This document shows, piece after piece, positions 1 through 64,000 of a stretch of DNA of 64,000 nucleotides (positions are counted from its first letter, which is position 1; every line of letters starts with the position of its first letter). A program made the translations under genes and the position numbers. Where the stretch lies: the NCBI GenBank assembly GCA_009772925.1, contig WOUQ01000004.1:166566-230565 (forward strand), in the 5' to 3' direction. Source of the DNA: a bacterium. GTDB lineage: Bacteria; Pseudomonadota; Gammaproteobacteria; Burkholderiales; Thiobacillaceae. The notes below the pieces were generated by a model. The model made no database searches, was not told the DNA's origin, and saw only the letters and a program-made list of their open reading frames with translations.

Positions 1-722
1 TCGAGTCGCCGTCCAACCCGCTCACCGAGATCAGCGATATCCGCGCCCTCGCAGGCCTCGCCCATGAGCACGGTGCCTGGCTGGCGGTGGACAACTGCTT
101 CTGCACGCCCATCCTGCAGCGGCCGCTGGAACTGGGCGCCGACATCGTCATCCACTCCGCCACGAAATATCTGGACGGGCAGGGCAGGGTGCTGGGGGGC
201 GCCGTTCTGGGCGCCAGGGATTTGATGGAAGGCGTGTACACCTTCCTGCGCACGGCGGGACCGACCCTTTCCGCCTTCAACGCCTGGGTGTTGTTGAAGG
301 GCCTGGAAACCCTGCCCGTGCGCATGCGCGCCCACTCCGCCGGCGCCCTGGAACTGGCGCAGTGGCTGCAGGAACAACCCGGCGTCGGCCGCGTGCTTTA
401 TCCCGGTCTGGCTTCCCACCCCCAGCACGCTCTGGCCATGTCGCAGCAGTTGGGGGGCGGCGGCATCGTCGCCTTCGAGCTGACGGGCGGGCGCGCCGCC
501 GCCTGGCGCCTGATCGATGCCTGCCGGATCCTGTCGATCACCGCCAATCTCGGCGATACCCGCAGCACCATCACGCATCCGGCCAGCACCACGCACAGCC
601 GCATGACCCCGGAGCAGCGCGCCGCCGCCGGCATCGGCGACGGCCTGGTGCGCATCGCCGTCGGCCTGGAGGACCTGCGCGATCTGCGTGCCGACCTGGA
701 GCGCGGACTGGCCGCCGCCTGA
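1..722 (+). CDS. metZ: O-succinylhomoserine sulfhydrylase, 3' part
   Basis: C-terminal 239 codons of a PLP-dependent Cys/Met metabolism enzyme that makes homocysteine from O-succinylhomoserine and sulfide. The frame is open from base 3 to the window edge and reads ESPSNPL, the family signature, so the ORF-track start at 87 (a GTG inside LAVDNCF) is not the real start. The PLP lysine lies in HSATKYLDGQGR, and the 'GQGR' variant is typical of MetZ rather than MetB/MetC. The C-terminus has the conserved SITANLGDTRSTITHPA segment. The start is outside the window. It converges on the Crp/Fnr gene, whose stop follows directly. Confidence 0.9.
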   Translation, partial: ESPSNPLTEISDIRALAGLAHEHGAWLAVDNCFCTPILQRPLELGADIVIHSATKYLDGQGRVLGGAVLGARDLMEGVYTFLRTAGPTLSAFNAWVLLKGLETLPVRMRAHSAGALELAQWLQEQPGVGRVLYPGLASHPQHALAMSQQLGGGGIVAFELTGGRAAAWRLIDACRILSITANLGDTRSTITHPASTTHSRMTPEQRAAAGIGDGLVRIAVGLEDLRDLRADLERGLAAA

Positions 723-1436
723 TCAGCCGGAGAAGCCGATCAGCCGCTGGCGGTCGAGTACCGCGATGCGCCGGCCGCGCACCTGGATGAGGCCGGCTTC
801 GGAGAGCTGGCCGAGCACACGGGAAAAGGTTTCCGGCGCCAGGTTCAGTTGCGAGGCGATGGTCTGCTTGCTGGCTGTCAGGCTGACCTCGAAGGCGTCG
901 CCGGATTCAGGCGCGGATTGCACCAGGAAGCACACCACCCGCTGCACGCTGTTGCGCAGCAGACAGGTTTCCATGTCGCTGATCATCTCGTGCAGACGCA
1001 CGGAAAGACTGGAGATCATCTTGCGGCACAGGTTGTTGCTGAGTTCCAGGGCATCGAGCAGGACGCGCTTGGGGATCAGCAGCAACAGGCTCTCGGCAGT
1101 TGCCTGCGCGTTCACCGGGTAGGGTTTGTCGAGAAACGCCACCGCTTCGCCGAAGGTGTTGCCCGGACCGCACACGTGCACCACCTTTTCCGCGCCCTGC
1201 GATGAGGGCAGCGACAGCTTGACCTGCCCCATCACCACCACATGCATACCCTCCACCGCGTCGCCGCGATGGAAGATGATCTCGTTCTTCTTCGCGCGGT
1301 ATTCGCGTGTGCCGTTGGCGATATCCCGCAGTTCGTCAGCCGCCAGACCCCGGAACATCGGTTGGCGGGAGAGGATTTCGTGAATGGAGTGGCGGGTTTC
1401 CAGGATCAAGGACGACTCGCAATGCGCAGCGAACAA
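723..1436 (-). CDS. Crp/Fnr-family regulator, DNR-like (paralogue A)
   Basis: About 228-237 residues: N-terminal cyclic-nucleotide-binding fold (residues about 25-140), dimer helix, then a winged helix. The recognition helix reads KQTIASQLNLAPETFSRVL and keeps the E..SR triad that reads TTGAT half-sites in FNR. No N-terminal cysteine cluster is seen, so it is not an oxygen-sensing FNR; it fits the DNR/NnrR-type NO or nitrate regulators. An in-frame stop TAA lies just upstream, and no ATG is available: the start is TTG at 1436 or TTG at 1409, the latter giving an N-terminus (ILETRHSI) that matches paralogue B at 60.9 kb. It is divergent from napD with a perfect FNR-type box between them. Role in nap control is inferred. 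Confidence 0.85.
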   Translation of the reverse strand: MFAAHCESSLILETRHSIHEILSRQPMFRGLAADELRDIANGTREYRAKKNEIIFHRGDAVEGMHVVVMGQVKLSLPSSQGAEKVVHVCGPGNTFGEAVAFLDKPYPVNAQATAESLLLLIPKRVLLDALELSNNLCRKMISSLSVRLHEMISDMETCLLRNSVQRVVCFLVQSAPESGDAFEVSLTASKQTIASQLNLAPETFSRVLGQLSEAGLIQVRGRRIAVLDRQRLIGFSG

Positions 1437-1472
1437 GGCCCGACATTAAGTCATTTTGATGGTAGCGACGAA

Positions 1473-1486
1473 TTGATGTGGATCAA
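1473..1486. promoter_or_regulatory. FNR/DNR box upstream of napD
   Basis: TTGATGTGGATCAA is a perfect match to the TTGAT-N4-ATCAA palindrome. Its centre is 65 bp before the napD start, which would place the transcription start near 1521 if the usual -41.5 class II spacing holds. It sits in the divergent region between Crp/Fnr paralogue A and napD, so it may serve both. Confidence 0.85.
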
Positions 1487-1544
1487 GGCTTTTTGAAGAC
1501 TTGGTTGTCAGGATTCCACTACTGTCTAACCGAGGAGGAAGACC

Positions 1545-1868
1545 GTGAATCTGTCGGGCATTTTGGTGGTGACGAAACCTGAGTTTCAGGGCGAAGTGGT
1601 GGAAACCCTCAACGCCCTCGAGGGTGTTGAAGTGCATCAGGTGGATGAGGCGACCGGCCGCATCGTGGCGGTGCAGGAAGCCGCCGACATCCATGCCGAG
1701 ATCGAGGGTGTCAAGCGCATCAAGGCTGTGCCGCATGTGATTATGGCCGAGATGGTGTACCACTATCTCGCGGAGGACGAGCGGACCTATGAAGGCATGC
1801 CGCCCGAACTGGAAGACAAGCAGGACGGTTTTGATGCCTGCGTCGTGCCCGAGTATCTGAACAGTTGA
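1545..1868 (+). CDS. napD: Periplasmic nitrate reductase chaperone NapD
   Basis: A 107-residue cytoplasmic protein of the NapD family, which binds the Tat signal peptide of NapA and holds it back until cofactor loading. It opens with NLSGILVVTKPE, the ferredoxin-like first strand and helix typical of NapD (usual length 80-110). The start is GTG at 1545, preceded by a strong GAGGAGG ribosome binding site. It is the first gene of napDAGHB; napA follows after 18 bp. Regulation is probably through the FNR-type box upstream. Confidence 0.92.
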   Translation: MNLSGILVVTKPEFQGEVVETLNALEGVEVHQVDEATGRIVAVQEAADIHAEIEGVKRIKAVPHVIMAEMVYHYLAEDERTYEGMPPELEDKQDGFDACVVPEYLNS

Positions 1869-1886
1869 TTGAGCTAGGAGGCTAAG

Positions 1887-4655
1887 ATGGGACTTACGCG
1901 TCGTGATTTTCTGAAGACCAGCATTGCCGGCGCCACTGCCGCCACGGTGGGCGTGCCGCTTTCCAAAGAAGCCGAGGCCGCCGTCAAGGCCTCCGAAAAA
2001 GGCTGGCAATGGGACAAGTCGGTCTGCCGCTTCTGCGGCACCGGCTGCGGCATCATGGTGGCCACCCAGGGCGGCCGCATCGTCGCCACCAAGGGTGATC
2101 CGGATGCGCCGGTGAACAAGGGCCTGAACTGCGTCAAGGGCTACTTCAACGGCAAGATCAACTACGGCCAGGACCGCCTGACCCAGCCCCTGCTGCGCAT
2201 GACGGACGGCAAGTTCGACAAGAAGGGCAAGTTCACGCCCGTGTCCTGGGAACAGGCGCTCGACGTCATGGAAGAGAAGATCCGCTGGGCGCTGAAGGAA
2301 AAGGGCCCCACCGGCATCGGTGTGTTCGCTTCCGGCCAGTACACCATCCATGAGGGCTACGCCGCCGTCAAACTCTGGAAGGCCGGCTTCCGCTCCAACC
2401 ACATCGACCCCAACGCCCGTCACTGCATGGCCTCGGCCGTGGTGGCCTTCATGCAGACCTTCGGCATCGACGAACCGCAGGGCAACTATGACGATATCGA
2501 GCACACCGATACCGCCATCCTGTGGGGCGCCAACATGGCCGAGATGCACCCCATCCTGTGGTCGCGCATCACCGACCGCCGCCTGACCCACAAGCCCATG
2601 AAAGTGGTGAACCTGTCGGTGTACGGCAACATGTCGTCCGACATCGCCGACCTGGAAATCATCTTCGCCCCCAGCGGCGACCTGGCCATCCAGAACTACA
2701 TCGCCCGCGAGATCGTCAAGCGCGATGTCATCGACTGGGACTTCGTCAAGAAGCACACCCAGTTCGCTACCGGCCCGTATGACATCGGCTATGGCTTCCG
2801 TCCGGTCAATGCCGAGAAGTTCCACAGTGCCGCCGAGATGGAGATCGTCAAGAACGAGAAGGTGCGCGTTCTGGATAAATGGGAAGCCATCGCCCAGCGC
2901 CGCAAGGAGGGCGAGGCGGTCGAACAGAAGAACACCGCCGGCCTGCTGCCCATGCGCGACTGGGCCATCAGCTTCGAGGACTTCAAGACCGCCCTGGAGC
3001 CCTACACCCTGGACTTCGTCGCCGAAGTCGCGAAGGGCGATCCGGACGAATCCATGGACGCCTTCAAGGCCAAGCTGAAGCAACTGGCCGACCTGTACTG
3101 CGACAAGAACCGCAAGATCGTGTCCTACTGGACCATGGGCTTCAACCAGCACCAGCGCGGCACCTGGGTCAACGAGCAGTGCTACATGAACCACCTGCTC
3201 ATGGGCCGCCAGTCCAAGCCTGGCGATGGCGCCTTCTCGCTGACCGGCCAGCCCTCCGCCTGCGGCACCGCGCGTGAAGTGGGCACTTTCGCCCACCGCC
3301 TGCCGGCCGACATGGTGGTGATGAATCCCAAGCACCGGGAATTCACCGAGAAGATCTGGAAGCTGCCGGCCAAGACCCTGAACCCGGCCATCGGCTCGCA
3401 CTTCGTCAAGCAGATGCGCGATCTGGAGGATGGCACCATGCTGTTCTCCTGGACGCACGTGAACAACCCCTGGCAGAACACCGCCAACGTCAATCACTGG
3501 ATCAAGGGCGCGCGCGAGATGAACAACTTCATCGTCGTGTCCGAGGCCTATCCTGGCGTCTCCGCCAAGGTGGCCGATCTGATCCTGCCCGCCGCCATGA
3601 TCAACGAGAAGTGGGGCGCCTACGGCAACGCCGAACGGCGCACCCAGGTCTGGCGCCAGCAGGTCATGCCGCCCGGCCAGGCGCGGCCCGACATCTGGAT
3701 GATGATGGAGCTGTCCAAGCGCTTCAAACTCAAGGAAGTCTGGGGCGAGCAGAATATCCCGGGCCTCAAGGCCGCGGGCTTCGAGGACGGCAAATTGCCG
3801 TCGGTGCTGGATGAGGCGGTGAAGATGGGTTACAACCCCGAGCAGACCCTCTACGAGGTGCTCTACGCCACCCCGGACAACAAGAAGGTGAAGTGGCCCG
3901 ACCCCATCGCCAAGGGCCATCCCAACATTACCGCGACGCTCCTGAAGGACGGCTGGTTCCCCGAGAAAGCCCTGTTCGAGGAATACCGCCAGTTCGGCAC
4001 CGGCAAGGCGCACGACCTCGCTCCCTTCGACGTCTACCACGACGACAAGGTGCGCGGCATGAAGTGGCCGGTGCACCTCAAGGACGGCAAGTGGGTGGAA
4101 ACCCAGTGGCGCAACAACGAGAAGTACGACTCGTACTGCAAGCCCGGTTCCGGTTTCGACTTCTACGGCAACAATGGCGTCAAGATGGTCATGGGCGATC
4201 TGGACAAGCCGGGCGATCCCGCCAAGACGGTGGACATCTCCGGCAAGGCCAAGATCTACTTCCGTCCCTATGCCTCGCCAGTCGAGAAGCCGGACGCCAA
4301 CTACGACCTCTGGCTGTGTACCGGTCGCGTGTTGGAGCACTGGCACTCCGGCACCATGACCCGGCGCGTGCCGGAACTGCACCGCGCCGTGCCCAACGCC
4401 GTGTGCTGGATCCACCCCAAGGATGCGGAAGCCAAGGGACTCAAGCGCAACGATCTGGTCTGGGTGGAATCCCGCCGTGGCAAGGTCAAGGTGCGTCTGG
4501 AGACCGGCGGTCGCAACCGCATGCCGCGCGGCATGATCTACGTACCCTGGTTCGACGAGGGCGTGCTGATCAACCGGGTGACCCTCGACACCACCTGTCC
4601 GCAGTCGAAGGAAACCGACTACAAGAAGTGCTCGGTGAAGATCTACAAGGCCTGA
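1887..4655 (+). CDS. napA: Periplasmic nitrate reductase catalytic subunit NapA
   Basis: A 922-residue molybdopterin enzyme that reduces nitrate to nitrite in the periplasm. The N-terminus has a Tat signal (TRRDFLK then a hydrophobic stretch). A [4Fe-4S] motif CRFCGTGCG starts at C47, with the fourth cysteine at about C82. The Mo-coordinating cysteine is C180 in [10 protein letters not shown]. The C-terminus holds the MGD-binding domain ([18 protein letters not shown]). RBS AGGAGG lies 7-10 bp before the ATG. The long minus-strand ORF opposite it (1446..4883) is a GC-rich shadow. Length fits the long proteobacterial NapA group. Confidence 0.97.
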
Positions 4656-4661
4656 CGTAGA

Positions 4662-4742
4662 TCCTTCCTCCCTCTCCTTCGGGAGAGGGTCGGGGTGAGG
4701 GAACGCCTGGTGTTTCCTCACCCCGGCCCCGAGGGCCACGCA
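4662..4742. repeat. REP-like palindromic element between napA and napG
   Basis: The gap of 101 bp holds a hairpin CCCTCTCC-TTC-GGGAGAGGG followed by GGGGTGAGG and, about 25 bp on, CCTCACCCC. This is the pattern of a dispersed palindromic repeat. Related copies lie at 55751-55776 (hom/thrC gap) and inside metG near 24842-24895. In the transcript it would form a stable stem-loop within the nap operon and could influence the napA to napG ratio. Confidence 0.75.
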
Positions 4743-4756
4743 TAAACAGGTGAAAC

Positions 4757-5551
4757 ATGTCCGATTCCAGCCAACCCGGCCTTGACTCCAGACGCCGCGA
4801 CTTCCTCGTGAAGCTGGCGCAGGGTGCCGCCTTGGCGGGCACCGGCGGTCTGCTCTGGGATTACATCCTGCGCAACGAGGCACGCGCCGCTCCGTATGCG
4901 CTGCGTCCGCCCGGCGCCCTCGACGAGGACGATTTCAACGCCGCCTGCATCAAGTGCGGTCAGTGCGTGGTGGATTGCCCGCCGCTCATCCTCAAGTTGC
5001 AGCCGGCCGGCGGCAGTCTGCCCATCGGCATGCCCTACTTTGATCCGCGCACGGGCCCCTGCATCATGTGTCCGGACATCCCCTGCATGAAGGCCTGCCC
5101 GACCGGCGCGCTGTCCCCCAGCCTCAAGAAGATCGAGGACGCGCGCATGGGCCTGGCGGTGATCGACATCGAGAACTGTCTGTCCTGGAAGGGCCTGCGC
5201 TGCGAGATCTGCCATCGGGAATGCCCCATCAAGGGCAAGGCCATCACTCTGGAAACTCACCCTCGGCAGATTTCCAAGCACGCCATGTTCGTGCCGCTGG
5301 TGCATTCCGACGCCTGCACCGGCTGCGGCATCTGCGAGAAGGCCTGCCCCACCACCATCGCCGCCATCCGCATCCTGCCGCACAAGCTGGTGCAGGGCAA
5401 AATCGGCGAGCACTACCGCCTGGGCTGGACCTTCGACACCGAAGTCACGCAGGACTTCAAGTCGCCCGAGGCCGTTGAACCGGCCGGGCCCGGCGCCGCC
5501 GTGCCGAAGACCGCCCCCGGCGTGGATTACCTCAATGAGGGTGGACTATGA
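4757..5551 (+). CDS. napG: Ferredoxin-type protein NapG (quinol dehydrogenase iron-sulfur subunit)
   Basis: A 264-residue periplasmic iron-sulfur protein. The Tat signal is SRRRDFLVK followed by a hydrophobic stretch. Four cysteine clusters are visible: CIKCGQCVVDCP, CIMCPDIPCMKACP, CEICHRECP and CTGCGICEKACP, consistent with four [4Fe-4S] centres. NapG works with membrane protein NapH to pass quinol electrons toward NapB/NapA. Its stop overlaps the napH start (ATGA). With no napC in the operon, NapGH is probably the main quinol route here. Confidence 0.95.
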   Translation: MSDSSQPGLDSRRRDFLVKLAQGAALAGTGGLLWDYILRNEARAAPYALRPPGALDEDDFNAACIKCGQCVVDCPPLILKLQPAGGSLPIGMPYFDPRTGPCIMCPDIPCMKACPTGALSPSLKKIEDARMGLAVIDIENCLSWKGLRCEICHRECPIKGKAITLETHPRQISKHAMFVPLVHSDACTGCGICEKACPTTIAAIRILPHKLVQGKIGEHYRLGWTFDTEVTQDFKSPEAVEPAGPGAAVPKTAPGVDYLNEGGL

Positions 5552-6465
5552 GCGAGGCGACCGTGCGCGCTCCGTCCACTGCCGCGGAGCATCCCGTGCC
5601 GACCGGGCTTTGGGTCTGGCGCTACATCATCCTGCGGCGCATCAGCCAGGTGGGCATTCTGCTGCTGTTCTTCGGCACCCTGCACTGGGGCTGGGAGTTC
5701 TCCAAGGATGTGGGGCTGCTGTCCGGCAATCTGTCCGCCTCCACCTTCATCGGCCTGATCCCGCTGACCGATCCCTTCGCCGCCTTGCAGATTTTCCTTA
5801 CCGGCCACGTGCTGGCGCAGGAGAGCCTGATCGGCGTCGCCGTGGTGCTCGGCTTCTATCTGCTCGTCGGCGGCCGGGTGTTCTGCTCCTGGGTCTGTCC
5901 GGTCAACCTGGTCACCGACGCCGCCGGCTGGCTGCGCAACAAACTCGGCATCCTGGCCATCTTCCATCTGCCGCGCGGACTGCGCTACTTCATTCTGGCC
6001 GCCACTCTGGTCATCACCGTGATCAGTGGCCTGGCCGCGTTCGAATGGGTCAGCCCGATCGGCATGATGCATCGCGAGATCATCTTTGGCCTGGGCATGG
6101 GCTTCACCGCCCTGCTGGCCATCTTCCTGTTCGACCTGCTCATCCTCAAGCATGGCTGGTGCGGCCATCTCTGCCCCCTGGGCGCGTTCTACAGCCTGAT
6201 CGGCAAGACTGCGCTGATTCGGGTGCGTTTCGACAAGAACACCTGCACCCACTGCGCCGAGTGCGCCAAGGTTTGCCCGGAGCCGCAGGTGCTCAACCTG
6301 AAGAAACTGGAAGAACGCGGGTATGTGTTTTCCGGCGAGTGCAGCAACTGTGGTCGCTGCACGCCCATCTGTCCCGAAGGTAGCCTGAAGTTCGATTTCA
6401 AACCCCTGATCCGCGGCCACAACGTGCAGGCGGACGCCATTGCCGTTCAAAGGAGGACGAAATGA
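5548..6465 (+). CDS. napH: Membrane quinol dehydrogenase subunit NapH
   Basis: A 305-residue polytopic protein with about four membrane segments. Two CxxxCP motifs (CSWVCPVN, CGHLCPLGAFY) lie on the cytoplasmic side. Two C-terminal ferredoxin clusters are CTHCAECAKVCP and CSNCGRCTPICP. It oxidises quinol together with NapG. It overlaps napG and napB by 4 bp each, indicating translational coupling. The N-terminus (MSEATVRAPSTAAEH) precedes the first membrane helix near residue 30. Confidence 0.95.
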   Translation: MSEATVRAPSTAAEHPVPTGLWVWRYIILRRISQVGILLLFFGTLHWGWEFSKDVGLLSGNLSASTFIGLIPLTDPFAALQIFLTGHVLAQESLIGVAVVLGFYLLVGGRVFCSWVCPVNLVTDAAGWLRNKLGILAIFHLPRGLRYFILAATLVITVISGLAAFEWVSPIGMMHREIIFGLGMGFTALLAIFLFDLLILKHGWCGHLCPLGAFYSLIGKTALIRVRFDKNTCTHCAECAKVCPEPQVLNLKKLEERGYVFSGECSNCGRCTPICPEGSLKFDFKPLIRGHNVQADAIAVQRRTK

Positions 6466-6929
6466 GCATTACCATGAGGAAGACCTTTCTGCTGAGCGCC
6501 CTGATGGCCTGCGCCCTGTCCGCTTACGCGGTGCAGGACGTGGCGATTCCCGATGACGCCATCGGCTTGTCCAAGAGCAGCGTCTACGAGAATCCGGATC
6601 CCATCGTCGTCAACTATCGCGGCGGCGACGTCGGCACCAACAAGCGCGCGCAGCGTTCCTACCAGACCGCGCCGCCCATGATCACCCACACCATCGTCGA
6701 CATGGTGCCCATTCGCCAGGACTTCAACCTGTGCAAGGACTGCCACGTGCAGCCCGACCTGCTGAAGGAAAAGATCACCCAGGGCATGCCTGTGCCCGCG
6801 CCGGTCAGCCACTATGCAAACGTGAAGAAAGGCGAATTGCACATGGCTCGCTGGAATTGCACGCAGTGCCACGCGCCGCAGGCCGACGTGAAAACCCTGG
6901 TCAACAACACCTTCAAGAAACCCCGCTAG
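6462..6929 (+). CDS. napB: Periplasmic diheme cytochrome NapB
   Basis: A 155-residue electron-transfer subunit of NapA. It has an N-terminal Sec signal (KTFLLSALMACALSAYA) and two CxxCH heme sites, CKDCH near residue 91 and CTQCH near residue 133. Conserved distal histidines are seen in MITHTIVDMVPI and VSHYANVK. RBS AGGAGG lies within the end of napH and the start overlaps the napH stop. It is the last gene of the operon and is followed by a long palindromic terminator. Confidence 0.95.
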   Translation: MSITMRKTFLLSALMACALSAYAVQDVAIPDDAIGLSKSSVYENPDPIVVNYRGGDVGTNKRAQRSYQTAPPMITHTIVDMVPIRQDFNLCKDCHVQPDLLKEKITQGMPVPAPVSHYANVKKGELHMARWNCTQCHAPQADVKTLVNNTFKKPR

Positions 6930-7002
6930 TCGGGTGGTCGTCGCGCCGCGCGCCTCTGGCACCGGCGCGTCGCCGATGTGCCTGGCACATCCGCGACGAG
7001 GG

Positions 7003-7042
7003 CCAAACAAAAACGACCGGCAAGCCGGTCGTTTTTGTTTGG
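7003..7042. terminator. Bidirectional palindromic terminator between napB and hfq
   Basis: A perfect inverted repeat with 19-bp arms around a 2-bp centre. Each arm has a GACCGGC core and an A-rich or T-rich flank (AAAAAC on one side, GTTTTT on the other). It gives a GC stem followed by a U-rich tract on both strands, so it can end the nap transcript and the convergent hfq transcript. Confidence 0.9.
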
Positions 7043-7067
7043 AGGGGGGCGTTGCGCGCGCGGGTAC

Positions 7068-7313
7068 TTACTCGCCTTCCGCCGCCGCGCGGGGACCGAT
7101 GCTCACCTGCTTGGTCGGCGACACCGTGGAAATCGCGTGTTTGAAAATCGCCTGCACGGCCTGGTCGTTGCCGCGCAAAAGCACCATGTACTGATCGAAG
7201 GACTCGATGCGTCCCACCAGCTTGATGCCGTTCACCAGGAACACCGAGCAGTGCACGTGTTCCTTGCGCAGGGTGTTGAGAAACTGGTCTTGCAGATTCT
7301 GGCGGTCGCTCAT
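7068..7313 (-). CDS. hfq: RNA chaperone Hfq, divergent form
   Basis: An 81-residue Sm-like protein. LVNGIKL...[12 protein letters not shown] is the Sm1 motif and FKHAIST the Sm2 motif. Compared with canonical Hfq it differs at several RNA-binding positions: IKLVGR instead of IKLQGQ, RKEH on the rim instead of RRER, HCSVF instead of VSIY, and two extra residues between LLR and KHAIST. It stands alone, without the usual miaA or hflX neighbours. It may be a second Hfq paralogue; whether the genome has another is not visible. Confidence 0.88.
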
Positions 7314-7829
7314 TGCAGTCGGGATAGGTTCAGGGCGGCCGCCATCATAGCACGGCCGGCCGCACGCAAGCGGTTGCCGGCACGCGCCCCGCGTCGACGC
7401 GGCGCATTCGTGGCGAACTCATACGTGCCGCAAGCCCGCGGCGTTATCGTCGAATGCTTCAGGGCTGCCCGCGCTGAGCGAGCTTCACTCGGCCGCCAGG
7501 CTGCGTGAACAGGAGATCCGCCACCCAGGCGGACGGCACGGCAAGATTTTCCGCCAGGCAATCCTTGCCGCAATCGAATCGGTGATTGGGTAAAGGTTTT
7601 CTGGGATGCCCCCGACCCCGTCCAGCAAGATGGATGCAACTGCCTGATTCATCGTCATAAAGGGTAAGAAAATGTAGTTGGCACACCAATTGCTAAGTCC
7701 ACCCCGAGATTCATTCGGGCGCTATCCCGGCGACCTCCGATTGGGGCTCCTTGGGGTGGGATGGAAGGATGCCGAGAACACGGACCTCGCATCCCGTCCC
7801 GTCGGATCGCTTTTATATGGAGAGATGAC
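7314..7829. other. Non-coding region between hfq and flagellin 1
   Basis: About 516 bp between divergent genes. The only clear signal is the sigma-54 promoter at 7678-7694, which would give a flagellin leader of about 125 nt. Small ORFs in the track (7310-7639, 7459-7689) have no ribosome binding site or recognisable content and are not called. Confidence 0.6.
7678..7694 (+). promoter_or_regulatory. Sigma-54 (-24/-12) promoter of flagellin 1
   Basis: TTGGCACACCAATTGCT matches the RpoN consensus TGGCAC-N5-TTGCW with the required 10-bp gap between the GG and GC pairs. A start near 7705 leaves a leader of about 125 nt before the flagellin ATG at 7830. No sigma-28 motif was found in this region. 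Confidence 0.82.
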
Positions 7830-8684
7830 ATGGCAATTGGCGATATCACGTTGACATCGGCGATGCGGGCCAACCTGGTGAGCCTGCAGTCCACGGAACA
7901 GTTGTTGGGAAGAACGCAGGAGCGGCTGGCCACCGGCAAGCGTGTGAACTCGGCCATCGACAACCCCACCAACTTCTTTGCCGCGCGGGCGCATACGCAG
8001 CGGGCCGACCTGCTTAACGGGCTCAAGGACAATATCAGCGAGGCGATCCAGACGGTGAAGGCCTCGGACAATGGTGTGAAGGCCGTCAACGGCACCATCG
8101 AGGCGCTGCGCGGTATCGTTGCCCAGGCGCGTTCGGCACAGACATCCACCACTTCTGCGGCCGACCTGCAGGGTCTCACCACCCAGTACAACGAATTGAT
8201 CCGCCAGCTCAATAACACGGTGCAGGATTCCGGCTACAAGGGCGTCAACTTCCTGTCCAGCGGTTCCCTTACGGTCAATTTTAACGAACAAGCTTCCAGC
8301 TCGCTGCAAATGCAGGGCTTCAACGGCAGCGCCTCGGGCCTCGCGATTTCCGGCGGCACGCAAACCGGCTCGGGCACGCTGACGTCGGCCCAACTGACTG
8401 GCGGCACCAGCCTGGATGGTATCGAAGCGACGCTGAATGTGGCCTTGGGCAAGTTGCGCACGGAAAGTGCCGGCCTCGCTTCTAACCTGTCTATCCTGAC
8501 CACGCGTCAGCAGTTCATCACCGACATGGTGAACACCCTGGCCGAGGGTGCCACCAAGCTGACCGTGGCCGACACCAACGAGGAAGGCGCCAACATGTTG
8601 TTGCTGCAGACCAGGCAGCAGTTGGGTGTGACGGCGCTAAGCCTGTCGGCTGAGGCCAATGCCTCGGTTCTGCGTCTGTTCTAA
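7830..8684 (+). CDS. Flagellin 1 (alphaproteobacterial-type)
   Basis: A 284-residue filament protein. The N-terminal D0/D1 helices read ITLTSAMRANLVSLQ and RLATGKRVNSAIDNP, with NFFAARAHTQRADLL, resembling alphaproteobacterial flagellins rather than the usual FliC start MAxxINTN. The C-terminal D1/D0 ends in ALSLSAEANASVLRLF. The centre is short (GSASGLAISGGTQTGSG), with almost no D2/D3. The start is ATG at 7830 with GGAGAG before it; the track start at 7761 is too far upstream and not shared with the paralogue. It is about 80 percent or more identical to flagellin 2 at 15.5 kb. Followed by a FlaF gene. Confidence 0.93.
   Translation: MAIGDITLTSAMRANLVSLQSTEQLLGRTQERLATGKRVNSAIDNPTNFFAARAHTQRADLLNGLKDNISEAIQTVKASDNGVKAVNGTIEALRGIVAQARSAQTSTTSAADLQGLTTQYNELIRQLNNTVQDSGYKGVNFLSSGSLTVNFNEQASSSLQMQGFNGSASGLAISGGTQTGSGTLTSAQLTGGTSLDGIEATLNVALGKLRTESAGLASNLSILTTRQQFITDMVNTLAEGATKLTVADTNEEGANMLLLQTRQQLGVTALSLSAEANASVLRLF
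8304..8408 (+). repeat. Near-identical central tract shared with flagellin 2
   Basis: This 105-bp stretch matches 15980-16084 with a single mismatch (8366 C versus 16042 A), while flanking parts of the two flagellin genes differ at many silent positions. It looks like a gene-conversion tract. Confidence 0.8.
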
Positions 8685-8954
8685 GTCGCCTGAACATTTG
8701 GCTAGGAAATGGAAGTGACCTTGTCTGCCGTTAGTGTTGCGGCGCGGCCAAGAAGATTGGAGCGTTGCGATACCCCTTGGCGCGCGAGGATTCCGACTTG
8801 AGCGAGGAGAAGATGGCCGCCGTGATCGGGCGGACGAGCCACAAGCGCCTTGTGTAATTGCCGTTCTTATCCACGGGAGCGTGCATCAGCACGAACCGCG
8901 CGATATTGGAAGGCTTGTCGTTTGAGTAAATCCATGGATCAAGGAGAACACAAC

Positions 8955-9329
8955 ATGATGGCAATGCAGATGATGTCTCAGGAGTTGGGTGACAACACCA
9001 GCGAATTGGCTGGGCGTGAACTGGAGGCGGCCGTATTGAACAAGGCTGCGACGCTGCTTGAGGAAGTCGTCGGCAAGTGGCAGGAGGATGCCGATCATGC
9101 CTTGTTGGATAACGCCCTGAAATACAACCAGACACTATGGAGCGTGTTTCAGGCGGAACTTCTCAATGGAGACAATCCGCTGCCCATGGCACTCCGCGAG
9201 AATATTCTTACCCTGTCCAGCTTTGTTGACCGCCGTTCCTTCGAAGTCCAGGCCTATCCCGCACCTGAAAAGCTGGACATCCTGATCAGGATCAACCGCA
9301 GCCTGGCGGAAGGCCTCATGACCCACTGA
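8955..9329 (+). CDS. flaF: FlaF-like flagellin regulator 1
   Basis: A 124-residue protein of the FlaF family. Features are an acidic GRELEAAVLNKAA helix, LLDNALKYNQTLWSVF, and DNPLPMALRENILTLSSFVDRR, the conserved core of FlaF. In Caulobacter, FlaF promotes flagellin synthesis and acts opposite to FlbT. The start is ATG at 8955 with AAGGAG 8 bp upstream; the track start at 8850 is too early. It lies 270 bp after flagellin 1, with no clear element in the gap. It is a paralogue of the 17.5-kb gene. Confidence 0.85.
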   Translation: MMAMQMMSQELGDNTSELAGRELEAAVLNKAATLLEEVVGKWQEDADHALLDNALKYNQTLWSVFQAELLNGDNPLPMALRENILTLSSFVDRRSFEVQAYPAPEKLDILIRINRSLAEGLMTH

Positions 9330-9409
9330 GCGCAGGCGAGTTTACTGGGGCCGAGCGGTTCCGCCTTACTCGCACTTTCATCCTGAGGGGCACGAGAGAA
9401 CCTTTCCAC

Positions 9410-12400
9410 ATGCCTAAATGTAAACGCTACCCGTGGCAAGCACTAGCGGAGAAGGGGACACACAAGGACAAGTGCGATTCCTATCCTGATGTACCACGCC
9501 GGGAGGTGGTGGCCGAGTTGGGACGGCCGCCTCGACGGGTACTGGAGATCGGCTGCTACAGGGGGGGCACTGCCCAGTACCTCAAGTCACTCTATCCGGC
9601 AGTCTGGGTGGCAGGCATCGAATTGTCCCCGGCGGCGGCGGCGGTGGCGCGTGGGCGCATGAATTTGGTTCTGAGCGAGAGATTCGAAGACGCGGACCTG
9701 GAAGGCCATGGTATTGGCCCTGGAAGCATCGATACGGTGATCCTGGCCGATGTGCTGGAGCACATGTATGACCCCTGGGGTGCTCTGGTGCGCCTCAAAC
9801 CCTATCTCACGGAAGATGCCCAGGTCATCGCCAGCATTCCGAACGCACGCAATCTTTGGCTACTGAACGAACTGGCCAACGGCCGTTTTCCATACATGCC
9901 CGAAGGGTTGTTGGACATCACACACATCCGTTTCTTTACGCGTGCGGAGATCGAAAAGCTGTTCCGGGAGACCGGATACTCCATCGAAAGCTGGGCGCGA
10001 ACCGCAGATGGCCGTCTGATGCACCTGCAACTACCCCCCGGCGCTACCACCGTGGGCACGGACAAACTCATCCTGAAAGACGTGACGCCTGAAGAGTTCG
10101 AGGATTTCAAGTGTCTACAATTCATCGTGCGGGCAAGGCCGCTGCCCGCGCATGACATGGATGTCCAAGGTGGCGCCAGACGAGGCGCATCCCCCCGCGA
10201 ACTCCCGGCAAGCATCCGTATCCTCGCGTATTCACGGGACGTGCGTATCTCCTCTTGTGCCCAGATCCGTCTTGTGCGTCCCATGCAACATGTGCAACCG
10301 CAATGCGAGTTGGTGTGGGCAAGTGACGCCGGAAGGAACGGGCTTGGCGTGCTGGATGAATCCTTGCTCCAGCATGCCGACCTGATCGTCCTGCAGCGCT
10401 CCTTTCCTGGAAAAGACACGGCGCTGTTGCTGGAGGCTATCTTTGCCTCGGGCAAGCCGGTGATCTACGAGACGGACGATCTCCTCACCTACCTGCCCGA
10501 AGACAACCCCCATTACGCGGAATTCGCCCCCAACAAGCCTTTCATCGAAGACGCCATGCGGCGCGCCCATGCCGTGGTGGTTTCCACACCAGGGCTTGCG
10601 CAGCGGCTCGCCGGCTATAACGCTAACGTCCGCATCCTGCCGAATTTTCTGGACTACAACCTGTTCTACCGCCCCCTGCCGGACAACGGCCGCAAGGTGA
10701 ACATCGCGGTTGCCGGTACATCCGCCCGGCCCGGGGATTTCAAGCTCATTGACGCGGCCCTGCGCGCGATCTGCGCGGAATATGGCTCCCGCATCCGCAT
10801 CAAGTTCATCGGCGCCATGCCTGAGTCTTGGATCGGCCATGCCAACGCCGAAGCTGTGCCGTTCACGCCGGATTACGGTGGCTATGCGGCCAGGATGAAG
10901 AGCCTGGAACTGGACATTGGCCTGGCGCCGCTGGAAGACAGTGCTTTCAATGCCTGCAAGAGCGCGATCAAGTGGCTCGAGTTCTCGGCCCTGGGCATGG
11001 CTGGCGTTTACAGCCACGTTCCAGCCTATCGGGACGTGATCGAGCAGGGCAAAACCGGCTTGCTGGTGGATAACCAGCCGGAGAAATGGATTACAGCCCT
11101 TAAGTTGTTGATCGACAATTTAGATTTCCGCAGGGAAATCGCCCTGTCGGCACAGCTCAAGGTGTATCAGGAGCATTCCCTACAGCGGCGCGCTGCCCTG
11201 GTGAACGAAACCTACCGGGATTTGCTACGGGACTTTGCGGCCAGCGGGGAGGACGCTGTCGCAGGGGAAGTGGATGCTGGAGAGGGGGCGCCTCCTTCGA
11301 CAACTGCCATGCTGGACTATTACGCCCTTTGGCAGGCCGGACATGGCTATCAGGAATGGGATCTGCACTGGATGGCAGATCGCATGGCGGCCTGGGGTGA
11401 GCCGGCACGCGTGCGCCTCGGTGTGATATGCCGCGCGGGCCGCGAGGATTTACTGGCCCACAACCTCAAGAGCCTGTCCGCCCAGTTCCATCCGGGATGG
11501 CATCTGGCCGTGCTGGCGGAGACGGGTGCACCGGATGGCCTGGGGGATTTGACCCGTGTCAGTTGGCATAAGGTGCCACCCGACTTCGCCATCACTTCGT
11601 TGAACGATGCTTTGCTGGAGGGAGAAGAAGATTGGGTCGGCATGGTGGAGGCAGGGGATCGGCTACCCCTGCATGCCACCTTCGCCGTTGCCGACGCGGT
11701 AAAGCGCCACCCGGAATGGCGGATGCTCTACAGCGACGAGGACCGTCTGGCTGCGGACGGCACTCGGCATACCCCTTTCTTTAAGACCGATTTCGATGCG
11801 GATATGCTGCGTTGCGCGCCTTTCTGCCTGGGTGGTCTGCTATTGCTGAAGCGCGATCTGTTTGCCGAACTGGGTGGCTTGCGACCGCAGACCGAAGGCG
11901 TCCTTACCTGGGACCTTGCCCTGCGCGCCAGCGAGCGGCTCTCCGCAGGCGAGGTCGGCCACCTGGCGGATGTTCTCTATCACCGTCATGAGGAAGGCGC
12001 ACATTGCCTGCGCGAGCCAGAGGAGGTTTGGCAGGTGGCTGGCGAGTGCCTGCGCGAGCACCTGAGCCGGCTGGGCTGGGGTGCGGATGTCGAGGATGGA
12101 CCGCTGCCCGGCAGCTTCCGCATTCGCCATCACATCCTCGACAACCCGCTGGTTTCCATCATCGTTCCAACCAAGAACAAGGTGGACCTGCTGCGCAACT
12201 GCCTGACCAGCCTCATCGAAGGCACCCAGTACAGCTACTGCGAGGTGCTGGTGGTGGACAACGGCAGCGACGACCCGGAAACCCTGGCCTACCTCCAGGC
12301 ACTGCGGGAATTGGGTTCCAACAGCCTGAAGGTACTTTCCTTCCCCGGGCCGTTCAACTTTTCCGCCATGAACAACATGGCCGCGCGGGAGGCGCACGGT

Positions 12401-14038
12401 GAATACCTGCTGCTGCTCAACAACGATACCCAGGTGCTGCACGAGGACTGGCTGGAGGAGATGCTGGGCTACGCCCAGCGCGAGGATGTGGGGGCCGTGG
12501 GCGCGCGCCTGCTTTATCCCGACGGCACCATCCAGCATGCCGGCGCCATTCTGGGCCTGGGCGGCATGGGGTCGAACCACGTTTTCAGCAAAGCCGCCGG
12601 TGACGACCCGGGCTACTACGGTCGCCTCATGTTGCCGCAGGCCTATTCGGCGGTCACCGCCGCCTGCCTGCTCACCCGCAAGACACATTACGAGGCGGTG
12701 GGCGGCCTCGACGAAACGACGTTCCAGGTCAACTTCAACGACGTCGACTATTGCCTCAAGTTGCGCGAACGCGGCCTCAAGGTGATCTGGACACCGCATG
12801 CCACCCTGCGCCACGAGGAGTCGGTGAGCCAGGCCGCTGCCGATGTCGAATTGCTGGCGCGGGAGGAAAAATACAAGCGGCTCTACCGTGAGGTGGAGGC
12901 GGTGGTGGCGAAGTGGCCGCGCTGGTTCGCCAACGACCCGGCCTACAACCGCAACCTCAGCCTGATCCAGCCCTTCCAGCCGGAACCTACACCAGCGCTG
13001 ACCTGGGATCCGGAATGGCACCCCGCGCCCCGCGTGCTTTCCATCCACGCGGATGCCATGGGCTGCGGCGAGTACCGCATCATCGCACCCATGCGAGCGC
13101 TGACCCGGGCCGGCAAGGTCATGGGCTGGGATGCCGCCGGCTATTTCCACCCCCGCGAGTACGCCCGCATGGACCCGGAGTCTGTGGTGTTCCAGCGCCA
13201 ACTAGAGGAGGGACAGATCGAATTCATGCAGCGCATCGCCCGCATTACGAAGGCCTTCCGCGTCTATGAACTGGACGACCTGATCTCCAACATCCCCATC
13301 ATGAGCTCGCAGAAGAAGGTGTTCGTGGAGCAGAAGGATGTCAACAAGCGTTTCCGCAAGGCAGTGAGCCTGTGCCACCGTTTCGTGGTCTCCACCGAAT
13401 ACCTGGCCGAGGCCTTCAAGGGCTATTGCGACGAAATCGTGGTGGTGCCCAACTATCTGGAGCGGGCGCGCTGGGACGGCTATCGGCCCATACGCCGCGG
13501 CGGTGCCAAGGCCCGCGTGGGCTGGGCCGGCAGCGCCACACACGCCGGCGACCTGAGGCTCATCGTGGATGTGGTCAAGGCCACCGCCGACGAGGTGGAC
13601 TGGATCTTCTTCGGCATGTGTCCCGATACGATCCGACCCCTGGTCAGGGAATTCCATGAACCCGTGAAGCTGGACGATTACGCCGCCAAGCTCGCCAGTC
13701 TGGATCTCGATCTGGCCATCGCGCCGCTGGAGGATATTCCCTTCAACCATGGCAAGAGCCATCTGCGCCTGCTGGAGTATGGAGTCATGGGCTATCCCGT
13801 GGTGTGCAGCGACATCACCCCGTATCGCGGCGCTTTCCCGGTCGCCCGCGTGGCCCCCAAGTTCAAGGCCTGGGTGGAGGCCATCCGCGAACGCGTGGCG
13901 GATCGTGATGCCCTGGCGCGTGAAGGCGATGCCCTGCGCGATCACATCCAGCGACACTGGATGCTGGAAGACCATCTGGATGTGTGGCTGCGCGCCTGGC
14001 TGCCGCCTACATCAGGTTTTTCCGAGCGGAGCCGATAA
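9410..14038 (+). CDS. Giant methyltransferase / multi-glycosyltransferase fusion
   Basis: A 1542-residue cytoplasmic protein. Domains in order: SAM-dependent methyltransferase (VLEIGCYRGG at about 43, DVLEHMYDPWG at about 115); a GT4-like glycosyltransferase (IYETDDLLTYLP at about 352, KSAIKWLEF at about 518); a GT2-like domain with YSDEDRL at about 773; a canonical GT2 (VSIIVPTKNK at about 913, LLNNDTQV at about 1003); and a second GT4-like domain (YELDDLISNIP at about 1285, VGWAGSATHAGDL at about 1370). It sits between two flagellin genes, so flagellin glycosylation is the likely role, by inference. No membrane segments. The large ORFs inside it are shadows. Confidence 0.85.
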   Translation: MPKCKRYPWQALAEKGTHKDKCDSYPDVPRREVVAELGRPPRRVLEIGCYRGGTAQYLKSLYPAVWVAGIELSPAAAAVARGRMNLVLSERFEDADLEGHGIGPGSIDTVILADVLEHMYDPWGALVRLKPYLTEDAQVIASIPNARNLWLLNELANGRFPYMPEGLLDITHIRFFTRAEIEKLFRETGYSIESWARTADGRLMHLQLPPGATTVGTDKLILKDVTPEEFEDFKCLQFIVRARPLPAHDMDVQGGARRGASPRELPASIRILAYSRDVRISSCAQIRLVRPMQHVQPQCELVWASDAGRNGLGVLDESLLQHADLIVLQRSFPGKDTALLLEAIFASGKPVIYETDDLLTYLPEDNPHYAEFAPNKPFIEDAMRRAHAVVVSTPGLAQRLAGYNANVRILPNFLDYNLFYRPLPDNGRKVNIAVAGTSARPGDFKLIDAALRAICAEYGSRIRIKFIGAMPESWIGHANAEAVPFTPDYGGYAARMKSLELDIGLAPLEDSAFNACKSAIKWLEFSALGMAGVYSHVPAYRDVIEQGKTGLLVDNQPEKWITALKLLIDNLDFRREIALSAQLKVYQEHSLQRRAALVNETYRDLLRDFAASGEDAVAGEVDAGEGAPPSTTAMLDYYALWQAGHGYQEWDLHWMADRMAAWGEPARVRLGVICRAGREDLLAHNLKSLSAQFHPGWHLAVLAETGAPDGLGDLTRVSWHKVPPDFAITSLNDALLEGEEDWVGMVEAGDRLPLHATFAVADAVKRHPEWRMLYSDEDRLAADGTRHTPFFKTDFDADMLRCAPFCLGGLLLLKRDLFAELGGLRPQTEGVLTWDLALRASERLSAGEVGHLADVLYHRHEEGAHCLREPEEVWQVAGECLREHLSRLGWGADVEDGPLPGSFRIRHHILDNPLVSIIVPTKNKVDLLRNCLTSLIEGTQYSYCEVLVVDNGSDDPETLAYLQALRELGSNSLKVLSFPGPFNFSAMNNMAAREAHGEYLLLLNNDTQVLHEDWLEEMLGYAQREDVGAVGARLLYPDGTIQHAGAILGLGGMGSNHVFSKAAGDDPGYYGRLMLPQAYSAVTAACLLTRKTHYEAVGGLDETTFQVNFNDVDYCLKLRERGLKVIWTPHATLRHEESVSQAAADVELLAREEKYKRLYREVEAVVAKWPRWFANDPAYNRNLSLIQPFQPEPTPALTWDPEWHPAPRVLSIHADAMGCGEYRIIAPMRALTRAGKVMGWDAAGYFHPREYARMDPESVVFQRQLEEGQIEFMQRIARITKAFRVYELDDLISNIPIMSSQKKVFVEQKDVNKRFRKAVSLCHRFVVSTEYLAEAFKGYCDEIVVVPNYLERARWDGYRPIRRGGAKARVGWAGSATHAGDLRLIVDVVKATADEVDWIFFGMCPDTIRPLVREFHEPVKLDDYAAKLASLDLDLAIAPLEDIPFNHGKSHLRLLEYGVMGYPVVCSDITPYRGAFPVARVAPKFKAWVEAIRERVADRDALAREGDALRDHIQRHWMLEDHLDVWLRAWLPPTSGFSERSR

Positions 14039-14074
14039 CACGCGCAAGCTCGGGCCAATTCGAAACAGTGGGAC

Positions 14075-15262
14075 ATGGCGATTCAGGATATTGGTACATC
14101 CAATTTATTCGTAACGTTTGCCAGCCGTAGGGCCAGCATGGACTCCCTCGCCCAGCGCTTGTTGAGCAGGGGACTGGAGTCCTTTGTGGCCAAGCGCTAT
14201 GACGAGGCCGTCGACCAGTTCAGGCGGGCGGCGGGGCTGGCTCCGGGCTCGGACACCGCAATCAACGCCCATGACTACATGGCGCGTTCCTACCTGGCCA
14301 AGAGGCAGCCGGAACGGGCGATACAAGCCTATGAACAGGCCATACGTATCAACCCGCAACGCACGGATACGCTGATCTCCCTCGCCAAGCTCTACATCAC
14401 CTTGGAGAATCCGGAAAAATCCGTGGAGCTGTACGAGAAGGTGGTGACCCTGGATCCGGGCGCCGCCAACCGCTACAGCCTGGGTCAGGCCTATCTGGAA
14501 AGCGGCCGCTTGCGTGATGCGGAAGCGCAGTTCCAGCGGGTGCGCGAGCTCGAACCCGGCAAGCCCAACGGCGAGTATGGCCTGGGCCTGAGTTATGCCA
14601 GGCAGGGGCGCACTGAGGACGCGGTCGGGGCTTTCGAAAGGGCTCTCGCAATCCAGCCGGATTTCAACATCGCTCGGGTGGAACTGGGTTACGCCCTGAC
14701 CGATCTGGGCGATCGCGACCAGGCCCAGGATATGGTTCGCGAACTGCAATCCAAGGCCAAGGATCTGGCGAACACCCTGAGCCAATACATCTACGAGAAG
14801 ACCCCGGCTGCCATGGTAGGGGTGGATGCCAGCAGCACCTTTCCCAGATCACGGGGGGCCGGCACCCTGGTCTCCTCGCTGAGCGCGTACCTTTCGGATC
14901 CCGGCGCCCAGCAGACCTTTTCCATGAAGTTCCTGTTCAGCAAACCCATGGATGTGGCCTCGGTCCAGAATGCTCTGAACTGGAGCATTACCCGCTCCCA
15001 GGACACCGGAAAGGGCGACGGCTACAATTTTGGCTTTGCCCTGCCCTCCACGGAAGTCGCGCTGGCGCGTTATCCGGTTTCCGTGAGCTATGACGCAACC
15101 TACCGGATCGCGACGGTGTTCTTCAGAGTCCAGCAGACCGAAGGCGGGGACGGCACGCTGGACCCCTCCCACATCCAGTTCAGCTTCGCGGGCAAGGATG
15201 CCACGGGGCTGGCCATGGACCCCGCGGCCGACGAGTACACGCGTTTCTCAGGTTTTGCCTGA
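14075..15262 (+). CDS. TPR protein with C-terminal beta-rich domain
   Basis: A 395-residue protein of unknown function. Residues about 15-235 hold six or so tetratricopeptide repeats (for example AIQAYEQAIRINPQ, AVGAFERALAIQPD). The remainder (about 255-395) is rich in beta-strand patterns, including FSMKFLFSKPMD and a segment ending FAGKDATGLAMDPAADEY, resembling a bacterial Ig-like fold. There is no signal peptide. It follows the glycosyltransferase by 36 bp and precedes flagellin 2. TPR proteins often partner glycosyltransferases or flagellar export, so a flagellin-handling role is possible but unproven. An internal ATG at 14138 is an alternative start. Confidence 0.8.
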   Translation: MAIQDIGTSNLFVTFASRRASMDSLAQRLLSRGLESFVAKRYDEAVDQFRRAAGLAPGSDTAINAHDYMARSYLAKRQPERAIQAYEQAIRINPQRTDTLISLAKLYITLENPEKSVELYEKVVTLDPGAANRYSLGQAYLESGRLRDAEAQFQRVRELEPGKPNGEYGLGLSYARQGRTEDAVGAFERALAIQPDFNIARVELGYALTDLGDRDQAQDMVRELQSKAKDLANTLSQYIYEKTPAAMVGVDASSTFPRSRGAGTLVSSLSAYLSDPGAQQTFSMKFLFSKPMDVASVQNALNWSITRSQDTGKGDGYNFGFALPSTEVALARYPVSVSYDATYRIATVFFRVQQTEGGDGTLDPSHIQFSFAGKDATGLAMDPAADEYTRFSGFA

Positions 15263-15390
15263 TCCGCGCCGCGCAGCCACGCTTGATTCATCGCGGGCAA
15301 AGGGGAGCCTGCCGGGCCATCAGTCCCGCTTCTTCGAGTTTCCCGGAAACGTCTGGGCAGAGGCGTATCCAGTTTTTTTCTGACGTGCCC

Positions 15391-15418
15391 TAAAGTTTTT
15401 CCACGCGCGCGCCGAAAA
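15391..15418 (+). promoter_or_regulatory. Sigma-28 (FliA) promoter of flagellin 2
   Basis: TAAAGTTT, 12 bp, then GCCGAAAA, against the FliA consensus TAAAGTTT-N11-GCCGATAA: the -35 half matches fully and the -10 half has one mismatch. It lies 88 bp before the flagellin 2 ATG in a 243-bp gap. Confidence 0.8.
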
Positions 15419-15505
15419 AGGACTGACTGCCCTCGATCATCCATTCTGAGGGGCAGCCAATCGGGATAGAAATCCCGTTATCCAACCCCAGAAAGGAGTT
15501 TTATC

Positions 15506-16360
15506 ATGGCAATCGGCGACGTCTCCCTCACTTCCGCGATGCGGTCCAACCTGGTCAGCCTGCAATCGACCGAGGCTTTGCTTGGCCGCACCCAAGAAAG
15601 ACTGGCGACCGGCAAGAAAGTCAACAGCGCGATCGACAACCCCACCAACTTCTTCGCCGCGCGGGCGCACACCCAGCGGGCCGACCTGCTCAACGGCCTG
15701 AAGGACAACATCGGCGAGGCGATCCAGACGGTGAAGGCTTCCGATAGTGGCGTTAAGGCTATCAACAGCACCATCGAGGCGCTGCGCGGTATCGTTTCCC
15801 AGGCGCGTTCGGCACAGACCTCGACCACTTCCGCCACCGACCTGGCGGGCCTTACCACGCAGTACAACGAACTGGTTCGCCAGTTGAACAACACGGCGGA
15901 GGATTCGGGCTACAAGGGTGTCAATTTCCTGACCAGCGGCGCACTGGCGGTCAACTTCAACGAACAGGCCTCCACCAAGCTGCAAATGCAGGGCTTCAAC
16001 GGCAGCGCCTCGGGCCTCGCGATTTCCGGCGGCACGCAAACAGGCTCGGGCACGCTGACGTCGGCCCAACTGACTGGCGGCACCGCCCTTGATGGTATCG
16101 AAACGACGCTGAATGCGGCCTTGGGCAAGCTGCGCACGGAAAGCGCCGGCCTCGCCTCCAACCTGTCCATCCTGACCACCCGTCAGCAGTTCATCACCGA
16201 CATGGTGAACACCCTGGTCGACGGTGCGGGCAAGTTGACCAACGCCGATACCAACGAGGAAGGTGCCAACATGCTGCTGTTGCAAACCAGGCAGCAGTTG
16301 GGGGTCACTGCGCTCTCGTTGTCGGCCCAGGCGGCACAATCGGTGTTGCGTCTGTTCTAA
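15506..16360 (+). CDS. Flagellin 2 (alphaproteobacterial-type)
   Basis: A 284-residue filament protein, the same length as flagellin 1 with no gaps. N-terminus VSLTSAMRSNLVSLQ, conserved RLATGKKVNSAIDNP, and C-terminus ALSLSAQAAQSVLRLF. The ATG is preceded by AAGGAG. Unlike flagellin 1 it is driven by a sigma-28-type promoter. Downstream are a GNRA hairpin, a 240-residue orphan, flbT and a second flaF. The short central domain suggests a thin filament whose surface may be modified by the neighbouring glycosyltransferase (inference). Confidence 0.94.
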   Translation: MAIGDVSLTSAMRSNLVSLQSTEALLGRTQERLATGKKVNSAIDNPTNFFAARAHTQRADLLNGLKDNIGEAIQTVKASDSGVKAINSTIEALRGIVSQARSAQTSTTSATDLAGLTTQYNELVRQLNNTAEDSGYKGVNFLTSGALAVNFNEQASTKLQMQGFNGSASGLAISGGTQTGSGTLTSAQLTGGTALDGIETTLNAALGKLRTESAGLASNLSILTTRQQFITDMVNTLVDGAGKLTNADTNEEGANMLLLQTRQQLGVTALSLSAQAAQSVLRLF

Positions 16361-16382
16361 GCAGCGTTCACTCGTGATGCAG

Positions 16383-16408
16383 TGGGAACCGGGGAAACCC
16401 GGTTCCCA
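16383..16408 (+). repeat. GNRA-capped hairpin after flagellin 2
   Basis: An 11-bp perfect stem (TGGGAACCGGG with its complement) closed by a GAAA tetraloop, with no U-tract. It lies between the flagellin 2 stop and the ribosome binding site of the next gene. It is better read as an mRNA-stabilising or processing hairpin, or a partial attenuator, than as a full terminator. Confidence 0.75.
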
Positions 16409-16422
16409 GCAAGGAGAAGAAA

Positions 16423-17145
16423 ATGGTGAACGAGGTTGGAAGCGTGGTTTCCTTTCCCGTTGCCATGCCGCGAACCATGTCCCATGGCGGGATGCCACCC
16501 GCCGGTCGCGGTCATCAGGAGGTGGGAATGGTGGGACTGGGCGTACAGATCCAGTCCGGGCTGCATGCCCAAATCAGGCAGGCCAAGGATGCGATTGCCG
16601 AAGCAGCCATGCAGATTCGTGGCGCCCATGCGGGCCTCAGCGCGGCAGATCAGTTGTTACGTGAAATCAAGACAAATCTGACACACATCGTCAAACAGTA
16701 CCCCCCTTATGCTCAGGACAACCCAGAACGCATTGCCTATTTGAATTCCATCACCGGTTTGCGCAAGCAACTCGAAGCACTGGCTTTCCCTCCAGCAGCG
16801 GAGCGCCCCGAAATTCCTGCCCAGGCGGCGCGGATCATGGATTGGCAACAGGTCTTGCCGCCCACAGCGGTGTTACCGCGCCAGGGCGATCTTGCGATTC
16901 CCGAGCTGAACCCGCAAACCGCCAAGGATGCTGAAGTCATTAACGCTCTGGACATGGTGAACCGGACGCGGGAGAACATCGCGCAGATCCAGAAGACCAT
17001 GTGGGAAGATGTGATGCGCTTTGTCGGCGGTCTGGATGCGGAGCGCGCGACTTTCCAGGCGGACCAGATACAGGGGTATGTGGCCGGCGGTTCCAGTCGG
17101 ACGATCGGCGGCGGCGCACAACAAGTCTTGGTGGATGCCGGCTGA
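16423..17145 (+). CDS. Uncharacterised flagellin-cluster protein
   Basis: A 240-residue protein I do not recognise. It has no signal peptide or membrane segment. Residues about 45-85 look helical (SGLHAQIRQAKDAIAEAAMQ, LLREIKTNLTHIVKQYPPY); then comes ERIAYLNSITGLRKQLEAL, a proline-rich linker, and a second helical part (NALDMVNRTRENIAQIQ). The start is ATG at 16423 with AAGGAG 7 bp upstream. Only 11 bp separate it from flbT, so it is in the flagellin 2-flbT-flaF operon. A secretion chaperone or assembly partner for this flagellin type would fit, as an inference from position only. Confidence 0.7.
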   Translation: MVNEVGSVVSFPVAMPRTMSHGGMPPAGRGHQEVGMVGLGVQIQSGLHAQIRQAKDAIAEAAMQIRGAHAGLSAADQLLREIKTNLTHIVKQYPPYAQDNPERIAYLNSITGLRKQLEALAFPPAAERPEIPAQAARIMDWQQVLPPTAVLPRQGDLAIPELNPQTAKDAEVINALDMVNRTRENIAQIQKTMWEDVMRFVGGLDAERATFQADQIQGYVAGGSSRTIGGGAQQVLVDAG

Positions 17146-17156
17146 CGGATCAGGGC

Positions 17157-17555
17157 ATGCCGCTGCGCCTGGATCTCAAGCCCCATGAAAAGCTCTTTGT
17201 CGGCGGTGCCGTCCTGGTCAACGGCGACAGCCGCAGTACCCTTACGGTGCTCAACGATGTATCCATACTGCGGGAAAAGGATATTCTCTCCGAGGCGCAG
17301 GCCGACACACCCTGCAAGCGAATCTATCTCGCCATCCAGCTCATGTACATGGAACCGGCGAATATGGCCAATTACCATCAGGCTTATTGGTCTTTGGTCA
17401 AGGCGATCATCGCCGCCGCGCCCAGCGCCACGGAGCGCATTACCCGCATCAGTGAGGAAGTGTTGGCCGGCAATTATTATCAGGCCCTGAAGCACACCGC
17501 GAACCTGATCCAGTACGAGAAGGAGTTGTTGTCCAATGCCCGCGAATCCCCTTGA
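17157..17555 (+). CDS. flbT: Flagellin mRNA regulator FlbT
   Basis: A 132-residue protein of the FlbT family. The N-terminus MPLRLDLKPHEKLFVGGAVL..NGD, the segment VSILREKDIL, and TPCKRIYLAIQLMYM match alphaproteobacterial FlbT through most of its length. In Caulobacter FlbT binds the 5' leader of flagellin mRNA and blocks its translation when assembly stalls. The start is ATG at 17157; the longer track ORF begins inside the previous gene in another frame. Its last 20 bp overlap the start of flaF2. FlbT is unusual in a betaproteobacterium. Confidence 0.9.
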   Translation: MPLRLDLKPHEKLFVGGAVLVNGDSRSTLTVLNDVSILREKDILSEAQADTPCKRIYLAIQLMYMEPANMANYHQAYWSLVKAIIAAAPSATERITRISEEVLAGNYYQALKHTANLIQYEKELLSNARESP

Positions 17556-17922
17556 TGCTTACCAGAGCGTCGAGAAATCGACCCTCTCCGGCCGGGAGTT
17601 GGAGGCCTCCGTACTCACCAAGGCCGCGCTCAAGCTGCAAGATGTGCAGCAGCACTGGAACGATGCCGACCGCGATGCCCTGCTCGACGAGGCCTTGAAG
17701 TTCAACCAGCGGGTGTGGAGCTTCTTCCAGTCCGAGATCTCCCAGGCGGATAACCCGTTGCCGGCGGAGATCAAGCAGAACATCCTGGCCTTGAGCGTAT
17801 TCGTCGATCGCCGGATCTTCGAGGTCATGGCGTATCCGTCCTCGGAAAAGCTGGACATCCTCATCAACATCAACCGAAATATCGCCGCCGGACTGCGTGG
17901 TGAACAGCCCGAAGCCGCGTGA
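17536..17922 (+). CDS. flaF: FlaF-like flagellin regulator 2
   Basis: A 128-residue FlaF-family protein, colinear with the gene at 8955: SGRELEASVLTKAALKL, LLDEALKFNQRVWSFF, DNPLPAEIKQNILALSVFVDRR. It overlaps the 3' end of flbT by 20 bp, so the two are probably translationally coupled, as in alphaproteobacterial flaF/flbT pairs. A second copy of FlaF per flagellin gene suggests that the flagellin-flaF unit was duplicated. Confidence 0.88.
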   Translation: MPANPLDAYQSVEKSTLSGRELEASVLTKAALKLQDVQQHWNDADRDALLDEALKFNQRVWSFFQSEISQADNPLPAEIKQNILALSVFVDRRIFEVMAYPSSEKLDILININRNIAAGLRGEQPEAA

Positions 17923-18024
17923 CTGACGCGCCGAGGGGCGCTGTGTCCATTGGCGGCGTTTCGCGTTTACCAGTTACCCACTGTGCTCTTGCTGCAAGCG
18001 TCGCCGCATACGAGGAACACGGGC

Positions 18025-18039
18025 CGGGTAAATTACCCG
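18025..18039. repeat. Short palindrome in the flaF2 to DUF2802 gap
   Basis: CGGGTAAATTACCCG, with 7-bp arms, lies in the 265-bp gap before the DUF2802 gene. It could be an operator or a weak hairpin after flaF2. Nothing else is recognised in this gap. Confidence 0.4.
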
Positions 18040-18187
18040 TGAGCAGAGCCTGCCTCGAACAAGTCTGATAGCGCAGCGGGCTTACCGGCGCTGGCCAGCC
18101 TCATGATGTGAAATCCGGTTCAAGTTTCCACCCCCCGCGCCGAAATATGGCTCAATCGGGCCTCTGATTTCGAGGGATGCGCGGGCC

Positions 18188-18544
18188 ATGCTGGATACCC
18201 TGACCTTTACCGGGCGTGAACTGCTGTTGGCGGTGGTGCTGGCCAGCGCGGTGTATTTGCTGGAGGTGCTGCTTTTTTCCCGCCGTCGCAACCGGGCGCG
18301 GCAAGACCGGCTGGCCATGCGCGTCGAGGAATTGGCGCGCGAGATGGCCGCGCTGGGTCAGCGTCTGGAAACCCTTGAAGCCCGCCCGCCCACCGATTCC
18401 ACCCTCGATGCCCTCCGGAACCTGCATGCCGAGGCCGCGCGCATGGCTCGTGCCGGCGCCACGGCGGCGGAATTGGCCGAGCAGCTGGGCATTTCCCTGA
18501 CCGAGGCCGAACTCATCATTGCCCTGCAGAAATCCGGGTCATGA
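18188..18544 (+). CDS. DUF2802-type membrane-anchored protein
   Basis: A 118-residue protein. One N-terminal membrane helix (LLLAVVLASAVYLLEVLLF) is followed by a basic stop-transfer, a coiled coil (about 38-62), and a C-terminal helix-turn-helix-like segment AAELAEQLGISLTEAELIIAL typical of DUF2802. Such proteins are often found in flagellar or chemotaxis operons. Its stop overlaps the fliK start (ATGA). The function is unknown. Confidence 0.78.
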   Translation: MLDTLTFTGRELLLAVVLASAVYLLEVLLFSRRRNRARQDRLAMRVEELAREMAALGQRLETLEARPPTDSTLDALRNLHAEAARMARAGATAAELAEQLGISLTEAELIIALQKSGS

Positions 18545-19932
18545 ATCTCTCCGCCCTGCCCGAGCTCCTGCTGACCTGGATGAAAAGCCAGGCCGGCGCT
18601 CTGACGCAGGGCAATCGCGCGGAACAGGCGCTGCCGTTCAAGGTGGGCGCCGAGTACAGCGGCAAGGTGCTCGATCAGTTGGCCAACGGCCGCCATCTGG
18701 TACAGGTGGCCGGGCAGAAGCTGGACATGGGCTTGCCGCGCGGCAGCCAGGTTGGCGACACCGTGCGCCTGACCTTCCTCAATGCCGGGCCCCGACCGAC
18801 CTTTCTGCTGAATACGGCGCCGGTGGCGCCGGTCCAGCCGGTGCGCATTTCCCAGACCGCGCAGCAGGTCAATGCCTTGATGCGCGTCGCCCAGCCGGCC
18901 GCCGCCAGTGCGGCCCCCGCCACCGCCGCGGCAACCCCTGCGGGCGCGCCGAGCGCGGCTGCGCAGAGGGTCGTCCAGGCCGCTGCCAGCGGCATGGTCA
19001 AGAATCTTGCTCCAGCATCCCCGGCCCTGCCGGCTAACACGCCCGCGGCAGCGCCTGCCTCCGCCGCGACGCGCGTGCTGCCGCCGCAGGCCGTGGCGGT
19101 GAGCGCAAGTGCCAAGGCCGCGCGCGCCGTCCAGGGCGCGGCCGCCGGACAAGCCGCTGGCCCGGCGCAGGCCGCGACGGCGTCGCAAGCCGCCGCGCGA
19201 CCCATTGTCGCTAACGTGCTTATCCTGCAAAGCTCCGCGGCGACCCCGCTGCAGGCGCCGATTGCCCTGGCCAGCGCCAACAACGCCCTGCAGGGGCAGG
19301 CCGTCGATGGCATGCGGGCGGCGCTGTCCAGCGGCACCAGTACCCGGCCCGGCGCCCTGGCCGATCCGGCGGCGCCCGGCGCCGGCGTGCTGCCCAACCG
19401 GCTGGCGCAGACCGTGCGCGAGAGCGGCCTGTTCTACGAGTCGCACCTGCAACGCTGGGCCAAGGGCGCCTATCCCTTCGAGGCCCTGCTCAACGAGCCG
19501 CAGGCCAGGCTGGGCCGCGATGCCGCCGCCCAGTCCCGGCTCACCGAACTCGGCGGCATGCCGGAGGAGGCCGCGCGCCTGGCTGGCCGTCAGTTGCAGA
19601 TGCTGGAGGGGGCTCCCTTCCAATGGCAGGGCCTGGCCTGGCCCGGCCAGTGGATGCAATGGCTGGTGGAGAGGCGGGGGGAGGGGCAGGGTGAATACGC
19701 CGGCGAGGAAGAGGGTGCCGCCTGGAATACCGAATTACGCCTGAGCCTGCCGCGCATGGGCGACCTGCATGCCCGCGTCAGCCTGCGCGGCGACGAAGTG
19801 AGCGTGCAGTTGCGCGCCCAGGAAAGCACTACGGCGGACGCGCTGCTCGAGGCCCTGCCCGCCCTGGATGATGCTCTGCGCGCGGCCGGCCTGAGGTCGA
19901 GTCAACTCACGGTGGTGCGGGAGGATCTCTGA
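18541..19932 (+). CDS. fliK: Flagellar hook-length control protein FliK-like
   Basis: A 463-residue protein. The N-terminal domain (GAEYSGKVLDQLANGRHLVQ) is followed by a long Ala/Pro-rich ruler-like region (about 100-270). The C-terminal globular domain has the FliK pattern ARVSLRGDEVSVQLRAQES and ends DALRAAGLRSSQLTVVRE. FliK measures hook length and flips export specificity through FlhB. It lies in a three-gene overlapping operon with DUF2802 and the FlhB-tail protein. The low-complexity middle makes the exact family less certain. Confidence 0.78.
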   Translation: MNLSALPELLLTWMKSQAGALTQGNRAEQALPFKVGAEYSGKVLDQLANGRHLVQVAGQKLDMGLPRGSQVGDTVRLTFLNAGPRPTFLLNTAPVAPVQPVRISQTAQQVNALMRVAQPAAASAAPATAAATPAGAPSAAAQRVVQAAASGMVKNLAPASPALPANTPAAAPASAATRVLPPQAVAVSASAKAARAVQGAAAGQAAGPAQAATASQAAARPIVANVLILQSSAATPLQAPIALASANNALQGQAVDGMRAALSSGTSTRPGALADPAAPGAGVLPNRLAQTVRESGLFYESHLQRWAKGAYPFEALLNEPQARLGRDAAAQSRLTELGGMPEEAARLAGRQLQMLEGAPFQWQGLAWPGQWMQWLVERRGEGQGEYAGEEEGAAWNTELRLSLPRMGDLHARVSLRGDEVSVQLRAQESTTADALLEALPALDDALRAAGLRSSQLTVVREDL

Positions 19933-20240
19933 TGGCCGGCGGCAAGGATCGCCGCCGCGAGGCCGTCGCCCTGCATTACACCCAGGCGAAGGGCGCGCCG
20001 CGCGTGGTGGCCAAGGGCCGCGGCCTGCTGGCGGAGGAGATCATCGAGCGCGCCAGGACGGCGGGGGTGTTCGTGCACGAATCGCCCGATCTGGTGAATC
20101 TGTTGATGCAGGTGGACCTGGACGACAGCATTCCGCCGGAACTCTACGTTGCCGTGGCGGAGTTGCTGGCCTGGCTCTACCGCCTGGAGCATGGCGGCGT
20201 CGAAACTGGACCCGCCGCCCCGGCATCCCCTACAGCCTGA
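19932..20240 (+). CDS. FlhB C-terminal-domain protein (FlhX-like)
   Basis: A 102-residue protein corresponding only to the cytoplasmic tail of FlhB/YscU: AVALHYTQAKGAPRVVAKGRGLLAEEIIERA then VFVHESPDLVNLL and a C-terminal ELLAWLYRLE. The autocleavage NPTH motif is absent, since the protein begins at about that point. Such stand-alone FlhB tails can replace the cleaved fragment and affect export switching. It overlaps the fliK stop (TGATG) and its own 3' end overlaps the convergent glnD by 11 bp. Confidence 0.85.
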   Translation: MAGGKDRRREAVALHYTQAKGAPRVVAKGRGLLAEEIIERARTAGVFVHESPDLVNLLMQVDLDDSIPPELYVAVAELLAWLYRLEHGGVETGPAAPASPTA

Positions 20241-22791
20241 GCGATTCCGACAGGTCCTGTTCCAGGGCCAGCCGCGCGGGCGCGCCGCGCAGGTTCTCAC
20301 CAGCCAGAACGAAGACGTCCTCGGCGCGGTTGCCCAGCGTATTGATGCGCGCGGACAGTACGTTGGCGCCATGCCGGTGCAGCAACCGGGCGACCTGGGC
20401 GAGCAGGCCGGGCCGGTCGCCGGCGGTGAAGGTGAGCACGAAATCGCGGCCGTTGTCGCCGGCCGACAGGCTCACCTGGGGTTCGATGGGGAAGGCCTTC
20501 AGGCGCCGCGCCACCTTGCCGCCGGCGGCGGGAGGGGGCGCATCCTGGCGCGCCAATTCGGCGGCAAGTTCATGCTCGATGTAGTTGAGGAAATCCCGAT
20601 ACGCCACCTGGCGCAGTTCCGGGTCCAGGGCGTAGAAGGTATCCAGCGCGTGGCCATCGCGGGTGGTGTGCACGCGCGCGGCGAGGATGGTGTAGCCCAG
20701 CTTCGCGAAGAACGCGCAGATGCGGGCGAACAGGGCTTCCTCGTCGGGCGCGTAGACCAGCACCTCGACGCCTTCCCCAACCGCCGCCAGGCGGGCGCGC
20801 ACGACCAGGGATTCACGGCCGATTACCGGTAGCAGGCGGCGGGTTTGCCAGGCGATGTCGCGCGCATCCTGGCGCAGGAAGTAGACGTCGTCCAGGCGCT
20901 TCCACAGGGCCTCCTCGCTGCCCGGCGGGAAGCCATAGAGGCGCAGTTGCGCGCGCGCCTGCTCCTTCTTTTCCTCGATGCTGTCGGCTTCCGGCGCGCC
21001 GCCTTCGAGTACCCGCCGGGCGGCCAGGTAGAGCTCGCGCGTGAGCTTGTCCTTCCAGGCGTTCCACACCTTCGGGCTGGTACCGCGGATGTCCGCCACG
21101 GTGAGCAGGTAGAGGGCGCTGAGGCGGCGCACATCGCCGCAGCGCGCGGCGAAGGCGGTGATCACCTCGGGGTCGGTCAGGTCCTGTTTCTGCGCCACCT
21201 GCGACAGGGAGAGATGCTCGGCGACCAGCCAGGCCACCATTTCCCCGTCTTCGCGGGGCAGGCCGTGTTCTCGGCAGAAGCGCAGGGCGTCGCGCGCGCC
21301 CAGGCTGGAATGGTCGCCGCCGCGCCCCTTGGCGATGTCGTGGAACAGGGCCGCCAGCAGCAGCAGGTCCTGGCGCTTGCAATCGCCCATCAGGCGGTGG
21401 GCCAGGGGGTATTCGTGGGCGAATTCCGGGACGGCCAGGCGGCGCAGGTTGCGCAGCACCATGAGGATGTGCTCGTCCACCGGGTAGATGTGGAACTGGT
21501 CGTGCTGCATCTGTCCGCTGATGCGGCCGAACAGGGGCAGGTAACGGCCCAGGATGCCTAGCCGGTGCATGAGGCGCAGGCTCAGGGTGACGCCGCGCGG
21601 CTGCGCCAGGAGGCATAGAAAGCGACGGTGATTGTCGGGGTCGCGGCGGAACTTGGCATCGATGCCGCGGCCGGCGCGCCAGAGGGCGCGCAGCAGGCGG
21701 GGCGTGCAGCCGCTCACCGAGGATTCCCGCGCCAGCACCAGGAAGGTGTCCAGCAAGGCGCCGGGTTTGCGCCGGAACAGATCCTCGTCGGCGTCCAGCA
21801 AGTTGCCTTCGGCGCGGAAGTCGGTCGAGCCAGCCAGGGCGTGCGGACGCGGCGTCGGCAACAGGCGGCCGCGCAGGGCGCCGAGCACCAGTTCATTGAT
21901 CAGGCGCAGGTGGCGGGCGGCCCGGAAATAGCGCTGCATCAGCCGTTCCGAGGCGCGCCGGGTGGGACCGGCGGACACCTCCATGGCGCGCGCGATGGGT
22001 TCCTGGAATTCGAACAGCAGGCGGTCCTCGCGCCGCCTGCTGGCCAGATGCAGGCGGATGCGCAGGTGCGAAAGCAGGCGCAGGTCGGCGGCCGCCGAGC
22101 GGGCTTCTTCCGAGGTCAGCAGCCCGGCCCTGGCCAGGCCGGGCAGGCTGGTGGCCAAGCCGGCGGCACGGCTGATCCAGAGGATGGTCTGCACGTCGCG
22201 AAAGCCGCCGGGGCTTTCCTTGAGGTTGGGTTCCAGCAGCAGGGCCACGTCGGTGTGGCGGCCATGGCGGACCTTCTGTTCCAGGATCTTGGCCTGGAAG
22301 AAGGCGCTTACCTCCATGCGGGCGGCCAGGGCATCGCGCAAATGCTCGAACAGCGCGGCCTTGCCGGCGATGCGGCGGGCTTCCAGCAGGGTGGTCTGGA
22401 TGGTGATGTCGCCCGCCGCCTCGCTCAGGCACTCGGACACGCTGCGCACGCTGCTGCCGATGGGCAGGCCGACGTCCCACAGCAGGGCGATGAGGGGCTC
22501 GAAGCGGGCGCGTTCGCCTGCAGGCAGGTCGTCGTCCAGCAGGATGAGCAGATCCACATCGGATTGCGGGAACAGTTCGCCGCGCCCGTATCCGCCTACC
22601 GCCACCAGGCTGGCCTGTTCGGGCAGGTCATGGGCGCGCCAGATCTCCGCCAGGATACGGTCGGTGAGGCCGGCCAGGCCGCGCAGCAAGGGCGACACCC
22701 GTGGCCGCGCCAGATAGGCCTGGAACAGCGCATCGCGCTGCCGCGCGAGGGCCTCCCGCCAGGCGGCGACGCGGGCGAAGTCGGGATTCAT
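20230..22791 (-). CDS. glnD: [Protein-PII] uridylyltransferase/removing enzyme
   Basis: An 853-residue nitrogen sensor that uridylylates and deuridylylates PII proteins according to glutamine. Domains: nucleotidyltransferase (VGGYGRGELFPQSDVDLLILL near residue 65), HD hydrolase (HDIAKGRGGDHS near 485) and two C-terminal ACT domains (the last with DRPGLLAQVARLLHRHGANV). The length is normal. It follows map by 10 bp, so map-glnD form an operon. Confidence 0.96.
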   Translation of the reverse strand: MNPDFARVAAWREALARQRDALFQAYLARPRVSPLLRGLAGLTDRILAEIWRAHDLPEQASLVAVGGYGRGELFPQSDVDLLILLDDDLPAGERARFEPLIALLWDVGLPIGSSVRSVSECLSEAAGDITIQTTLLEARRIAGKAALFEHLRDALAARMEVSAFFQAKILEQKVRHGRHTDVALLLEPNLKESPGGFRDVQTILWISRAAGLATSLPGLARAGLLTSEEARSAAADLRLLSHLRIRLHLASRRREDRLLFEFQEPIARAMEVSAGPTRRASERLMQRYFRAARHLRLINELVLGALRGRLLPTPRPHALAGSTDFRAEGNLLDADEDLFRRKPGALLDTFLVLARESSVSGCTPRLLRALWRAGRGIDAKFRRDPDNHRRFLCLLAQPRGVTLSLRLMHRLGILGRYLPLFGRISGQMQHDQFHIYPVDEHILMVLRNLRRLAVPEFAHEYPLAHRLMGDCKRQDLLLLAALFHDIAKGRGGDHSSLGARDALRFCREHGLPREDGEMVAWLVAEHLSLSQVAQKQDLTDPEVITAFAARCGDVRRLSALYLLTVADIRGTSPKVWNAWKDKLTRELYLAARRVLEGGAPEADSIEEKKEQARAQLRLYGFPPGSEEALWKRLDDVYFLRQDARDIAWQTRRLLPVIGRESLVVRARLAAVGEGVEVLVYAPDEEALFARICAFFAKLGYTILAARVHTTRDGHALDTFYALDPELRQVAYRDFLNYIEHELAAELARQDAPPPAAGGKVARRLKAFPIEPQVSLSAGDNGRDFVLTFTAGDRPGLLAQVARLLHRHGANVLSARINTLGNRAEDVFVLAGENLRGAPARLALEQDLSESLRL

Positions 22792-22801
22792 GCCATCGGG
22801 T

Positions 22802-23623
22802 TCACGCCGCCGCGGGCGAGGCGAGCGCGACGAAGGCGGGTGGTGGCGGCGAGCCGGCGGACACGGTCAGCACCTCGAAGCCGGTTTCGCTGACCAGCAC
22901 CGTATGCTCCCACTGGCAGGACAGGGAATGGTCCTTGGTCACTACCGTCCAGCCGTCGCCCAGCATGCGGATGTCGCGCCTGCCGGCGTTGATCATGGGT
23001 TCGATGGTGAAGATCATGCCCGCTTGCAGGATCGGGCCGGTATCCGCCTTGCCGTAATGCAGCACCTGCGGTTCCTCGTGGAACTTGCGGCCGATGCCGT
23101 GGCCGCAGAACTCGCGTACCACCGTGTAGCCATGCCTTTCCGCGTGTTTCTGGATGGCGGCGCCGATGTCGCCGAGGCGGACCCCGGGGCGCACGGCGAG
23201 GATGCCCTTCCACATGCACTCGTAGGTCACCTCGGTGAGGCGCCGGGCCTGGATGGAGGGTTCGCCGACGTAGAACATGCGCGAGGTGTCGCCGTGCCAG
23301 CCATCCTTGATGACGGTGATGTCGAGGTTCACCACGTCGCCGTTTTTCAGCTTCTTGTCGCCGGGCACGCCGTGGCAGACCTGGTGGTTGACCGAGGTGC
23401 AGATCGACTTGGGGTAGGGCGCGTGGCCGGGCGGCGCGTAGTTGAGCGGCGCCGGAACACAGCCCTGCACGTCCACCTGGAAATCGTGGCAGAGCTTGTC
23501 CAGTTCGCCGGTGGTGATGCCGGGCTTCACGAAGGGGGAGATGTAGTCCAGCACCTCGGCGGCCAGGCGGCCGGCGATCCGCATTTTTTCGATGTCTTCC
23601 GGGGATTTGATGCTGATGGACAT
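22802..23623 (-). CDS. map: Type I methionine aminopeptidase
   Basis: A 273-residue cytoplasmic enzyme that removes the initiator methionine. Metal ligands are visible: D in NLDITVIKDG, D in HGDTSRM, H in GHGIGRKFHEEP, E in FTIEPM and E in WEHTVLV. The start is ATG at 23623 (MSISIKSPEDI); the longer track ORF adds unrelated sequence. The C-terminus carries an extra proline/alanine tail. In many relatives map lies beside rpsB; here an acylphosphatase gene is upstream instead. Confidence 0.96.
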   Translation of the reverse strand: MSISIKSPEDIEKMRIAGRLAAEVLDYISPFVKPGITTGELDKLCHDFQVDVQGCVPAPLNYAPPGHAPYPKSICTSVNHQVCHGVPGDKKLKNGDVVNLDITVIKDGWHGDTSRMFYVGEPSIQARRLTEVTYECMWKGILAVRPGVRLGDIGAAIQKHAERHGYTVVREFCGHGIGRKFHEEPQVLHYGKADTGPILQAGMIFTIEPMINAGRRDIRMLGDGWTVVTKDHSLSCQWEHTVLVSETGFEVLTVSAGSPPPPAFVALASPAAA

Positions 23624-23730
23624 GGGTAGTACGGCACTCGGGAGGGAAGTCAGGATAGGTAGGCTGGCAGGGCTTGTAAAGCTGGAGCTGTTTTGTCGGG
23701 ATTGGTTCGGCAGAGCCGGGCCGCATGGGC

Positions 23731-24015
23731 TCAGCCGCTGGGACGCTTTTCGAAATGCGGGTAGTCGCCGACCGCCTCGTCCACCTCGATGTTCAACACT
23801 TTCGCCAGGGGCGGACCCCGCCGGCACCAGTCGATGAGCGCGTCGACGCGCGCGGCCTCGCCCTGGACCACGGCTTCCACCGCGCCGCCCGGCCGGTTGC
23901 GCACCCAGCCCGTCACCTCCAGGCCATCGGCGGCCTCGCGCATGGATTCGCGGTACCAGACGCCCTGTACGCGGCCGGTGATGAGGAGGTGGCGGGTGAT
24001 GCGGCCGCTTGGCAT
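23731..24015 (-). CDS. acyP: Acylphosphatase
   Basis: A 94-residue enzyme that hydrolyses acyl phosphates. The signature GRVQGVWYRESMREAA supplies the catalytic Arg, and GWVRNRPGGAVEAVVQG the Asn. The ATG at 24015 overlaps the stop of the upstream cyclic-nucleotide-binding gene (TGATG), so the two are coupled. Confidence 0.92.
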   Translation of the reverse strand: MPSGRITRHLLITGRVQGVWYRESMREAADGLEVTGWVRNRPGGAVEAVVQGEAARVDALIDWCRRGPPLAKVLNIEVDEAVGDYPHFEKRPSG

Positions 24016-24494
24016 CAATAGCGGCCGTGCTGGCGGGTGATGTAGTTGGTCATTTCCATCTGCTGCACGTTCATGCGCCGCAGGGTGTTGTGCACGCCGC
24101 GGAGGATGGCGCGCATGACCCGGTAGACCAGCAGGGGCTTGCTTTCCAGCAGGGATTCGAAATGGTCGCGTTCCAGGCTGAACACGCGCGCCGGTCCCAC
24201 CGCGCGCAGCGTCGCGGAATGCGGCTCGCCGTCGATGAAGCCGAGTTCGCCCGCCAATTCACCCCTGCGCAGAACGTGCAGGATGACCCACTCCTCGCCA
24301 CCGGTCTTGCGGCTGACCGCCAGGTTGCCGTCGACGACCAGGTGCAGGCGGTTGTCCACCTTGCCCTCCTCGATGAGGATGTCGCCGTCCTTCAACTCCC
24401 GGATTTCGCCGAGATCCTTGAACAGGGCGCATTCGTCGCCGGTGAGGTCCTTGCCCAGGACCGAGCCGAGAATGAAGCATTGCTGGTCGTTCAT
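24015..24494 (-). CDS. Single-domain cyclic-nucleotide-binding protein
   Basis: A 159-residue protein made of one cNMP-binding beta-roll (about 25-140; GELAGELGFIDGEPHSATLRAV is the phosphate-binding cassette region, with RAVGPARVFSLER following) and a C-terminal helix. It has no DNA-binding or catalytic domain. It could be a free-standing cAMP/c-di-nucleotide sensor that works through a partner. It is coupled to the acylphosphatase gene. The role is unknown. Confidence 0.82.
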   Translation of the reverse strand: MNDQQCFILGSVLGKDLTGDECALFKDLGEIRELKDGDILIEEGKVDNRLHLVVDGNLAVSRKTGGEEWVILHVLRRGELAGELGFIDGEPHSATLRAVGPARVFSLERDHFESLLESKPLLVYRVMRAILRGVHNTLRRMNVQQMEMTNYITRQHGRY

Positions 24495-24517
24495 GGTGTT
24501 TCTCCTAGAGTCGCTCC

Positions 24518-26602
24518 TTACTTGATGCGCATGCCTGCTTGGGCACCGCTGTCGGGGGAAAGCAGGAAGGGGCCGCCGCGCTCGTCGCTGGCGGCCAGGA
24601 CCATGCCTTCGGATAAGCCGAATTTCATCTTGCGCGGGGCCAGGTTGGCCACCATCACCGTGAGCCGGCCCACCAGGCTTTCCGGCGGGTAGGCCGATTT
24701 GATGCCGGCGAATACGGTGCGGGTTTCCGTGCCCAGGTCGAGGGTGAGCTTGAGCAGCTTGTCCGCGCCCTCCACGTGCTCCGCATGGGCGATGCGGGCG
24801 ACGCGTAAATCCACCTTGCTGAAGTCGTCGATGGCGATGAACCCTTCTCCCGCCGGCGGAGGGGTTTGCGGTGAGGGCGCAACGCCGGATTTTCCCGCAG
24901 TCGCCTGCTGGTGCTCGGCGTGGCGCGCGGGAGCGGGATCCGGCGTAGGGGCCAGGTTCTGCTTGTTCTCTTCCACCATGGCTTCGATCTTCTTGGGGTC
25001 GATGCGGGTCATGAGGTGCTGGTATTCGAGAATGGCGTGGCCCTCGGGTAGAGGTGCCCAGGCGTCCGTCCAGGCCAGCGCGGGAAGGTTGAGGAAGGCT
25101 TCCACCGCCTCCGCCAGCCTGGGCAGGACCGGTTTGAGGTAGAGGGTGAGATCCCGGAACAGGGTCAGGGCGGTGGAGCAGACCTGGTGCAGTTCCGCCT
25201 CGCGGCCCTCCTGCTTGGCCATCTCCCAGGGCTTCCTGTCGGCGATGTAGAGGTTGGCGGCGTCGGCCAGACGCATGATTTCCCGCAGGGCGCGACCGAA
25301 ATCGCGGGATTCGTAACTCTCCGCGATTTCACCCTTGGCGAAGCTGGCCTCGAATTCAGCCGTCGCGGCCCGGTCCACGGGCCCCAGCCTGCCGCCGAAT
25401 TTCTTGCTGATGAACCCCGCGCAGCGGCTGGCGATGTTCACGTACTTGCCCACCAGATCGCTGTTCACCCGCGCGGCGAAGTCTTCCAGGTTGAGGTCGA
25501 TGTCCTCCATGCTGCCGTTGAGCTTGGCGGCGTAGTAGTAGCGCAGCCATTCCGGGTTGAGGTGCTTGAGATAGCTCTCGGCGGTGATGAAGGTACCCCG
25601 GCTCTTCGACATCTTCGAGCCGTTCACCGTGAGAAAGCCGTGGCAGAACACCCCCGAGGGAGTACGGAAGCCGGCGTGATGCAGTTCGGCGGGCCAGAAC
25701 AGGGCGTGGAAGTAGAGGATGTCCTTGCCGATGAAGTGGTAGACCTCCGCCTTGGAGTCGGGTTTCCAATACTCGTCGAAATCCAGGCCATTCTTGCTGC
25801 AATGGTTTTGAAAACTGCCCATGTAGCCGATGGGCGCGTCCAGCCAGACGTAGTAGTACTTGCCCGGCGCGTCGGGAATCTCGAAGCCGAAGTAGGGGGC
25901 GTCGCGGGAAATGTCCCAGTCGGACAGCCCCCCCTCCAGCCATTCGTTCAGCTTGTTGGCCGCCTCCGCCTGGACGTGGGGCGGCACGATCCAGCCGCGC
26001 AGGAAGTCGGCGCAGCGCGGGTCGGAGAGCTTGAAGAAGTAGTGGTCCGAAGTCTTGCGCACCGGCGCCGCACCGGACACGGCGGAATAGGGTGCGATCA
26101 GGTCCGTCGGCTGGTAGGCGGCGCCGCAGGCCTCGCAGGAATCGCCGTACTGGTCCTTGGCGTGGCACTTGGGGCACTCGCCCTTGATGAAGCGGTCCGG
26201 CAGGAACATCGCCTTGACCGGATCGTAGAACTGCTCGATGGCCCGTTTCTCGATGAGCCCGGCGTCACGCAGGCGCGTATAGATGGTGTCGGCGTAATGC
26301 CGGGTTTCCGGACTGTTGGTGGAGTAGTAGTTGTCGAAGTCCACGTGGAAGCCATCGAAATCCCGCTTGTGCTCGTGCCAGACCCGGTCGATCAGGGCTT
26401 CCGGCGTGATGCCTTCCTTCTCCGCCCGCAACATGATGGGCGTACCGTGGGTGTCGTCGGCGCAGCAGTAGATGCAGTCGTGGCCGCGCATCTTCTGGAA
26501 GCGCACCCAGATGTCGGTCTGGATGTATTCCACCAAGTGGCCCAGGTGGATGGAGCCGTTGGCGTAGGGCAGGGCGGAGGTGACGAGGATTTTGCGGGGC
26601 AT
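24518..26602 (-). CDS. metG: Methionyl-tRNA synthetase
   Basis: A 694-residue enzyme charging tRNA-Met. HIGH motif is HLGH near residue 19, KMSKS near 330. The zinc-binding knuckle has [20 protein letters not shown]-terminal EMAP/Trbp111-type tRNA-binding domain (about 590-694, starting [11 protein letters not shown]) is fused, as in dimeric MetRS. The linker between body and tail (residues about 565-585) reads [12 protein letters not shown] and is encoded by a copy of the palindromic repeat also seen at 4.7 and 55.75 kb. Confidence 0.97.
24842..24895. repeat. REP-like palindrome inside the metG linker
   Basis: Read on the minus strand it gives CCCTCACC followed by CCCCTCCGCCGGCGGGAGAAGG, the same layout as the element at 4.7 kb (CCCTCACCCC..., hairpin with GGGAGA). 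It is in frame and codes for a Pro-rich linker before the tRNA-binding domain. Confidence 0.6.
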
Positions 26603-26676
26603 GAGGCTTCCGGATGCGGTCGGTTCCTTGAGCCACGCATTTTAGCCGCGCCGAAGCCGGGCAAGGAGAAATCACA

Positions 26677-26705
26677 TTGCCCAATGGTGACGCCTTGGAT
26701 AGAAT
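26677..26705 (+). promoter_or_regulatory. Sigma-70 promoter of tRNA-Val
   Basis: TTGCCC, 17 bp, TAGAAT, 13 bp before the tRNA 5' end. It is in the divergent gap between metG and the tRNA gene. Confidence 0.7.
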
Positions 26706-26718
26706 GCGCCCCGACCTT

Positions 26719-26795
26719 AGGCGCGTAGCTCAGCTGGTTAGAGCATCACCTTGACATGGTGGGGGTCGTTGGTTCGAGTCCAATCGCGCCTACCA
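26719..26795 (+). tRNA. tRNA-Val (GAC)
   Basis: A 77-nt cloverleaf with encoded CCA. Acceptor stem AGGCGCG pairs with CGCGCCT; D-arm GCTCAGCTGGTTAGAGC; anticodon loop TTGACAT gives GAC; T-arm GTTCGAGTC. Confidence 0.96.
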
Positions 26796-26890
26796 ACACA
26801 CAGGATGAAACGAAATGATCTTTCGAACTTGTTTGACCGAGCGGATTCCCGTCACGGGTTGAGCCTTGATCTTGTTTCGTCCAGGAAAAA

Positions 26891-26917
26891 AGTGCGGCAG
26901 CCCCGCACTTTTTTTTT
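26891..26917 (+). terminator. Rho-independent terminator after tRNA-Val
   Basis: AGTGCGG-CAGCC-CCGCACT followed by nine T. It separates the tRNA-Val transcript from thrS, which begins 30 bp later; it might also act as an attenuator in a thrS leader. Confidence 0.85.
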
Positions 26918-26946
26918 GCCGTTGTAGCGGTTTTTCGGAGTAGAGC

Positions 26947-28842
26947 ATGCCCCAGATCAGATTGCCCGATGGTTCCGTCCGCGGATTCGATCATCCGGTG
27001 ACCGTCGCCGAGGTCGCCGCCGGCATCGGCGCCGGCCTGGCGCGCGCGGCACTGGCGGGCAAGGTGGACGGCGGGCTGGTGGATACTTCCTTCCGCATCG
27101 ATCGCGACGCGGACCTGGCCATCATCACCGACAGGGATGCGGAGGGCCTCGACCTGATCCGCCATTCCACCGCGCATCTGCTGGCCTACGCGGTGAAGGA
27201 GCTGTTCCCGGAGGCCCAGGTGACCATCGGCCCGGTCATCGAGGACGGCTTCTACTACGACTTTGCCTACAAGCGGCCCTTCACGCCCGAGGATCTGGCG
27301 GCCATCGAGAAGCGCATGGGCGAACTGGCGAAGAAGGACATTCCCGTCTCCCGCGAGGAATGGGATCGGGACCAGGCGGTGAGTTTCTTCAAATCCATCG
27401 GCGAGCACTACAAGGCGGAACTCATCGCCGCGATTCCCGTCGGCCAGACCATCTCGCTGTACCGGGAGGGCGACTTCGTCGACCTCTGCCGCGGGCCCCA
27501 CGTGCCCTCCACCGGCAAGCTCAAGGCCTTCAAGCTGATGAAGCTGGCGGGCGCCTACTGGCGTGGCGATTCGCGCAACGAGATGCTGCAACGGGTGTAT
27601 GGCACCGCCTGGGCCAACAAGGACGACCTGGCCGCCTACCTGCACCGCCTGGAAGAGGCGGAGAAGCGGGACCACCGCCGCCTGGGCAAGCAGCTCAACC
27701 TGTTCCACCTGCAGGAAGAGTCGCCAGGCATGGTGTTCTGGCATCCGCACGGCTGGGTGCTGTGGCAGGAAATCGAGCAGTACATGCGGCGCAAGTTCAT
27801 CGAGCATGGTTACCTGGAAGTGAAGACCCCCACCATCATGGACCACACGTTGTGGGAGAAGTCCGGCCACTGGGACAACTACCGGGAGAACATGTTCGTC
27901 ACCGCCTCGGAGAACCGGGACTACGCGGTGAAGCCGATGAACTGCCCGGGCCACATCCAAATCTTCAACAACGGCTTGCGCTCCTATCGGGATCTGCCCA
28001 TGCGCATCGCGGAGTTCGGTTCCTGCCACCGCAACGAACCCTCCGGCGCCCTGCACGGGTTGATGCGGGTGCGCGCCTTCACCCAGGACGACGCCCACAT
28101 CTTCTGTTCCGAAGGGCAGATCCAGTCGGAGGTGTCGGCTTTCATCAAGATGCTCCAGGACGTCTACGCCGATTTCGGCTTCCACGACGTGTTGGTCAAG
28201 TTGTCCACCCGGCCCGAGAAACGGGTGGGCTCCGACGAGAGCTGGGATCGGGCCGAGACCGACCTGGCCGCCGCCCTCGACCAGAACGGTCTGAAGTACG
28301 ACCTGCAACCCGGCGAAGGCGCCTTCTATGGCCCGAAGATCGAGTTCACCCTGAAGGATTCCCTGGGCCGCCTGTGGCAGGTGGGCACCATCCAGCTCGA
28401 CTTCAACCTGCCGGTGCGCCTGGGTGCCGAGTTCGTCGACGAGGACAACACCCGCAAGCCGCCGGTCATGCTGCATCGGGCCATCCTGGGCTCCATGGAG
28501 CGTTTCATCGGCATCCTCATCGAGCACTACGCCGGGAATTTCCCCACCTGGCTGGCGCCGGTGCAGGCCGTGGTCATGAACATTACCGACGCCCAGGCCG
28601 AATACGCGAAAGAGGTCACGCAAGCCCTTAAGAAACAAGGCTTCCGCGTGGTTTCGGACTTGAGGAACGAGAAGATTACCTATAAAATCCGCGAGCACTC
28701 CATGCAGCGCGTGCCGTTCCAGGTGGTCGTCGGTGATAAGGAACGCCAGGAAAACAAGCTGGCGATCCGCAAGCGCGGCGGCGAGGACCTGGGCCAGATG
28801 GACTTGCAAGCCTTCGTGGCCAAACTGCGGGAGAGCGAGTGA
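26947..28842 (+). CDS. thrS: Threonyl-tRNA synthetase
   Basis: A 631-residue class II enzyme. N-terminal TGS domain ([17 protein letters not shown]), editing domain with HSTAHLL and the HxxxH zinc site, catalytic core with [10 protein letters not shown] and the motif 2 region [26 protein letters not shown], and a C-terminal anticodon-binding domain. It opens the classic translation cluster thrS-infC-rpmI-rplT-pheST-ihfA. The ATG at 26947 has GGAG upstream. Confidence 0.97.
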
Positions 28843-28848
28843 ACAACC

Positions 28849-28885
28849 CGAGGAGCCGATGCAGCTGATCGGCTCCTCGTTTTTT
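28849..28885 (+). terminator. Terminator/attenuator between thrS and infC
   Basis: A 12-bp perfect stem (CGAGGAGCCGAT and complement), 7-nt loop, then TTTTTT. The infC ribosome binding site AAGGGG begins one base after the T-tract, so the hairpin could control how much transcription passes from thrS into infC. Confidence 0.88.
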
Positions 28886-28898
28886 CAAGGGGCTTGAG

Positions 28899-29420
28899 AT
28901 AGCACAGGACAAGGACACACGGATCAATGGCGAAATCGACGTTTCGCCGGTCCGACTGGTAGGCGCGGACAGTGAGCAGTTGGGTATCGTCAGTCTGCGG
29001 GAAGCGTTGGCCAAGGCCGAAGAGGCCGAACTGGATCTGGTGGAGATTGCCCCACAGGCCCAGCCTCCGGTATGCCGGATCATGGATTACGGCAAGTTCA
29101 GGTACCAGGAGAGCAAGAAGCAGCACGAGGCCAAGCTCAAGCAGAAGCAGATCCAGGTCAAGGAAGTGAAATTCCGGCCGGGTACCGATGAAAACGACTA
29201 CCAGGTCAAGCTGCGCAACCTGATCCGCTTCCTCGGAGAGGGTGACAAGGCGAAAGTGACCTTGCGCTTCCGGGGCCGGGAAATGGCCCACCAGGAGTTC
29301 GGCCTGGACTTGTTGAAGCGGGTGGAAAGCGATCTGACCGAATGGGGTTTGGTCGAGCAGTTCCCCAAGCTGGAAGGGCGCCAGATGATCATGGTGCTGG
29401 CCCCCAAAAAGAAAAAGTGA
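28899..29420 (+). CDS. infC: Translation initiation factor IF-3 (AUA start)
   Basis: A 173-residue initiation factor with N-domain ([25 protein letters not shown]), linker ([16 protein letters not shown]) and C-domain ([25 protein letters not shown]). The track begins at an internal TTG (28980), but the family N-terminus is encoded upstream in the same frame, giving [10 protein letters not shown]. The only suitable initiator is ATA at 28899, with AAGGGG 6 bp before it. IF-3 genes elsewhere start at AUU or another rare codon as the basis of autoregulation, so AUA fits. Confidence 0.9.
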
Positions 29421-29592
29421 TCCGGCATTAGCCGGGTCATCCCGCGCATACCCTAAGGGGCATGAAGGCGGGGATCCAAAGTTTCACGAGGCGGGCGCGG
29501 GCCTCGCAAAAATCCGCGCCGACAAGTGCCGTGTGGCTGGTCAAGCGTTCCCGGTGGGAACCGCCAGGCGGCATCGAAAAATTGGAGCCAAC
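29421..29592 (+). promoter_or_regulatory. Leader region before rpmI (possible L20 control site)
   Basis: A 172-bp gap within the infC-rpmI-rplT cluster with small hairpins (CCGGCATTAGCCGG at 29422; GTTCCCGGTGGGAAC near 29546). In enteric bacteria L20 represses this mRNA through a leader structure in the equivalent place; whether these hairpins do so here is not shown. Confidence 0.4.
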
Positions 29593-29790
29593 ATGCCCAA
29601 GATGAAGACCAAGAGCGGAGCCGCCAAGCGCTTCCGCGTGCGAGGCAGCGGCAGCATCAAGCGGTCCTCCGCCTACATGCGCCACATCCTCACCAAGAAG
29701 ACCACCAAGCGCAAGCGCCACCTGCGCGGGATGTCCGACGTGAATCCTTCCGACATCGGTCACGTGCGTGACATGATGCCCTACGCCTAA
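29593..29790 (+). CDS. rpmI: Ribosomal protein L35
   Basis: A 65-residue, highly basic protein of the large subunit: [20 protein letters not shown], then [15 protein letters not shown]. The start is ATG at 29593 with TTGGAG upstream; the track ORF runs further upstream only because the frame is open. rplT follows after 14 bp. Confidence 0.97.
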
Positions 29791-29804
29791 GAAAGGAGAC
29801 CGTC

Positions 29805-30170
29805 ATGCCTCGCGTCAAACGTGGTGTAACCGCCCACGCCAGCCACAAGAAGGTCCTGGACGCCGCCAAGGGCTTCCGCGGCCGCCGCAAGAACGTCTTC
29901 CGCATCGCCAACGAGGCGGTCATGAAGGCCGGCCAGTATGCCTACCGCGACCGTCGTCAGCGCAAGCGCCAGTTCCGCCAACTGTGGATCGCCCGGATCA
30001 ACGCCGCCGTGCGCGCGCTGGAGTTGGACATGACCTACAGCGTGTTCATGAACGGCCTGAAGAAGGCCAACATCGACATCGACCGCAAGGTGCTGTCCGA
30101 CATGGCCATCTTCGATCAGCCCGCGTTCGCCAAGATCGCCGAGCAGGCCAAGGCCAGCCTGGGGGCGTAA
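29805..30170 (+). CDS. rplT: Ribosomal protein L20
   Basis: A 121-residue large-subunit protein: [23 protein letters not shown] at the N-terminus and [20 protein letters not shown] at the C-terminus. It is a 50S assembly protein and the usual repressor of its own operon. RBS AGGAGA is upstream. A terminator-like hairpin follows at 30191. Confidence 0.98.
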
Positions 30171-30190
30171 GCCATCCCGGACTGCACCGG

Positions 30191-30217
30191 GGGAGGCCTG
30201 CGAGGGCCTCCCTTTTT
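30191..30217 (+). terminator. Terminator/attenuator between rplT and pheS
   Basis: GGGAGGCC-TGCGAG-GGCCTCCC then TTTTTCTTTTTC. pheS begins 26 bp later, so it may end the ribosomal transcript or attenuate pheST. No Phe-rich leader peptide was seen. Confidence 0.85.
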
Positions 30218-30227
30218 CTTTTTCTGA

Positions 30228-31259
<1,032 letters not shown>

Positions 31260-31271
31260 GGAATCTCGACC

Positions 31272-33629
31272 ATGCAATTTTCCGAAGCCTGGCTGAAAAG
31301 CCTCGTCGATCCCAAGCTGCCCACCGACCAGCTGGGCCATCTGCTCACCATGGCCGGCCTCGAAGTGGAGGCCCTGGAGCCCGCCGCGCCCGCCTTCACC
31401 CGGGTGGTGGTGGCGGAAATTCTCAGCGCCGAGAAGCATCCCAACGCCGACCGCCTGCAGGTCTGCCAGGTCAACGTGGGCGAAGCCGCGCCCCTGACCA
31501 TCGTCTGTGGTGCCCCCAACGCCCGCGCCGGCCTGAAGACCGCCTGTGCCCTGGTGGGCGCCCAACTGCCCGGTGATTTCCAGATCAAGCAGGCCAAGGT
31601 CCGCAACGTGGAGTCCTTCGGCATGCTCTGCTCGGCCAAGGAGCTGGGCCTGTCCGCCGATGCCGCCGGCATCATGGAACTGCCCGCCGACGCGCCCGTG
31701 GGTGTTGCCCTGCGCGACTGGCTGGACCTGGACGACCATCTCATCACCCTCAAGCTCACCCCCAACCGGGGCGATTGCCTGTCGGTGCTGGGTATCGCCC
31801 GGGAAGTGGCGGCCCTTACCGGCACCGCTCTGGAAGGCGTGGATTGTTCCGCCGTCGCTGCCCAAGTGGCCGACACTTATCCCGTGGTCATCGAGCACGA
31901 AGCCGGTTGCCCCCGTTATGTCGGCCGGGTGATCCGGGGCATCGACCCCAAGGCCGCCAGCCCCGCCTGGATGGTGCGGCGCCTGGAGCGTTCCGGCCTG
32001 CGCGCCATCCACCCGGTGGTGGACGTGACCAACTACGTGCTGCTGGAACTGGGCCAGCCCATGCACGGCTTCGACCTGGCCCGGCTACGGGGCCCCATCC
32101 GCGCCCGCCTGGCCCGTTCCGGTGACAAGCTCGAACTGCTCAATGGCGAGGTCATGGAGCCGGCCGCTGACGCCCTGCTCATCGCCGACGACAGCGGTCC
32201 CCTGGCCCTGGCGGGCATCATGGGCGGCGTGGGCAGCGGGGTGACTGAGGCCACCGTCGATGTGTTCCTGGAGGCCGCCCACTTCACGCCCGACGCCATT
32301 GCCGGCCGCGCCCGCCGCCACGGCCTGTCCACCGATTCCTCGCACCGCTTCGAGCGCGGCGTGGACCCGGAACTGCCGCGCTTCGCCATGCAGCGGGCCA
32401 CCCGTCTGATCCTGGAGATCTGCGGCGGCCAGTGCGGCCCCCTGGTGGAAAGCGGTCCCGGCACCGCCGCGAAGGCTCCTGTGGATTTCCGTCCCGCCCG
32501 CGCCCGCAAGATCCTGGGCTTCGATCTGGATGACGGCGCCATGCTTGGCATCCTCGCCCGCCTGGGCATGAGCATCGGCACCGAAGGCGCCAGCGTCCGC
32601 GTCCAGGCCCCCAGCCACCGCTTCGATATCAGCCGCGAAGTCGATCTCATCGAAGAGGTCGCCCGCGTTCACGGCTACGACGCCATCCCCGCCATCGCGC
32701 TGCGCGGCGATCACGCCATGCTGCCGGCGGGGGAGGGCGCGCGCTCCGTTGCCGAGATTAAAAAGCTATTGGTGGCAAGGGGTTATCAGGAAAACATTAC
32801 CTATAGCTTCACTTCCGAGGAACTGGATCGGGACTTCCGTTCCCAGGGCGAGATCCTGCCCCTGCTGAACCCCATCGCCAGCCAGATGGGCGTCATGCGC
32901 GGCAGCCTGCTGGGCGGCCTGGTGCAATCCCTGCGCCACAACCTGAACCACGGCCAGGAACGCCTGCGCATCTTCGAGGCCGGTCGCGCCTTCATCAGCG
33001 CCGGCGCCGAGGACCAGCCCCAACGTATCGCCGCCCTGGCCTTCGGCGCCTGCCGCCCCGAGCAATGGGGCGAGAAGGCCCGGCCGGTGGATTTCTTCGA
33101 TCTGCGCGCCGACCTCGATGCCATGCTGCATCCGCGTGCCGTCGAATACCGACCCGCAGCCCATCCCTCCCTGCATCCTGGCCAGTCCGCCGAGGTGTGG
33201 CTGGATGGCGCCGCCATCGGCTGGATCGGCAGCCTGCATCCCAGGTTGACGCAGAAATACGGCTTCGCCAAGGCGCCGATGTTGTTCGAGATCGACTTGC
33301 AGCCCTTGCTCGAACAGGGCGCCCCTCGCTATCAGGGGCTGGCGCGTTTCCCCGCGGTGCGCCGGGATTTGGCCGTGCTGGTGGATGCCGCCTTGTCTTT
33401 GGGCGATATCGAGGCCGCGGTCCGCGACGCGAAGCCGGCCCTGGTGGCGGACTTTGCCTGCTTCGATGTGTACCAGGGGCAGGGTGTGGAGCATGGCAAA
33501 AAAAGCCTTGCTTTCAAGATGTTGTTGCAACATACTGAGAAAACGCTTACAGATTCCGAGATCGAGGCCGCCGTGGCGGGTGTCTTGGAGTTGCTGGCAC
33601 TACGTTTCAACGCAACGCTACGTGGTTAA
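31272..33629 (+). CDS. pheT: Phenylalanyl-tRNA synthetase beta chain
   Basis: A 785-residue subunit. N-terminal tRNA-binding EMAP-like domain (about 40-150), B3/B4 editing domain, B5 domain, a degenerate class II core and a C-terminal ferredoxin-fold anticodon-binding domain (YQGLARFPAVRRDLAVLVD). The length is normal. Confidence 0.97.
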   Translation: MQFSEAWLKSLVDPKLPTDQLGHLLTMAGLEVEALEPAAPAFTRVVVAEILSAEKHPNADRLQVCQVNVGEAAPLTIVCGAPNARAGLKTACALVGAQLPGDFQIKQAKVRNVESFGMLCSAKELGLSADAAGIMELPADAPVGVALRDWLDLDDHLITLKLTPNRGDCLSVLGIAREVAALTGTALEGVDCSAVAAQVADTYPVVIEHEAGCPRYVGRVIRGIDPKAASPAWMVRRLERSGLRAIHPVVDVTNYVLLELGQPMHGFDLARLRGPIRARLARSGDKLELLNGEVMEPAADALLIADDSGPLALAGIMGGVGSGVTEATVDVFLEAAHFTPDAIAGRARRHGLSTDSSHRFERGVDPELPRFAMQRATRLILEICGGQCGPLVESGPGTAAKAPVDFRPARARKILGFDLDDGAMLGILARLGMSIGTEGASVRVQAPSHRFDISREVDLIEEVARVHGYDAIPAIALRGDHAMLPAGEGARSVAEIKKLLVARGYQENITYSFTSEELDRDFRSQGEILPLLNPIASQMGVMRGSLLGGLVQSLRHNLNHGQERLRIFEAGRAFISAGAEDQPQRIAALAFGACRPEQWGEKARPVDFFDLRADLDAMLHPRAVEYRPAAHPSLHPGQSAEVWLDGAAIGWIGSLHPRLTQKYGFAKAPMLFEIDLQPLLEQGAPRYQGLARFPAVRRDLAVLVDAALSLGDIEAAVRDAKPALVADFACFDVYQGQGVEHGKKSLAFKMLLQHTEKTLTDSEIEAAVAGVLELLALRFNATLRG

Positions 33630-33644
33630 GGGAGCAAGACCTGC

Positions 33645-33953
33645 ATGACCCTGACGAAGGCAGAACTGGCCAACCTGTTGTTCGAAAAGGTCGGCCTCAA
33701 TAAAAGAGAAGCCAAGGACATGGTGGAGACCTTTTTCGAGGAAGTCCGCACGGCCCTGGAGAACGGCGACAGCGTCAAGCTGTCCGGTTTCGGCAACTTC
33801 CAGTTGCGCGAGAAGCCTCCGCGGCCCGGTCGCAACCCCAAGACCGGCGAGGAAATGCCCATCACGGCGCGCCGTGTCGTCACCTTCCATGCCAGCCAGA
33901 AACTGAAGGATATGGTGGAAGAGGCTCATGTCGGACCCGCTGCCCGCAACTGA
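33645..33953 (+). CDS. ihfA: Integration host factor alpha subunit
   Basis: A 102-residue DNA-bending protein: [34 protein letters not shown] and the DNA-arm region [25 protein letters not shown]. It is the usual downstream neighbour of pheT. It overlaps the following merR gene by 26 bp. IHF would also bend DNA for the sigma-54 flagellin promoter and for the integrase of the nearby element (inference). Confidence 0.97.
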
Positions 33954-34296
33954 ACTTCCGCCGATCCCGCCGAAACGCTATTTCACCATCGGCGAAGTGA
34001 GCGAACTGTGCGGTGTGAAACCGCATGTCCTGCGCTATTGGGAACAGGAATTCAACCAGCTCAAGCCGGTGAAACGGCGCGGCAACCGGCGCTACTACCA
34101 GCATCACGAGGTGATGCTCATCCGCCGCATCCGCGAACTGCTCTATGAGCAGGGCTTCACCATCAGCGGTGCCCGCAACCGGTTGCTGAGCGAGGGGGGC
34201 GAATCCGCCCTTGCCGCGGTCGAGGAGGCGGAAAGCGTTGATCTGGCTTCGATCAAGAAGGAATTGGCCGAGATCATCGGCATTCTGAAAAGCTGA
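33928..34296 (+). CDS. MerR-family regulator
   Basis: A 122-residue regulator. The N-terminal MerR helix-turn-helix reads [25 protein letters not shown], with the wing KRRGNRRYY, followed by a helix [19 protein letters not shown]. It lacks an effector domain with cysteines. It is the conserved short MerR gene found after ihfA in many proteobacteria; its targets are unknown. Confidence 0.93.
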
Positions 34297-34338
34297 GGGC
34301 CAAGCCGGCCTACTGACGGAAACTTCCACACAACTGGC

Positions 34339-34389
34339 GTGCAAATCCATGGATTTGCACGGGATTTTCGCGTATCGCGCGTTTTTTTT
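34339..34389 (+). terminator. Terminator of the pheT-ihfA-merR transcript
   Basis: A 22-bp perfect palindrome GTGCAAATCCATGGATTTGC-AC (34339-34360), then a second small CGCG stem and eight T (34382-34389). The T-run follows the second hairpin. Confidence 0.7.
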
Positions 34390-34398
34390 CGGGCGGTG

Positions 34399-34427
34399 TT
34401 TACCGATCCTCCCCGACCCCCTATAAT
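34399..34427 (+). promoter_or_regulatory. Sigma-70 promoter of tRNA-Pro
   Basis: TTTACC, 17 bp, TATAAT, placed 10 bp before the tRNA 5' end. Confidence 0.8.
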
Positions 34428-34437
34428 GCGCGGCGTT

Positions 34438-34514
34438 CGGGGCGTAGCGCAGCCTGGTAGCGCACCTGCATGGGGTGCAGGGGGTCGGAAGTTCGAATCT
34501 TCTCGCCCCGACCA
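34438..34514 (+). tRNA. tRNA-Pro (GGG), integration site
   Basis: A 77-nt cloverleaf with encoded CCA. Acceptor CGGGGCG pairs with CGCCCCG, anticodon loop ATGGGGT gives GGG, and the T-arm is GTTCGAATC. Its 3' 48 bp are repeated at 48276-48323, so it served as the attachment site of the 13.8-kb element and remains intact. Confidence 0.96.
34467..34514. repeat. attL direct repeat (within tRNA-Pro)
   Basis: 48 bp beginning TGCATGGGGTGCAGG and ending CTCGCCCCGACCA. It differs from the right copy only at positions 16-17 (GG here, TT at the right end). Confidence 0.92.
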
Positions 34515-34550
34515 AATAAATCAAAGACTTACCAGAAAGTCGGACCAAGA

Positions 34551-34577
34551 AAGCCAGCCTTCCCAGCTGGCTTTTTT
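34551..34577 (+). terminator. Terminator after tRNA-Pro
   Basis: AAGCCAGC, 7-nt loop, GCTGGCTT, then T-tract. It lies inside the element, so the element supplies the terminator for the host tRNA. Confidence 0.85.
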
Positions 34578-34582
34578 CATTT

Positions 34583-34604
34583 CTGTAGCCAACCTGTAGC
34601 CAAA
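34583..34604. repeat. Left integrase arm-type repeats
   Basis: Two tandem copies of CTGTAGCCAA with an 11-bp period, about 70 bp inside attL. The same pair with the same spacing and orientation is at 48128-48149 near attR. This is the expected layout of arm-binding sites of a lambda-type integrase. Confidence 0.8.
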
Positions 34605-34643
34605 GCCGATTCCCTAGGGGGGTGGTGGCACAGACGAAAAAAA

Positions 34644-34664
34644 ACAGCCCCGAAGCGGGGCTGT
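34644..34664 (-). terminator. Terminator for the element's leftward operon
   Basis: Read on the minus strand: ACAGCCCCG-CTT-CGGGGCTGT followed by a T-tract (the plus strand shows A at 34637-34644). A second hairpin TGCCCGGC-N5-GCCGGGCA (34668-34688) precedes it. Both lie downstream of the last element gene. Confidence 0.85.
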
Positions 34665-34745
34665 GAATGCCCGGCTATGCGCCGGGCAGGGAGGTCGGGG
34701 AAAGCTACCCCATAGGCAGCACCGAATAAATCGCTTGTAGGGCCC

Positions 34746-35558
34746 CTACGCAGCTTCGGCGTCGGTTTCCAGCTGGCTTGCCTTGCTGATGTTGCCGAAT
34801 TCGTCCCTGATGATGCTGGTCTCCGTCCGGCGCGGCGGCAGGCTCACGGTGACGGCAGCCGGGGGGGTGTTGATCGTGGCCTCAAGCGTGACGGGGGTGG
34901 GCTCGACCACGATCTTGTTCTCGACCACGATCTGCTGCGGCGCCGGGGGCGCGGCCTCCTCGCGCTTCGGGGGGTGGTCCAGGAAATAGCGCAGCGCCGC
35001 CTCCAGGCGGGCCTGGAGCAGGCGCAGGGCCGGCAGGACGCGGTCGGTGAGTCCCGCCCTGGTCGCCTTGGACTGGGTCTGCCAGTCGTTGATGAGGGTG
35101 ATCTGCTTGTCGAAGGACTGGAGCACCTTCTCGGTTCCGTAGCTTGGCTTCCGCGCCATGGAGCTTTCAGTATTGCCCCGCTGCCGGCGCAGATTCAGCA
35201 GCCGCTCGGCCTGCTCGTTTCCCATGCGATCGATGTTGGCCAGGTCCTTCTCCACGGCGGCGATCTCCTTGCGAATCCAGCCCATCAGCTGGGCCTGGAC
35301 GGGGTAGCCGTCGCGCACGATGCTGGCCTGATATTGCACGGTGCCGAGCCAGCCGAGTTCGATCAGGCGCACCTGAATGCCGTCATCGGCGGCCTTGACC
35401 AAGGCGTCCCGGTAGGCGGCCTGGTCGAAGGCGACGGGGGGGAATACGGCGGGGCCGGCAGGTTGAACAGCAGCGGCTTTGGCGGGCTTGCTGGCGCGGG
35501 TCTTTTCAGGGGCGGGCCTCGCGGCGCGGGGCTGTACGGGTCTCGATTGCATGGGCAT
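34746..35558 (-). CDS. Element protein of unknown function (270 aa)
   Basis: No family recognised. Start ATG at 35558 with AAAGGA upstream; the longer track ORF adds an arginine/proline-rich shadow. N-terminal Pro/Ala-rich basic region (1-40), a helical middle (about 80-200), then a Pro-rich, beta-like tail ending RRTETSIIRDEFGNISKASQ, a pattern reminiscent of the C-termini of some phage structural or portal-associated proteins. It is the last gene of the element, before a strong terminator. A virion role is possible but unproven. Confidence 0.6.
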   Translation of the reverse strand: MPMQSRPVQPRAARPAPEKTRASKPAKAAAVQPAGPAVFPPVAFDQAAYRDALVKAADDGIQVRLIELGWLGTVQYQASIVRDGYPVQAQLMGWIRKEIAAVEKDLANIDRMGNEQAERLLNLRRQRGNTESSMARKPSYGTEKVLQSFDKQITLINDWQTQSKATRAGLTDRVLPALRLLQARLEAALRYFLDHPPKREEAAPPAPQQIVVENKIVVEPTPVTLEATINTPPAAVTVSLPPRRTETSIIRDEFGNISKASQLETDAEAA

Positions 35559-35569
35559 GGCACGTCCTT

Positions 35570-36097
35570 TCAGGAAGTGAGGGCCCCGCCGCAGTGCGGG
35601 CAGCGGGGGCCGGGGGTGGTTTCGGTGGGGTCGTGGTCGACCAGGTCCTCCAGGCGCACGATGTGCCCGGTGCGGATGTCGGCGACGCCGTTGCTGGCGA
35701 TCACCATGTGGCGCAACACCATGCAGCCCACCGCGGCCAGCTGGCTGTCCAGGGTATCCGCGGCCTCGCGGTCCTCCGGGCTGGGGGTGGGGTCGCCGTT
35801 CGGGTGGCAGTGCGCGAAGACCGCATGGCAGGCGCCATGCAGGGCTGCACGGCGGGCCGGCAGGTACTTGTCGTACACCAGGCCGTGAAGGCCGCCCACA
35901 GACAGTTCCTCGACTTCGATCAGCCGACAGTCGCGGTCCAGGAAGTAGCCCAGCAGCCGCTCCACCTCGGAATCGTGCAGCTGCAGCATGGCTGCGGCGA
36001 TCACGCGGCCGGTATCGGTGTAGTCCGGCATCCCATCGCGCCGCAGCTGGCGGATGGCGGCCTGCAGGCCGGCCTGGATGGTGGCGGCCTCGTTCAT
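35570..36097 (-). CDS. JAMM/RadC-like metalloprotease-fold protein
   Basis: A 175-residue protein. It contains a full JAMM motif H-x-H-x7-S-x2-D in HCHPNGDPTPSPED, followed by LAAVGCMVLRHMVIASNG, as in RadC/DUF2466 proteins. A small C-terminal CPHCGGAL suggests half a zinc ribbon. The start is ATG at 36097, overlapping the upstream stop (ATGA). RadC-like genes are common on mobile elements, and phage tail assembly proteins can also have JAMM domains; which applies here is unclear. Confidence 0.85.
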   Translation of the reverse strand: MNEAATIQAGLQAAIRQLRRDGMPDYTDTGRVIAAAMLQLHDSEVERLLGYFLDRDCRLIEVEELSVGGLHGLVYDKYLPARRAALHGACHAVFAHCHPNGDPTPSPEDREAADTLDSQLAAVGCMVLRHMVIASNGVADIRTGHIVRLEDLVDHDPTETTPGPRCPHCGGALTS

Positions 36098-36747
36098 TCG
36101 GCCGTCCAACCGCCGGATTCCTGGCGATGGATGCCGGCACCGGCCATCAGGCTGGTGACGCGCTCGCGCAGCTGCACCGGGTCCAGGGCGGACAGGCGCA
36201 GTCGGGTGAGCCCGTCCAAGGCCCGCTCCAGGGCGGTGGCCTCGGCGGTCAGGTCGCGCAATTCGGCCTGCGCCTTGGCGACCTCCTCCCGGGGCGGCGG
36301 CGACGCCCACCAGTTCCCGGGCTGCGCCCCCATCTCGGCCAGGCGCAGGCGGGCCTCGGCGATGTCCGGCGCGAGCCCGCGCAGGCCGCTGTCGACCAGG
36401 CCGATGGCGGTTTCCAGATCGGTCTCGCCCAGGTCCGGGTCGGTGACCAGACGGGTGAGCAGGTTGGACTCGCGGCCACGGGCCTGGGCGATCTGACCCT
36501 GGGCTTGCCACAGGGCGGCGTTGGCGGCCTCCAGGGCCTGCTGGCAGGTCTTGACCTTGGCCTCCAGGGCGGGGACGGTCTTCTCGGCCTTGGCGGCGTC
36601 GGCGATGGCCGAGTGGGCGCCGGAGATCAGTTCCTGGCGCAGCCTGGCCTTGGCGGCCTGTTCCTGCGCGGCTTGCTCGGCCACCATGGACTGGAATCCA
36701 GGTAGTTTCTCAACGAACTTGGCGATGTCGGCTTGGGTGATCTGCAT
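36094..36747 (-). CDS. Coiled-coil element protein (217 aa)
   Basis: No family recognised. Residues about 15-105 form a long helical, Ala/Glu/Lys/Gln-rich segment with heptad character (PALEAKVKTCQQALEAANAAL), and a second coiled coil covers about 155-185. No signal or membrane segment. It lies directly after terL and is coupled to the JAMM gene. Its position after the terminase, where a portal or scaffold would be expected in a phage, is notable, but nothing in the sequence shows such a function. Confidence 0.65.
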   Translation of the reverse strand: MQITQADIAKFVEKLPGFQSMVAEQAAQEQAAKARLRQELISGAHSAIADAAKAEKTVPALEAKVKTCQQALEAANAALWQAQGQIAQARGRESNLLTRLVTDPDLGETDLETAIGLVDSGLRGLAPDIAEARLRLAEMGAQPGNWWASPPPREEVAKAQAELRDLTAEATALERALDGLTRLRLSALDPVQLRERVTSLMAGAGIHRQESGGWTAE

Positions 36748-36759
36748 GATTCTTTCCTT

Positions 36760-38871
36760 TCAGTAGGGATTGCGCGTGATCCGTATCCGCCGCAAGGGAG
36801 GACGCGGGGGAACTACGGCCACCGGAGTGGGCGCAGGGGATGCGGGGGTGGATTCCGTTTCCGTGGCTTCTTCCGCGTCGCCGGTCGCAGGGAATAGTCC
36901 CTGCTGGCGGATGCGGGATTCCACGAGGTCCCACCAATGCGTTTTCTTGGCGTGCAGCCCGAGGGCATGCACCAGCCACACGGCGTACACACAGCAGTCC
37001 AGTGCCTCGTTGGCGCGATCGGTGCGCTTCTTCCATTGCCGCCGGCGGGGGTTGATGCGCATGGGGATCTTCAACTCGGAAAGCAACTGCTCGTAGAAGT
37101 CTGGCCGCACGGTCTGGTACCAGTGCATGCGCAGCGGGCCGTTGCCGGTGAGGCGCACGCGGCCGCCTTCCTGCGCCCAGCCCAGGATGCTGTCCTTGGC
37201 GCGGGCAGTGCCGACAATCTGCACCTGCACGCCGTGCTTGTCGGACTTCCGGCCGCTGCGGTGGGGGTCCAGGGTGGCGCTGGCGGGCGGGCGCCATATC
37301 TCCACCTTGCCTTCGGAGTCGCTGGCCCCCTTCACCGCATACACGGGGCGGCCTGGGCGGTTGCGCTTGCGCACGAAGTCGTACACGGCGCCGCTGGTCT
37401 GGCCGTCCGAGGAATCGATGGCCACGGCGGCGATCTTCAGTTGTGCGCCACTGGCGTGCTCGACGGCCTGTTCCAGCATCTGGTCCAGGTCCAGCCAGGC
37501 GCCGGCGAAGGCCACCACCGTGGGGCCATAGAGTTCACCCCAGAAAGCCAGCCACATTTCCTCGCGCCGGCCCGCCACCCAGCAGGTGACGGCCAGGCGG
37601 TCGTGTTGCACGTCGACGGTGAGCAGGGGTATCAGGCCGCCCTCGGGGGCCGTCCACTGCGCATAGGGCTCGGCGCGGGCCTCCAGTTCCGACTCCTCGG
37701 GCAGTTCGCCGCGATACTCCCAGGGCAGGCCCAGGGTGGAGTTCCAGAAGGCGATCATCTCCGAGTTGTCGCCCTCGTCTTGCTTGTGCTTGGCCTCCAG
37801 GTACTTGCGCGCCAGCACGGGCACGCGGCTGCCGGGGAACGTGGACAGCAGCTCGTTCAGCAGGAAGCCGACGGCGCCGGTAGCCGGGGCGGTGGCCTCG
37901 AAGTGGCCCTGGTGGATGGCCGCGTGGCGCTCCTCCTCGGTCCATGGGGCCTTGCAGGCGGGGCAGGTGTAGTAGGCCTGTTCCCAGCGGGCCTCGCCGT
38001 AGATTTCCCGGGCGGGCTGGCTGGCGTCCTCGGGGATCACCACGTTGTCCCAGGCGGGAACGTGTTCCTGGCCGCAGTGCGGGCAGGGCACCAGGTACTT
38101 GCGCTGATCGGAGGCGAGGATCTCTGCTTCGATGCTGCTGGCGCCCTTGGCGGTGGGCGTGCCGCCAATCAGCACCAGGTGATCCGGGTAGGCCTTGGCC
38201 CGCTCCTCGGCCAGCTTGATGGAGTCGCCCTGGGCGCCGGCCACGTTGCTGCTGGCATCGTCCGGTTCTTCGATAGCGACGATGCGGGCGGAGGTGGACT
38301 TCACGTCGCTGGGGCTGTTGCTGCCCACCAGCTTGATCAAGCCACCGGGGTAGTGCTTCCGGGTGGCGGAGTTACCGGCCGCGCGGCTCTTCAGGCTGAT
38401 GCGCTCGGCCAGGGGCGCGGTGGCCCGCACCATGGGGTCGAACTTCTCCGCGGCGTAGTCCTTCGCGGACTTCTCGCGCGGGAAGACCACCACCTGCACG
38501 CTGGGCCGATGGTGTACGTGGTAGCCCATGACGTTGCACAGCACGCCGACGGTGTAGCCGATCTGCGCGGATTTCATGACCACCACCTTACGGATGTCCG
38601 GGTCGGAGCAGGCCTGGAGGATGGGGCGCAGTGCCGGGGTGTAGGCCATGGAATAGCGGCCCGGGGTGGCGGACTCCTCCGGACTCAGCACGCGGTATTT
38701 CTCGGCCCAGGCATCGATGCTCATCTTGGGAGGCGGCGCCAGCTCGGCCCATACCCGCGCCAGCAGGGCGTCCAGGGATGCGGCGGTCCGGGACCTGCCC
38801 TCCAGGGCGTCCAGGGCGTCAGCGGCCCAGGTGGCGCCGGGGGGCAGGGCCAGGCCCATGGGGGTGTTCAC
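36760..38871 (-). CDS. terL: Phage terminase large subunit, GpA family
   Basis: A 703-residue DNA-packaging motor of the lambda GpA type. N-terminal ATPase with VVVMKSAQIGYTVGVLCNV (the degenerate Walker A of GpA) and ARIVAIEEPDD (Walker B). A CPHCGQ...CPACK zinc-binding pair lies in the middle. The nuclease half includes LLTVDVQHDRLAV, VAIDSSDGQTSGAVYDFVR and TDRANEALDCCVYA. Length is normal and the gene appears intact. Its start overlaps the terS stop (ATGA). Confidence 0.94.
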   Translation of the reverse strand: MNTPMGLALPPGATWAADALDALEGRSRTAASLDALLARVWAELAPPPKMSIDAWAEKYRVLSPEESATPGRYSMAYTPALRPILQACSDPDIRKVVVMKSAQIGYTVGVLCNVMGYHVHHRPSVQVVVFPREKSAKDYAAEKFDPMVRATAPLAERISLKSRAAGNSATRKHYPGGLIKLVGSNSPSDVKSTSARIVAIEEPDDASSNVAGAQGDSIKLAEERAKAYPDHLVLIGGTPTAKGASSIEAEILASDQRKYLVPCPHCGQEHVPAWDNVVIPEDASQPAREIYGEARWEQAYYTCPACKAPWTEEERHAAIHQGHFEATAPATGAVGFLLNELLSTFPGSRVPVLARKYLEAKHKQDEGDNSEMIAFWNSTLGLPWEYRGELPEESELEARAEPYAQWTAPEGGLIPLLTVDVQHDRLAVTCWVAGRREEMWLAFWGELYGPTVVAFAGAWLDLDQMLEQAVEHASGAQLKIAAVAIDSSDGQTSGAVYDFVRKRNRPGRPVYAVKGASDSEGKVEIWRPPASATLDPHRSGRKSDKHGVQVQIVGTARAKDSILGWAQEGGRVRLTGNGPLRMHWYQTVRPDFYEQLLSELKIPMRINPRRRQWKKRTDRANEALDCCVYAVWLVHALGLHAKKTHWWDLVESRIRQQGLFPATGDAEEATETESTPASPAPTPVAVVPPRPPLRRIRITRNPY

Positions 38872-39335
38872 TCGACGGCCTCAGGCTGTTGGGACTGCTG
38901 CCAGTCGGCGAGCTTGCCCAGCACCTCGTCGAAGAGATCGCGCAGCTGGGTTTCCCGCTCGGCCCGGTCCTTGCCTTCCATGGCAACGGCGATGCGCGCA
39001 GGTTCGCTGCGGATGCGCTCCCGGGCGGCCACCACCGCGGCCTTCATCGCCGGCTCGATGGCGGCGGCGGGCACCAGCTGGGCGCGCTTCTCGGCGAGGC
39101 GCAGTTCCATGTCATCGGCTTGCAGGCGGTGGAGGCGGTCCTTCGGGGATTCGGCCTGCACCTTGCGCACCTCGCGGTCGACCAGCCAGCGAATGCAGGC
39201 GGCGGCGTCGTACTCGTTGGGCACCCCACGGCCGCCCTGGACAGCCACGGGGAAGCCGGCTTCCTGCCATTCGACGATGGTCTTGGGGGCCACTCCCATC
39301 ATTTCGGCGATCTTGTCCTGGCCAATCACACGCAT
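38868..39335 (-). CDS. terS: Phage terminase small subunit, Nu1-like
   Basis: A 155-residue protein. The N-terminal winged-helix reads IGQDKIAEMMGVAPKTIVEWQEAGFPV, followed by helical DNA- and TerL-contact regions, as in lambda Nu1. It is coupled to the large subunit. The pair would define the packaging specificity of the element. Start ATG at 39335. Confidence 0.85.
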   Translation of the reverse strand: MRVIGQDKIAEMMGVAPKTIVEWQEAGFPVAVQGGRGVPNEYDAAACIRWLVDREVRKVQAESPKDRLHRLQADDMELRLAEKRAQLVPAAAIEPAMKAAVVAARERIRSEPARIAVAMEGKDRAERETQLRDLFDEVLGKLADWQQSQQPEAVE

Positions 39336-39428
39336 GGATTACTCACATCTAAGTCATTGATATAACTAGGGAATGATCGCGGTCGGGATGGCCCGTGTGT
39401 CGCAACCCCTGGGAAGGACCCTGAGTTT

Positions 39429-40139
39429 TCATCGGGCGGTCCTCACTGCCTGGCGATAGGCCGCGCGGAAGTGGCCCGCGAACTCCTTGGCCATCACGCC
39501 CCGGGCCATCTCGGGTAGGTCGATCACCTTGCGGTATCCGGCGCCCTTGACGAATACCATCATGGCCTTGAGGGCGCGGCCCTTGCGCCAGTACACGCCG
39601 GGCGGGAGATGGGAGCGGGTACCCGGGCGGATGGCGAAATAGCCGGTCAGGGCCATGCGCTTGCCGCGTCCCTTGTACTGCTGCATGCCCGATTTCAGTG
39701 AGCCGAGCATTTCCGCCACCGCGGTGCGCCTGGGGTTGCCGTAGCCATCCAGGGGCATGCCACTGCCGGGGACGGCACGCCAGCCACTGGGCAGGGCGCC
39801 CAGGGCGGCCAGGGCCACCTCCATGGGCTTGTTGCCGCGCACGCCACCGGCGAAGTGTTCCTTGAGCAGCACGGCCGGAGCAGTGCCGCGGCCGGGCTTG
39901 CGATCCCGTATCCCGACCACGGCCTGCAGCTTGTCCCGACGGGCCGCGGTCGAGAAGGTGGAGTTGCGCGAGTAGGGCGTCGAAGACGGCAGTTCCGCGG
40001 CCACCTTGGCCTTGAGGCGCATTTCCAGGCGGCGCGCGGTCTTCGTGAGCGCCACGCCTGCGGCGAAGCGCGCCTGCTTCTGGGCAGAGATCAGGAAGCG
40101 CTGGGTGCGGCCGATGCCCTCAATCCGGATGCGGATCAC
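39429..40139 (-). CDS. Phage tail-completion / gp10-like morphogenesis protein
   Basis: A 236-residue basic protein. The start MIRIRIEGIGRTQRFL, the KTARRLEMRLKAKVA helix and a C-terminal domain with GVYWRKGRALKAMMVF resemble head-tail joining or tail-completion proteins (HK97 gp10-like or minor tail type). The assignment is by overall pattern and position, directly after the tape measure gene and overlapping it by 4 bp. The exact family is uncertain. Confidence 0.6.
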   Translation of the reverse strand: MIRIRIEGIGRTQRFLISAQKQARFAAGVALTKTARRLEMRLKAKVAAELPSSTPYSRNSTFSTAARRDKLQAVVGIRDRKPGRGTAPAVLLKEHFAGGVRGNKPMEVALAALGALPSGWRAVPGSGMPLDGYGNPRRTAVAEMLGSLKSGMQQYKGRGKRMALTGYFAIRPGTRSHLPPGVYWRKGRALKAMMVFVKGAGYRKVIDLPEMARGVMAKEFAGHFRAAYRQAVRTAR

Positions 40140-41866
40140 CGCGCACCCCGTTTCAAGCTGGCCTGACGGATGTAATCATCAATGGCGCCCGCCGATGCAC
40201 CGTTGCCCCAGCTTGCCTGCACAGGCACCACCAGCGGATTACTGGCCAGTTCATCGCGGACCTGCTTGATGACGTTCCGCATCTCGTTGGCCATGGCTTC
40301 CGCCGCTAGCGGCACTGCCACCGGGTCCATGGCGGCAATCTCCAGCTTGGCCTGGTCCAGGGTGCGAGCCAGGGAGTTGGCGGTGGCCTCGGCTGTTTTT
40401 TCCTCGGCGCTGACGATAGCCAGCTCGAAATCGCGCAGACTGCGCGACCAGTAGCTGCCCTCCGGGCCAATCACGCCGGATTCGTTCAGGGCGAGCAGCA
40501 TCTCCTTGGCACGATCCGCCGCGAGACCGGCCGCCGCCGCGTTGCCGCTGTTCAATGCCGCCCGACCAGCCATCAGTTCTCCGGACAGATCGAGCACCCC
40601 GGAGGCTTCTCCGGGCTTGCCACGGCTAAGGTCCGCCTCCAGGGCGTCGTATTCCGCCGCCAGTGCGCGGCGCTTGGATGTGAACGCGCGCTGATAGTCA
40701 TCCATTGGCGAGAGGTCAAACGCCTTGCGCAACGAATCTTGCAGCTTTCCGGCCTGTTCATCGGTCAAGATGCCGCTCAAGCCTTCGGCGGTTGCGCGGG
40801 ATAGCTGGCGTATGGCCGTTTCCTGAGAACGGATCATGTCCAACGTGGTAGCGTCCCCGCCGTACTTGTTGCCGCCGATGCTGGTGAAGGCGGCGGGGCC
40901 CTGGATCGGTGCCATGATTTGCTTGATCAGCGCATCGTGCTCCTCACGCCGGCGAAGGGCCGACTCCTTGCCCATTTTTTCGATGGCGAGGGCGGACCTG
41001 AAGTTGCCGGTATAGAACGCCTCATATTTGGCGGCGACATTTCCCATGCTGTCGCCCACCTGATCGAAAACATACGCGACGTTTGCCCAGGACACCCCGA
41101 TGGTCTGGCCAACAGGACCGAGCCGCCCCAAATCGGCCAACATCTGGTCGACGCCTTCTGTGATGCCGGTATTCAGCAAATCGGCCAGGCCGTTGAGGGC
41201 AGGCAGCAGGGCGTTGCCGACAACCACGCTCAGGCCTTCGCCGGCTATTTTCAGATCACCCAGGCTATCGTTGAACCGGGCGGCGGCGTTCGCCATCTCG
41301 GCGGTTACCGGGTAGAGCTTTTGGCCTTGCTCGATCAGGCGTTCCAGGCCGTCGCCGCCTTCGTTGAGGGCGGGGATCAGGTCGGCGCCGGACTTGCCGA
41401 GCAGGCGCATGGCCAGGGCGGTTTTTTCGGCGCCGTCTGGCATGGCGGCGAACACGTCGGCGAGCTGCACCAGGGCGCCGTTGACGTCGCGGCTGGTGAC
41501 GCCGATGCGGGCCAGCAGCGGGTCTCCCTCGGCGATGTTCTTGGCCAGGAAGCGCGCGCCCTTCGCCAGTTCCTCGGTGGAGACGCCGGCGCGGTCTGCC
41601 ACCAGCTTGTAGCCCGCCAGGGTTTCGACGGATACGCCCAAGCGCTGCGACATGTCGGAGAGCGCGTCAGCGGCGTCGATGCCGGATTTGGCGAAGGCCA
41701 GCAGGCCGCCGCCGGCGAGGGCCCCTACGCCAAGCCCGGAGAGTAGATCGGATACTTTGCTGCCGGCGATGTTCAATCGATCCAGACTGCGTCGCGCGGA
41801 TTCGAATGCGGCGCGGGTGCGGTCATCCGCGTCCAGAATGACCTTCGTGTTTTCGACTGATGCCAT
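40136..41866 (-). CDS. Phage tail tape measure protein
   Basis: A 576-residue protein. The N-terminal VILDADDRTRAAFESARRSLDRL helix, a glycine-rich hydrophobic patch (SDLLSGLGVGALAGGGLLAF), and the segment DALSDMSQRLGVSVETLAGYKLVADRAGVSTEELAKG are typical of tape measure proteins. The rest is mainly helical. The start is ATG at 41866 with AGAGGAG upstream. It is short for the family; at about 0.15 nm per residue it would set a tail under 90 nm. No tube, chaperone or baseplate genes accompany it. Confidence 0.85.
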   Translation of the reverse strand: MASVENTKVILDADDRTRAAFESARRSLDRLNIAGSKVSDLLSGLGVGALAGGGLLAFAKSGIDAADALSDMSQRLGVSVETLAGYKLVADRAGVSTEELAKGARFLAKNIAEGDPLLARIGVTSRDVNGALVQLADVFAAMPDGAEKTALAMRLLGKSGADLIPALNEGGDGLERLIEQGQKLYPVTAEMANAAARFNDSLGDLKIAGEGLSVVVGNALLPALNGLADLLNTGITEGVDQMLADLGRLGPVGQTIGVSWANVAYVFDQVGDSMGNVAAKYEAFYTGNFRSALAIEKMGKESALRRREEHDALIKQIMAPIQGPAAFTSIGGNKYGGDATTLDMIRSQETAIRQLSRATAEGLSGILTDEQAGKLQDSLRKAFDLSPMDDYQRAFTSKRRALAAEYDALEADLSRGKPGEASGVLDLSGELMAGRAALNSGNAAAAGLAADRAKEMLLALNESGVIGPEGSYWSRSLRDFELAIVSAEEKTAEATANSLARTLDQAKLEIAAMDPVAVPLAAEAMANEMRNVIKQVRDELASNPLVVPVQASWGNGASAGAIDDYIRQASLKRGAR

Positions 41867-41883
41867 GGTGTTTCTCCTCTTTC

Positions 41884-42117
41884 TCAGGCATGGCCCGCGA
41901 CGGGGCAATGAGGCAGGCGCAGGCGCGCCGCCAGGTGTTCGTATTCGACGGCGAGGCGCTCGGCCACGGTGGGCTCGCGGACCTCAACGGCTAGGTTTCT
42001 GGAAAGGACCAAGAGCAGGGACACGGCCTCTTCAGGAGTCAGTTCGAGCAGCGCGATGAGGACGCCGTTGACGGCCCGGTCCAGATCAGCGTCGGTAGCG
42101 GGGAAGAATTGGCGCAT
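41884..42117 (-). CDS. Small element protein (77 aa)
   Basis: A 77-residue acidic, helical protein of unknown function (LDRAVNGVLIALLELTPEEAVSLLLVL). The ATG at 42117 has AAGGA upstream, and the gene is 17 bp from the tape measure start. The longer track ORF reads through the repeat cluster and is not used. In phages a small protein before the tape measure is often a tail assembly chaperone, but no such signature is seen. Confidence 0.6.
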   Translation of the reverse strand: MRQFFPATDADLDRAVNGVLIALLELTPEEAVSLLLVLSRNLAVEVREPTVAERLAVEYEHLAARLRLPHCPVAGHA

Positions 42118-42134
42118 TTGGGGATCCTTCAACA

Positions 42135-42373
42135 GGTTGGGAAGGTTGGGAGCAGGTTGGGAAGGCTGGAACCCGCGCCAACACTGGGTCTTCCTAACCT
42201 TCCCAACCTTCCTAACGTGTAAATGACACACACACACGGGCGTGCGCGTGCGCGGGTGCGCGGGTGCGCATACGTGCGTGCGGGAAAATAGGTTGGGAAG
42301 GTTAGGAAGGTTGGGAAGCCCCTTATTCCACGCGGCCCGCAGGGTTCCCAACCTGCTCCCAACCTTCCTAACC
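42135..42373. repeat. Iteron-like inverted-repeat cluster, candidate origin
   Basis: Many copies of GGTTGGGAAGG / GGTTAGGAAGG in both orientations. The outer pair, 42135-42163 and 42345-42373, is a 29-bp inverted repeat with one mismatch. An inner pair is at 42191-42216 and 42291-42318. Between them, 42226-42283 is alternating purine-pyrimidine (CACACACA, GTGCGCGTGCG). The cluster fills the gap between the primase/helicase gene and the morphogenesis genes, a place that suits a replication origin. Confidence 0.75.
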
Positions 42374-42382
42374 TCGTGGTTG

Positions 42383-44554
42383 TCACACGCGCGCATGTTC
42401 TTCCCCCATGGGTAGCTGCGCAGGCCTGGTTGCCCTTGCGGCCTCGGGTGGTGTGTACCAGTAGCGGGTGGCCCCCTTGCGCTTCTCGATGCGCCCGCAG
42501 CCCAGCTTGCGCAGGGCCATGCCGATGCGGGTCTGCATGTCGCGGGTGAGCTTGCCGGCGTCCAGTTCCAGCCCGTCCATGGCCGCCATGGCGATGCTGA
42601 AGGGCTTGGGCTTGTTGCTGGTGTCGAACCTTGCGAATACCCAATCGTGCAATGCGTCCACCAGGGACTCGGACTGCTCGCGCTTCAGCTGTTCCGGATC
42701 GAACAGGCGGCGCTGCTCCTCGGCATTCGGGAAGAACCGCTCGCCCGCGTCGTAGGCCACCAGAGCTTCCGCGAAGAGCTGATCGCGGACGGCGCGCAGG
42801 GCGTCGAGGTCGATCTCCCCCACTTCCACCGGCCAGAAGCGCCGGCCGCCGGTGGGGTCCTTATTCCATTCCCACTCGTTCGTGCTGCCGGCGAACACGG
42901 TCTGGCGCGGCACGCGGATGTAGCGACGGCCGTAGGGCGGCCGGTATTCGTCCTGCTGGCGCGAGAGGAAGCTCTTCTGCTTCATGGCCTCCGCCCGGGC
43001 CAGCGAGCCCAGTTCCGCGAACTCGTAGAGCCATTTGCCCTGCAAAGCGGACATGGAATCCTTGTTGCCCAAATCCAGATCGGTGTCGCCGAACCACTCC
43101 CCACCCAGGATCGCCAGGGCGGTGGACTTCCCCCTGCCCTGGGGGCCTTCCAACACGAGGCAGTAGTCGAACTTGACGCCGGGGCGCATGACGCGGACCA
43201 CCATGCCCATCAGGTACCACCGCGCCACGCGCATGCTGTATTCGGTTTTGGCCACGCCCAGGAAGTCCGCCAGCCAGTGTTCCAGGCGTGGCGTACCGTC
43301 CCATCGCAGTGTGCGCAGCCAATCGCGTACGGGGTGGAAGGCACGCGCGCGGGCCAGCACCTCGACGGCTTCCGCCACCAGGCCGGTCGAAGGCGTGAAG
43401 CGATAGAGCCTGGAAAGCCACATGGCGGTGCGGCTGTCATCCGTTGTATCCCACTCACCGACCACGCCAGCCGGATACGGCGGCGGTCTCAGCTTCACGG
43501 TGCGCTGATCGAACTCATTGAGCGCCACCACGCCGGCCCAGGCGGGATCGTTGGCGAGGATGTCGAAGACGTTTGCGAGACAGGCCTGAAGCTCGCCACG
43601 GGTGTAGAGCAGCTTCTTTTTCCAGTCGGGCGCATCATCATCCAGTTGGGGGGCACGCTTGCCACCCCGCTGGCGTGGCGGCTTGGGCGGCTGCCAGCCG
43701 GCATCCATGGCCAGCTTGAACAAGGTGGCGCCGGTGATACCGCCGCCCGGATCGAAACTTTTCCAGTGCTGGGCCACCACCTGGTGACCAGGGTATTTGG
43801 CGGACTTCGCCGACCAGGCGTCCCACACGTCCATGGCGCCGCTGCCCAGTTCCGCGCATATGGCCATGCCGATGTGTATCCAGTCGTCGAAGCCGCACTC
43901 CGGCGACACGAAGGCCAGGGCGGATTCCAACTTGGCGCGGCCCTCCAAGGCTGGCGCGGGCGCCGTGGCCGGCTTCCCGTCGGCGCGCTTCTTGGAAGAC
44001 TTCACGGTGGCGCGCAGGCGGGCCAGCACCTGATCGGAAATCGGCTTCACCTCGCCCGGCGTGCCCGGGTAGGGACGGCCTGTCACCGTGAAGTACTGGC
44101 GCCCGCAGAAAACCTCGACGCCAATCTCGTTGCTTTTGAAGGTGTCCGTGGCGCCGGCGACGATGATGTGAACACCCTTGCCGCTCGGGCTGAACTCCGT
44201 GTAGCTCCCGCAGGCCTGGATGATGTTCCGTCCCCGCTCGCTGATCTCGCCGGAGCCGGTGTCGATCATGGCGTCCAGGTCGATGCCGATGAGGCCGTCA
44301 CCGGGCAGGAAGGCGAAGCCCAGTCCGTCCCATTTGCCCTTCGCCAGATCAGCCAGGGCGGGTTCAAATTCCGCCAGGGCGGCGCGGTCCGCATCCGAAC
44401 CTTGCACGCCCACCCGCCGCTTGCCGCTGACGTAATGGGGCACCTTGCGCGGCTTCTTGTCTCCGGCCTTGGCTTCGAAGCGCCAAAGCAGCCATTGCTT
44501 CCGCTGGCGGAGTTCCACAGGGATGACAGATGGATCGATGCCATTGGCCGTCAT
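42383..44554 (-). CDS. PrimPol / VirE-type replication protein
   Basis: A 723-residue protein. The N-terminal bifunctional primase-polymerase has GLGFAFLPGDGLIGIDLDAMID and, later, GSYTEFSPSGKGVHIIV. A PriCT-like segment follows (WIHIGMAICAELG...DVWDAWSAKSAKYP). The C-terminal half is a VirE/VapE superfamily-3-like helicase with Walker A EGPQGRGKSTAL. This fusion is typical of satellites, islands and some prophages and would drive autonomous replication. Start ATG at 44554 (the GTG at 44563 is an alternative). Confidence 0.9.
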   Translation of the reverse strand: MTANGIDPSVIPVELRQRKQWLLWRFEAKAGDKKPRKVPHYVSGKRRVGVQGSDADRAALAEFEPALADLAKGKWDGLGFAFLPGDGLIGIDLDAMIDTGSGEISERGRNIIQACGSYTEFSPSGKGVHIIVAGATDTFKSNEIGVEVFCGRQYFTVTGRPYPGTPGEVKPISDQVLARLRATVKSSKKRADGKPATAPAPALEGRAKLESALAFVSPECGFDDWIHIGMAICAELGSGAMDVWDAWSAKSAKYPGHQVVAQHWKSFDPGGGITGATLFKLAMDAGWQPPKPPRQRGGKRAPQLDDDAPDWKKKLLYTRGELQACLANVFDILANDPAWAGVVALNEFDQRTVKLRPPPYPAGVVGEWDTTDDSRTAMWLSRLYRFTPSTGLVAEAVEVLARARAFHPVRDWLRTLRWDGTPRLEHWLADFLGVAKTEYSMRVARWYLMGMVVRVMRPGVKFDYCLVLEGPQGRGKSTALAILGGEWFGDTDLDLGNKDSMSALQGKWLYEFAELGSLARAEAMKQKSFLSRQQDEYRPPYGRRYIRVPRQTVFAGSTNEWEWNKDPTGGRRFWPVEVGEIDLDALRAVRDQLFAEALVAYDAGERFFPNAEEQRRLFDPEQLKREQSESLVDALHDWVFARFDTSNKPKPFSIAMAAMDGLELDAGKLTRDMQTRIGMALRKLGCGRIEKRKGATRYWYTPPEAARATRPAQLPMGEEHARV

Positions 44555-44630
44555 ACCAGCCACCCGCCACTGAGGCCCACCAGGACCATGCCCGTTTCAG
44601 GGCACTGGACATTGCGGCACCAGCTTTCCT

Positions 44631-44843
44631 TCACCGGAAAAGGACGCCCTGGAAGTACACACGCCGGGCGTTTCGCTGTGCATAGGCCGCCAGGACCAGG
44701 CCGGCCAGTGCGGGGGTGTCCCTGCGAGTCAGTTGCAGGCGACGTTGGCTGCATGCATGGGACTCGCGGCGCAGCTGGGCCAGCAGCCGGCGGCGGCGGC
44801 GCTCGATGCGCCAGGCGGGCCTGGGTTTCTTGCTGGTCGGCAT
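44631..44843 (-). CDS. Small basic element protein (70 aa)
   Basis: A 70-residue Arg-rich protein (RIERRRRRLLAQLRRESHAC). The ATG overlaps the AlpA gene stop (TGATG). It could be a nucleic-acid binder; the function is unknown. Confidence 0.55.
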   Translation of the reverse strand: MPTSKKPRPAWRIERRRRRLLAQLRRESHACSQRRLQLTRRDTPALAGLVLAAYAQRNARRVYFQGVLFR

Positions 44844-45118
44844 CAGCCGCCCCGGTGCGGGAAACGGTGTGCGGTGCCGACGGGGGGCAGGGTCCTGCCA
44901 GCCTGAATTTTCCTGATCACCCAGCCATGCACCTCGCTCTGCACCCAGCGCAGGTTATTGCCGGCGCCGAGCGAGACAGGGCGTGGGAAGGTGGGATCGT
45001 AGTATTTCGAGTCTGGGTTCAACCTCTCCCAGAGTGCAGTGCGGCCCAAGCCCGTCATCCGCTCGACATCCTGCCGGCGGATCAAGGCCTCTTTGAGGTT
45101 TTCCAGCAGTTCGCCCAT
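44843..45118 (-). CDS. AlpA-family regulator / putative excisionase
   Basis: A 91-residue MerR/AlpA-like winged-helix protein: LIRRQDVERMTGLGRTALWERLN then FPRPVSLGAGNNLRWVQSEVHGWV. AlpA proteins activate excision or the island operon in phages and satellites. The start is ATG at 45118 with GAGGAA upstream. It is the only recognisable regulator in the element. Confidence 0.85.
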   Translation of the reverse strand: MGELLENLKEALIRRQDVERMTGLGRTALWERLNPDSKYYDPTFPRPVSLGAGNNLRWVQSEVHGWVIRKIQAGRTLPPVGTAHRFPHRGG

Positions 45119-45273
45119 TTCCGTTTCCTCGCACAACCTTCGATTCCGGTTTGAATCGAACACGCGCTCAGCATAGGGAGGCGGCGCAGATGCAGCGAGT
45201 AACGGCGCATGGGGGCTTAATTCGTCCCTTTAGTTACTTTACTTTGTTGCGCGGTTGTGGGCTGGGTGGGTCT

Positions 45274-45348
45274 GGAAGGCCGGTTTCTGGAAATTATCAC
45301 CACTGGTGATAATTACCGAAACCTCACCGAACGGCGCTTCCTGCGGCC
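45274..45348. repeat. 75-bp repeat unit A with palindromic core
   Basis: Flanks GGAAGGCCGGTTT and CTTCCTGCGGCC match unit B. The core is a perfect inverted repeat, AATTATCACC-ACT-GGTGATAATT (45292-45314). It lies upstream of the AlpA gene, so it may be an operator. Confidence 0.8.
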
Positions 45349-45359
45349 TGTGACGGGCT

Positions 45360-45434
45360 GGAAGGGCGCTTTTTGGAAAATGTGTCATCTGGCACAAATC
45401 TCGAAAAACTTACTGAAGGTCGCTTCCTGCGGCC
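45360..45434. repeat. 75-bp repeat unit B with palindromic core
   Basis: Exactly the same length as unit A, 86 bp downstream. Flanks are conserved, but the core differs and still forms an imperfect palindrome, TGTGTC-ATCT-GGCACA (45381-45396). Its end overlaps the 3' end of the 281-residue gene. Confidence 0.78.
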
Positions 45435-46255
45435 CTGGTGGGGCAGCTTGAGTCCTCTATTTTTTTTGCGCGGTTGCGCGCTTGCAGGACGGCCAGGCGT
45501 GAAACGGGGCGGCCCAACAGTGCGGAGAGCAGCTGGGCCAGGTGGTTGTCCGAGACCGCAAAATCGGCGGGCAGCGACCAGTGCGTGAGGTCCGCCAGGC
45601 GCGCATCGAAAAAGCGCACCAGCGCGGTGACATCGCCCGCGCCGGCCACCCCGCCGGCGCCCAGCGTCGCGTACCCGTAGTACCGCGGCGGGGTGATCTC
45701 CGTGCGCTCCATGGCATCCGCAAGGCCGCGCAGTAGCGGGGCCAGCGCGGGGAAGTCTCGCCAGCCAGGACACTCGATTTTGCAGCCTGTTGCTTCCGCC
45801 CAGGTGGTGAGCAGTTCGTACTCGCCGGCGCTCCAGCCAATCCCCTTGGATTCGCGCAGGGCCACCGCGGCGTCCCATTCGTCGGCCAGTTCGGTGGCCA
45901 GCGCGGCGATCTTTTCCATACGTCGGCCGACCTCCTCAAGGGCCGGTTTCATTTCCGCGTCCAATGCCGCCGGGGTGAGGCATAGCACGTCCAGAAACGC
46001 TTTGTAGGGCACGAGCCGGTCTTCCGGATCGGCGCGCCGGCCCCGGGCCTCGACGGCGTCGACCAACAGCCGCCAGAATGGGGCAAGCGCGGTGGGGAAC
46101 CGATTGCCCTCGGCGGGCGTGGTCCCGTAGAGCAGCCGCTCCAGGTTCCTGATCCATTCCTTGGCGATGGCGGGATCCCATGCACGGGACAAATCGACGG
46201 CCGCCTCCCAGACTTGCGCGGGGACGTGCTCTGGACGTTCGATGTTAATTGTCAT
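45410..46255 (-). CDS. Element protein of unknown function (281 aa)
   Basis: No family recognised. Start ATG at 46255 (MTINIERPEHVPAQVWEAAV) with AAAGG upstream; the track start is 63 bp earlier. Largely helical and acidic, with no signal or membrane segment. Its 3' end runs into the 75-bp repeat B, so the last residues (SSCPTRAAGSDLQ) are encoded by the repeat. It lies in the early region between integrase and AlpA, where control functions are usual. Confidence 0.65.
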   Translation of the reverse strand: MTINIERPEHVPAQVWEAAVDLSRAWDPAIAKEWIRNLERLLYGTTPAEGNRFPTALAPFWRLLVDAVEARGRRADPEDRLVPYKAFLDVLCLTPAALDAEMKPALEEVGRRMEKIAALATELADEWDAAVALRESKGIGWSAGEYELLTTWAEATGCKIECPGWRDFPALAPLLRGLADAMERTEITPPRYYGYATLGAGGVAGAGDVTALVRFFDARLADLTHWSLPADFAVSDNHLAQLLSALLGRPVSRLAVLQARNRAKKIEDSSCPTRAAGSDLQ

Positions 46256-46287
46256 GTCACGGCCTTTCGGTGCAACTTCGTTGGGGA

Positions 46288-46309
46288 CCACCCCCAGGCT
46301 AGGGGGTGG
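46288..46309. repeat. Hairpin between two element genes
   Basis: CCACCCCC-AGGCTA-GGGGGTGG, an 8-bp stem without a T-tract, between the 81-residue and 281-residue genes. Possibly an RNA processing or partial terminator site. Confidence 0.6.
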
Positions 46310-46319
46310 TGAACTCACG

Positions 46320-46565
46320 TTATGCTGGTTGTGCTGCCACCGGGCTCTGGCTCAGATCGAATTCGTCCAGGCGCTCGGCCAGCTGGCGCAGATCGGCCTC
46401 GATGCGTTGCACCAGGAAGATCCCGGATTGAATTTCCTCGGTGGGAAATCCTTCATTTGACGCCAGCAAGGCATTTGCGCCTTGAGCCATCGCGGCGATC
46501 CTGTAGATACGGTTGATTGCCTCGCCGATGTCTGCGATGTGGGTGGTACAGTCTTTCGTAGCCAT
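46320..46565 (-). CDS. Small element protein (81 aa)
   Basis: An 81-residue acidic helical protein (HIADIGEAINRIYRIAAMAQGA; LVQRIEADLRQLAERLDEFD). Unknown function. ATG at 46565 with AAGGAG upstream. It follows the integrase by 82 bp. Confidence 0.6.
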   Translation of the reverse strand: MATKDCTTHIADIGEAINRIYRIAAMAQGANALLASNEGFPTEEIQSGIFLVQRIEADLRQLAERLDEFDLSQSPVAAQPA

Positions 46566-46647
46566 AGTTCAACTCCTTGCAGTTGGGTCTTGGTCAGGGG
46601 CGGCGTGAGGTTCGGTCTCTCGCTGCCCCGCTATTTGCCTGAAACCG

Positions 46648-48078
46648 TCAGGCGGCGGTCTTGCGAAAACGTCCCGCCAACACGTTGTCCGCGACCAGCC
46701 CGACCAGGTACTTGCCCCAGCTGGCGGCGGCGGCCTTGCGCTCCTTCTCGTAGGTTGCACGGTTGTAGATCGCGGCCAGTTCGTTGCTGGCGGCGTGGTT
46801 CAGGATGCGCTCGATGACGTGCGGCTGGATGCCGACATCCTCGGCCATGCGGGTAGCCACGCTGCGGCGCAGATCGTGGGCGTTGAAGTGGGGCATGTCC
46901 CAGAACGCCTTCACGCCATCGGCCTCCCGCTTATCGGTCCGGAAGCCTTGCCCGGGCATGGGGCGCAGGTGGCGGCCGATGGACTGTTCGACGCTGGCCT
47001 GGCTGATGGGGAACTCCTTCTTGCCGGGTTCGGCGCGGTCCGACAAGAAGACGAAACGGCCCGCGCCGGAGAGGTGGCGCAGCCGCTCCAGGAGCTCCAA
47101 GGCTTGCTTGGGCAGGTAGACGACATGGGTCTGGGGGGCGCTCTTGCGCCGCTCCTCTTTCTTCTGCTTGACGGCCGGGATGCGCCACTCGTCGCCGACG
47201 ATCTCGGACCACTCCATCTCACACACGTAGCCGGTACGCTGGCCCGAGTAGAGGGCCAGGGCGATGACGCCCTTGACTTGCCAGCTGGCCCGCATCTCGG
47301 GCAGGGTGCGCAGGACGATCCGCAGTTCCTCCCGGGTCAGGGCGCGGGCGCGGGTCTGTTCACGCTTGCGGATGGCCCGCTTCTCGATCTTGGCAAAAGG
47401 GCTGATCTCCAGATGGTCCCGGGTCACGGCGTAGCTGAACATGCGCTCCAGGTAGCGCAGCTGGTCATTGGCCAAAGCGTTGGCGCCGCGTTTCTGGGTG
47501 GCCTCCACGATCTCCACCACATGGGCGCGGGTGACGGCCTTCGCCGGGATGTCACGGAACAGGGTAGGGGTGGCGCCGTCTGGCTTGAAGGCGTAGTCCA
47601 GGACGCTGCCCATGACGTCGCGGCGAACCCAATCGGGCTTCTTGAACTCGGGCACGATGCGGTTTTCAAACCACTGTTCGAACAGTCCGCCCACCGTCAC
47701 CTCCAGGCGGGTGCGGCGCTCGGCCTCCTCTTGTCTGGCCCGCTCGGCCTCCTCCCGGCGCTTGGTCTCCGCTTTGCGCTCCATTGGGTCGATCTTGTCG
47801 ATCAGGAGCCGGGTAGCGTCCGCGTTGAGGACGCTCGCCTGGGCGAGGCTGACGCCGGACAAGCCATCGGGATCGAAGTCGGCGAGGTAGTGAGTGACGC
47901 GCTTCCCGGTGGTGGGCGAGACATAGCGGCGGTAGAACTTGACCTTGCCGCTGGCCATGGCCCGGGCCACCAGGCCGTCGCCCTTGGACAGCCATTCCTC
48001 ATTTCCGGATTGCCTGGCCCGGCGTTGGGCGGCTAGTATCGACATTTCCGTGAGTTGTTTGGCTACAGTCCTGCCCAT
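46648..48078 (-). CDS. int: Tyrosine-family integrase
   Basis: A 476-residue site-specific recombinase. Order: N-terminal DUF4102-like arm-binding domain (KVKFYRRYVSPTTGKRVTHYLADFD), a core-binding domain (about 125-230), then the catalytic domain with Arg in YSGQRTGYVCEM, HDLRRSVATRM (HxxR), H in ILNHAAS and the nucleophile Tyr in LAAIYNRATY. This type inserts at tRNA 3' ends. Start ATG at 48078 with AGGAG upstream. It lies next to attR and reads into the element. Confidence 0.95.
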   Translation of the reverse strand: MGRTVAKQLTEMSILAAQRRARQSGNEEWLSKGDGLVARAMASGKVKFYRRYVSPTTGKRVTHYLADFDPDGLSGVSLAQASVLNADATRLLIDKIDPMERKAETKRREEAERARQEEAERRTRLEVTVGGLFEQWFENRIVPEFKKPDWVRRDVMGSVLDYAFKPDGATPTLFRDIPAKAVTRAHVVEIVEATQKRGANALANDQLRYLERMFSYAVTRDHLEISPFAKIEKRAIRKREQTRARALTREELRIVLRTLPEMRASWQVKGVIALALYSGQRTGYVCEMEWSEIVGDEWRIPAVKQKKEERRKSAPQTHVVYLPKQALELLERLRHLSGAGRFVFLSDRAEPGKKEFPISQASVEQSIGRHLRPMPGQGFRTDKREADGVKAFWDMPHFNAHDLRRSVATRMAEDVGIQPHVIERILNHAASNELAAIYNRATYEKERKAAAASWGKYLVGLVADNVLAGRFRKTAA

Positions 48079-48127
48079 GGAACCTTCTCCTTTTTGCAAT
48101 TGGCAACAGCGCAGTCTTGCCGGACGT

Positions 48128-48149
48128 CTGTAGCCAAACTGTAGCCAAA
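48128..48149. repeat. Right integrase arm-type repeats
   Basis: Two tandem copies of CTGTAGCCAA at 11-bp period, matching the pair at 34583-34604 in the same orientation. They lie between int and attR. Confidence 0.8.
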
Positions 48150-48177
48150 AAAGCCCGGTTTGTTAAGAATTATTTTG

Positions 48178-48263
48178 GTTCGATTCGAACAATAGGAATG
48201 ACGAATATGACGCAACGTACTGAAAACAAACAACTCTCAGGGTTCGTTCCGGACTGATCCGGA
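48178..48263. promoter_or_regulatory. Palindromes between int and attR
   Basis: GTTCGATTCGAAC (48178-48190, perfect 6-bp arms) and TCCGGACTGATCCGGA (48248-48263). They may be excisionase, AlpA or promoter-proximal operator sites for int. No firm -35/-10 pair was chosen. Confidence 0.4.
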
Positions 48264-48275
48264 CCCCGTGCTTTT

Positions 48276-48323
48276 TGCATGGGGTGCAGGTTGTCGGAAG
48301 TTCGAATCTTCTCGCCCCGACCA
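48276..48323. repeat. attR direct repeat
   Basis: 48 bp duplicating the 3' part of tRNA-Pro (anticodon loop to CCA) with two adjacent mismatches. It lies 25 bp before surE. Confidence 0.92.
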
Positions 48324-48348
48324 TTTTCCCTCTCCCAATCCGCGGCGA

Positions 48349-49095
48349 ATGCGAATCCTGCTCAGCAACGATGACGGCTACTTCGCACCAGGACTCGCCG
48401 TCCTCGCCGCGACGCTGGGTCGCCGCGGCCACACCGTGACCGTCGTCGCGCCCGAGCGCGACCGCAGCGGCGCCAGCAATTCACTCACCCTGGATCGCCC
48501 GCTCATGGTTCGGCAGACACCATCCGGCTTCCATTACGTCAATGGCACGCCCACCGACTGCGTGCACCTCGCGGTGACCGGGCTGCTGCCCGAGTTGCCC
48601 GACATGGTCATTTCCGGCATCAATCACGGCGCCAACATGGGCGACGACACGGTTTATTCCGGTACCGTCGCGGCGGCCACCGAGGGATTCCTGCTCGGCA
48701 TTCCCTCCGTTGCGGTTTCCCTGGCGAACCTGCAGGGCGAGCATTTCCAGACCGCCGCCGACTTCGTGGCCGGCCTCGCCGATCGTTTCGCCGCCAATCC
48801 GGTGCCCGAGCACGTGTTATTGAATGTCAACGTGCCCGATCTGCCCGCGGATCGCATCCAGGGCGTCGAGGTGACACGCCTGGGCCGTCGCCACAAGGCG
48901 CAGGACACGGTGAAGACCGTCAATCCGCGCAATCAGACGATGTACTGGGTGGGTGCCGCCGGCGCCGCGCAGGATGCCGGTCCCGGCACCGATTTCCACG
49001 CCGTGGCGCATGGCCGCATTTCCCTGACGCCCTTGCAACTGGACCTGACGCGTTACGCACAGATGGGATTGATCGAGGATTGGCTCGGCCGATGA
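48349..49095 (+). CDS. surE: 5'/3'-nucleotidase SurE
   Basis: A 248-residue stationary-phase nucleotidase: [15 protein letters not shown] supplies the two metal-binding Asp, then [15 protein letters not shown] and [25 protein letters not shown]. The start is ATG at 48349; the track ORF begins inside attR. Its 4-bp overlap with pcm indicates coupling. It is the first gene of surE-pcm-nlpD-rpoS. Confidence 0.96.
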
Positions 49096-49748
49096 GCGTG
49101 CATGGCATCGGCATGACCTCGCAGCGCGCGCGTGCGCGCATGCTGGAAAACCTCAAGGCGCAAGGCATCGCCGACCCCCTGGTGCTGGTCGCCATGCAGG
49201 CGATTCCGCGCCACCCCTTCCTGGAGGAAAGCATCCAGCAAAGGGCGTACGACGAGACGCCGCTGCCCATCGGCCAGGGCCAGACCATTTCCAGTCCCTA
49301 CATCGTGGCACGCGGCTGCGAACTGGCCTGTCGCGGCCACATGCTGGAGCGCGTGCTGGAGATCGGCGGCGGCTGCGGCTATCAGGCCGCCGTGCTGTCC
49401 AGGCTGGCGCGCGAGGTGCTGAGCCTGGAGCGCATCGCCAAGCTGGTGGGCAAGGCGCGCCAGACCCTGCGGGAACTGCGCATCAACAACGTGCTGATCA
49501 AGAACGTCGACGGCAGCTTCGGCTACCCGGCGGCGGCGCCGTACGATGCCATCATCGTCGCGGCAGCCATGCCCTACATTCCCGAGGAACTGACGCGGCA
49601 GTTGAAGCCGGGCGGGCGCCTTGTGGCGCCCGTGGGGGCGGGGGACAGCCAGCGCCTGGTGATGATCGAGGCCGGCCCGGAGGGTGAATTGACGCGGCAG
49701 GAGCTGGAGGCGGTGAAATTCGTCCCCCTGCTCTCGGGAGTGACTTGA
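49092..49748 (+). CDS. pcm: Protein-L-isoaspartate O-methyltransferase
   Basis: A 218-residue SAM-dependent repair enzyme: [35 protein letters not shown] and the SAM motif [18 protein letters not shown]. The usual G-T/S-G-S-G-Y motif is changed to GGGCGY. The start is ATG at 49092. Confidence 0.94.
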
Positions 49749-50461
49749 GGCTGCTCCCGCTCGTCCTGGTCGCGCTGGTTCTGGCGGGCTGTTCGGCGAC
49801 CCAGAGCCCGGCGCCGGTGCGCGAGGCGGGTTCCCGCGCGACGCGATCCCAGGCCGAGGCGCCGCCCGGCCATTACCGGGTGCGTGCCGGAGACACGCTG
49901 TACAAGATCGCTTTCCAGCATGGCGTCGATGTCGCCGCCCTCGCGGCCTGGAACCGGATCGAAGATCCGCACCGTCTGCTCGCGGGCCAGCTGCTGCGCG
50001 TGACCCCACCACCCGTGGCTTCGGGTGGCCCGAACGCCGAGGCGAAGGCTGCCCCGGCCTCGGTTCGCAGGCCGGAGCCGGACGAGGCGCCGCCCGATCT
50101 GTGGACCTGGCCGGCGCGCGGCCCCTTGCTGGCGCGCTACGGCGAGGCCGGCGGCAAGGGCCTGGGCATCGCCGGCGAGCGCGGCCAGATCGTGCGGGCC
50201 GCCGCCTCGGGCCACGTCGCCTATGCCGGCTCCGGCTTGCGGGGCTATGGAAAACTCATCATCATCCGTCACGGCAAGACCCTGCTGTCGGCCTACGCCC
50301 ACAACGCCCGCATCCTCGTGGCGGAGGGGCAGCCGGTGGCGCGCGGTCAGGCCATCGCCGAAATGGGCGACAGCGACGCGGACCGGATCAAGCTCTATTT
50401 CGAGATACGCGAGTACGGCAAGCCCGTGGATCCGCTCGATTACCTGCCCAAACTGAGTTGA
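49745..50461 (+). CDS. nlpD: Lipoprotein NlpD (LysM plus degenerate M23 domain)
   Basis: A 238-residue outer-membrane lipoprotein that activates cell-wall amidases at division. Lipobox LVLAGC at the N-terminus; Lys[21 protein letters not shown] (about 40-85); C-terminal M23 fold ([22 protein letters not shown]) without the full HxH/D zinc set, so probably non-catalytic. TTG start overlapping the pcm stop. Confidence 0.92.
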
Positions 50462-50466
50462 GCGCC

Positions 50467-51408
50467 ATGATGCAGGAAGAGAATTATCCGGGTGCCTCCG
50501 AATCCGAACCCCACCTCGACGGCGAGGCGGAGGACATCTGCGAGGCCGCGAGCGTCGAGGCGGCCCCGGATTTCGAGGAGATTCCCGACGTCACCCAGCT
50601 CTACCTGAACGAGATCGGCAAGGAAGGCCTGCTATCCCCGGACGAGGAGCGGGATCTCGCCTTCCGCGTGCGCCGCGGCGATTTCGTCGCCCGCCAGAGC
50701 ATGATCGAGCACAACCTGCGCCTGGTGGTGAACATCGCCAAACACTACATCAATCGCGGCCTGTCCCTGCTGGATCTCATCGAGGAAGGCAATCTCGGCC
50801 TGATGCACGCCCTCGACAAGTTCGAGCCGGAACGCGGTTTCCGCTTCTCCACCTACGCCACCTGGTGGATCCGGCAGAACATCGAGCGGGCGATCATGAA
50901 CCAGTCGCGCACCATCCGCCTGCCGGTGCACATCATCAAGGAACTCAACATCTACCTGCGCGCCCAGCGCCACCTGGAGATGCATGGCGTGCCCGACGCC
51001 GGACCGGAAGACATCGCCCACCTCACCGGCCGTCCGGTCGAGGAGGTGCGCCGCGTGCTGGCCCTGAACGAACGCGTCGCTTCGCTCGACGCGCCGCTGG
51101 ATATCGACCCCACCCTGTCCATCGGCGAGGCCATCGCCGACGAGCATTCGGAACTGCCTGAAGATCTGTTGCAAACGGCGGAAGTCGAGCAATACGTGCG
51201 GGAGTGGCTGCTGGAGCTGCCGGACAAACACCGCTGGGTGATCGAGCGCCGTTTCGGCCTCAACAACCAGGACGTCGCCACCCTGGAAGACCTCGCCGAT
51301 CATCTCAACGTCACCCGCGAACGGGTCCGCCAGATCCAGCTCGAGGCCCTGCAGACCCTGCGCCGCATCCTGCGCCGCAAGGGCATGTCCAAGGACGGTC
51401 TGCTGTGA
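50467..51408 (+). CDS. rpoS: RNA polymerase sigma factor RpoS
   Basis: A 313-residue stationary-phase sigma factor. Region 1.2 ([20 protein letters not shown]), region 2 ([48 protein letters not shown]), region 3 and region 4 ([21 protein letters not shown]). Start ATG at 50467; an rpoS promoter inside nlpD is usual in relatives but was not pinned down. Confidence 0.96.
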
Positions 51409-52085
51409 AGCCGGCCGCGGAGCGCTTGCCCTGGGCGGACATCGACACGGTGTTGCTGGACATGGACGGTACCCTGCTGGACCTGCATTACGACAATCAT
51501 TTCTGGCAGGTCTACGTGCCGGAGAAATTCGCCGAGCGCCACGGCCTGCCGCCGGAGGAAGCCCATGCCGAATGTTTTCGCCGCTATAACGCCAAGGCCG
51601 GCACCCTGGACTGGTATTGCGTGGATTACTGGAGCGAGCAACTGGAGCTGGACATCGTCCGCCTGAAGGAGGAACTGGCCCACCTCATCGCCGTGCATCC
51701 CGAGGTGACCGACTTCCTCGCCGCGCTGCGCGCCGCCGGCAAGCGCGTGGCGCTGGTCACCAACGCCCACCGCAAGAGCCTGCGCCTGAAGATGGAGCGC
51801 ACCGGCCTGGCGGTGCATTTCGACGCGCTGCATGTTTCCCATGAATACGGCCTCGCCAAGGAGGACCCGGGCTTCTGGGCGGCGCTGCGCGGCAACGAGC
51901 CATACGATCCGAAACGCAGCTTGCTGGTCGACGACAGCCTGCCGGTGCTGCGCGCGGCGCGGACCTTCGGCATCGCCCACCTGCGCGCGGTGTACCGGCC
52001 GGACACGCGCCTGCCGGAGAAGGACGTGGGGGAATTTCCCGCGATCCGGCGTTTCAGCGAAATCACTCCGGAGCTTCCGCAATGA
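51405..52085 (+). CDS. yrfG: HAD-family GMP/IMP nucleotidase, YrfG-like
   Basis: A 226-residue HAD hydrolase: nucleophile motif [14 protein letters not shown], motif [10 protein letters not shown], and [14 protein letters not shown]. The conserved [18 protein letters not shown] cap matches the YrfG/YjjG-like purine nucleotidases. GTG start overlapping the rpoS stop; it overlaps the next gene by 4 bp. Confidence 0.88.
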
Positions 52086-52768
52086 CCATCAGCAAGAGCG
52101 ATTTCGAGACGGTCCGCCGCGTCTATCTGTTCTCCGGCCTGGCCGACGAGGAGTTCCTCGAGGTCATCGTGCACGCCACGCCCATCACCCTGGCACCGGG
52201 CCAATTGCTGTTCAACCAGGGCGATCCCGCCGTGGCCTTCTACTGGGTGGCGGAAGGTGTGGTCCGCCTGTTCCGCGCTTCGCCCCAGGGCGAGGAAAAG
52301 GTCATCGATCTGGTGGGGGTCAACCGCATGTTCGCCGAGGCCACGCTGTTCATGGGCGGCCGCTATCCGGTCAACGCCGCGGCCCAGGGCTCCTGCCGGC
52401 TGCTGGCCTTCGACAGCCGCGCCTTCAAGGAATGGCTGGGCCGCGACAGCGAACGCTGCTTCCGCATGATGGCCGGCATGAGCGCGCGCCTGCACAAGCT
52501 GGTCAACGAGATCGACCGCCTCACCCTGATGAAGGGCGCCGATCGCCTGCTGCAATACCTCCTGGATCATTCCGATCCCGATGAAACCGGCCGTCAGCGG
52601 GTGGAATGGGAAGCGCCCAAGCAGGTCATCGCTTCACGCATCGGCGTCAAGCCGGAGACCCTGTCGCGGCTGCTGCACAAGCTGACCGACCAGGGTTGCA
52701 TCGAGGTGCACGGCCAGGTGCTCTACATCCGCGACGCCGAGCGGCTGCGCCAGGCGGATATCGAATAG
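52082..52768 (+). CDS. Crp/Fnr-family regulator (third in the window)
   Basis: A 228-residue regulator with an N-terminal cNMP-like fold (LFNQGDPAVAFYWVAEGVVRL) and a winged helix KQVIASRIGVKPETLSRLLHKL that keeps E..SR. No FNR cysteines. It is more distant from the two DNR-like paralogues. Coupled to the nucleotidase gene by ATGA. The ligand and targets are unknown. Confidence 0.88.
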   Translation: MTISKSDFETVRRVYLFSGLADEEFLEVIVHATPITLAPGQLLFNQGDPAVAFYWVAEGVVRLFRASPQGEEKVIDLVGVNRMFAEATLFMGGRYPVNAAAQGSCRLLAFDSRAFKEWLGRDSERCFRMMAGMSARLHKLVNEIDRLTLMKGADRLLQYLLDHSDPDETGRQRVEWEAPKQVIASRIGVKPETLSRLLHKLTDQGCIEVHGQVLYIRDAERLRQADIE

Positions 52769-52778
52769 GCGTCGGCTG

Positions 52779-53147
52779 CTAGCCGACGATCAGCGCCGCC
52801 GCCACGCGGCGGCCCTCGGCGGCCAGAATGTTGTAGGTACGGCAGGCCGCCGCGGTGTCCATTACTTCCACGCCGATGCGGGCTTTCAGCAGGCCTGCGT
52901 ACAGGCCGGGTGGAGGAAAGCGCGGCCGGACGCCGCTGCCCAGCAGCACGATCTCCGGCGCGCGCAGGGCGATCGCATCGAAATGCACGAGCGCGAGTTC
53001 CTCGAAGGCGGCCGCCCAGCCGGTCACCACCTCGTCGGGCAGCACGATCACGCCGCGCTCGTGGCGCGCGCCGTTGACCAGCACGTGGCCCGGGCCGTGG
53101 CCGGTGATCTGGTTGAGGCCGTCGATGCGGGAAAGGTGCAGTTTCAT
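52779..53147 (-). CDS. Mth938-like domain protein
   Basis: A 122-residue protein of the Mth938/Xcc1710-like fold (DUF498): RHERGVIVLPDEVVTGW, PEIVLLGSGVRPRFP and GVEVMDTAAACRTYNILAAEGRRVAAALI. Function unknown; family members are found near respiratory and membrane-insertion genes. It converges on the Crp/Fnr gene. Confidence 0.85.
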   Translation of the reverse strand: MKLHLSRIDGLNQITGHGPGHVLVNGARHERGVIVLPDEVVTGWAAAFEELALVHFDAIALRAPEIVLLGSGVRPRFPPPGLYAGLLKARIGVEVMDTAAACRTYNILAAEGRRVAAALIVG

Positions 53148-53189
53148 GGTTGCAGAGGCGAGATATATTTCTAATCCGATCGCGCCGGA

Positions 53190-53219
53190 TTGCCCGTGAA
53201 ATGGGCGCTCAGGTAAGAT
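53190..53219 (+). promoter_or_regulatory. Possible sigma-70 promoter of alaC-hom-thrC
   Basis: TTGCCC, 18 bp, TAAGAT, 29 bp before the alaC start. The match is moderate. Confidence 0.4.
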
Positions 53220-53247
53220 TACCCGCTTTTACGACGCCCCGTCAGCA

Positions 53248-54435
53248 ATGGAAGAATTTCCTAGAATCAAGCGGCTGCCGCCCTACGTCTTCAACATCAC
53301 CGGCGACCTGAAGATGGCCGCCCGGCGGCGGGGCGAGGACATCATCGACTTCGGCATGGGCAATCCGGACCAGCCCACGCCACCGCACATCGTCGAGAAG
53401 ATGATCGAGACCGCGCGGCGCGGCGACACCCACCGCTACTCGGTGTCGAAGGGCATCCCACGCCTGCGCAAGGCCATCTGCAACTGGTACAAGACCCGCT
53501 ACGACGTGGACTTCGACCCGGAGAAGGAAGCCATCGTCACCATCGGCTCGAAGGAGGGCATCGCCCACCTGGCGCTGGCGACCCTGGATCGCGGCGACAT
53601 CGTGCTGGTGCCCAATCCCAGCTACCCGATCCACATCTACGGCCCGGTCATCGCCGGCGCCGACATCCGCCACATCCCGATGACGCCGGGGGTGAACTTC
53701 TTCGAGGAAATGGAAACGGCCATCCGCAATCATTGGCCGAAGCCGAAGATGCTTATCCTCAACTTCCCGTCCAACCCCACCACCCAGTGCGTGGAACTCG
53801 AGTTCTTCGAGAAGGTGGTGGCCATGGCGAAGGAGTACGGCATCCTGGTGGTGCACGACATCGCCTACGCCGACATCGTCTTCGACGGCTATCAGGCCCC
53901 CTCCATCATGCAGGTGAAGGGTGCCAAGGACGTGGCGGTGGAGTTCTTCACCCTGTCCAAGAGCTACAACATGCCGGGCTGGCGGGTGGGCTTCATGGTC
54001 GGCAACCAGCGCCTGTGCGCGGCCCTGGCGCGCATCAAGAGCTACCACGACTACGGCACCTTCACGCCCATCCAGGTAGCGGCGATCACCGCCCTGGAAG
54101 GCCCGCAGGACTGCGTGAGGGATATCTGCGAGTTGTATCGCAAGCGGCGCAACTCGCTCATCAAGGGACTCAACGAGGTGGGCTGGAAGGTGGAGGCGCC
54201 CAAGGCCACCATGTTCGTCTGGACACCCATCCCCGAGCCCTACGCCGAGATGAAGTCCCTGGAATTCTCCAAGAAGCTGCTGCTCGACGCCAAGGTCGCG
54301 GTCGCGCCCGGCGTCGGCTTCGGCGACTACGGCGACGACCACGTGCGCTTTGCGCTCATCGAAAACGAACATCGCACCCGGCAAGCGATTCGCGGCCTGC
54401 GCGACATGTTCCGCAAGGATGGATTACTGAAATGA
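53248..54435 (+). CDS. alaC: Alanine-type aminotransferase AlaC
   Basis: A 395-residue class I PLP aminotransferase. [13 protein letters not shown] at the N-terminus, the PLP lysine in [23 protein letters not shown] and Arg in [13 protein letters not shown]. This gene usually precedes hom in betaproteobacteria. Its stop overlaps hom (ATGA). Confidence 0.93.
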
Positions 54436-55745
54436 AACCAATCAACGTAGGCCTGCTGGGCATTGGCACCGTCGGCGGCGGCACCTGGACCGTTCTCACC
54501 CGCAACGCGGAGGAAATCACCCGCCGCGCCGGCCGGCCCATCCACATCACCGCCGTGGCCGACCGCAACCTGGACCTGGCCCGCTCGGTCACCGGCGGCA
54601 AGGCGCGCATCACCGACGATGCCTTCGCCCTGGTGAAGGATCCCGACATCGACATCATCGTCGAACTCATCGGCGGCTACACCGTGGCCAAGGAACTGGT
54701 CCTGGCCGCCATCGACCACGGCAAGCACGTGGTCACCGCCAACAAGGCCCTGCTCGCCGTGCACGGCAACGAGATTTTCGCCGCCGCCCAGAAGAAGGGT
54801 GTCATGGTCGCCTTCGAGGCCGCCGTCGCCGGCGGCATCCCCATCATCAAGGCCCTGCGCGAGGGCTTGTCCGCCAACCGCATCCAGTGGATCGCCGGCA
54901 TCATCAACGGCACCACCAACTTCATTCTTTCGGAGATGCGCGACAAGGGCCTGGCCTTCGCCGACGTGCTCAAGGAAGCCCAGCGCCTGGGCTATGCCGA
55001 GGCCGATCCCACCTTCGATATCGAAGGCGTCGATGCCGCCCACAAGGCGACGCTCATGTCCGCCATCGCCTTCGGCATCCCCATCCAGTTCGACAAGGCC
55101 CACATCGAGGGCATCTCCAAGCTGGAAGCCGCCGACATCCGGTACGCCGAGCAACTGGGCTATCGCATCAAGCTGCTCGGCATCACCAAGCGCGTGGAGC
55201 GCGGTGTGGAACTGCGCGTGCATCCTGCCCTGGTGCCGGCCAAGCGCCTCATCGCCAACGTCGAGGGCGCCATGAACGCCGTACTGGTCTGGGGCGACGC
55301 CGTCGGCGCCACCCTCTACTACGGCAAGGGTGCCGGTGCCGAGCCCACCGCCAGCTCGGTCATCGCCGACCTGGTGGACGTCACCCGCCTGCACACCGCC
55401 GACCCCCTGCACCGTGTGCCGCACCTGGCCTTCCAGCCGGACCAGCTCACCGACCTGCCCATCCTGCCCATGGAAGAGGTGGAGACGGCGTACTACCTGC
55501 GTCTGCGCGCCCTCGACAAGCCCGGCGTGCTGGCCGACATCACCCGCATCCTGGCCGACCTGGAAATCTCCATCGACGCCATGCTGCAGCGCGAGCCGGA
55601 AGAGGGCGAGGACCAGACCGACATCGTCCTGCTCACCCACGTGGCCAGGGAAAAGGCCGTCAATGCCGCCATCGCCAAGATCGAGGGCCTCTCCAGCATC
55701 GCCGGCAAGGTGACACGTATCCGCATGGAAGAGTTGAAGGGCTGA
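54432..55745 (+). CDS. hom: Homoserine dehydrogenase
   Basis: A 437-residue enzyme reducing aspartate semialdehyde to homoserine. NAD-binding [13 protein letters not shown], catalytic core [10 protein letters not shown] and [13 protein letters not shown]-terminal ACT domain ([22 protein letters not shown]) for threonine feedback. Start ATG at 54432. Homoserine also feeds MetZ at the other end of the window. Confidence 0.97.
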
Positions 55746-55750
55746 AGGTT

Positions 55751-55776
55751 TTTCCCCTCTCCCGCCTGCGGGAGAG
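55751..55776. repeat. REP-like hairpin between hom and thrC
   Basis: CCCCTCTCCC-GCCTGC-GGGAGAGGGG, 10-bp arms. Same sequence family as the element at 4.7 kb. It sits in the 56-bp gap of the hom-thrC operon and lacks a T-tract. Confidence 0.8.
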
Positions 55777-55801
55777 GGGAGTAAACGACACGGAATCCGC
55801 C

Positions 55802-57247
55802 ATGAAATACGTCAGCACCCGGGGCCGTTCCCCCGTCCTGAGCTTCTCGGAAATCCTGCTGGGTGGCCTGGCGCCGGACGGCGGCCTGTACCTGCCCGAG
55901 ACCTATCCGCATTTTGGCGCCGCCGATCTCGCGGCCATGCGCAACATGGATTACCGGGAACTGGCCTTCGCCATCCTGTCCCGGCTGGCCGACGACATCC
56001 CCGCCGCCGACCTCAAGGCCCTGGTGGACAAGACCTACACGGTCGAGGCCTACAGCCACGGCCGGCCGGATTCCGATTTCGGCCAGATCACGCCCCTGCG
56101 CAAGCTGGAGGACGGCCTTTTTATCCTCGAACTGTCCAACGGCCCCACCCTGGCCTTCAAGGACATGGCCATGCAGCTCCTGGGCAACCTGTTCGAGTAC
56201 GCCCTGGACAAGGTGGGTCAGGACATCAACATCCTCGGCGCCACCTCCGGCGACACCGGTTCCGCCGCCGAGTACGCCATGCGCGGCAAGCACAACGTGC
56301 GGGTGTTCATGCTCTCGCCGGCGCAAGGCATGACCCCCTTCCAGCAGGCCCAGATGTACAGCCTGCAGGACGCCAACATCTTCAACATCGCCGTGCGCGG
56401 GGTGTTCGATGATTGTCAGGACATTGTCAAGAATGTTTCCAATGACCTTGAATTCAAAGAGAAATATCGCATTGGCGCGGTGAATTCCATCAACTGGGGC
56501 CGCATCGCCGCCCAAGTGATCTACTACTTCAAGGCTTACTTTGCCGCGACCGCGAACGAGGGCCAGAAGGTCAGCTTCTGCGTGCCTTCCGGCAATTTCG
56601 GCAACGTTTGCGCCGGTCACATCGCCCGCATGATGGGCCTGCCCGTGGCCCAACTGGTGGTGGCCACCAACGAGAACGACGTGCTCGACGAGTTCTTCCG
56701 CAGCGGCGTCTACCGGCCCCGCACCGCCGCGCAGACCCTGCACACCTCCAGCCCGTCCATGGACATCTCCAAGGCTTCCAACTTCGAGCGTTTCATCGCC
56801 GACCTGGCCGGGCGCGATTACGCCAGGGTGGCGGAGCTGTGGAAGGCGGTCGATGCCGGCGGCAGTTTCGACCTCAACGCCGACGGCCTCTTCGCAAAGG
56901 TGGCGGATTTCGGCTTCACCTCGGGTAGTAGCAGCCACGCCGACCGGGTGGCCACCATCCGCATGGCCTGGTCGCGCTACCAGACCATGATCGACACCCA
57001 CACCGCCGACGGCCTCAAGGTGGGGTTGCAGCACAGGCAGCCGGGCATTCCCATGATCTGCCTGGAAACCGCGCTGCCCGCCAAATTCGAGGACACCATC
57101 CGCGAAGCCCTGAACCTGCGCCCCGAACGTCCCGCCGGCCTGGAGAACCTGGAAGCCCTGCCGCGCCGGGTGCAGACCATGGACCCGGACACGGCCGCCA
57201 TCCAGGCCTACATCGCCCGGCACGCCGACGATCCGCTGCCCCGATGA
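55802..57247 (+). CDS. thrC: Threonine synthase
   Basis: A 481-residue PLP enzyme making threonine from O-phosphohomoserine. N-terminus MKYVSTRGRSPVLSFSEILLGGLAPDGGLY, PLP lysine in PTLAFKDMAMQLLG, and ATSGDTGSAAEYAM for phosphate binding. Start ATG at 55802. It overlaps the RNase gene by 4 bp. Confidence 0.97.
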   Translation: MKYVSTRGRSPVLSFSEILLGGLAPDGGLYLPETYPHFGAADLAAMRNMDYRELAFAILSRLADDIPAADLKALVDKTYTVEAYSHGRPDSDFGQITPLRKLEDGLFILELSNGPTLAFKDMAMQLLGNLFEYALDKVGQDINILGATSGDTGSAAEYAMRGKHNVRVFMLSPAQGMTPFQQAQMYSLQDANIFNIAVRGVFDDCQDIVKNVSNDLEFKEKYRIGAVNSINWGRIAAQVIYYFKAYFAATANEGQKVSFCVPSGNFGNVCAGHIARMMGLPVAQLVVATNENDVLDEFFRSGVYRPRTAAQTLHTSSPSMDISKASNFERFIADLAGRDYARVAELWKAVDAGGSFDLNADGLFAKVADFGFTSGSSSHADRVATIRMAWSRYQTMIDTHTADGLKVGLQHRQPGIPMICLETALPAKFEDTIREALNLRPERPAGLENLEALPRRVQTMDPDTAAIQAYIARHADDPLPR

Positions 57248-57609
57248 GGGACTGGCGCCGGCTGCTCGCGGTCCTGCTCGGCCTGCTGCTGCTGGTCGGG
57301 CTGGGCCAGGCCTTCTGGAGCGGTTCGCGCGGCGAGGCGGAAATCCGTGTCGCCCAACTGCCGCCGGAGGCGCGCGAAACCTTGGCGCTGATCGAGCGCG
57401 GCGGTCCCTTCCCCTACGGCAAGGATGGCACGGTGTTCCGCAACCGCGAAGGCCTGCTGCCGGACCAGGAACGCGGCTATTACCGGGAGTACACCGTGCC
57501 GACGCCCGGCGCGCGCAACCGTGGCGCCCGCCGCATCGTCACCGGGCGGGGCGGCGAAGCCTGGTACACGGCGGATCACTACCAATCCTTCCGCCGCATA
57601 CGGGAGTGA
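57244..57609 (+). CDS. Secreted guanyl-specific ribonuclease, barnase/RNase Sa type
   Basis: A 121-residue protein with an N-terminal signal or membrane anchor (LLAVLLGLLLLVGLGQAFW). The mature part has the microbial RNase order: LPPEARETLALIERGGPFPYGKDGTVFRNREGLLP, catalytic Glu in YYREYTVPTPG, Arg in GARRIVTG and His in WYTADHYQSFRRI. It cleaves RNA after G. A barstar gene follows by 1 bp. It overlaps the thrC stop. Confidence 0.9.
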   Translation: MRDWRRLLAVLLGLLLLVGLGQAFWSGSRGEAEIRVAQLPPEARETLALIERGGPFPYGKDGTVFRNREGLLPDQERGYYREYTVPTPGARNRGARRIVTGRGGEAWYTADHYQSFRRIRE

Positions 57610-57610
57610 C

Positions 57611-57994
57611 ATGCCCAAGCTGCAAGACATCCTTGCCGATCCTGCCCTGAACGGGGTCTATCGCCTCGCCGCGCAGGCGGAACTGGTGCCCGTGCTGGAT
57701 GGCGACGGCCTGCGGGGCAAGTCGGAACTGCTCGACGCCCTCGGGCGCGCCCTCGATTTCCCGGATTACTACGGCGGCAACTGGGATGCCCTGGAGGAGT
57801 GCCTGCTCGATCTGTCCTGGCGGCAAGGTCCGCTCCGGCTGCTGATTCGCCAGGCCGGGGCCCTGCCCGAAGGGACACGCGCCACGCTGTGCGACATCTT
57901 CGCCGACGCCGCGCGCCACTGGGCGCAGCGCGGCCGCGTCTGCAGCCTGTTCCTGAGTGGGCTGGAGGACGGCGATCTGCCCGAGGCGACCTGA
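57611..57994 (+). CDS. Barstar-family ribonuclease inhibitor
   Basis: A 127-residue cytoplasmic inhibitor: the core LDALGRALDFPDYYGGNWDALEECLLDL is the barstar RNase-contacting helix and loop. It is paired with the RNase just upstream, so it would protect the cell from the enzyme before export. It converges on narL with a 10-bp gap. Confidence 0.92.
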   Translation: MPKLQDILADPALNGVYRLAAQAELVPVLDGDGLRGKSELLDALGRALDFPDYYGGNWDALEECLLDLSWRQGPLRLLIRQAGALPEGTRATLCDIFADAARHWAQRGRVCSLFLSGLEDGDLPEAT

Positions 57995-58004
57995 CCCCCG
58001 CGCT

Positions 58005-58658
58005 TCAGGCCTTGCCCTTCTGCAGGTGGGCCACCGCCCACACCGCCGCCTCCACGCGCGAGCGCAGGCTGAGTTTGCGCAGGATGTGCTTGACGTGCAC
58101 TTTTACCGTGCCCTCGGCGATGTCCAGTTCCTTGCCGATGACCTTGTTGCTCATGCCGGTGGCGATGCGCTCCAGGATGCGGATTTCCTGCTCGGTGAGG
58201 TCGGCCTCCTGCGGCGTTTCCGGGCGGTTCTGGTCGCGCAGGGCGGCGGCCATGACGTGGGTCAGCGCGTCGGAAATGATGACCTTGCCGGTGGCGGCGG
58301 CGCGCAGGCTCTCCACCATCTGTTCCGGTTCCATGTCCTTCAGCAGATAGCCGTCGGCGCCGATGCGCAGGGCGGACACCAGGTCCTCCGCCTGGTCGGA
58401 GACGGTGATCATCACCACGCGGGTGTCCGGCGAACTGGTTTTCACCGCCTTCAGCACCTCCAGGCCGCTCATGTCCTTCATGTTTAGATCGAGCAGCAGC
58501 AGATCCGGCTTGCACTTGCGCACCAGGGCGATGCCATCGACGCCGCAGGAGGCCTCGCCGACCAGATTGAAGCCGGGAATGGTGCCCAGCAACTGGATGA
58601 GTCCGCGACGGAAGAGGGGATGGTCATCGACGGTGACCACGCTGAGAGGGGGAGTCAA
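58005..58658 (-). CDS. narL: Nitrate/nitrite response regulator NarL
   Basis: A 217-residue response regulator. Receiver with VDDHPLFRRGL and phospho-Asp in LLLLDLNMKDMSGLEVL; C-terminal LuxR-type helix-turn-helix LTEQEIRILERIATGMSNKVIGKELDIAEGTVKVHVKHI. The track ORF starts 96 bp too early; the start is TTG at 58658 with AAAGGA upstream, 10 bp after the narX stop. It binds heptamers at nitrate-regulated promoters. Confidence 0.95.
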   Translation of the reverse strand: MTPPLSVVTVDDHPLFRRGLIQLLGTIPGFNLVGEASCGVDGIALVRKCKPDLLLLDLNMKDMSGLEVLKAVKTSSPDTRVVMITVSDQAEDLVSALRIGADGYLLKDMEPEQMVESLRAAATGKVIISDALTHVMAAALRDQNRPETPQEADLTEQEIRILERIATGMSNKVIGKELDIAEGTVKVHVKHILRKLSLRSRVEAAVWAVAHLQKGKA

Positions 58659-58668
58659 GTCGTTTCCT

Positions 58669-60627
58669 TTAGGGCGCGAGGGGTACGGGGTCGGGCACGG
58701 AAATCGGTCGCGGGGCCTGTTCGGGCGGCGTGCCCGCGGCCATGGGGACGCCAAGGGCGGCCCGCTCCCGCTCGACGGCGAAGCGAAGATACACGCCCGT
58801 GCCGCCGCCGGCCCGGTTGCCGATCTCCAGGTGGCCGCGCAGGCCCGCGGCGCGCTCGCGCATGATGTTGAGGCCGTAATGGTGGGCCGGGGTGGCGGTG
58901 GCGGGCGGTAGTCCGACGCCGTCGTCCTCCACGCTTACCCGTACCTCGCCCTCGGCGTGCAGCACCTTCACCAGGATATGGCTGGCCTCGGCGTGGCGCA
59001 CCACGTTGTAGAGCGCCTCGCGAATGATCTGCAGGCTGTGGATTTCCTGGTTCGGCGAGAGATGGCAGCCCTCCAGATGGGTCTCCAGTTCGATGGGGAC
59101 GCCGCCGCGCTCGGTCATTTCGTGCACGGTCCTGCGCAGCAGATCGATGAAATCGCCATGCATCTTCAGGCGGAAGGTGACCAGCAGTTCGCGCAACTGC
59201 CGATAGGCCGAGGAGATGCCCTCGCGCAGGTCGCGCAGGATGGTCTCCGCCTGCTGGCGCTGGCGCGGCTCTGCCAGCACGGGTTGCAGCAGACTGGCCT
59301 GGATCTTCATGTAGGACAGGGACTGGGCGATGGAATCGTGCAGTTCCCGCGCGATCACCGAGCGTTCCTCCTGCAGGGCCAGCAGGCGTTCCTGCTCGGT
59401 GCGCCGGGAAATGCCGAGGGCGATGCCGATATGCCGGCTGAGGGCCTCCAGCAGCTGTGTCTGCCAGTCTTCCAGGCGGCGGCCGGCGGGCAGCGCGAGG
59501 CGCAACATGCCATACAGCCCCTCGTTGTCGCGCAGGGGCACCACCAGGACGTCCAGGTCGCACTCCCGCAAGTAGTGCCAGTGTTCTCCGGAAGCATGCG
59601 CGTGTGCGCAGCGGGCGCACCCGTGGGCGCTGTTGTCGGCGCACACCGGCAGGCTGGAGGCCAGGATCTGCGAGCCGCCTTCATGCTTGGGCAGCAGGCA
59701 GGCCATGCTGCCGGAAAGGCCGAACAGGCGTTCGATTTCGCCGAGCATGGCCTGATAGGTTTCCGGCGCCACCGGCGCGTGATGCAGGCGGGCAATGCTG
59801 TGATAGAGCAATTCCAGGGACTGGTTGCTGCGGCTGAGCGCGGCGGTCTTTTCCGCCACCCGCTGCTCAAGGCCGTGATACAGCTTGCCGAGGTCTGTCG
59901 CCATGGTGTTGAAGGCCTGGCCGAGCCGGCCCAGTTCGTCCTGGCTCGACAAGTGGTTGCGCGTCTCGAAATCGCCGCGGGAGATGCGCGTGGCGTTGTC
60001 CAGCAGCGCGTCCAGAGGGGCCAGCACGCGCTTGCGCACCCACAGCATGGCGGTCAGCAGGACTATGACGATCAGCACCAGCGCCACCCCCAGGATGGCG
60101 CGCAACTGGCTGATGCGCGCCTCGGTGTCCGCCTCGAGCTGGGCCACCATGGTGTTGATGTCGTCGACGAAGCTGTCGATAACCGCCAGCAGTTCATTGT
60201 GATGCGGAATCGGCAGCAGATTCGGGCCGGGCAGCGCATCCGCCGCCAGCATCGGCTTCAGGCGGGTTTTCCAGGTGCGCTCCACGATCTGGTAGGTAGC
60301 GGCGTAGTCGCTGTCCGGCTGACGTCGCAGGGCGTTTTGCAGGGAGGGATCCGCCAAGCTTGCCTCGAACTGCGTCATCGCCACCAGCAGGGGACCGTGG
60401 GAGGTGGCGCCGTTCATCACATCCGCGAGCACCTGGCTGCCCATGCGATGGCTCTGCTTGCGCAGGCTGCCGGCCACGTTGATGGCACTGCCGCTGCCCT
60501 GCACGCGTTCGGCGACGATGCCCGAAGCGGCGATGCCGCCCACGCCTATGGTGGTGATGGCGATCATGGACAGGGCCAGGCCCACGAGTATGGAGTGCCT
60601 GGACAGTACCCCGCGTTCATCACTCAT
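58669..60627 (-). CDS. narX: Nitrate/nitrite sensor kinase NarX
   Basis: A 652-residue membrane sensor kinase. Two membrane helices (about 13-35 and 185-205) flank a periplasmic nitrate-sensing domain with the P-box INVAGSLRKQSHRMGSQVL. Then HAMP, a GAF-like module with cysteines (GCARCAHAH), HisKA_3 with phospho-His in ARELHDSIAQSLSYMK, and HATPase (LYNVVRHAEAS, GLNIMRERAAGLRG). Start ATG at 60627 with GGAGAG upstream. Operon with narL; divergent from a DNR-like gene. Confidence 0.95.
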   Translation of the reverse strand: MSDERGVLSRHSILVGLALSMIAITTIGVGGIAASGIVAERVQGSGSAINVAGSLRKQSHRMGSQVLADVMNGATSHGPLLVAMTQFEASLADPSLQNALRRQPDSDYAATYQIVERTWKTRLKPMLAADALPGPNLLPIPHHNELLAVIDSFVDDINTMVAQLEADTEARISQLRAILGVALVLIVIVLLTAMLWVRKRVLAPLDALLDNATRISRGDFETRNHLSSQDELGRLGQAFNTMATDLGKLYHGLEQRVAEKTAALSRSNQSLELLYHSIARLHHAPVAPETYQAMLGEIERLFGLSGSMACLLPKHEGGSQILASSLPVCADNSAHGCARCAHAHASGEHWHYLRECDLDVLVVPLRDNEGLYGMLRLALPAGRRLEDWQTQLLEALSRHIGIALGISRRTEQERLLALQEERSVIARELHDSIAQSLSYMKIQASLLQPVLAEPRQRQQAETILRDLREGISSAYRQLRELLVTFRLKMHGDFIDLLRRTVHEMTERGGVPIELETHLEGCHLSPNQEIHSLQIIREALYNVVRHAEASHILVKVLHAEGEVRVSVEDDGVGLPPATATPAHHYGLNIMRERAAGLRGHLEIGNRAGGGTGVYLRFAVERERAALGVPMAAGTPPEQAPRPISVPDPVPLAP

Positions 60628-60702
60628 CGCGCTCTCCGCATGTGGCGACATCGCCAAGATTGTGCCGAATCATAAGAGATACCCCCTTCGCCTCGAAACA
60701 CC

Positions 60703-60735
60703 ATAACCATAGTTATAGAGCTTGTCCGATATCAA
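60703..60735. promoter_or_regulatory. Palindromes in the narX/regulator divergent region
   Basis: ATAACCATAGTTAT (60703-60716) is a perfect 5-bp-arm palindrome. TTGTCCGATATCAA (60722-60735) matches 8 of 10 bases of the FNR-type box. They lie 76-108 bp before narX. Confidence 0.5.
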
Positions 60736-60839
60736 GAAAATCAAGCAGCTACGTTACAAACTACTACCACCAAAGTGGCATTCCGACTACCACTGTCGGG
60801 TATTTGGTGGCCTTCACAGGCGAAATTGAGTTCATAGAC

Positions 60840-60853
60840 TTGACATCTATCAA
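60840..60853. promoter_or_regulatory. FNR/DNR box before the second DNR-like gene
   Basis: TTGACATCTATCAA, 9 of 10 matches to TTGAT-N4-ATCAA. Its centre is 48 bp before the ATG at 60894, close enough to overlap a promoter, so auto-control or repression is possible. Confidence 0.75.
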
Positions 60854-60893
60854 GAGCCCAATCGCGCCACGAGCCAAGAAGGATGCTACCGCC

Positions 60894-61580
60894 ATGATGC
60901 TGGAGACACGTCATTCGATCACGGAGATCCTGTCCAGACAGCCGCTGTTCCGCCTGCTGGACGGCATGGAACTGGCCAGGCTGGCCAAGGGCACGGTCGA
61001 GTACCGCCTGAACAAGAACGAAATGCTGTTCCATAAAGGCGATGTTCCGCGCGGCATGCACGTGGTCATGGCCGGCCAGATCAAGCTGTTCCTGCCCTCT
61101 TCGCTGGGCTCGGAAAAGGTGGTGCAGATGGCCGGCCCCGGCGACAGCTTCGGCGAGGAGGCCGTGTTCCTCAACAAGAGTTGTCCGCTCGCCGCCCAGG
61201 CCACGCGGGAGAGCCTTCTCCTGATCATGGATAAGCAGGCCCTGTGCGATGCCCTGGAGCGCAACTGCATGCTGTCCACAGCCCTGATGGCGCGCATGTG
61301 TTCGCGCCTGTGCGACCTCATCGACAACATGGAAACCTGCGTGCAGCGCAGCAGTGCGCAACGGGTGGCGCATTACTTCACACAAATGGCGCCGGCCGGC
61401 GGCAACAGCTACGAATTGGCGCTGGACACCAACAAGCAGACCATCGCCTCGCAGCTCAACCTGGCGCCCGAGACCTTCTCCCGCGTGCTCGGCCGCCTGA
61501 GCCGGGAGGGATACATCGAAGTCAACGGCCGCAGTGTCAAGGTGCTCGACCTGCGCAGCCTGCGACAGTTCGGCGGTTAA
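60894..61580 (+). CDS. Crp/Fnr-family regulator, DNR-like (paralogue B)
   Basis: A 228-residue paralogue of the regulator beside nap. It shares LETRHSI.EILSRQP at the start and an identical recognition helix KQTIASQLNLAPETFSRVL. The sensor fold covers about 20-140 and lacks FNR cysteines. The start is ATG at 60894 with AAGGA upstream; the track start at 60642 is too early. It is divergent from narXL with FNR-type boxes between. A role in nitrate/NO control is inferred. Confidence 0.88.
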   Translation: MMLETRHSITEILSRQPLFRLLDGMELARLAKGTVEYRLNKNEMLFHKGDVPRGMHVVMAGQIKLFLPSSLGSEKVVQMAGPGDSFGEEAVFLNKSCPLAAQATRESLLLIMDKQALCDALERNCMLSTALMARMCSRLCDLIDNMETCVQRSSAQRVAHYFTQMAPAGGNSYELALDTNKQTIASQLNLAPETFSRVLGRLSREGYIEVNGRSVKVLDLRSLRQFGG

Positions 61581-61617
61581 TCAGCTCCGATCGAGGCCGC
61601 TTGAGCGGCCTCCCCGC

Positions 61618-62070
61618 TCAGGTATGCGGCCGGCTGTGCACGTGATGCGCATGCTGGAGCACCGCCTCCGTCTCCACCGGCACCAGATTCAAGGCAGCGT
61701 GACGCACGCCCCGCTCGGCGGAAATCTGTTCGGCGAGGGCCCGCACTTCCACGGTATGGCCGCGCAGGAACAGGGTTTCCAGGCAGTGATCGTGGTCGAG
61801 ATGGAAGTGCATGCTCGACACCACCAGATCGTGCGCATGATGCTGCAAGTCGGTGAGCCGTTCGGCCAGGCGGCGCTCGTGGTGGTTGTACACGTAGGAC
61901 AGGCTGGCCACGCAATGCGGTGCGTCCTCGCGCGCCAGGCGGTCGCTCTCCAGTTCCCGCCGCAGCATGTCGCGCACCGCCTCGGAGCGGTTGGCGTAGC
62001 CGCGCGATCGGATGAGGACGTCGAAGGCTCGCGCCAGGGATTCATCCAGGGAGATGGTGATGCGTTCCAT
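61618..62070 (-). CDS. nikR: Nickel-responsive regulator NikR
   Basis: A 150-residue ribbon-helix-helix plus ACT-domain repressor. N-terminal RITISLDESLARAFDVLIRSRGYANRSEAVRDMLR; Ni ligands in YVYNHHERRL and MHFHLDHDHCLETLFLRG. It represses nickel uptake genes when Ni is high. No nickel transporter gene is visible nearby. Confidence 0.95.
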   Translation of the reverse strand: MERITISLDESLARAFDVLIRSRGYANRSEAVRDMLRRELESDRLAREDAPHCVASLSYVYNHHERRLAERLTDLQHHAHDLVVSSMHFHLDHDHCLETLFLRGHTVEVRALAEQISAERGVRHAALNLVPVETEAVLQHAHHVHSRPHT

Positions 62071-62111
62071 AGGGATCTCGCGTGTGTGGGGCGACTTGTG
62101 CGATCAGTGTA

Positions 62112-64000
62112 TCAAGGCCCGTGCCGGGCCGGACGGAAGGCGCGCACCGCGACCTCCAGCTCGCCCAGCCGGTCGGCGCCGGCCGGGCCGTAACGCAGCG
62201 CCACATAGCGCCGCGTGATGTCGTCGATGTCGGCGGCCAGGTCGGGGCGGGCCGCCGCCGCCCGTACCGCGAAGTCGTGCGCGCCCTCCGCCGGCGTGCG
62301 GCGCAGATCCAGCCTGGCCAGGCGCCGGCAGAAGCGGTCGTAGGCGCGGGCGGCGCGGTCGCGCGATTGCGGCGGCCGCCGGTACAGTCGGACGGCGAGC
62401 AGCAAGAGCGCCGCCGCGGCCACCACGATCAACGCGATCAGCATGCCTTGCAGCGAGGCGAGCAGCGGATGCAGGCCGGCCAGGAAGCGCCGCTGCCGCT
62501 CCTGGTTGTAGCCCAGCACCCACTCGTTCCAGCGGCTGTTGAGCAGGTCCAGGCCCAGGCGCAGCGGCCTCAGCCAGCCGCCCTGCAGGGCGACCAGGGC
62601 GGCGGGCCGCTCGGCGGCGGGCAGGGCCGCGTTGAGGCCACGCTCCACCCGCTCGGGGGCGACGGCGGCGGTGGGATCCACCCGCATCCAGCCGCGCTCG
62701 GGCAGCCAGACCTCGGCCCAGGCGTGGGCGTCGCGCCCGCGCACGATCCAGTGGTTGCCGAGCTGGTTGAGCTCGCCGCCCTGGTAGCCGGTGACCACCC
62801 GCGCCGGCACCCCGGCCGCCCGCATCAGGAAGACGAAGGTGCTGGCGTAGTGCTCGCAGAAGCCGCGTCGCGTGCCGAACAGAAAGTCGTCCACTGCCGC
62901 CGCGCCGAGCAGGGGCGGGTTGAGGGTGTAGTGGAAGGGCTCCGCACGGAACCAGGCCAGAGCCCGTTCGACGATGGCGGCGTCGTCCGCCGCCGCCTGT
63001 CGCCACGCGCTCGCGAGTTGCCGCGCGCGCGGGTCGCTCTCGGCGGGCAGGGCCAGGCCGCGCGCGCGGGTGGCGGAGTCCAGGCGGGGCTGCAGGCGAT
63101 AGTCGAGATACGCCTCCAGTTCGTAGCGCAGGCGTTGGCGCAACGGATCGCGCGCCAGCCATTGCAGATCGGAGGCCAGCGTCGAAGGCGGCGTCGCCGG
63201 CAGGCGCGCGGGCGCGCCTGGCAGAAACAGCCAGCGTTGCTGGTGCGGCTCCAGGGTCACGGCGACATGCACGGGCGCGCCACGCGCCTCGAAGTCCGGC
63301 GGCCGCGCCGACACCGGCGTGGTGGTGCTCCAGGCGCGGCCGTCGTAGTCCCACAGCACCGGCCCGCGCCAGTAGAGTTGCCGGCTTTGCAGGCGGGTAT
63401 CGGCAAACTCGGCGCGGAAGGCCAGCTCGTCGGACAGGATGAGCTGGCTGATGTCGCCCGGCGCCATGCGCTCGGACAGGCCGCTCTTGCCGGCCGCCTG
63501 CTGCGGCAGGCCCCACAGCGGCCCGGGCAGGCGCGGAAACAGCACGAACAGCAGCAGGGCCAGGGGCAGGGCCTGGGCCAGCAGGCGCGCGGCCAGGGCC
63601 AGGTGGCCGCGCGTCTCCGCGCGGGCGGGCGCGGCCGGCTTGGGTGCGACCATCAGGCCCGCCACCAGGACCACGGCGGCCAGCGCCATGTAGGCGGCGG
63701 TGAGCAGGCTTTGCGCATCGAGGAAATGCGCCACCAGCAGGAAGATGCCGACGAACAGCAGGCCGGATCGGTCGCGCGCCGAGTCCATCTCCAGCAGTTT
63801 GGCGCCGGACAGGAACACCAGCAGGGCGACGCCGCTGGCCGGGCCGATCAGCGTGCCGAATTGCAGGAGCACGCCGGCCGCGCCGCCGAGGGCGAGGACG
63901 GCCTTGGCGAGTCGCCCGAGCGGCGGCCGGCCGCGCTCGGCGGCGTACAGGCTGAGGCCGGCGCAGGCCAGCCAGGCCAGGCTGATCCAGACCGGCAGGC
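62112..64000 (-). CDS. Transglutaminase-family membrane protein (TgpA-like), 3' part
   Basis: About 629 codons of a longer gene; the frame is open to the window edge (reading LPVWISLAWLACAGL), so the track start (GTG at 63872) is internal. Several N-terminal membrane helices, then a periplasmic transglutaminase core: Cys in RRGFCEHYASTFVFLMR, His in GRDAHAWAEVWL, Asp in MRVDPTAAV. A final membrane helix near residue 440-460 of the visible part precedes a cytoplasmic tail. Such genes usually follow a DUF58/MoxR pair; those would be outside the window. Confidence 0.92.
   Translation of the reverse strand, partial: LPVWISLAWLACAGLSLYAAERGRPPLGRLAKAVLALGGAAGVLLQFGTLIGPASGVALLVFLSGAKLLEMDSARDRSGLLFVGIFLLVAHFLDAQSLLTAAYMALAAVVLVAGLMVAPKPAAPARAETRGHLALAARLLAQALPLALLLFVLFPRLPGPLWGLPQQAAGKSGLSERMAPGDISQLILSDELAFRAEFADTRLQSRQLYWRGPVLWDYDGRAWSTTTPVSARPPDFEARGAPVHVAVTLEPHQQRWLFLPGAPARLPATPPSTLASDLQWLARDPLRQRLRYELEAYLDYRLQPRLDSATRARGLALPAESDPRARQLASAWRQAAADDAAIVERALAWFRAEPFHYTLNPPLLGAAAVDDFLFGTRRGFCEHYASTFVFLMRAAGVPARVVTGYQGGELNQLGNHWIVRGRDAHAWAEVWLPERGWMRVDPTAAVAPERVERGLNAALPAAERPAALVALQGGWLRPLRLGLDLLNSRWNEWVLGYNQERQRRFLAGLHPLLASLQGMLIALIVVAAAALLLLAVRLYRRPPQSRDRAARAYDRFCRRLARLDLRRTPAEGAHDFAVRAAAARPDLAADIDDITRRYVALRYGPAGADRLGELEVAVRAFRPARHGP

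What the first reader, a model, noticed from the sequence alone, without database searches (positions are those of the whole stretch)
40136..41866. Tape measure gene without a tail tube or chaperones
A tape measure protein is useful only with a matching tube and baseplate. Its presence with a gp10-like partner, but nothing else of the tail, suggests it redirects a helper tail, as other satellites redirect capsid size. This would be a new type of helper remodelling.
Basis: inference. Interest (0 to 1): 0.7.

Follow-up and report, generated by a model that had tools for sequence, protein, structure and literature searches.

The report
Satellite carrying its own tail ruler
A 13.8-kb phage parasite integrated in a bacterial chromosome carries its own DNA-packaging motor plus the two proteins that sit inside a phage tail, but no head and no tail tube, so it probably fits its own "ruler" into tails borrowed from a helper phage, as was shown in 2026 for the unrelated cholera satellites (PLEs).

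Summary
Window 40136-41866 (-) encodes an intact 576-aa tape measure protein (TMP), overlapping by 4 nt a gpZ/gp10-like tail-completion protein (TCP). Both lie in a 13.8-kb element bounded by 48-nt tRNA-Pro att repeats; a sister species has the empty site. The element has integrase, AlpA, VapE primase, TerS and TerL, but no portal, capsid, tube, baseplate or recognised chaperone. It is probably not a decaying prophage: five other integrase/primase/terminase-type elements carry a TMP, two of them complete between att repeats. One TMP pair shows dN/dS 0.15. On closely related terminase backbones (TerL 72-78% identical) the TMPs fall in separate phage clades, so the gene is swapped repeatedly, as expected if it must match a helper's tail. 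The likeliest function is a chimeric tail: satellite TMP and TCP inside, helper tube and tip outside. The claim of a new type is overtaken by precedent: PLE satellites were shown in 2026 to build such tails, and tmp genes were predicted in cf-PICIs. Tail-length redirection is not supported: satellite TMPs are about as long as those of their phage clades. New variant of a known kind; function inferred, not shown.

The parts
34467..34514 (+). attL: 3' end of tRNA-Pro(ggg) (34438-34514)
   Evidence: 48-nt direct repeat, 96% identical to 48276-48323
34746..35561 (-). unknown, about 270 aa
   Evidence: no family; GC3 0.87
35570..36097 (-). RadC-like JAB/JAMM-domain protein
   Evidence: PF04002 E 8.4e-19; HxHx7SxxD motif read in the sequence; satellite homologues in L085 45% and L077 28%
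36094..36747 (-). coiled-coil protein
   Evidence: 20-31% identical counterparts next to RadC or MCP in L085, L077, L076
36760..38871 (-). TerL, lambda gpA type
   Evidence: PF05876 E 7.8e-74, PF20454 E 3.5e-77
38868..39335 (-). TerS, Nu1 type
   Evidence: PF07471 E 1.8e-11, phrog_57 E 1.3e-22
39429..40139 (-). tail-completion protein (gpZ / HK97 gp10-like)
   Evidence: phrog_1924 E 1.3e-46; profile match to the gpZ-like group 93.7% over 79 columns; model pLDDT 89 with long N- and C-terminal helices around a beta domain
40136..41866 (-). tape measure protein, 576 aa
   Evidence: phrog_8462 E 3.5e-28, phrog_13338 E 7.8e-44; GAGGAG ribosome site
41884..42117 (-). 77-aa ORF directly upstream of TMP, unassigned (chaperone position)
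   Evidence: no confident family
42131..42372 (.). direct and inverted repeats (GGTTGGGAAGGTTAGGA type)
   Evidence: similar sequence next to VapE in related loci
42383..44563 (-). VapE-type primase-helicase
   Evidence: PF05272 E 5.8e-72, PF08707 E 5.2e-18
44843..45163 (-). AlpA-like regulator/excisionase
   Evidence: PF05930 E 1e-08
45410..46318 (-). unknown (start may be 46258)
   Evidence: no family
46320..46565 (-). unknown, 81 aa
46648..48099 (-). tyrosine integrase
   Evidence: PF00589 E 4e-15
48276..48323 (+). attR
   Evidence: joined flanks match one uninterrupted site in a sister species at 97%

Best explanation
The gene belongs to an integrated, probably functional phage satellite. 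After excision and VapE-primed replication, the satellite's own TerS-TerL cuts and packages its DNA into heads made by a helper. Its TMP, with the tail-completion protein that in phage 80alpha binds the TMP N-termini and caps the DNA end, replaces the helper's counterparts inside the tail. The helper supplies tube, tip and lysis, giving a chimeric tail. Shown here: gene content, integrity, att sites, empty site, recurrence in related elements, selection on one TMP pair, repeated TMP replacement. Inferred: packaging into helper heads, incorporation of TMP and TCP, dependence on a matching helper.
For: Intact, tightly coupled genes and ribosome site. Clean att repeats and an empty site in a sister species. 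Other TMP-bearing elements: L305, complete between 85-nt att repeats, 10.7 kb, integrase, TerS-like, capsid protein, 558-aa TMP; L076, complete between 61-nt att repeats, 14.4 kb, TerS-TerL-MCP-962-aa TMP, no portal; L077, TerS-TerL-coil-RadC-TMP up to a tRNA-Ser; L096 and L361, TMP upstream of VapE and TerS-TerL. dN/dS 0.145 for the L076/L077 TMP pair at dS 0.71. Four satellite TMPs need four label changes on the tree, at least three forced by strong branches, although TerL of window, L096 and L361 are 72-76% identical. Precedent: PLE satellites build chimeric tails with their own TMP (PMC12987554); TCP binds TMP and the DNA end in 80alpha/SaPI1 (PMC11661146).
Against: No helper identified: the only prophage found by portal search (G000 contig C72) has a TMP matching in the N-terminal half but not the C-terminus. 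No recognised chaperone, which the PLEs do encode. Expression and mobilisation untested. The window TMP's C-terminal half has no clear relative (best L305, 4 of 500 shuffles as high) and its structure model is poor (pLDDT 49). L096 and L361 break off in or just after TerL, so head and tail genes beyond are not excluded there.
Confidence: 0.6

Rival explanations
1. Remnant of a prophage that lost its head and most tail genes; TMP and TCP are leftovers without function.
For: VapE-repeats-gp10-TerS-TerL order is shared with complete phages; the TMP lacks the lambda-type C-terminal domain found in L361.
Against: All genes intact and coupled, att repeats and empty site clean. The same kind of gene set recurs in separate elements, with TMP in different positions and from different phage clades; one pair is under purifying selection.
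Confidence: 0.15
2. The TMP acts as a decoy that blocks helper tail assembly (interference or defence) rather than being built into satellite particles.
For: Tail-assembly interference by satellites is known: PLE11 Rta targets the helper TMP (PMC12987554). The resident prophage TMP matches only in the N-terminal half, so a dominant-negative protein is conceivable.
Against: It sits beside TCP and terminase, as a particle component would; related satellites keep full-length TMPs with a lambda-type C-terminus (L361).
Confidence: 0.12
3. One reading: the TMP serves to change the length of helper tails and so remodel the helper.
For: Four satellite TMPs (558, 576, 654, 705 aa) are shorter than the pooled phage TMPs (median 884, Mann-Whitney p 0.006); PLE11 tails are 10 nm shorter than ICP1 tails.
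Against: The difference is confounded by ancestry: nearest phage clades contain many 568-709-aa TMPs and L361 is longer than its phage neighbour L316; the L076/L077 TMPs are 962 aa. Tail length does not exclude a helper genome as capsid size does.
Confidence: 0.1

Closest known systems
PLE satellites of Vibrio cholerae (PMC12987554)
   Same: Satellite with its own TMP; chimeric tails shown by EM, western blot and mass spectrometry; TMP types differ between variants.
   Different: PLEs pair TMP with a tail-assembly chaperone (and some a baseplate hub); this element pairs it with a tail-completion protein and carries TerS-TerL. Different host order.
cf-PICIs (capsid-forming PICIs)
   Same: Own TerS and TerL, similar size, dependence on helper tails; some carry predicted tmp genes (PMC12987554 Extended Data Fig. 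10).
   Different: cf-PICIs encode capsid, portal, protease and connectors (PMC10690885); none found here.
Gram-negative PICIs
   Same: Integrase, AlpA, primase, TerS, single tRNA att site, about 14 kb.
   Different: TerL, TMP and TCP are present here.
VapE-TerS-TerL siphophages (L074, L075, L103)
   Same: VapE 71%, TerL 55-57% identical, same gene order up to TerL.
   Different: They continue with portal and capsid-protease; this element continues with coil-RadC-att.

Membership tests
cf-PICI | Major capsid, portal, protease and connectors encoded | tested here: not met
   No matching family among the element's ORFs
cf-PICI | TerS and TerL encoded | tested here: met
   PF07471, PF05876, PF20454
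PICI (Gram-negative) | Integrase, AlpA-type regulator and primase at one att site, about 8-18 kb | tested here: met
   13.8 kb
PICI (Gram-negative) | No own TerL, relies on helper TerL (own knowledge of the family) | tested here: not met
   TerL 36760-38871
PICI (Gram-negative) | Induced and packaged by a helper phage | not testable with these tools
   Needs induction experiments
PLE | TMP with a tail-assembly chaperone | tested here: inconclusive
   TMP present; chaperone not recognised; a 77-aa ORF in the right place is unassigned
PLE | PLE gene set, ICP1 helper in Vibrio cholerae | not tested
   Host and gene content differ; no direct comparison run
Tape measure protein | Conserved TMP N-terminal region | tested here: met
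   PHROG TMP families over residues 23-307
Tape measure protein | Lambda-type C-terminal domain PF09718 (one subfamily) | tested here: not met
   Absent in the window TMP; present in L361 at E 5.5e-24
Tail-completion protein (gpZ/gp10) | Homology to gpZ-like proteins and helix-beta-helix fold | tested here: inconclusive
   phrog_1924 full length; profile match only over the first 79 columns; fold agrees in outline; no PDB match

The most novel reading that the evidence does not exclude
A previously undescribed family of satellites in the window's bacterial order uses an exchangeable tail-interior module (TMP, in some members with TCP) on a terminase-primase backbone; acquiring a new TMP retargets the satellite to another helper's tail, while heads are borrowed (RadC-type members) or made from an own capsid protein without a portal (MCP-type members).
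Probability: 0.4. Interest if true: 0.75.

Novelty: new variant of a known kind. Interest (0 to 1): 0.6.

Why it matters
Until 2026 satellites were thought only to remodel heads and borrow tails whole. Finding TMP on several separate satellites outside the PLEs, repeatedly replaced on one backbone, suggests that tail-interior exchange is general and may set which helper a satellite can use. The TMP-TCP pairing gives a concrete, testable interface between packaged satellite DNA and a borrowed tail.

Tried and rejected
Degraded prophage: rejected as main reading (intact genes, empty site, recurrent related elements). Tail-length redirection: the length difference loses its force once TMP ancestry is considered. 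Resident prophage as helper: C-termini do not match; not excluded, only unsupported. Structure of the window TMP: poor model, not used. TCP fold against PDB: no match; against predicted viral structures: three strong but unnamed matches, named tail components only at weak E-values. RadC search in viral contigs found nothing. dN/dS for the window TMP itself: only relative too diverged, 37% identity, not interpreted. Genome names are withheld, so the host is placed only by kinship.

Full report
What is there. The finding's coordinates are exact. 40136-41866 (-) is an open, well-started gene of 576 codons (ribosome site GAGGAG, ATG at 41866) with normal codon periodicity to its end. Its residues 23-307 match several PHROG tape-measure families. 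It overlaps by 4 nt the gene 39429-40139, whose product is phrog_1924 minor tail protein over its full length. Homologues of that product in some Pseudomonas phages are annotated minor tail protein Z or tail completion protein. A profile of its family matches the profile of the gpZ-like group over the first 79 columns at 93.7%. Its model (pLDDT 89) has a long N-terminal helix, a beta domain and a long C-terminal helix, the outline described for tail-completion proteins (PMC11661146).

The element. Both genes lie in a 13.8-kb island between a tRNA-Pro and a 48-nt copy of its 3' end. Joined flanks match one uninterrupted site at 97% in a sister species, so this is a discrete insertion. From the integrase: integrase, two unknown ORFs, AlpA, VapE primase, repeats, a 77-aa ORF, TMP, TCP, TerS, TerL, coiled-coil protein, RadC-like JAB protein, unknown, att. 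No portal, capsid, tube, baseplate or recognised chaperone was found.

Relatives. The VapE-TerS-TerL backbone is shared with complete siphophages, which continue with portal and capsid. The closest TerL relatives (72-79%) behave differently where visible. L085 has TCP-coil-RadC-TerS-TerL. L096 has coil-TMP-VapE-TCP-TerS-TerL. L361 has integrase-TMP-coil-primase-TerS-TerL. L073 has TCP-TerS-TerL. At about 45% TerL identity, L076 is complete (61-nt att repeats, tRNA-Asn) with primase-TerS-TerL-coil-MCP-TMP and no portal. L077 has TerS-TerL-coil-RadC-TMP up to a tRNA-Ser. L292-L295 are MCP-type relatives, two of them (L293, L295) running from MCP to a conserved downstream gene without TMP. L305 is another TMP-bearing relative, complete between perfect 85-nt att repeats, with TerS-like, capsid protein and a 558-aa TMP of the window's family.

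Selection and origin. The L076 and L077 TMPs are 85% identical with dN/dS 0.145 at dS 0.71, like their TerL (0.124). In a tree of 80 TMP N-terminal regions the four satellite TMPs of this family fall in four places, at least three forced by strongly supported branches, although three of these elements share 72-76% identical TerL. L076 and L077 carry a different TMP family (phrog_1533/991). TMP is therefore replaced on a common backbone. The window TMP's own placement rests on weak support (83/66) beside a long branch.

Length. Satellite TMPs are shorter than pooled phage TMPs (p 0.006), but many phages in the same clades have TMPs of 568-709 aa and L361 (705) exceeds its neighbour L316 (683). 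Length redirection is not supported.

Mechanism. In 80alpha/SaPI1 particles the TCP caps the DNA end and joins the three TMP N-termini (PMC11661146). The element thus encodes its own terminase and the two proteins that lead from packaged DNA into the tail; a helper must supply the rest. PLE satellites do this with TMP plus chaperone, shown by EM, western blot, mass spectrometry and deletion (PMC12987554). That paper states that no other satellite TMP had been reported and predicts tmp genes in cf-PICIs. I take the chimeric tail as most likely (0.6). The helper is unknown: the only prophage found by portal search has a TMP similar in the N-terminal half only.

Novelty. The general idea is now published; this is a new variant: other hosts, TCP instead of chaperone, own TerS-TerL, no own head, and evidence for repeated TMP exchange.

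Noticed in passing
L076:13146-14159; L292-L295: Satellite-like elements with a major capsid protein but no portal found: complete in L076, partial contigs in L292-L295. They have TerS-TerL and a coiled-coil protein directly before the capsid gene, perhaps a scaffold.
   Followed up: partly
window 35570-36097; L085:1924-2472; L077:7287-7757: A RadC-like JAB protein with an intact JAMM motif takes the place that the capsid gene takes in L076; function unknown.
   Followed up: partly
window 42131-42372: Direct and inverted GGTTGGGAAGG-type repeats downstream of VapE, with similar sequence beside VapE in many related phages; possible replication origin or packaging site.
   Followed up: no
L305:1858-12666: Complete 10.7-kb element with TerS-like and capsid proteins, a collagen-repeat protein and TMP but no TerL.
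   Followed up: partly
L305:8782-9396; L361:6086-6853: HEAGH/HEAAH-containing proteins, possible metallopeptidases, shared by two TMP-bearing elements and in no family.
   Followed up: no
L085:5046-5333; L076:18132-18404; L294:966-1232: Mor-like activators in several of these elements, possibly late-gene control.
   Followed up: no
L078 (G000 contig C72): Siphovirus-type prophage with portal, capsid and an 875-aa TMP in the same genome; a possible helper.
   Followed up: partly
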